Of a stretch of 20,561 nt of DNA, positions 1 through 20,561 are shown one piece after another. How positions within the stretch are numbered: position 1 is the stretch's first letter; the number at the start of each line of letters is the position of its first letter. The notes beneath the pieces are model-generated. The model saw only the letters and a program-made list of their open reading frames with translations, was not told the origin of the DNA and did no database searches. This stretch comes from a virus, in the IMG/VR virus record IMGVR_UViG_3300034190_000625, positions 1 to 20,561 of that record. One strand, 5' to 3'. The position numbers and the translations under genes are program-made.

Positions 1-101
1 GTTGAAATCCAATCAGTAGGATCGTTAAATCCAGCACTCATGCCTGAGATACTTTTAGTCAAGTCCTTGCGGAACTTACTAACATCAAATGATTTAGCCA
101 T
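1..101 (-). CDS. uvsX: UvsX RecA-like recombinase, N-terminal fragment (cut by window edge)
   Basis: The gene starts at ATG 99-101 and runs off the left edge of the window, leaving about 33 codons. A good ribosome site (AGGAG, 5 nt spacing) precedes the ATG. The visible N-terminus begins MAKSFDVSKFRKDL and contains GFNDPTDWIS, which I recognise as the conserved start of UvsX in marine T4-like phages, just ahead of the Walker A region (outside the window). In T4, UvsX is the strand-exchange protein for recombination-dependent replication and works with gp32 and UvsY. It lies directly downstream of gp32, its functional partner, but behind a terminator, so it may depend on read-through or on a promoter I do not see. 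The identification rests on a short peptide recalled from the family, so the ATP-binding core remains unseen. Confidence 0.72.
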   Translation of the reverse strand, partial: MAKSFDVSKFRKDLTKSISGMSAGFNDPTDWIS

Positions 102-120
102 GTTTTCTCCTAAAAAGCTG

Positions 121-159
121 TAATAAAAAAGGGCTGCTATTTAATACAGCAACCCTTTT
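121..159 (-). terminator. Rho-independent terminator after gp32
   Basis: On the minus strand GGGTTGCT pairs with AGCAGCCC (8 bp with one G-U) around a short AT loop, followed by a run of six T. It sits 10 nt beyond the gp32 stop codon and ends the strong gp32 transcript before uvsX. A-rich sequence on the other side could make it partly bidirectional. Confidence 0.85.
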
Positions 160-168
160 CAGTTGCTA

Positions 169-1206
169 TTAACCTTGCTGACGTGCGCGGATCATTGCAA
201 GAATGTCACTTGCGCCGCCACCTGCTGCTGGCGCTGCTTCTTGCGGAGTAGTATCAAATGGTACTGACTCTTCAGCTACTGGTGCTGCTTGTGGAGCAGG
301 TGTTGCTGCTACTGGTGCTGCTGGTGCTACTGGTGCTGCTTGTGGAGCAGGAGCACTTTGACTTGTAGCAGTTGCCTGTGGGCTTGCTGCCTTAGTCGGG
401 TCACCTGTACGTGCTTGCATACCTGCTGGTCGGAAGTACTGTGACCAACGATCTGGATCGTATGCTTCACCATCTACTGATGCTTCAAACATCTCGTGCA
501 ACACTTTAACTTCAACTTCAGTAGGCTTCTTAGGAAGGAAGTCTGACATATTAAACAATCCGTGTGTATTGATTGCATTCATTTCTGCATCACTAAGTGG
601 ACGTTCACGACGTGCCCAGTTCGATGTACCATAGTCTGCATATCCGCCTTTAGATGTTTTGTTAAGACGGAAGTCTACACCAGCAGTATAATCTGTTGGC
701 AATTCTTCCATATCTGGGTCAAGCAAAGACTGCTTAATAATCTGGAAGATTTGTGGACCAATAATAAATCTACGAATTGGGTTTTCTGGTGTTGTATCTT
801 CTGACAACGGGTTGTCAGTTACAAACCCTTGCATGATATACGAACGCTTTTTCCAGTACTTACGACCCATATCTTCTAGTGAAGGGTCTTTGAACCAACC
901 GCGTACTTCTGCAAGAATCGGACATGACTCTCCGTACATCTCCATACAAGGAACTTGTACTTGTACTGGACGTGAATCAGTTTGACCTTTAACACCTGCG
1001 AAAGGTAGTTTAATCATCAATCGTTCTGCCCAGAAAAAGTCATTGGATGTGTTACCATCTGGAAGGAAACGTAGAATTGCACTCTCGCCTTCTTTGATAT
1101 TCCAAAATGGGTAAATTGCGTTATCGCCACCGCCTGATGTACGATTGCCGTTTGAGCCAGCTTCTTGTTCTTTGAGCTTTGCTCGGATTTCTGCTAATGA
1201 TGCCAT
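169..1206 (-). CDS. 32: gp32-like single-stranded DNA-binding protein
   Basis: This 345-residue protein matches the T4 gp32 family: a basic N-terminal segment (SLAEIRAKLKEQ) for cooperativity, then an OB-type core with ILRFLPDG (44-51), CMEMYGESCPIL (87-98) and WFKDPSLEDMGRKYW (104-118). It coats ssDNA during replication, recombination and repair. T4 gp32 binds zinc through one His and three Cys. Here only C87 and C95 remain, and the last Cys of the CPxC pair is Leu, so zinc binding is doubtful. Residues about 274-327 form an Ala/Pro/Gln/Val linker partly encoded by a 25-bp direct repeat. The tail DILAMIRARQQG is not strongly acidic, unlike that of T4. The ATG at 1206 has a strong AGGAGG site about 8 nt upstream. 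Its own consensus sigma70 promoter and downstream terminator suggest a monocistronic, strongly expressed early or middle gene. Confidence 0.93.
   Translation of the reverse strand: MASLAEIRAKLKEQEAGSNGNRTSGGGDNAIYPFWNIKEGESAILRFLPDGNTSNDFFWAERLMIKLPFAGVKGQTDSRPVQVQVPCMEMYGESCPILAEVRGWFKDPSLEDMGRKYWKKRSYIMQGFVTDNPLSEDTTPENPIRRFIIGPQIFQIIKQSLLDPDMEELPTDYTAGVDFRLNKTSKGGYADYGTSNWARRERPLSDAEMNAINTHGLFNMSDFLPKKPTEVEVKVLHEMFEASVDGEAYDPDRWSQYFRPAGMQARTGDPTKAASPQATATSQSAPAPQAAPVAPAAPVAATPAPQAAPVAEESVPFDTTPQEAAPAAGGGASDILAMIRARQQG
276..351. repeat. 25-bp direct repeat in the gp32 linker
   Basis: Positions 276-300 and 327-351 are identical, with start points 51 bp (17 codons) apart. They encode the repeated peptide PAPQAAPVA in the flexible linker of the ssDNA-binding protein. 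The length of the linker could vary by slippage between the copies. Confidence 0.85.
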
Positions 1207-1286
1207 AGTTAATGCCTCCTATAAATGCCTATGTGCTGCGTAGCTACATTGCTACTAAGTGCCTATTTGTTTGTAGCACAGTTATT

Positions 1287-1315
1287 ATTATATACTGGTC
1301 TACAACGATTGTCAA
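1287..1315 (-). promoter_or_regulatory. Consensus sigma70-type promoter for gp32
   Basis: On the minus strand, TTGACA (1310-1315) and TATAAT (1287-1292) are separated by exactly 17 bp. Both hexamers match the bacterial consensus perfectly. Transcription would start near 1280, giving a leader of about 75 nt before the gp32 ATG. This is the host-RNA-polymerase type expected for an early or middle gene and differs from the boxes at structural genes here. The rest of the 155-bp gap (1207-1361) shows only AT-rich sequence. Confidence 0.85.
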
Positions 1316-1353
1316 GTCTTTTTTAAAGAAAAAGAAATAAAACTTATAGTACG

Positions 1354-1376
1354 CTAGCCAATTACAAACCGGCTAG
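1354..1376 (-). terminator. Weak hairpin at the 3' end of the LysM gene
   Basis: CTAGCC (1371-1376 on the minus strand) pairs with GGCTAG (1354-1359), with two possible extra G-U pairs, and spans the stop codon at 1362-1364. A T-rich but interrupted stretch follows about 10 nt later, so it is at best a weak terminator or a 3'-end stabilising hairpin. Confidence 0.35.
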
Positions 1377-3236
1377 TGCTCTAATTCTATCAAACTCTTC
1401 AGTACTGTCGTCTGCAACATATTCTTCGCATGTTTGACGTACACGCTCAATAAACTGTTTTGCAGGGCCTACATACTTGTCACCGTAGTCCTTTTCAACG
1501 CTAGTTAGTACTGCTGTTTCACCTTTTGGAAACTCACCTGTTTCGCGATCAAAGTAGCTTAGGATGAACTCACCTAATGGAGTCTTTTGCTCTTTTGCTT
1601 CTTCTTTGTCTAGTGACATCGATCCGTCTTTGCCTACAGTAACTTCAGTTTCTTTTGGTTCTGAAGAACTTGTCATGTCGCCAAAATCTAACTTGGCTAG
1701 CAACTGTGGGTTTTTAGCTTTGATATATTTGTGTACTAATGGACGTACACACATATCTGAATCTTTTGCTCCAACTTTTTTAAACATATCAGTTAGCATC
1801 GGATCGTCAATAAGTCCGCTTAGACTTTCGATTGCATTCATGCCATCTATGCCTGCTGGAAAATGATCTCCTACTAGTGATTGTAATTTTTTAATTGCTT
1901 GGGCTTGCTCGCCTTCGTCACTACTAAACACTGAGTTACTTTCAATAACATCGTACTTCTTTGTTACTGCGCCAATTGATGATTCTAATTCTGCTTCGTA
2001 TGCTTTAAATCCACCTGGTGGTAATCCTCTAGTTGCACCGTCAGGTCCTGACCCCATAAAGTATGGCATCTTAATAACCATTCCAGGCTGAATCATTGCT
2101 GGATCTGTAATATCAGGATTTTCGTCCATTATTGCTTCAATTGCATCTTTTGGACCATATCCTTGAAAGTTAGCATTTTTAAATCTCTTGTATATACTAA
2201 AAATAGTGTCGCCTTTTTGAACTTTATATGACTCCGCCGGCTGTTCGCCTTCAGTTTGAAAATCTTCTGGATTAATATCTTGTGTTTCACTAACAAGATT
2301 GTAGATATAAGGAAATACATCTTGTAATTCTTCTTGGAATGATTTGATAGTAAGTGCTTCAACCCAGCTTGCTTTTACTTCTTCTGGAACTTCTGATAGT
2401 TCGCGAGTTTCAAAATTCTCTACTACATCTTTGTAATATGATTCGCGCTGCAATTGCATTACTTCTTTTTTAATTTTTTCTATACGCTCGTTAACACGAT
2501 CAGAAACAGGACCCATTGCTTCTGCCATAACACCCGAACGTCCCATATAAGTTTTAAACTTACGTAGCTTGCCTAGCTCTTGGCTCATTTCAATTACATG
2601 TGTACCAAATGAATCATGTGGCTTACCACCATTTGCAATATGACGACCTAATGCTCTTGCACCATTCAAATGCTTAACAGGATATTTAAAGCGTTCGCCT
2701 TCGGCAGTTTCAATAAAGATGCTTTCAATATGCATCGAACGTCCGCCTGCGATTTCTGTATTAATAGGTTTACTATGTGTAACCATTAACTTTGCGCCAC
2801 CTAAATCTTGATAGCTTTTACGGGCAGAGCCGTATAATTTTGATTCACTCATTTGGGTCTCTCCGGAGTTTTGTGCTAGAAACTGATAATCTCTTTTATC
2901 TAAATTAGACTTTGTGATATCTCTCGGTTCAAAATTAAGTCTACGTTTCTTACTAAATGTTCTAAGTTCTTTAAGGAAGCTATACCAATCTTGTTTTACT
3001 TCATCGGATTCTTCACTTACAAATTCTGTGCTATAATAAACTACAAGTCCAGTTTCAGTTAAACTTATGCTAACTTGTCCTAGGGCTTCTGTTTGTGATT
3101 TATATTCAAAATCAATAAAACGAGCCAACTGAGGATCACTAGTCACTTTTCCGTCTTCGTCGCCCATAGTTACACTTTGGTAACGGCTACGTATTTTATT
3201 AAATAGGTCTTCTGCTATTAAGTTTAAGTTTATCAT
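1362..3236 (-). CDS. LysM-domain protein of unknown function (putative virion protein)
   Basis: I choose the ATG at 3236 (624 residues, MINLNLIAEDLF). The frame stays open to an ATG at 3296, but that would overlap gp17 by about 50 bp and lie upstream of the late-type box. Residues about 336-393 form a LysM module (YKVQKGDTIFSIYKRF ... IQPGMVIKMPY) with an enlarged middle; LysM binds peptidoglycan or other GlcNAc polymers. The N-terminal 300 residues are charged and mostly helical, with a central block rich in conserved-looking residues (MHIESIFIETAEGERFKYP). The C-terminal 70 residues (TPLGEFILSYFDRETGEFP, then an ETAVLTSVEKDYG segment) look like a separate domain. I recall similar long proteins from uncultured marine myoviruses but no assigned function. 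No signal peptide, membrane segment or lytic catalytic motif is evident, so a virion component or cell-wall-binding role is inference only. It directly follows gp17. Confidence 0.75.
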   Translation of the reverse strand: MINLNLIAEDLFNKIRSRYQSVTMGDEDGKVTSDPQLARFIDFEYKSQTEALGQVSISLTETGLVVYYSTEFVSEESDEVKQDWYSFLKELRTFSKKRRLNFEPRDITKSNLDKRDYQFLAQNSGETQMSESKLYGSARKSYQDLGGAKLMVTHSKPINTEIAGGRSMHIESIFIETAEGERFKYPVKHLNGARALGRHIANGGKPHDSFGTHVIEMSQELGKLRKFKTYMGRSGVMAEAMGPVSDRVNERIEKIKKEVMQLQRESYYKDVVENFETRELSEVPEEVKASWVEALTIKSFQEELQDVFPYIYNLVSETQDINPEDFQTEGEQPAESYKVQKGDTIFSIYKRFKNANFQGYGPKDAIEAIMDENPDITDPAMIQPGMVIKMPYFMGSGPDGATRGLPPGGFKAYEAELESSIGAVTKKYDVIESNSVFSSDEGEQAQAIKKLQSLVGDHFPAGIDGMNAIESLSGLIDDPMLTDMFKKVGAKDSDMCVRPLVHKYIKAKNPQLLAKLDFGDMTSSSEPKETEVTVGKDGSMSLDKEEAKEQKTPLGEFILSYFDRETGEFPKGETAVLTSVEKDYGDKYVGPAKQFIERVRQTCEEYVADDSTEEFDRIRALAGL

Positions 3237-3243
3237 AGTAAAG

Positions 3244-3251
3244 TATTTATC
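3244..3251 (-). promoter_or_regulatory. T4-late-type promoter box GATAAATA, LysM gene
   Basis: GATAAATA on the minus strand resembles the T4 late box TATAAATA. The TAA within it is the stop codon of gp17. If it occupies -13 to -6 as in T4, +1 falls at 3238, only 2 nt before the ATG at 3236, giving an almost leaderless message. No good Shine-Dalgarno site precedes that ATG. Confidence 0.6.
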
Positions 3252-4830
3252 CAAAACTGCTACTGATGAAGATCGGCATTGGTGCTTCGTAATCATCGTC
3301 TTGCTCTGCTTGTGTGAAAGTATTATATATTCTAGGATCCCAGTCTTTTAATACTGCCATCATTCTTAGTGCTAATAGTGTAGCACTTATCAAGTCGTCT
3401 GTCATTCCTGACTTTGCTTGGAAACTACTGCCTGTGGCAATGTATCCTTTTAGTTCTGACAGTAGAGGTTTAGACTTGATTGTCATCTTGCCCCCTTCTA
3501 CCATTGTTTTTAATCTGCTACACGCTGTAATCTTAGTGCCGTGTGTAGTGTTAAATCCTTTGCGGAACTTTCTTACATGGCCTTTGCGCATTGGCTCACT
3601 TACAAACAGCCCTGGAATATTTTCTTCACCGAAGTCGTTGATAACAATCAAACATGCTTCTCCGATACCGTTGTTTTCAACACTCCAATATATGTTATTA
3701 GCATTACCAGTTTCTTGTGCAATGTACTTACAAATATCTGCAAGTACACGTATTTGCCCTGGTATTGCAGTTTGATTGTGTTGCCACTCTGCTACTTGTA
3801 TATAAGTAGGCAATTCAAACACTTGTATAGCTGCGTTGTCTCCACCTGTACCCATACTAGGATCAAGTGCTACTGCATATGTGTATTGACTTGTAGGCTT
3901 CTTATACCAACGTGTTTGCCCCATATTAAGTACAGGAGCCGCGCCTTCTAATCCAGCAAGTGTAAGACTGTTAATAAGTGTTTCATCAAATACTAGGAAT
4001 TCGCAACCGTATTCACGACGGAACTTCTCTTCGCCAATACGACCAATTTCATCTTGCTTCCATTTTTCATCACGGTCTGGGTGTTCGTTCCAGTGTGCAA
4101 TAAAGCTATGAAATCCGTTAGTGCCTAGCTCTTGTTCATTACCATGTTCATCAAATTTGTTCTCTGCTTGTTTCCAAATAGTTGCAAAGGTATCTTCATC
4201 TGAGTTTGGTGTGCTTGTAATAATAGCTCTACCACCTGTTGCTAGTGTAGGTGATATTGATGTCCAAAACTCTTCAGCAATGTTTGGTTGCACAAATGCA
4301 AACTCGTCACAGTATAGTAACGAGATTGACATACCCCGTCCTGTGTTGCCTGTTGTTGTTTGCGACACAATACGTGAGCCGTTTTCAAATTCAATGCTGC
4401 CCTTGTTATACGATGTAACACCTGCTCTAATATGGTCTGGACAAGTTTCGTATACATAACGTATGCGTGACATAATTTCTTGCGCACCTGTGTATTTGTG
4501 TGCAGCAATAAGGCACGTTTGATCCGGAGTAAACATTGCGTACCAAGCTAGGTAAATTGCTGCACACGTTGTTTTTCCTGTTTGCCTAGGCATCATGTTA
4601 ATATTAAAGCGATAGCTGTGATAGCTGTGCATTAATCGTAACTGATATTCATACGGATCAAATAATAGTTTGCCCTTTGTAGGATGCTGAATAAATGCAA
4701 ACTTACGTGCAAAGTATAGATAGCCCGTGTCGGGGTCCATGCAGGCAAGTAAGTCTGCAACTTGTTCTTCTGTATATGTTTCTTTTCTATTCGCCTTCTT
4801 AATTAAGACGCCGTCTAATGATGCTGCCAT
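3247..4830 (-). CDS. 17: Terminase large subunit gp17 (packaging ATPase/nuclease)
   Basis: This 527-residue protein is the packaging motor. The N-terminal ATPase has Walker A PRQTGKTT (81-88), Walker B LLYCDEF (171-177, D175/E176) and the STPN coupling motif (206-209). The C-terminal RNase-H-fold nuclease has candidate metal ligands D323 (ALDPS), E385 (VENNG) and D478/D479 (MTDDL), the same order as the three acidic residues of T4 gp17. It cuts the concatemer and pumps DNA through the portal. It is shorter than T4 gp17 (610 residues), mainly at the termini. It is separated from the gp16 gene by two unknown genes. It is expressed as its own unit behind a terminator and a late-type box, and its TAA stop lies inside the box of the next gene. 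All key residues are present, so it looks functional. Confidence 0.96.
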   Translation of the reverse strand: MAASLDGVLIKKANRKETYTEEQVADLLACMDPDTGYLYFARKFAFIQHPTKGKLLFDPYEYQLRLMHSYHSYRFNINMMPRQTGKTTCAAIYLAWYAMFTPDQTCLIAAHKYTGAQEIMSRIRYVYETCPDHIRAGVTSYNKGSIEFENGSRIVSQTTTGNTGRGMSISLLYCDEFAFVQPNIAEEFWTSISPTLATGGRAIITSTPNSDEDTFATIWKQAENKFDEHGNEQELGTNGFHSFIAHWNEHPDRDEKWKQDEIGRIGEEKFRREYGCEFLVFDETLINSLTLAGLEGAAPVLNMGQTRWYKKPTSQYTYAVALDPSMGTGGDNAAIQVFELPTYIQVAEWQHNQTAIPGQIRVLADICKYIAQETGNANNIYWSVENNGIGEACLIVINDFGEENIPGLFVSEPMRKGHVRKFRKGFNTTHGTKITACSRLKTMVEGGKMTIKSKPLLSELKGYIATGSSFQAKSGMTDDLISATLLALRMMAVLKDWDPRIYNTFTQAEQDDDYEAPMPIFISSSFG

Positions 4831-4835
4831 AATGT

Positions 4836-4843
4836 TATTTACT
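4836..4843 (-). promoter_or_regulatory. Late-type box variant AGTAAATA before gp17
   Basis: AGTAAATA lies between the terminator and the gp17 ATG. By T4 geometry +1 falls exactly on the A of the ATG at 4830, predicting a leaderless mRNA. No Shine-Dalgarno site is visible. GTAAATA also occurs inside coding sequence elsewhere in the window (near 14955), so this site is less certain than the GATAAATA sites. Confidence 0.45.
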
Positions 4844-4844
4844 C

Positions 4845-4872
4845 AAAAAAATAGCACCCGAAGGTGCTATTT
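4845..4872 (-). terminator. Rho-independent terminator with TTCG loop
   Basis: On the minus strand AAATAGCACC pairs perfectly with GGTGCTATTT around a TTCG tetraloop and runs into a continuous T tract. This is a textbook intrinsic terminator and closes the operon that ends with the 217-residue acidic protein, leaving gp17 to its own promoter. Confidence 0.93.
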
Positions 4873-4879
4873 GGCCGTT

Positions 4880-4897
4880 CGTCCAATCGGTAGGACG
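4880..4897. other. Small hairpin resembling a tRNA D-arm
   Basis: CGTCC (4880-4884) and GGACG (4893-4897) form a 5-bp stem around an 8-base loop AATCGGTA. On the plus strand GTCCAATCGGTAGGAC looks like a tRNA D-arm, and TTCTTAATC just after it resembles a Lys(CUU) anticodon loop. The anticodon 5' stem, T-arm and acceptor are missing, so it is not a tRNA. It lies between a stop codon and the terminator and may only be part of a 3'-end structure. Confidence 0.4.
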
Positions 4898-4900
4898 TTC

Positions 4901-5554
4901 TTAATCTTTTTGGAACTGTGGAGGTACTTTGCCTTTTTTAGGCTTGCTACCTTCTTCTGCATCATCGGCAGCATCTGCCATTGGCTCTTCTTTGTCGCCG
5001 TCGCCATCAATGTCTGCAAAGTCTGGCTTGTCGCCTTTCTTTTCAGCAAGTGCTGCCATTAGCTGCTCTGCAATAGATTTAATTTCTTCTGCCATTGGAT
5101 TATCTGCGCCATTTGTAGGTGCATAGGACTTCTTAGTTTTATGCAGATCATCACCTGATGCTAGTAAGTCGTCTGTACTGTGATATTCTTCTTCAGGCTC
5201 ATTAGCATAGTCTTCTTCGACATCGCCTGACTCAATACTGTCAAGTGACATCATTCTGCGTTTCATCATTTCACGATCATCGTGCTCTGGTGCAGGTAGT
5301 GCTAGTGCTTCTGGCTCACCGCCGCATGGACTAGGCATTTCGTCGCCGTCTGGCTCCATGTGTGGAAGCTCACTAGTAGTACCATCATTATGCACCATGC
5401 CGCCTAATTGCATTACACGCATTAGTTCGCCAATTTCTGCTGCTGTTTCTGCATTAGCATTAATGCTTAAACTTGCTTCTGTGATAATGGAAGTACTTTT
5501 TGTATTTCCTTCAATTCGATCCATATGTTGAATCATGTCTTTAATAGTAGTCAT
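4901..5554 (-). CDS. Acidic low-complexity protein with Ca-loop-like motif, unknown (possible capsid assembly role)
   Basis: This 217-residue protein is strongly acidic and rich in Asp, Glu, Met and Ala, with no recognised globular domain. The N-terminal 50 residues look helical. SIITEASLS (22-30) contains an I-x-E sequence of the kind cut by the T4 prohead protease gp21. Residues 120-150 are disordered-looking, and 175-195 carry PDFADIDGDGDKEEP, an EF-hand/dockerin-like Asp-rich loop whose 12th position is Met instead of the usual Glu. The tail KPKKGKVPPQFQKD is basic. It starts at 5554 in a TAATG overlap with the upstream gene, preceded by GGAGG, so it is translationally coupled. Its place between gp16 and gp17 suggests head assembly or packaging, for example a core/scaffold or internal protein, but this is inferred from context and composition only. 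Confidence 0.75.
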   Translation of the reverse strand: MTTIKDMIQHMDRIEGNTKSTSIITEASLSINANAETAAEIGELMRVMQLGGMVHNDGTTSELPHMEPDGDEMPSPCGGEPEALALPAPEHDDREMMKRRMMSLDSIESGDVEEDYANEPEEEYHSTDDLLASGDDLHKTKKSYAPTNGADNPMAEEIKSIAEQLMAALAEKKGDKPDFADIDGDGDKEEPMADAADDAEEGSKPKKGKVPPQFQKD

Positions 5555-6072
5555 TATTCTGCCTCCGGTGCTTTTTGCACACTGTCAATTGGATCGTGCT
5601 TGTTTTCTTTACGTGCTACTTCAAGTTCTTTAAGTAGATCCATTACTTGGTTATTAGGTGCCATTTTTTGATTTTCTGTTTCAACTGCATAGTCAGTATT
5701 AAGTACTGATTCGTACTCTTTATCTTCTTTAGTTTCCTGATAATCTTCTTGTGGCTCGTTTGGGTTACGTACAATAAGGTGAGAGTAAGGAATTTTACAA
5801 GTGTCTCTAAGATATTCTTGAAGTTGATGTGATGTAGTCGGGTATTCTAATTCAACGTTCCAACTGTGTACTTCGCAGTTTTTTAATTGCGGAAAGTCTA
5901 ATGGACGCTCAACAATAGGTGTTGTTTTGCCACTGGACATGTTTAGTACATTAAATTTCTTTAATGCAGTTTCTAAACGATCTTCACATGCTTCTGGAAG
6001 ATCTCCTGCTACTCTAATTCTAAATTCATAAGTCTTTTTTGACTCTGTAAGAAAATCTGTAAATTTTTTCAT
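5554..6072 (-). CDS. Conserved-looking hypothetical protein, 172 aa, packaging region
   Basis: I use the ATG at 6072 (MKKFTDFLTESKK). The frame extends five codons further to a TTG, which I consider less likely. No known domain is recognised. The first 115 residues look like a compact alpha/beta domain (FRIRVAGDLPEACEDRLETAL, then HSWNVELEYPTTSHQLQEYL). The last 55 are charged and probably disordered. The N-terminal FLTES carries an L-x-E sequence like those processed by gp21-type prohead proteases, so a head-assembly role is possible, but such short motifs are common by chance. A GATAAATA box at 6098-6105 gives a predicted leader of about 20 nt. The stop overlaps the next ATG by 1 nt. Confidence 0.75.
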   Translation of the reverse strand: MKKFTDFLTESKKTYEFRIRVAGDLPEACEDRLETALKKFNVLNMSSGKTTPIVERPLDFPQLKNCEVHSWNVELEYPTTSHQLQEYLRDTCKIPYSHLIVRNPNEPQEDYQETKEDKEYESVLNTDYAVETENQKMAPNNQVMDLLKELEVARKENKHDPIDSVQKAPEAE

Positions 6073-6096
6073 TGTATTCGTTCCCAAACTATAATA

Positions 6097-6579
6097 CTAT
6101 TTATCAATGTTGCGTAGTTTATCAAGTAAACTATTGCGATCTGTAATTACTTTACCTTCACCAACAAATGTATCATCATCATCGGAATTGTTATCCTGAT
6201 CCATTTTTTGTTTTTTAAGCTGTAGTTCTATCATTTTAAGTTTTTTATCTAACTTAGCAGTCTTGGCATCTAAGCTAGTTTTAAGCAAGCCGCCTGCTAC
6301 TTCAAATATTCTGCCACTGTATCTGCTTTCAACATTCATACCTAAGTCCATTAAGTCTTCGTATGTTTGCATTGCTTTATCAGCAATTGTATCTAATTCT
6401 GTATCTGCTTTAGTTCCAAGGCCTGATACCTTAGGCAATGCAGCAGCAATTTTATCAAACTCTGCCATTGCATCAAATGTTTCTTCGACATCAGATTTAA
6501 CTACTGGAGTTGAAGGAACTTCGGTAGTAATATCTTTATTCTCAGGTAAATTTAATAATTCTTCTAATTTTTTTGTCAT
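6097..6579 (-). CDS. 16: Terminase small subunit, gp16-like
   Basis: The 160-residue product has the layout of T4-type small terminases: a variable N-terminus, a central helical segment (FDAMAEFDKIAAALP; ADKAMQTYEDLMDLGMNV), the motif SGRIFEVAGGLLKTSLDAKTA followed by a helix KLDKKLKMIELQLKKQK that is probably coiled-coil, and a short acidic tail (DDDDT). In T4, gp16 forms rings that regulate the gp17 ATPase and select the DNA to be packaged. The T4 protein is 164 residues, so the length fits. A GATAAATA box and an AAGG close to the ATG (only about 2 nt) precede it; it follows gp4. Its own stop TAG is next to the GATAAATA box of the downstream gene. The assignment rests on architecture and the helical core rather than on a catalytic motif. 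Confidence 0.78.
   Translation of the reverse strand: MTKKLEELLNLPENKDITTEVPSTPVVKSDVEETFDAMAEFDKIAAALPKVSGLGTKADTELDTIADKAMQTYEDLMDLGMNVESRYSGRIFEVAGGLLKTSLDAKTAKLDKKLKMIELQLKKQKMDQDNNSDDDDTFVGEGKVITDRNSLLDKLRNIDK
6098..6105 (-). promoter_or_regulatory. T4-late-type box GATAAATA, 172-aa gene
   Basis: GATAAATA on the minus strand overlaps the last codons of gp16 (Asp-Lys-stop is read from GATAAATAG). T4 geometry puts +1 at 6092 and a leader of about 20 nt before the ATG at 6072. Confidence 0.62.
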
Positions 6580-6605
6580 GACCTTTTACCATTATATGCT
6601 ACTAT

Positions 6606-6613
6606 TATTTATC
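6606..6613 (-). promoter_or_regulatory. T4-late-type box GATAAATA, gp16
   Basis: The box includes the TAA stop codon of gp4. Predicted +1 is at 6600, leaving a 21-nt leader before the gp16 ATG at 6579. Confidence 0.65.
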
Positions 6614-7046
6614 TTCTTTTGCCGTTATGGAAAATATCATTCTCTGTTATTACACGAAAGTAAATGCTTTTTTGTTTGCACCAAGCTCTAGCAGCTTCCC
6701 ACTTTGCCATATTAACAATGTAGTGTGCTTGATTTGCTTTTGATTTTCCTAGCTTACTTCTGTCAGCTTGGTTTTCAGGTTTAACTTCAATTAGTTCAAC
6801 TCTATTCTTGCCAGTCTTATCTGTATACACAATAAAAAAATCAGGCACATATACTGTATACTTGCCTGTTAGAGGATTGCGATAGGGTATTTTTATTGCT
6901 TCACTTGCCCATTGCGATACGTTAGTGTTTTCATCACAAAACTTCATCATTGCCCATTCCCAACTACTGCGATAAGTTGGAGTTCTGTTACCTGCGTATT
7001 TTTCAGGATTTTTGAGCTCGAACTTTCCTTGGGCAAATCTAGGCAT
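6609..7046 (-). CDS. 4: Head completion protein gp4-like (TnsA/RecB-like nuclease fold)
   Basis: The 145-residue protein is close in layout to T4 gp4 (150 residues): FELKNPEKYAGNRTPTYRSSWEW (9-31), then VPDFFIVY (67-74) and ELIEVKPENQ (84-93), then NMAKWEAARAWCKQ (112-125). E30, D69 and the E87-x-K89 pair form a PD-(D/E)xK-type nuclease signature. In T4, gp4 (also called gp50 or gp65) acts after packaging to finish the head so that the tail can join; whether it cuts DNA in the virion is unclear. It starts in a TAATG overlap with the upstream gene and lacks a clear ribosome site, so it is coupled. All predicted catalytic residues are kept. Confidence 0.92.
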   Translation of the reverse strand: MPRFAQGKFELKNPEKYAGNRTPTYRSSWEWAMMKFCDENTNVSQWASEAIKIPYRNPLTGKYTVYVPDFFIVYTDKTGKNRVELIEVKPENQADRSKLGKSKANQAHYIVNMAKWEAARAWCKQKSIYFRVITENDIFHNGKRR

Positions 7047-7417
7047 TAGAGTAATATATTTCTGGTATCTAAACTTTTAATTTGATTTTTACTTTTAGAT
7101 CCAACTACACTTGTTATTGGTCTATTAAGGTTTACTACCTGAGCTACTACTCCACTAATCTGCACAGAATCTAAACCTGTTAATGTATCTAATACTTCGA
7201 ATACAGGAACATTTTCGTTCTTTGATTGTTGTAAAATAGCAGTAGCGACACTAATAGCAGCAGTAGTATCAAATCCTCTTTTAGTAAAAAACGACACAAC
7301 TGCATCTATTTCGTTAGCAGGATAAGATATTTCTGTTGTATAGTATTTGTTAAAGAATGTTTTCGTTTCTCTATTAGTAGTCGACGGTTCTAAATTTGTA
7401 GTTATTTTTTCACTCAT
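7046..7417 (-). CDS. Conserved hypothetical structural-region protein, 123 aa
   Basis: No characterised domain is recognised. The first 22 residues (Ser/Thr/Asn-rich) look disordered. Residues 25-105 look compact (KYYTTEISYPANEIDAVVSF, FTKRGFDTTAAISVATAIL, NVPVFEVLDTLTGLDSVQIS), with a helix-turn pattern I associate with a small protein next to gp4 in marine T4-like phages, possibly a baseplate or tail component. The tail QIKSLDTRNILL may be an interaction peptide. It overlaps the upstream tube-like gene by 4 bp (ATGA) and gp4 by 1 nt, so it is translated as part of this cassette. Confidence 0.72.
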   Translation of the reverse strand: MSEKITTNLEPSTTNRETKTFFNKYYTTEISYPANEIDAVVSFFTKRGFDTTAAISVATAILQQSKNENVPVFEVLDTLTGLDSVQISGVVAQVVNLNRPITSVVGSKSKNQIKSLDTRNILL

Positions 7418-8742
7418 CTTGCTCTCAACTCATTTTCAATGTTTTCTACTGCAAGTGTTCTGTACTCTTGCTTTCTAGTTTCGCTTAATGCATCGTACGA
7501 TGACTTAATAGTGTTTATGTCACTGTCGCCGTTATTGGTGATATATTCGGATTTGTACACTGTTGACAATGTGAAGTCGTCTAACTTTTTAACACTTGCT
7601 GTTATTTGTCTAGTAGACTCTGATATGTTATTTCCAACAGTAGCACTAGAGTTTGCATTGATATTAGTATTTAAACTAGCAACTGTTGCAGATGATACTT
7701 TAGGTGTTGGGAATGAAGTATCAGTTAGACCAGAAACACTAACATTGGATTGCAAGCCAGAAGTTAATATGTTTAATCCTTCGCCTACAACACCGGAACT
7801 ATTAAGCTGCTTAAAGTTGTTAGCAGTATTAATACCTGTAGTAATTGCTTCTACAACTCCGCCTACTGTACTAATTTGTCCACTGCCGACTAAATCAAAA
7901 ATGTTTGCAACTCCGTCTATAACGCCACCTGGTCCAAATAGTGTAGCACTACCGCCTCCGGCAGGTGTAATTGGACTTGGCATTTTGTCGTAATGTCTGT
8001 CAGCAAATCCTGCAGGAGTATCTGGTTTTACTTGTCCTGGATTATGGTACAACACTGTTTCGTATGCAATGTTCATAGAGCTTTCAGCTGTGCCGCTTTC
8101 GCCTGCTGACACTGTATCGTGTGTCCAACTGTTTATTACTGGATTTACTAAGGTATATGTAAAGTGCCTGTGTCTAGACAGTTGGCTTATTTGTATGCTT
8201 GTAAAGAATCGTTTTTTACTGCCAGCAGTATTGTAATCTAAACCATATGCATTGTTATTACTTACATATGGATTTAACCCAAAGGCACTGTTGTTTCCTT
8301 GTGGATTACCTGCGGAATCTTCACTAAAGCCGACGCCTGTATAATTGCCGTCTGCAATCATGTACTTGTAATATGCTTTCCACATATCAGTAGTAGTGTT
8401 GTTATTATCATCATGAAACACAATACTTACAGGTTCATAATTGATCTTTGTAGTAACAATTCTTTTTCGATTATACTGATTAACTGTGCTAGTATCAAGA
8501 CCAAATCTTGGCATTTCTGCACTCTTAACTAACATGTTAAGTTCTAATTTATCAAACCTAACATTAGGTACAGCTGGGTTAATATTAAAGACAACATGAT
8601 AGACAAACTTGTTTTTCGGTGCTAGGCGAAAATTATCATCAGTAAATAATCTTGCAGCATGCTGAAAGTCGCCTAAATTACCCTTAGGGTTTAAGACGCC
8701 GTTTGTTAAGTTATCTAAAAATCCGTTTAGTTTATTTGCCAT
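7414..8742 (-). CDS. Second tail-tube-fold protein (gp19/gp54-like) with long C-terminal extension
   Basis: The 442-residue product has a T4 gp19-type tube pattern in residues about 40-240: FVYHVVFNI, LNMLVKSAEMPRFGLDTSTV, NQYNRKR, TKINYEPVSIVFHDDNNN and MWKAYYKYM, which align by eye with the gp19 encoded next to it (YRFRLTLENF, SWEPITINLREDVNN, FDFYEQ). A loop near 135-175 is rich in Asn and Gly. Residues about 250-400 are an Ala/Ser/Thr/Val/Asn low-complexity stretch, and a short charged helix ends the protein (ALSETRKQEYRTLAVENIENEL). In T4 the baseplate proteins gp54 and gp48 share the tube fold and start tube assembly, so a tube-initiator or tube-terminus role is the best guess. The position after gp19, where T4 has the portal gene 20, is unusual. 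The start has a GATAAATA box 5 nt upstream. Confidence 0.8.
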   Translation of the reverse strand: MANKLNGFLDNLTNGVLNPKGNLGDFQHAARLFTDDNFRLAPKNKFVYHVVFNINPAVPNVRFDKLELNMLVKSAEMPRFGLDTSTVNQYNRKRIVTTKINYEPVSIVFHDDNNNTTTDMWKAYYKYMIADGNYTGVGFSEDSAGNPQGNNSAFGLNPYVSNNNAYGLDYNTAGSKKRFFTSIQISQLSRHRHFTYTLVNPVINSWTHDTVSAGESGTAESSMNIAYETVLYHNPGQVKPDTPAGFADRHYDKMPSPITPAGGGSATLFGPGGVIDGVANIFDLVGSGQISTVGGVVEAITTGINTANNFKQLNSSGVVGEGLNILTSGLQSNVSVSGLTDTSFPTPKVSSATVASLNTNINANSSATVGNNISESTRQITASVKKLDDFTLSTVYKSEYITNNGDSDINTIKSSYDALSETRKQEYRTLAVENIENELRAR

Positions 8743-8747
8743 ATAAA

Positions 8748-8755
8748 TATTTATC
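8748..8755 (-). promoter_or_regulatory. T4-late-type box GATAAATA, tube-like gene
   Basis: T4 geometry puts +1 exactly on the A of the ATG at 8742, predicting a leaderless message. The GGA at the box could alternatively act as a distant Shine-Dalgarno site (about 11 nt) if transcription starts further upstream. Confidence 0.58.
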
Positions 8756-8761
8756 CTTTAA

Positions 8762-8779
8762 ATTATATGTGCATATAAT
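8762..8779. repeat. Perfect 8-bp inverted repeat between terminator and late box
   Basis: ATTATATG and CATATAAT are separated by 2 bases. The palindrome lies between the gp19 terminator and the late box of the next gene. Each arm contains a TATAAT-like element, so it could be a protein-binding site, a bidirectional -10 element or simply AT-rich spacer. Confidence 0.6.
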
Positions 8780-8781
8780 AG

Positions 8782-8807
8782 AAAAGAGGGACCACATGAT
8801 CCCTCTT
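8782..8807 (-). terminator. Rho-independent terminator after gp19
   Basis: AAGAGGGATC pairs with GGTCCCTCTT (10 bp, one G-U) around ATGT on the minus strand, followed by TTTTC. It lies 27 nt beyond the gp19 stop codon and separates gp19 from the second tube-like gene. Confidence 0.88.
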
Positions 8808-8833
8808 AACATTACCTCAACTCTTTTTTTAGT

Positions 8834-9460
8834 TTAGGAACCGCCGCCAGTTACTAACGAGCCTGTTGAACGACCAACGTTTGTACCAATGCCAGTACCT
8901 TGCGGTGACTGAATTGCGTTGTCGTATCTAACTGCTAGTGTAATAGATACTGGTTCGTTTGCACTATAAGATAACTGATTGTAGTTTGCATTTTCTACAT
9001 AGCACCCGTATAGTTCAAAGGTTTCTAACACTGTTGGAGTATTAGCGCCATTGCCGCCATCAAGGATCTCAATACGTGTTGTAAATTTGTAATCGATACC
9101 TGATGCTGCACTTGATTGTTCGTAAAAGTCGAATTGTTTCTGTAATTGTTCACCAACGAGTTTTTGTACATTATTGTTTACATCTTCACGTAAGTTAATA
9201 GTGATAGGTTCCCAACTATGCTTACCTGCTAGGTAAACACGTGAGTTGTAAACATCTAGTGTCATTTGTTCAAAGCCTACAGTAGGTCGTGTTACGTCCA
9301 CTACCTGTTTTGTAAGTTCTGTTGTAGGTGTGCTAACTCCAAAGTTTTCTAAAGTAAGGCGGAAGCGATACTGTAGTTTTGGCATTAGCAATCCCTGGTT
9401 GCTAGCAGAGTCACTGCTAGCAAGAGGAACTGTAAATTTAGAAAGAGTTGATATAGCCAT
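8834..9460 (-). CDS. 19: Tail tube protein gp19
   Basis: The 208-residue protein fits the T4 gp19 family (163 residues in T4) with some extra length. The core runs from LQYRFRLTLENF to VSITLAVRYDNA, including TRPTVGFEQMTLDVYNSRVYLAGKHSWEPITINLRED and a strand-rich middle ending in LETFELYGCYVENANYNQLSY. The Gly/Ser/Thr tail (last 20 residues) is probably flexible. It polymerises as stacked hexamers forming the inner tube through which DNA passes, inside the gp18 sheath. It follows gp18 as in T4. It has an AGGAG site, a GATAAATA box with a predicted 20-nt leader, and a strong terminator behind it, which fits high-level late expression. Confidence 0.92.
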   Translation of the reverse strand: MAISTLSKFTVPLASSDSASNQGLLMPKLQYRFRLTLENFGVSTPTTELTKQVVDVTRPTVGFEQMTLDVYNSRVYLAGKHSWEPITINLREDVNNNVQKLVGEQLQKQFDFYEQSSAASGIDYKFTTRIEILDGGNGANTPTVLETFELYGCYVENANYNQLSYSANEPVSITLAVRYDNAIQSPQGTGIGTNVGRSTGSLVTGGGS

Positions 9461-9485
9461 TATTTGCTCCTGTTTATCTTATTAG

Positions 9486-9493
9486 TATTTATC
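9486..9493 (-). promoter_or_regulatory. T4-late-type box GATAAATA, gp19
   Basis: The box lies immediately after the gp18 stop codon (TAA at 9494-9496). Predicted +1 at 9480 leaves a 20-nt leader that contains the AGGAG ribosome site. This is the best-formed late promoter and ribosome-site combination in the window. Confidence 0.7.
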
Positions 9494-12400
9494 TTATCCA
9501 AGACTTGCAATCTCACCGGTGTTTTTCAAACGTAGTGGAATGTAGATAAATTCAACTGCTTTGACTGGTTCAATAGCAATGTCTACATAAAGTTGATTAC
9601 GGTCAATTCTGCTTGGAGTGTTATTAGACTCGTCACATACAACTAAGAAGTCATATAGCGCACGTTGTCCAACTAGCTCAAGCATTAAGCTCTCAACTTG
9701 TTGTTTGATTTCATCGCGTGTAATCTTATCGTTCGGTTCAAAGATATAAGGTTTAGCAAGAGCATTTAATTGTCTACGTAAGTACACAACTAGTCTTGAT
9801 ACGTTAATTCTATCCAATGCACTAGCACCTCTTGCACGAGTTTTTTGACCCATTGCAATAACACCACTGCCTGTAATAAATGTAATTGGGTTAACATTTA
9901 CGTTATATAGAACGTTACGTTGACCTTCATTTAATGCAACTGTTTTAAATTCGCCTTCTGCACTTACATATCCAACTGCACTTGCATTAGATACTCCGCC
10001 TCGTCTTGTTCCTGCTGGTGCAAACCAGGGGAAGCTAACTTGGTCACTTAGTGCAATAGTGCGCATCATCATGTGTGACGCTGGAACAACAATGTTGTTT
10101 CCTGCATTATCACTTGTAAAGCCACATGGGTAATAAATGCCTAAGTATTCATCTGAAGTAACTAGACCTTCGTCATTGTCTTCAAATGCACCTGCAACAT
10201 TCAAGCCCCAGTTGTTAAGTTCTGTGCCGCTTGAGTTTAATCTAAACGGTGTATCACCTAACACAAATGCTGTCAATCCGCGATCAACGTTTAGTGTTAC
10301 CATTTCGCCGATTAGTTCCGGATAACCTGGGCAAGCCATTAAGTTAAAGTTTAGACCTTCTTCGTCACGTATACGCTCGTTACTATTAACTAGAGCCTGT
10401 AGCTCACGTACAACAACCTTGCGCTGCGCTTTGCGACCAAATGCGCCTGAACCATCTTCGTTGTTTGTAGAAACTGTTACCCAACGATGTGGATAGTAGT
10501 TGCTCATTGATGCGTCAGCATCTGAACCACGTTGGTTTTCTTCAATCAACGGAACATAGTTACGAATAAATTTCTTAACGTTAAAACCACTTCTACGTGT
10601 ATTCCATAGCAACATACCACGTGGGTAAAGTGCTGGATCCGGAGCATCGTGATCTAAGTAGTTGCTAGTTAGTAATTCATCAATAGTTGCTGATGCAAGA
10701 CCATCTGGTGTTCCACCTGTTGTTCCCCAACGTGCATCTGCAAACAAGATACCATCTTCACTTGTTTGATCAGTACCGTCAAGCAACTCCCAAGTACCTG
10801 CTAAGTTATAGCGATACATTAGCGGATAATTTTCTAAATCTGCTGTACTAACCCATAGGTCGCCGTATTTTAGTGCAGACGTTCCGTCTTGTCTTCTGTA
10901 CGGTTGCGTAGCACTAACAATAACTCCTGAGAAGTCAGTAAATTGATTTTTATAGCCAACCCAGTTTGTGCCGTCGTGTACCATAACATCAATTTCATCA
11001 ACAATGCTATTATACCATAGTGCGCCATCTGCTGTTAAGCTAGTTGGATTATCAGCACTTGATTTTGGTGCTAGGAATTTCCATCCACTTGCTACAAAGT
11101 TATGTACTGTGTCGCCACCTGGTGCGCCGTATAAGTTTGCAGTTCCGATTCCTGAACTTACATATGCACTAAAGCCTGCTGTTGAGAACGGTACATTGGT
11201 ACCATCGCCAATACGGAAGTCACCGCCTGCTGCGTGTGTAATAACTACTCTGTTTTGACTATCAATAGTTGCAGTTACATAAACTAAGCCAATACCATTG
11301 ATTGCTGATGCAAAGCGCTCAGCGTTAGTAGTTGCGTCAGCTGAGCCAACAAAGCTACCGTTCTTTGTAGTTAACATTTTGCTGTTTGGCATAGTTTCAC
11401 TAATTACAAAATCATACGCTGTACCATTTGTAAATGTTGTTCCTGCAATAGGAGCTGATGCAATGCTTACTGCACCTAAAACTTCTCTACGGAAGATTTT
11501 AAATGTTGCTAGTGAAGGAGTTGTATCTGCGCCAAATGTTTCGCCTGCGTTAGACTGAACATATAGTGTACCTACACCAATGTTTGCTCCGCCTGCTGCT
11601 CTATCTAGATTGTAAATTGCTTCTTGGTTATTTGCATAAACTGGTGCGCCTTGGTCATCCCAAAGTTTTGTTTCGCCGTTCCATGCTTTAACACGCCATT
11701 TAGCACCACCGTTTGGATCAGTTGTTTTAACCCAAACACTACCACTTGGACGATTAAACGCATCAATTGTTTTAAATTCTGGAACAGTTGTGTGTGCAGA
11801 AAGTTGTAGTCTTGGTGGGTAATAAGTACCTGTTGCAACACCAATTGGACTATCGGATGCTTGTGCAGCTACAAGTGTACCACCTAGTGTGATTGCATTT
11901 GAGTTGTCTGCTTCAGTGCCTGCACCGTCAATTGAATTGCTTGCATAAATTTCTAATTTACCGTTTACAATAGCAGCTGACATAACGCTCGATTTGCCTG
12001 CTGTAGTAAGTTCGGAATTAATAGATGACACTAAGGAAGTAAGATCCTGTGCTCCTGTGCCGCCAACTGTTGCTGTAATAGACAAGTTAGTAGCATTAAT
12101 TGTTAAAGTGTCGCCACCTTGAATTGTTGGAGTTGATTTTGTGCCTGCTATAGTTGGCCATGCCATAGCCCATGCATTTGAACCTACTTCAACCCAAGTA
12201 CCGTTGTTTGTTTTTGCTTTGTACCATAAGCGTTTGATCGGTGCTGTAGTAGCTGCTGTTACTGCATAGTCGCCAACTTTACCTACACTCTGTACTGGAG
12301 CAGTTCCGTCTAGCTGTGATTCATTTGTAATAACAATTGGAGATACAGTTTTGAACTTTTGTCCGCCTGCTACTGCTGATGCGTTATTCCATTCAAACAC

Positions 12401-12835
12401 ACCAAAACTAGTTGCCGACGTGTCAAACCAATATGTTCCATCTTCTGGATCAGCTGCTGGCTCTTCTGAAGTAGCAGTTAACTCTGTTAGGTTAACATCT
12501 GCACGTACTACGTATGCTCTGTTAGCTACACCTAAAAAGCTGTATGCTGCTTGTAGACCATATTCGTTTTGCTCGCCGCCGTGTACTGCTGCGCCGCTTG
12601 CATCTGTGTAAAATGTAGGGTCACCAAAAGTTTCTGCAAGTTCTCTTTGACTAGTAATAGTATATACTTCGCCTGCGTTTGCTTTCAATGTTCCTGCTGC
12701 AATTCCTGTACTGGAACTGTTTGTTTTGTCTTGTCCAGACGCAACAATAATAAGTGGGGTAGTACCTGGTTCAGCTGGTGTGTAAAAACTTTCGTCTATT
12801 ACACTGACCTGTACTCCTGGTGATTCTAAAGCCAT
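9494..12835 (-). CDS. 18: Tail sheath protein gp18, enlarged
   Basis: The 1113-residue product is a contractile sheath protein. The N-terminus (MALESPGVQVSVIDESFYT, then TPLIIVASGQ) and C-terminal third (RWVTVSTNNEDGSGAFG; RINVSRLVVYLRRQLNALA; VEFIYIPLRLKNTGEIASLG) carry the conserved sheath core that binds neighbours and the gp19 tube. T4 gp18 has 659 residues, so about 450 extra residues lie in the middle (about 120-750). This insert holds repeated short modules of the form G-x-[LVY]-W followed some 15-25 residues later by another Trp (near 132-149, 363-392, 602-625, 656-682). They probably form surface-exposed protrusions. An AGGAG site and a CTAAATA box precede the ATG. The gene is divergent from the HNH gene, and only its late box is seen as a promoter. 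Confidence 0.94.
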   Translation of the reverse strand: MALESPGVQVSVIDESFYTPAEPGTTPLIIVASGQDKTNSSSTGIAAGTLKANAGEVYTITSQRELAETFGDPTFYTDASGAAVHGGEQNEYGLQAAYSFLGVANRAYVVRADVNLTELTATSEEPAADPEDGTYWFDTSATSFGVFEWNNASAVAGGQKFKTVSPIVITNESQLDGTAPVQSVGKVGDYAVTAATTAPIKRLWYKAKTNNGTWVEVGSNAWAMAWPTIAGTKSTPTIQGGDTLTINATNLSITATVGGTGAQDLTSLVSSINSELTTAGKSSVMSAAIVNGKLEIYASNSIDGAGTEADNSNAITLGGTLVAAQASDSPIGVATGTYYPPRLQLSAHTTVPEFKTIDAFNRPSGSVWVKTTDPNGGAKWRVKAWNGETKLWDDQGAPVYANNQEAIYNLDRAAGGANIGVGTLYVQSNAGETFGADTTPSLATFKIFRREVLGAVSIASAPIAGTTFTNGTAYDFVISETMPNSKMLTTKNGSFVGSADATTNAERFASAINGIGLVYVTATIDSQNRVVITHAAGGDFRIGDGTNVPFSTAGFSAYVSSGIGTANLYGAPGGDTVHNFVASGWKFLAPKSSADNPTSLTADGALWYNSIVDEIDVMVHDGTNWVGYKNQFTDFSGVIVSATQPYRRQDGTSALKYGDLWVSTADLENYPLMYRYNLAGTWELLDGTDQTSEDGILFADARWGTTGGTPDGLASATIDELLTSNYLDHDAPDPALYPRGMLLWNTRRSGFNVKKFIRNYVPLIEENQRGSDADASMSNYYPHRWVTVSTNNEDGSGAFGRKAQRKVVVRELQALVNSNERIRDEEGLNFNLMACPGYPELIGEMVTLNVDRGLTAFVLGDTPFRLNSSGTELNNWGLNVAGAFEDNDEGLVTSDEYLGIYYPCGFTSDNAGNNIVVPASHMMMRTIALSDQVSFPWFAPAGTRRGGVSNASAVGYVSAEGEFKTVALNEGQRNVLYNVNVNPITFITGSGVIAMGQKTRARGASALDRINVSRLVVYLRRQLNALAKPYIFEPNDKITRDEIKQQVESLMLELVGQRALYDFLVVCDESNNTPSRIDRNQLYVDIAIEPVKAVEFIYIPLRLKNTGEIASLG

Positions 12836-12870
12836 TTTATATTCTCCTGTGAGCGTTTATTACTTTATAT

Positions 12871-12877
12871 TATTTAG
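12871..12877 (-). promoter_or_regulatory. Late-type box CTAAATA, gp18
   Basis: CTAAATA is the box variant that I recall being described for marine T4-like phages. Predicted +1 is near 12865, giving a leader of about 30 nt with AGGAG before the ATG at 12835. Confidence 0.55.
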
Positions 12878-12934
12878 CATAATGATTGTAAATTACCCTA
12901 GTAAACCACCTAAAAAAGGGACCGAAAAGGGCAG

Positions 12935-12941
12935 CTAAATA
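12935..12941 (+). promoter_or_regulatory. Late-type box CTAAATA, HNH gene (plus strand)
   Basis: CTAAATA ends 4 nt before the ATG at 12946. By T4 spacing +1 would fall within 1 nt of the start codon. It mirrors the gp18 box in the divergent promoter region. The purine-rich AAAAGGGC just upstream could instead serve as a ribosome site at long spacing. Confidence 0.42.
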
Positions 12942-12945
12942 CAAT

Positions 12946-13284
12946 ATGAGACCGATTTGTAAAATTTGCAATAAAAAACCAGCTGCAATTAACTATCGCA
13001 AGGCTGGAAGAGTATATTTTAGATCTAAGTGCGAAAGTTGTGCTAGATACGGAGTGCCTCAGGGTGTACCATTATGGGAAAGATCAGGTTATCAGAAAAA
13101 AGAACAGTGTGAAAAATGCGGATATAAAAGTAAACATCAAGAACAATTCGATGTATATCACATAGACGGTCGACTTGATAATTGTCGACCTACTAACTTA
13201 AAAACTATATGTGCAAACTGTCAGAGGATTCTTCAGAAAGAAGGGGTCCAATGGAAGCAAGGCGATCTAGTCCCTGATTTTTAA
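12946..13284 (+). CDS. HNH-like zinc protein (possibly degenerate endonuclease)
   Basis: This is the only plus-strand gene (112 residues). It has four CxxC pairs: C5/C8, C29/C32, C55/C58 and C89/C92, enough for two zinc ribbons. The segment VYHIDGRLDN...TNLKTICANC (70-92) follows the HNH pattern (HHxDG...N...NL..LC..CH). The first His of the HH pair is Tyr71 and the final His after the last CxxC is Gln93, while H72 and N84 remain. Metal binding at the nuclease site is therefore doubtful, and the protein may act as a DNA-binding or nicking factor. I recall similar small proteins as common in marine T4-like phages. It could be a remnant of a homing endonuclease or a stable accessory gene. Its last 80 bp overlap the convergent kinase gene, so transcription of either could interfere with the other. 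Confidence 0.85.
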   Translation: MRPICKICNKKPAAINYRKAGRVYFRSKCESCARYGVPQGVPLWERSGYQKKEQCEKCGYKSKHQEQFDVYHIDGRLDNCRPTNLKTICANCQRILQKEGVQWKQGDLVPDF

Positions 13285-13774
13285 ATATAGTACGCACTAG
13301 TATTCCTACGTTCTTTTCTAATCTTTCTAGAGATCCATTATTGTCAATAGTATAGTTGCACATCCATTGTTCAATACTCATACTACTAGGATCTTCTTTA
13401 GGCAAGTGATCACAGCGATCTACCCAAATAGCATAATCAAAAATTTCTTCGTTTTGCATTGCAAAGAATTCGCGACGATTACGCAATCCGCAATAGATAT
13501 TATGTTCTTTAAATAGGTTACGGCCTAGTCGCGCTAGATCATCTTTGCAGTAATCATGAATCATGTTGTACCATTCAGTACGATGATTGTGTCGGTCTGC
13601 ATAACATGCTTCTTCGTCTGCATATCCGTACTTGTCTTTTAGTTCGTTAAAAATAAACAGCTCACTACAAAACTTTGAACTTGATTCAAAATTGTAACCA
13701 TATGCTTGTAGCATTTCACATACAGTATCTTTGCCGTGGCGACCGTGCCCTACAACTAGTAACTTAGGTAACAT
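13205..13774 (-). CDS. P-loop nucleotide kinase, putative deoxynucleoside monophosphate kinase
   Basis: The 189-residue protein begins with a strand and Walker A loop LLVVGHGRHGKDTV (5-18; G-x-G-x-x-GKD-T), typical of dNMP kinases of phages (the T4 gp1 group and relatives). Features that follow fit the fold: YADRHNHRTEWYNMIHDYC (58-76, candidate acceptor region), ARLGRNLF (81-88), FDYAIWVDRCDHLPKED (112-128) and the C-terminal NYTIDNNGSLERLEKNV (140-156), a pattern common at the end of such kinases. It would phosphorylate dNMPs to feed DNA synthesis; substrate is not determined. The last 27 residues are encoded opposite the HNH gene and may be an appendage. It has an AGGAG site and its own sigma70-type promoter, unlike the structural genes around it. 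Confidence 0.82.
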   Translation of the reverse strand: MLPKLLVVGHGRHGKDTVCEMLQAYGYNFESSSKFCSELFIFNELKDKYGYADEEACYADRHNHRTEWYNMIHDYCKDDLARLGRNLFKEHNIYCGLRNRREFFAMQNEEIFDYAIWVDRCDHLPKEDPSSMSIEQWMCNYTIDNNGSLERLEKNVGILVRTIFKNQGLDRLASIGPLLSEESSDSLHI

Positions 13775-13803
13775 ATAATATCATCTCCTTAACGAATATG
13801 TAT

Positions 13804-13831
13804 ATTATAGCATCTTATAGTTGCTTGTCAA
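13804..13831 (-). promoter_or_regulatory. Sigma70-type promoter for the kinase
   Basis: TTGACA (13826-13831) and TATAAT (13804-13809), 16 bp apart on the minus strand, match the bacterial consensus hexamers. The -35 element is inside the 3' end of the 63-residue gene. +1 would be near 13797, with an AAGGAG ribosome site before the ATG at 13774. Confidence 0.82.
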
Positions 13832-14006
13832 GAACTTTTTGATAGGCTTCTTCAAAACCTTCTTCGTGGAATGATGCTTCGTGGTTGCCCCAAAGTCTTT
13901 TAAAATAACCATCGTAACAAGCATACACTGTTTCTTCGGTTATGTTAAGATGCCCCTTTACCATCCAAAAAAGTCTATAAGCGTCTTTATGAATGGGCTT
14001 ACTCAT
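13815..14006 (-). CDS. Small protein of unknown function, 63 aa
   Basis: MSKPIHKDAYRLFWMVKGHL is followed by acidic helices (ITEETVYACYDGYF; HEEGFEEAYQKVLDKQL). It is aromatic-rich and soluble, and I do not recognise it. It overlaps the neck-protein stop codon by one nucleotide (TAATG) and so is translationally coupled to it. Its 3' end carries the -35 box of the downstream kinase promoter, which constrains its last codons. Confidence 0.62.
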   Translation of the reverse strand: MSKPIHKDAYRLFWMVKGHLNITEETVYACYDGYFKRLWGNHEASFHEEGFEEAYQKVLDKQL

Positions 14007-14770
14007 TATCCTATAATAAATCCATAGCCACTGCCGCCTGCGATGTTCATTTTAACTTCTTCTTCAAGTTTTTCCATCTCTGCTTGAGCTTCATTCTTTA
14101 GTGCATCGCCATTAAGTGTTGATCCACCTTGTGGTCCTGCGATAGTAGCAAATTTACTACGTGCTTCGCCTAACATCATTTTACATGCTGCTACAGTATA
14201 GTCTTTAATCCATTGTCCCGAATACGTATCAGTCATTATTACAATATCAGGCTTGTAGTTATAGGTGTATAATAGGACTTCTTCTATATCTGATCTTGGA
14301 CGTTGTAGTATTGTTAGCTGCTTTGAACTACTGTTAAATTTAAACTCAATAAAACTACCAAACATTCTGCCTACAAGTTCTTGATAACCTGAAAACAATT
14401 CGTATGTTAATAGGCCGCCGATTGAACTAGAACTCATTAAGTATGTATTAGTGTATGCCAAGTTAAACGGATCGAAAGAACTTCCGCCATTGCTGCCGCT
14501 TGATCTAGATCCAATACTACGTCTGTATATTTTACGTACTTCAATAACTTCGTTAGGTAGAGTATAAGTATTTTGATCTTCTATCAATGTTAAAAAACTA
14601 TAGCTTTCTTCAACAGAGTGATCTGATCGTTGTCTAAACCTAGTAAGAGCTTTACTAAGTGCAATTTCATAATGTCTTGGATCAAGTTCGACATCGACCA
14701 TGCCGCCGCCTAACATAGCGTCTACATAATCAAATATTTTACTTTTTTCTTCTGTTAAATTATTAGCCAT
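14006..14770 (-). CDS. 13: Neck protein, gp13-like
   Basis: The 254-residue protein has the sequence pattern that I associate with gp13 neck proteins of marine T4-like phages: KIFDYVDAMLGGGMVDVELD (11-30), ALSKALTRFRQRSDHSVEES (37-56), QNTYTLPNEVIEVRKIYRRSI (70-90), AACKMMLGEARSKF and the C-terminal helix KNEAQAEMEKLEEEVKMNI. T4 gp13 (309 residues) with gp14 forms the collar that seals the packaged head and receives the tail. A Ser/Gly-rich patch at 91-101 is probably a loop. No gp14 is next to it. The start has a GGACTAAT site. It lies 10 bp behind the fibre-associated gene and shows no promoter of its own, so it is co-transcribed. gp13 is the likeliest name; another connector protein cannot be excluded. 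Confidence 0.68.
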   Translation of the reverse strand: MANNLTEEKSKIFDYVDAMLGGGMVDVELDPRHYEIALSKALTRFRQRSDHSVEESYSFLTLIEDQNTYTLPNEVIEVRKIYRRSIGSRSSGSNGGSSFDPFNLAYTNTYLMSSSSIGGLLTYELFSGYQELVGRMFGSFIEFKFNSSSKQLTILQRPRSDIEEVLLYTYNYKPDIVIMTDTYSGQWIKDYTVAACKMMLGEARSKFATIAGPQGGSTLNGDALKNEAQAEMEKLEEEVKMNIAGGSGYGFIIG

Positions 14771-14780
14771 TAATTAGTCC

Positions 14781-16295
14781 TTATACAGCGTAGGTTGCTT
14801 GTGTAATATCTACGTGAATTGTTGCCAGTAAGTTTGTTCTGCCTGTAGTAACACCGTTTTCAATTACAGGTATTGCTTTTAGCACACGCTGGTCCATTCC
14901 GTTCAATGCACTTGCGCCGTTTGCATCTGTCATAGCGTTATCATCAACAACTATTAAGTATTTACTCGAAGGTGAAATATGCGGATGTGTTGCATTTTCA
15001 GGCGTAGTAGTATAACCTGCGCCAACTTCTATGTACCCAACACATAACGTCCAGTGTCCTACTGATGATTCAAAATCGTCTACGCCGCCAACATAATAAT
15101 CTTCATTGAATGGCCCAGTAGCTGCTGGCGCTCCCCAACTGTAAAACTTAACCGGTAAACTCTTACACATACTTGTGCCACCGACTGTTTCAGGTGGTAG
15201 TTTATTAGCAGGGGTAGTTTTTTCAGTAATGTTCCAGTGTCTCCAACATACAAAGAATGGACGGTTGTTAGCAATATCATCACGAACAATTTGGAAGTTA
15301 ACATCAAAGTTTTCATTTAGTGTTGCTGCGTAACCTTCGTTAGCTAATGGATCAGGAAACACATCTTGAGTATTATAGCTAACTGATGTTGCAGTAGCGT
15401 TCAATGCGCCTTCTCCAATTTGATTGTTAAAAGCACGATATCCAAACAAGAAATTGTTAATAGTAGTGCCGCTTGTTACACCCACTGGAAGTGCGCCATT
15501 ATCTGCTGCGCCAGTGCCATTAGTTCCAAAATACCATCCAAAGTCAGTAACAGGACTTGCTAATTGGGTTGCATAAGTTACAGTATTAGCTGGGCGAGCT
15601 CCGTCATATTGATGATCGTGCCATTGCGGATCACCTTGTGCATATATTCCAGAACTTGGATAATCTGCGCCATCACCAAATGTTTGCACTCCGTACTTGT
15701 TTTCAATAAATCCTAAGTGATTTGCTGCGGCAGTAGGAGCACTCCATCCATATACAGATTCTTGCGCAATTGTTCCGTCATAGTTAAACGGATTGTCCCA
15801 CATTGCTGGTTGAAAATCACATGTTACTAATTGAACATTTTTAGTTGCTAGTTCTGCTTCTGTTGGGCGCAATCTTCTAAAATCTAAAGATGCAACATTT
15901 GTACTACTGTCCCATTTACTTGTTTCGCCGTTATACACAAACACTGTTTCTAGATTATCATCTGAAAGTAACAATGTTTTAGGATCTCCAAGGAACTGAT
16001 TAACATATGTTGCATCAGGTATTTGTGCTGTAGTTCTAAAATCTATAGGATGTTGCGCTCTAATACTTACAGCATTTTGAGTATGCCCGTATCCTTTTAC
16101 AATAACTCTTATTACATCGCCATCTGCTGGAGTAGTCGGAAAGTTAATTGCAAATCCTGGTCTAAAATCTGCTAAACCATCCGAAGCAACTCTACTTAGA
16201 GCCTCTACAATGACTGTGTCGCCTGCACCAGCATTGTAGCCTTCTTCAACTACTTTTGGTTTGGCTGCTTCGTTTCTTATTTCTGCTAAAAACAT
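14781..16295 (-). CDS. Fibre-associated protein with C39/papain-like fold and Cys-to-Ser change
   Basis: The 504-residue product has two parts. Residues about 24-128 (FAINFPTTPADGDVIRVIVKG ... VFVYNGETSKWD) resemble the C-terminal domain of the fibre gene just upstream. Residues about 155-465 show the order of a C39-like (papain-fold) peptidase. The nucleophile helix region is YGWSAPTAAANHLG (182-195), where families of this type carry Cys and here Ser185 stands. It is followed by a strand, VRDDIANNRPFFVCWRHW (337-354). The His strand is VGHWTLCVGY (H414) and the acidic position is YLIVVDDN (D451/D452). The Ser codon is AGT, one base from Cys TGT. The domain could be an inactive, carbohydrate- or peptide-binding relic, or a serine variant. 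The start is 1 nt after the fibre stop with GGAG within that gene, so the two are coupled. A virion or fibre-tip location is inferred from context. Confidence 0.8.
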   Translation of the reverse strand: MFLAEIRNEAAKPKVVEEGYNAGAGDTVIVEALSRVASDGLADFRPGFAINFPTTPADGDVIRVIVKGYGHTQNAVSIRAQHPIDFRTTAQIPDATYVNQFLGDPKTLLLSDDNLETVFVYNGETSKWDSSTNVASLDFRRLRPTEAELATKNVQLVTCDFQPAMWDNPFNYDGTIAQESVYGWSAPTAAANHLGFIENKYGVQTFGDGADYPSSGIYAQGDPQWHDHQYDGARPANTVTYATQLASPVTDFGWYFGTNGTGAADNGALPVGVTSGTTINNFLFGYRAFNNQIGEGALNATATSVSYNTQDVFPDPLANEGYAATLNENFDVNFQIVRDDIANNRPFFVCWRHWNITEKTTPANKLPPETVGGTSMCKSLPVKFYSWGAPAATGPFNEDYYVGGVDDFESSVGHWTLCVGYIEVGAGYTTTPENATHPHISPSSKYLIVVDDNAMTDANGASALNGMDQRVLKAIPVIENGVTTGRTNLLATIHVDITQATYAV

Positions 16296-16296
16296 A

Positions 16297-19200
16297 TTAG
16301 TTCTCCGTTAATATCCAACCTTGCTCTGCATTGTAATAAACTAATCCAAATGCAGAACGATCAGTTTGGATAATCAAATCGTCTGCTCTACCCTGGATAT
16401 TATGTCCATTTCTTGCAATAGTAATGTTAAACTGGCTAGCTGTGCCAAATCCGTCTATTACTCTTATTTCATCGCCTAGTTCTGCAACAGTAGGAAGCGT
16501 AATAGTTACTCCACCTGTTACACTAGTATCTACAATATAGTGACTGCCTGCTTCAGCAGTTACACTAGTTATCAGTTCAGTCCAACCTCTAGATAGTTTT
16601 CCTGTTTTTAATACGCCAGTTGTTACGTTAGCGTTATTTACATCACCTACTACAGTGCCGTCAATGTCGTTAATAATTTGTGTACTGTCTAGAGCAAATA
16701 CACTACCTGTAATATCGCCTCTAAAGTCATTGGAAACAATAGTACCTGCATATATATTTCCGTATCTAAAATCTGCACTACCAATGTCGCCGTCTAAATC
16801 AAACTCTGGTAATACGTTTACGCCAGTTGCTGTTTGTACACTGCCTTGAACAACTACTGTTCCAGCAAGATTAGTGTCACCGTCGACATAAAATAAGCTG
16901 CTAGCACCAACAGTAAGTCTAATTCCATCTGTTACTGTAGCTGGAGTAATATATACATCCGAACCTTGTTTTAATATACTAATATCGTCGTTGTTAATAG
17001 TACCTTTGATTTCACCAGTTAGACCGTCTACCATTACACTCGAATCGTCTGCAAATACAGAACCTTTCAAGTCACCTGCAATAGTAGCAAATGTACTACC
17101 ATTAGTCCATTGTGTTCCGTCCCATTGTAATACGTCACCAGTTGCCGGGGCACCTAGCTGTACACCACTTAGATCATCGATAGTTTTATTGCCAAACTCT
17201 GTATTAAATCTTGCATTTGTAAAGTAGTAGTTTGCAATGCCTTCTGCTAAATCATCTGATGTTTTTAAACTAAAGCTATCGTCAAATCGTTGTTCTGTCC
17301 AGTACAAGTTAGTTGTACCTTCTTCAATATCACTTGATAGTAGGTTAGTTAAACGATAATCAAAATCTTGGTTAAAGTAGCTAGTTTGATAATATCTATT
17401 TGAACTACCTTCTGCTAAACTGTCAGTTGATATTGCTAACAAGTTTGCAGTAAAGTTAGCGTCGCCTCTTGCTTCAGTAAAGTATAGATTATTATCACCT
17501 TCTGGAACTCCATCAGTGTTTAATCCGCCACCTACTCTAACAAGTTGATTCCATGTTCCGCTAACAGCACTATAAACTTCGCCAGTTGCTTGTACTGTTG
17601 CAATCATACCTGCATATGTAGTTGCATCTGGTAAGTCAACTAATGTTGCATAGTAACTTCTAATTTTGTTAGTTGCACTAGTCAACTCAATAGTTGCACT
17701 TGGACTTGTAATACTTCCGTTTAAGTTACCTTCAAATGTTGCTGCTACAAAAGTATCTGCGCCGACTGACCATTTATCAACAGCTTCGTCCCAAACGAGT
17801 TGTTTAACTCCTTCATCGCCACGCCTTACTTCGATACCTGCATTTATTGTAGGAGCACCAGTTGTAACATTTGAATTAAGAGTCACAATGTTATCTTCGA
17901 CTAGTAACTGCGTTGTGTCAATAGTTGTAGTTGTACCTTGAACTGTTAAGTTACCAGTAAGTGTTAAGTTAAGGAATGTTGGACTTGCATTAGTTGCAAT
18001 ATCTTGGCCCAGTGCAATAACACCAGTTGTATTATTATATGTTACACCTGTGCCGCCACTTAGTGCTGCTCTTGCTCTTGCATCTGTAAAGTACTTGTTA
18101 GTTGCGCCAGCGCCCGATTCTGATATTTGATCAGTAATTGTAGGAATAGCAGGTTTGTTTACAAAGTTGTCCCAATCAAGGAAGTAGCTAGGGAGCTGAC
18201 CGTTTAGGTTTTGTACTTCGCCGAACTCGTTAATAATAGTATCATCAAATTCAGTTTTAATTATTGCATTATTTAAGCCACCAAGGATAATAGTACCTTG
18301 CAAGTCAGACTCTAATGTTCCTGTTGAAGTAAATGTTCCATTAACTGTTAAATTATTAAACGTTGATGTGTTTGTACTTGTAACATCGCCACTTAGTGTA
18401 CCATTAACACTACCGTTTAAACTACCAGTAAAGAAGCCTTCAAAGCTCAAGTTTTGGCTTGGACTTGTTGGATCTACTTTAACTGTCATAGGCAATGTGC
18501 TATAGAATGTTAATCCGCCCTGTTCAATGCGCGAAGCACCTAGTGTTGCTAATGGGCGACCTAAAATGTATCCGCCTGTGCCAAAGCTAAGGATTGAACT
18601 ATTAGCAATATTAATTGTTGTGCCAGTTGATCCGCCTAGGTTGTCTGTACGTACACTATCGTTGACTACATCGCCTGTGATTAAATTAGATACTGCATCA
18701 ACAAGTACTGTTGAGTCATCACCAAACACACTACCTTTGACATCACTGCCCCATATTGCTGAAGAAATATCTGTAAACTCAACTGCTGTTGCATCTGCAT
18801 TTACAGCAAGAACTTTGTTATTAAAGCCTAAGAAGCTACTTGGAGTATCTGTTAATCCTAAGAATGTACTCGAGCCGCCTGTGCCGCCACCAGTAGTTGC
18901 AATTGATAGTGTATTAGAAACATCATCATATGTTAATGCAATTCCGTCACCGGCTTGTATTAATGCAGCTACGCGGTCATCAACACGTTCGTCTGTGTAC
19001 CATTGATTAAGTGAGCCTTCTGATATATCATCAGTTGACTTAGTACTAAACATTACATTCCAGTCTGCTTGTGTAAACACATCAAGTACATTAATTGTAC
19101 CTGACATTCCTGGATAGTACTGTGAATTATAGTACAGTGTATCAGGCGCATTCATTGGTACTGTAAATGTAATAGTACCTGTTTCTGATCCGTTGCCAGT

Positions 19201-20561
19201 AACGCCATCATTATATGCGTTTGCAGTCCCTGTAGAATTTACAGTCTTAATGAACAATGGACTACCAGTTGCATCCATTGAGAATGTGTATGTTTGTCCT
19301 CTTGATAGATATATTTCTGGATCTAATGCTGCTGTTGTGCCGCCACCGTTGAATACGTAGTTATTTGTTCCATCAGCTGTTACTGCAAAGTTAATAACTC
19401 CGTCTACACTTGCTACATCTCCTGGTATAAAGTTTGAACCATCCCATACCAGTGCTTGTCCGTTAGTAGGTGCTGCTGTAGTTGTATCTACATCTGCTAG
19501 TGCATCAATACTTGATGTGCTTAAATCACTAGCAACACTTCCGGGTACAAAGTTAGATCCGTTCCATACAAGTGCTTGGCCATTAGTAGGTGCCGCTGTA
19601 GTTGTATCTACGTCTGCTAATGCATCAATACTTGTAGCACTAATATCAGCTGCAACACTGCCCGGAACAAAATCGTTTCCGTCCCATACAAGTGCTTGGC
19701 CATTAGTAGGTGCTGCTGTTGTGATATCTACATCATTAAGTGCGCCTACACTAAAAGAGCCTATACTTGTAATATAACCGGTACTGTTAGTAAAGCTAAT
19801 AACACCAGTAACCTGATTAAAGTCAATATCTCCGGTGCCGCTAATATCTGTTAGTGCAATGCCTACGCCGCCATCTGATGTTAAGTCAGCTGCTGGTGCC
19901 CATACAGCTCCGTCCCATTTTAATACTTGACCTGTTGTAGGCGCAACTGCACTTACATCTGCTAAGTCACCTACGTTTGTAGGAATGGTAGGAGCACCTG
20001 TTAAGTCTGCATATGCGCCACTTGTTGCTACAGTTGCTAATGTTGGTGTGCCTGTTAAGTCTGCATATGCTCCACTTGTTGCTACAGTTGCTAAACTTGC
20101 TGTTGTTGCATATGTTGATAAATCAGGAGGTGTTAAAGTAAACAGTCCTAGTGTATTATTATATGTTAGTGTACCAGTGCCGCTGGCAGCAACAGTATTA
20201 GCTGATAAGTCAGTTAATGCAATACCGCCTGCACTATCGTCAGTTCCTACTATCCAAGCAGTTCCGCTATACTTTAATACACTACCTGATACTGCACCAG
20301 CTGTATCTACATCTGATAAGTCGTTAATGCTTGCTGTTGAAATGTCTGTAGACGATACTGTTCCCGGTACAAAGTTTGATCCGTCCCACACAAGTGCTTC
20401 ACCATTGTTAGGAGCAGTTGTAGTTGTATCTACATCACTTAATGCGTTAATGCTAGTTGACCCAATATCCGCTGCAACACTTCCAGGTACCCAAGCGGCG
20501 CCATTCCACACAAGTGCTTGCCCACTGCTAGGATTAGCTACACTTACGTTTGTTAAATCAC
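16297..20561 (-). CDS. Long repetitive tail-fibre-like protein, 3' part (start outside window)
   Basis: The reading frame is open to the window edge. A GTG near 20511 is in frame, but the upstream codons still encode the same repeat, so the true N-terminus lies outside. At least 1420 residues are visible, rich in Ala, Thr, Ser, Asp, Gly and Val. Parts: about eight copies of an LxDVDTxxAAPTNGQALVW-type repeat (mostly 40 residues) from 20561 to about 19420, with one more near 17100-17190; a cupredoxin-like domain at about 19398-19084 lacking copper ligands; about six NxYFTDAR-type repeats between about 19010 and 17200; about three GSVF-D-DST repeats; and a C-terminal domain (GVTITLPTVAELGDEIRVID ... 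GWILTEN) typical of phage fibres. No intramolecular chaperone domain is recognised. Host-recognition fibre is the likely role. The gene is exceptionally long and contains exact DNA repeats. Confidence 0.85.
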   Translation of the reverse strand, partial: DLTNVSVANPSSGQALVWNGAAWVPGSVAADIGSTSINALSDVDTTTTAPNNGEALVWDGSNFVPGTVSSTDISTASINDLSDVDTAGAVSGSVLKYSGTAWIVGTDDSAGGIALTDLSANTVAASGTGTLTYNNTLGLFTLTPPDLSTYATTASLATVATSGAYADLTGTPTLATVATSGAYADLTGAPTIPTNVGDLADVSAVAPTTGQVLKWDGAVWAPAADLTSDGGVGIALTDISGTGDIDFNQVTGVISFTNSTGYITSIGSFSVGALNDVDITTAAPTNGQALVWDGNDFVPGSVAADISATSIDALADVDTTTAAPTNGQALVWNGSNFVPGSVASDLSTSSIDALADVDTTTAAPTNGQALVWDGSNFIPGDVASVDGVINFAVTADGTNNYVFNGGGTTAALDPEIYLSRGQTYTFSMDATGSPLFIKTVNSTGTANAYNDGVTGNGSETGTITFTVPMNAPDTLYYNSQYYPGMSGTINVLDVFTQADWNVMFSTKSTDDISEGSLNQWYTDERVDDRVAALIQAGDGIALTYDDVSNTLSIATTGGGTGGSSTFLGLTDTPSSFLGFNNKVLAVNADATAVEFTDISSAIWGSDVKGSVFGDDSTVLVDAVSNLITGDVVNDSVRTDNLGGSTGTTINIANSSILSFGTGGYILGRPLATLGASRIEQGGLTFYSTLPMTVKVDPTSPSQNLSFEGFFTGSLNGSVNGTLSGDVTSTNTSTFNNLTVNGTFTSTGTLESDLQGTIILGGLNNAIIKTEFDDTIINEFGEVQNLNGQLPSYFLDWDNFVNKPAIPTITDQISESGAGATNKYFTDARARAALSGGTGVTYNNTTGVIALGQDIATNASPTFLNLTLTGNLTVQGTTTTIDTTQLLVEDNIVTLNSNVTTGAPTINAGIEVRRGDEGVKQLVWDEAVDKWSVGADTFVAATFEGNLNGSITSPSATIELTSATNKIRSYYATLVDLPDATTYAGMIATVQATGEVYSAVSGTWNQLVRVGGGLNTDGVPEGDNNLYFTEARGDANFTANLLAISTDSLAEGSSNRYYQTSYFNQDFDYRLTNLLSSDIEEGTTNLYWTEQRFDDSFSLKTSDDLAEGIANYYFTNARFNTEFGNKTIDDLSGVQLGAPATGDVLQWDGTQWTNGSTFATIAGDLKGSVFADDSSVMVDGLTGEIKGTINNDDISILKQGSDVYITPATVTDGIRLTVGASSLFYVDGDTNLAGTVVVQGSVQTATGVNVLPEFDLDGDIGSADFRYGNIYAGTIVSNDFRGDITGSVFALDSTQIINDIDGTVVGDVNNANVTTGVLKTGKLSRGWTELITSVTAEAGSHYIVDTSVTGGVTITLPTVAELGDEIRVIDGFGTASQFNITIARNGHNIQGRADDLIIQTDRSAFGLVYYNAEQGWILTEN
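19084..19398 (-). other. Cupredoxin-like domain in the fibre, copper ligands lost
   Basis: The translated segment has the layout of phage cupredoxin-like domains: IYLSRGQTYTFSMDATGSP, then GVTGNGSETGTITFTVPMNA, then LYYNSQYYPGMSGTINV. The His of a GHP motif is replaced (GSP), and a C...H...M ligand set reads S...Y...M, leaving only Met. The fold is probably kept as a structural or binding module. Confidence 0.6.
19421..19740 (-). repeat. 120-bp tandem repeats in the fibre gene (three units)
   Basis: Three units with a period of exactly 120 bp (40 codons) begin near 19421, 19541 and 19661; the segment AGTGCTTG recurs at 19451, 19571 and 19691. The encoded peptides are nearly identical (DVDTTTAAPTNGQALVW). 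The high DNA identity suggests recent duplication or gene conversion. Confidence 0.88.
19997..20104 (-). repeat. 54-bp tandem repeat in the fibre gene (two units)
   Basis: Units 19997-20050 and 20051-20104 are nearly identical and encode LATVATSGAYADLTGTPT and LATVATSGAYADLTGAPT-like 18-residue repeats (unit phase arbitrary). This is a short perfect-frame duplication. Confidence 0.85.
20361..20561 (-). repeat. Further copies of the 120-bp fibre repeat, cut by window edge
   Basis: CAAGTGCTT recurs at 20390 and 20510, again with a 120-bp period, and the surrounding sequence aligns with the array at 19421-19740. The array continues beyond the right edge. Confidence 0.8.

Follow-up and report, generated by a model that had tools for sequence, protein, structure and literature searches.

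The window analysed here is the whole 20,561-nucleotide stretch of the IMG/VR virus record IMGVR_UViG_3300034190_000625; based on PHROG matches it encodes, among others, a terminase large subunit, tail tube proteins, a tail sheath and an ssDNA-binding protein. The gene under study, P0001 (14781..16295, minus strand), encodes a protein of 504 aa that appears to join an N-terminal fibre-type domain to a C-terminal C39-like domain with Ser at the position of the catalytic Cys. It is preceded by a giant fibre gene (16297..20559, minus strand), which has PHROG tail fibre and baseplate wedge-fibre connector matches and extends off the window at its 5' end, and is followed downstream by the gene of a head-tail adaptor of the neck, Ad2 (14006..14770, minus strand; PHROG 211, E 5e-34). 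The tail sheath (9494-12835, minus strand) is 1113 aa long, while its best PHROG profile measures 915 (about 200 shorter) and phrog_23 496, less than half. A 644-aa ORF at 1362-3296 (minus strand) contains a stretch (YKVQKGDTIFSIYKRF...) that resembles a LysM repeat.

The N-terminal domain of P0001 covers residues 1-151 (15843..16295, minus strand) and the C39-like domain residues 152-504 plus the stop codon (14781..15842, minus strand). The interval 14901-15833 singled out in an earlier note, made from the sequence alone, corresponds to residues 155-465 of the ORF, whose coding strand is minus. That note had read four ordered motifs as the Cys helix, core strand, His strand and Asp/Asn strand of C39/papain-like peptidases, and the ORF translation places all four where it had put them: YGWSAPTAAANHLG starts at residue 182, DDIANNRPFFVCW at residue 339, GHWTLCVGY at residue 413 and YLIVVDDN at residue 446. 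The corresponding features, all on the minus strand, are a nucleophile-helix equivalent (residues 182-197, YGWSAPTAAANHLGFI; 15705..15752), a core helix and strand (residues 321-353, ending in RPFFVCWRH; 15237..15335), a His strand (residues 413-422, GHWTLCVGYI; 15030..15059) and an Asp strand (residues 446-453; 14937..14960). The candidate catalytic residues are encoded by AGT (S185, 15741-15743), CAC (H414, 15054-15056) and GAT (D451, 14943-14945; D451 and D452 together, 14940-14945). When ORFs longer than 250 aa in the loci then compared were scanned with a loose expression for the ordered motifs, none outside the P0001 family matched; in L022 and L023, two of the family members, the first part of the expression fell on another Ser. 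The motif order thus seems to go beyond chance, and the profile test described below supports it, with S185 on the catalytic Cys column.

Relatives of P0001 were found in IMG/VR scans on 14 contigs, two of which are cut inside the gene. Nine distinct full-length members, including the window protein, make up the family alignment (A6), and the other eight share 61-92% identity with the window protein. Named phages gave no match to P0001 (tblastn, E up to 10; records very near the window may be missing from this search) or to the family member of L106 (E up to 1), plasmids yielded no relative (tblastn, E up to 1), and neither did a scan of genome contigs. The family profile also had no match in the stretches around the adaptor genes of PA5oct, Atu_ph07, Phosso and Munch. 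Among the best 80 of 596 stretches carrying Ad2, many of the 80 being short fragments, six have the P0001 gene, namely those six whose Ad2 is closest. The source is a marine myophage with jumbo-phage relatives; that it is itself a jumbo phage is read from the terminase, since the nearest named phages by this protein are jumbo phages such as PA5oct (~54% identity).

P0001 is closely tied to the giant fibre, as the earlier note had proposed. A single nucleotide separates the fibre stop from the P0001 ATG in the window, the gap is 1-4 nt in all eight related loci in which the fibre end is present, and the order fibre, P0001, Ad2 recurs in 10 of 10 loci checked (nine contigs, some near-identical). 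The proposed joining of a fibre-type domain to the peptidase-like domain is also borne out, in that hhalign aligns residues 19-87 of the N-terminal domain with the C-terminal domain of the neighbouring giant fibre (score 32.9, E 7e-5), a match as good being reached by none of 200 shuffles (best, 21.8). From this gene context and N-terminal similarity, P0001 would be expected to reside in the virion. One could also picture P0001 as a factor for assembly or fibre folding that binds the fibre C terminus during maturation, either staying out of the virion or pairing only transiently, with the peptidase fold serving as a chaperone-like clamp. Fibre chaperone genes often directly follow the fibre gene, as P0001 does after one base, and the N-terminal domain resembles the fibre end that such a factor would engage; 504 aa with a fibre-type domain nevertheless seems large for a chaperone, and we consider this role improbable.

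Local divergence was compared in four pairs of related loci. The window and L019 are mostly 97-100% identical at the nucleotide level between 4.2 and 14.7 kb (in 300-nt bins, two of which are at 0.94 and 0.967), with hot spots of divergence at 14901-16000 and 16800-17400. Identity drops to 76.7% at 15300-15599, which corresponds to residues 233-332 between the nucleophile and the core strand, and the second dip lies in the fibre gene. The hot spot over the P0001 gene is mild in L022/L107 and absent in L023/L105, which has dips in the fibre gene and downstream; L107/L106 is diverged throughout, which would hide a hot spot. As the hot spot over the C39-like domain is clear in one of the four pairs and mild or absent elsewhere, the uneven pattern suggests, and does not establish, exchange in the P0001 region. 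L023 and L105, otherwise close, also fall to identities of 0.53-0.85 downstream of Ad2, in a kinase gene region 2.25-3.15 kb after the gene start.

Routine searches were silent on the C-terminal domain. P0001 matched no family in the Pfam or PHROG scans, and PDB sequence searches gave only weak matches (E of 0.1 or more). In the HMM search against the C39 family that had been put forward as a check, neither the window nor any of the nine family members reached the gathering threshold of PF13529, and at E up to 10 Pfam returned only a weak, unrelated ResIII match (best E 0.21) in two of the nine. Because Pfam and PHROG gave no answer, we built a neutral reference of bacterial Peptidase_C39_2 domains, picked by the Pfam model PF13529 and not by P0001 motifs, in which the domain was located in 72 of 76 loci. 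Residues 152-504 matched this set with a score of 36.1 (hhalign probability 67.5%, pairwise E 5e-5). Of 74 unrelated phage families derived by clustering the loci under comparison, the highest-scoring reached 24.7, and none of 200 column shuffles equalled the domain score (best, 20.6).

The match to the PF13529 set consists of three colinear pieces: the nucleophile helix, the core strand and the His strand. Neither the core piece (residues 320-356) nor the His piece (residues 356-504) was equalled by any of 150 shuffles. The same holds for a 33-column helix piece, which was chosen with the hypothesis in mind; the whole Cys half (residues 152-320) gives the same helix alignment, yet 8 of 150 shuffles scored equally high. 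S185 falls on the catalytic Cys column (gapped in 14 of the 72 reference rows; 57 of the remaining 58 have C), and P187 on the Pro of CGP. H414 lies in a G-H-[WYF] strand, as the catalytic His of PF13529 does, and every one of the 70 ungapped reference rows has H in the His column. The C-terminal 353 residues are thus well supported, at the level of sequence profiles, as a divergent C39-like (papain-clan) domain with Ser in place of the catalytic Cys, in agreement with what the earlier note had claimed on both counts.

Other reference sets gave lower scores. A bacterial C39 set selected by CGPTALAMV (n = 63) scored 22.4. Viral C39 proteins were fetched via the G-H-W pattern of the P0001 family, so their His match is built in; after removal of the G-H-W part the viral set scored 21.0, with 3 of 300 shuffles as high and 2 of the 74 families higher. 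One further profile comparison with viral proteins was discarded because truncated P0001 family members had contaminated the reference. The viral set, drawn from IMG/VR contigs, is genuine C39: the PF13529 cut-off is exceeded by all six candidates scanned, of which two also have a phage lysozyme domain, and the catalytic Cys is present in all 44 sequences kept. Fusions of a phage lysozyme domain with a Peptidase_C39_2 domain that contains Cys occur in the viral proteins at L132:1014-2234 and L159:617-4270. In MAFFT alignments with the viral set, the R-P, H353 and G-H-W columns align and S185 lies off the Cys column. The register of the Asp strand to the catalytic Asp is uncertain: across five MAFFT settings residue 451 is on the Asp column in one, residue 452 in one and neither in three, and a further alignment places residue 452 there.

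The structure predictions that the earlier note had called for gave low-confidence models. With the family rows only (4), AlphaFold2 produced a useless model (pLDDT 31.3, pTM 0.26), and among the 50 Foldseek matches listed of 501 none was papain-like; CUB and other beta domains made up most of the list (best E 0.0094). An alignment of nine family and 14 viral C39 rows gave a model that is again of low confidence (pLDDT 37.9, pTM 0.54), with a helix at 186-201 directly after S185, though the input alignment had A190 under the Cys, and strands at 347-353, 413-423 and 445-450. Papain-like chains were its top weak PDB matches in Foldseek (best E 0.24), a BFVD search was likewise weak (best E 0.13), and the VIA Z values of 7.0 to a T6SS effector domain and 6.5 to staphopain compare with the best values of 7-8 usual for models that lack a clear match. 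The presence of C39 rows in its alignment makes the support from this model weak and partly circular. If the resemblance to C39 were superficial and the domain had another fold, then the lone ResIII matches in Pfam, the family-only model with no papain fold among the matches listed and the position of S185 off the Cys column in MAFFT would all be understandable; the colinear match to the neutral set with S185 on the Cys column speaks against this, and we think it quite unlikely that the fold is a different one.

Aligning the homologues at position 185, another of the suggested checks, shows Ser in all nine distinct members, encoded by AGT or AGC in every case and never by TCN. H414, D451, E179, C350 and H353 are likewise invariant (9/9), and residue 452 is D or E. 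Two other candidate nucleophiles were rejected: residue 190 is not conserved (Cys in five members, Ala in two, Leu in two), and C350 belongs to the core strand, away from the nucleophile position in the alignment. C350 (15246-15248), near the invariant H353, is the only Cys invariant in all nine members. The oxyanion Gln is absent from its usual place, with the invariant E179 at -6 and Q178 at -7 in seven of nine members; in the PF13529 reference set, 30 rows have Gln at -5 and 9 rows have it at -6. The C39-like domain is under purifying selection (dN/dS 0.07-0.25 in five pairs, with dS >1 in four of the five).

These data bear on the possibility, left open by the earlier note, of an active serine variant, one with S185, H414 and D451 as a functional Ser-His-Asp site on the C39 scaffold, acting either to cleave a host surface protein or to process the fibre. 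Full conservation of the three residues and the purifying selection would be expected of such an enzyme; since 138 of the 353 domain columns are invariant among the nine members, however, the three invariant triad residues say little for or against catalysis. SERA5, a papain-family protein with Ser for Cys, was reported to be chymotrypsin-like in vitro, but that source also calls its activity weak and debated, and gives testin and silicatein as lacking proteolytic activity (PMC3265493). With the oxyanion Gln absent from its usual place as well, we regard an active serine site as unlikely on balance.

The neighbourhood of fibre genes in related phages offers a further argument for this alternative. 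Three of 23 related records have Peptidase_S8 subtilase ORFs beside fibre-type ORFs (L044:3747-5381, L052:2443-4398 and L092:3030-4640), and none of the three carries the P0001 gene; eight of the 23 carry the P0001 gene and no subtilase, and 12 have neither, all of these records being fragments. The L044 subtilase has relatives in 42 named records, mostly Synechococcus phages along with two Agrobacterium phage records, and some of these relatives are annotated as subtilisin-like serine protease. Among the cyanophage matches listed, a baseplate wedge or tail pin feature lies beneath the match in three rows, from two phages. Together these observations suggest a protease theme among the related phages. 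A serine-nucleophile enzyme on a C39 scaffold, carried on the phage fibres and trimming a host surface protein or the fibre, would, if true, fill the role that subtilases may have in related phages; we hold this to be rather unlikely. Separately, the C-termini of three fibre-type ORFs in related records (L052:4424-6157, L092:4644-6263 and L027:3-1637) contain the letters G-H-P-F ... C-x-S-H-x-x-M, which we take to resemble the ligand set of type 1 copper (cupredoxin) sites; the window fibre is without these letters in its similar stretch.

We favour, at about an even chance of being right, the reading of P0001 as a fibre-associated pseudo-peptidase whose C39 scaffold is used for binding. The N-terminal domain, related to the C terminus of the giant fibre, would probably dock the protein to the fibre or to the neck/baseplate region, the C39-like domain would no longer cut peptides, and its substrate cleft and insert may bind a protein or a peptide, displayed either by the host surface or by the fibre itself. 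C39-like domains with Tyr, Leu or Asn for Cys bind substrate. Receptor-type use is what we infer from this arrangement. Three points favour a loss of proteolytic activity: the oxyanion Gln is missing from its usual place, C39-like domains lacking the Cys are described as non-proteolytic (PMC8277102), and the papain-family proteins with Ser for Cys covered by PMC3265493 are inactive or disputed. If this reading is right, all nine members of a family tied to the fibre apparatus have retained a peptidase scaffold with Ser for Cys, and an enzyme fold may have been put to use in attachment. The presence of a different protease class in the fibre region of three related records makes the idea of fibres accompanied by protein-directed enzymes testable.

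Our literature search on phage pseudo-peptidases and C39/papain-like tail proteins found no such protein described in titles or the opening of abstracts, which is not proof of absence, and several known systems are available for comparison. Peptidase_C39_2 (PF13529) and P0001 share the order of helix, R-P core strand and G-H-W strand, followed by a putative Asp strand, whereas P0001 differs in its Ser for Cys, its lack of an oxyanion Gln at the usual place and its position below Pfam detection; measured against L120, a viral reference, P0001 is longer by 93 residues from nucleophile to core strand and by 49 from core strand to His. Peptidase_S8 subtilases are like P0001 in being a peptidase-type gene in the fibre region, but belong to a separate family (PF00082). 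Jumbo-phage NlpC/P60 papain-like peptidases, to which P0001 has no Pfam match, are sometimes tail-associated and said to cut peptidoglycan (PMC7824862). Papain-family proteins with Ser at the Cys position include SERA proteins of the SERA5 type, testin and silicatein (PMC2878606, PMC3265493); unlike P0001, they are eukaryotic and differ in subfamily and biology. The C39-like domains (CLD) of HlyB-type transporters, as described in PMC8277102, keep the C39 architecture with Cys replaced by Tyr, Leu or Asn and have no proteolytic activity; in contrast to P0001, the CLD is a domain of an ABC transporter and shows no Ser replacement in the cases described there.
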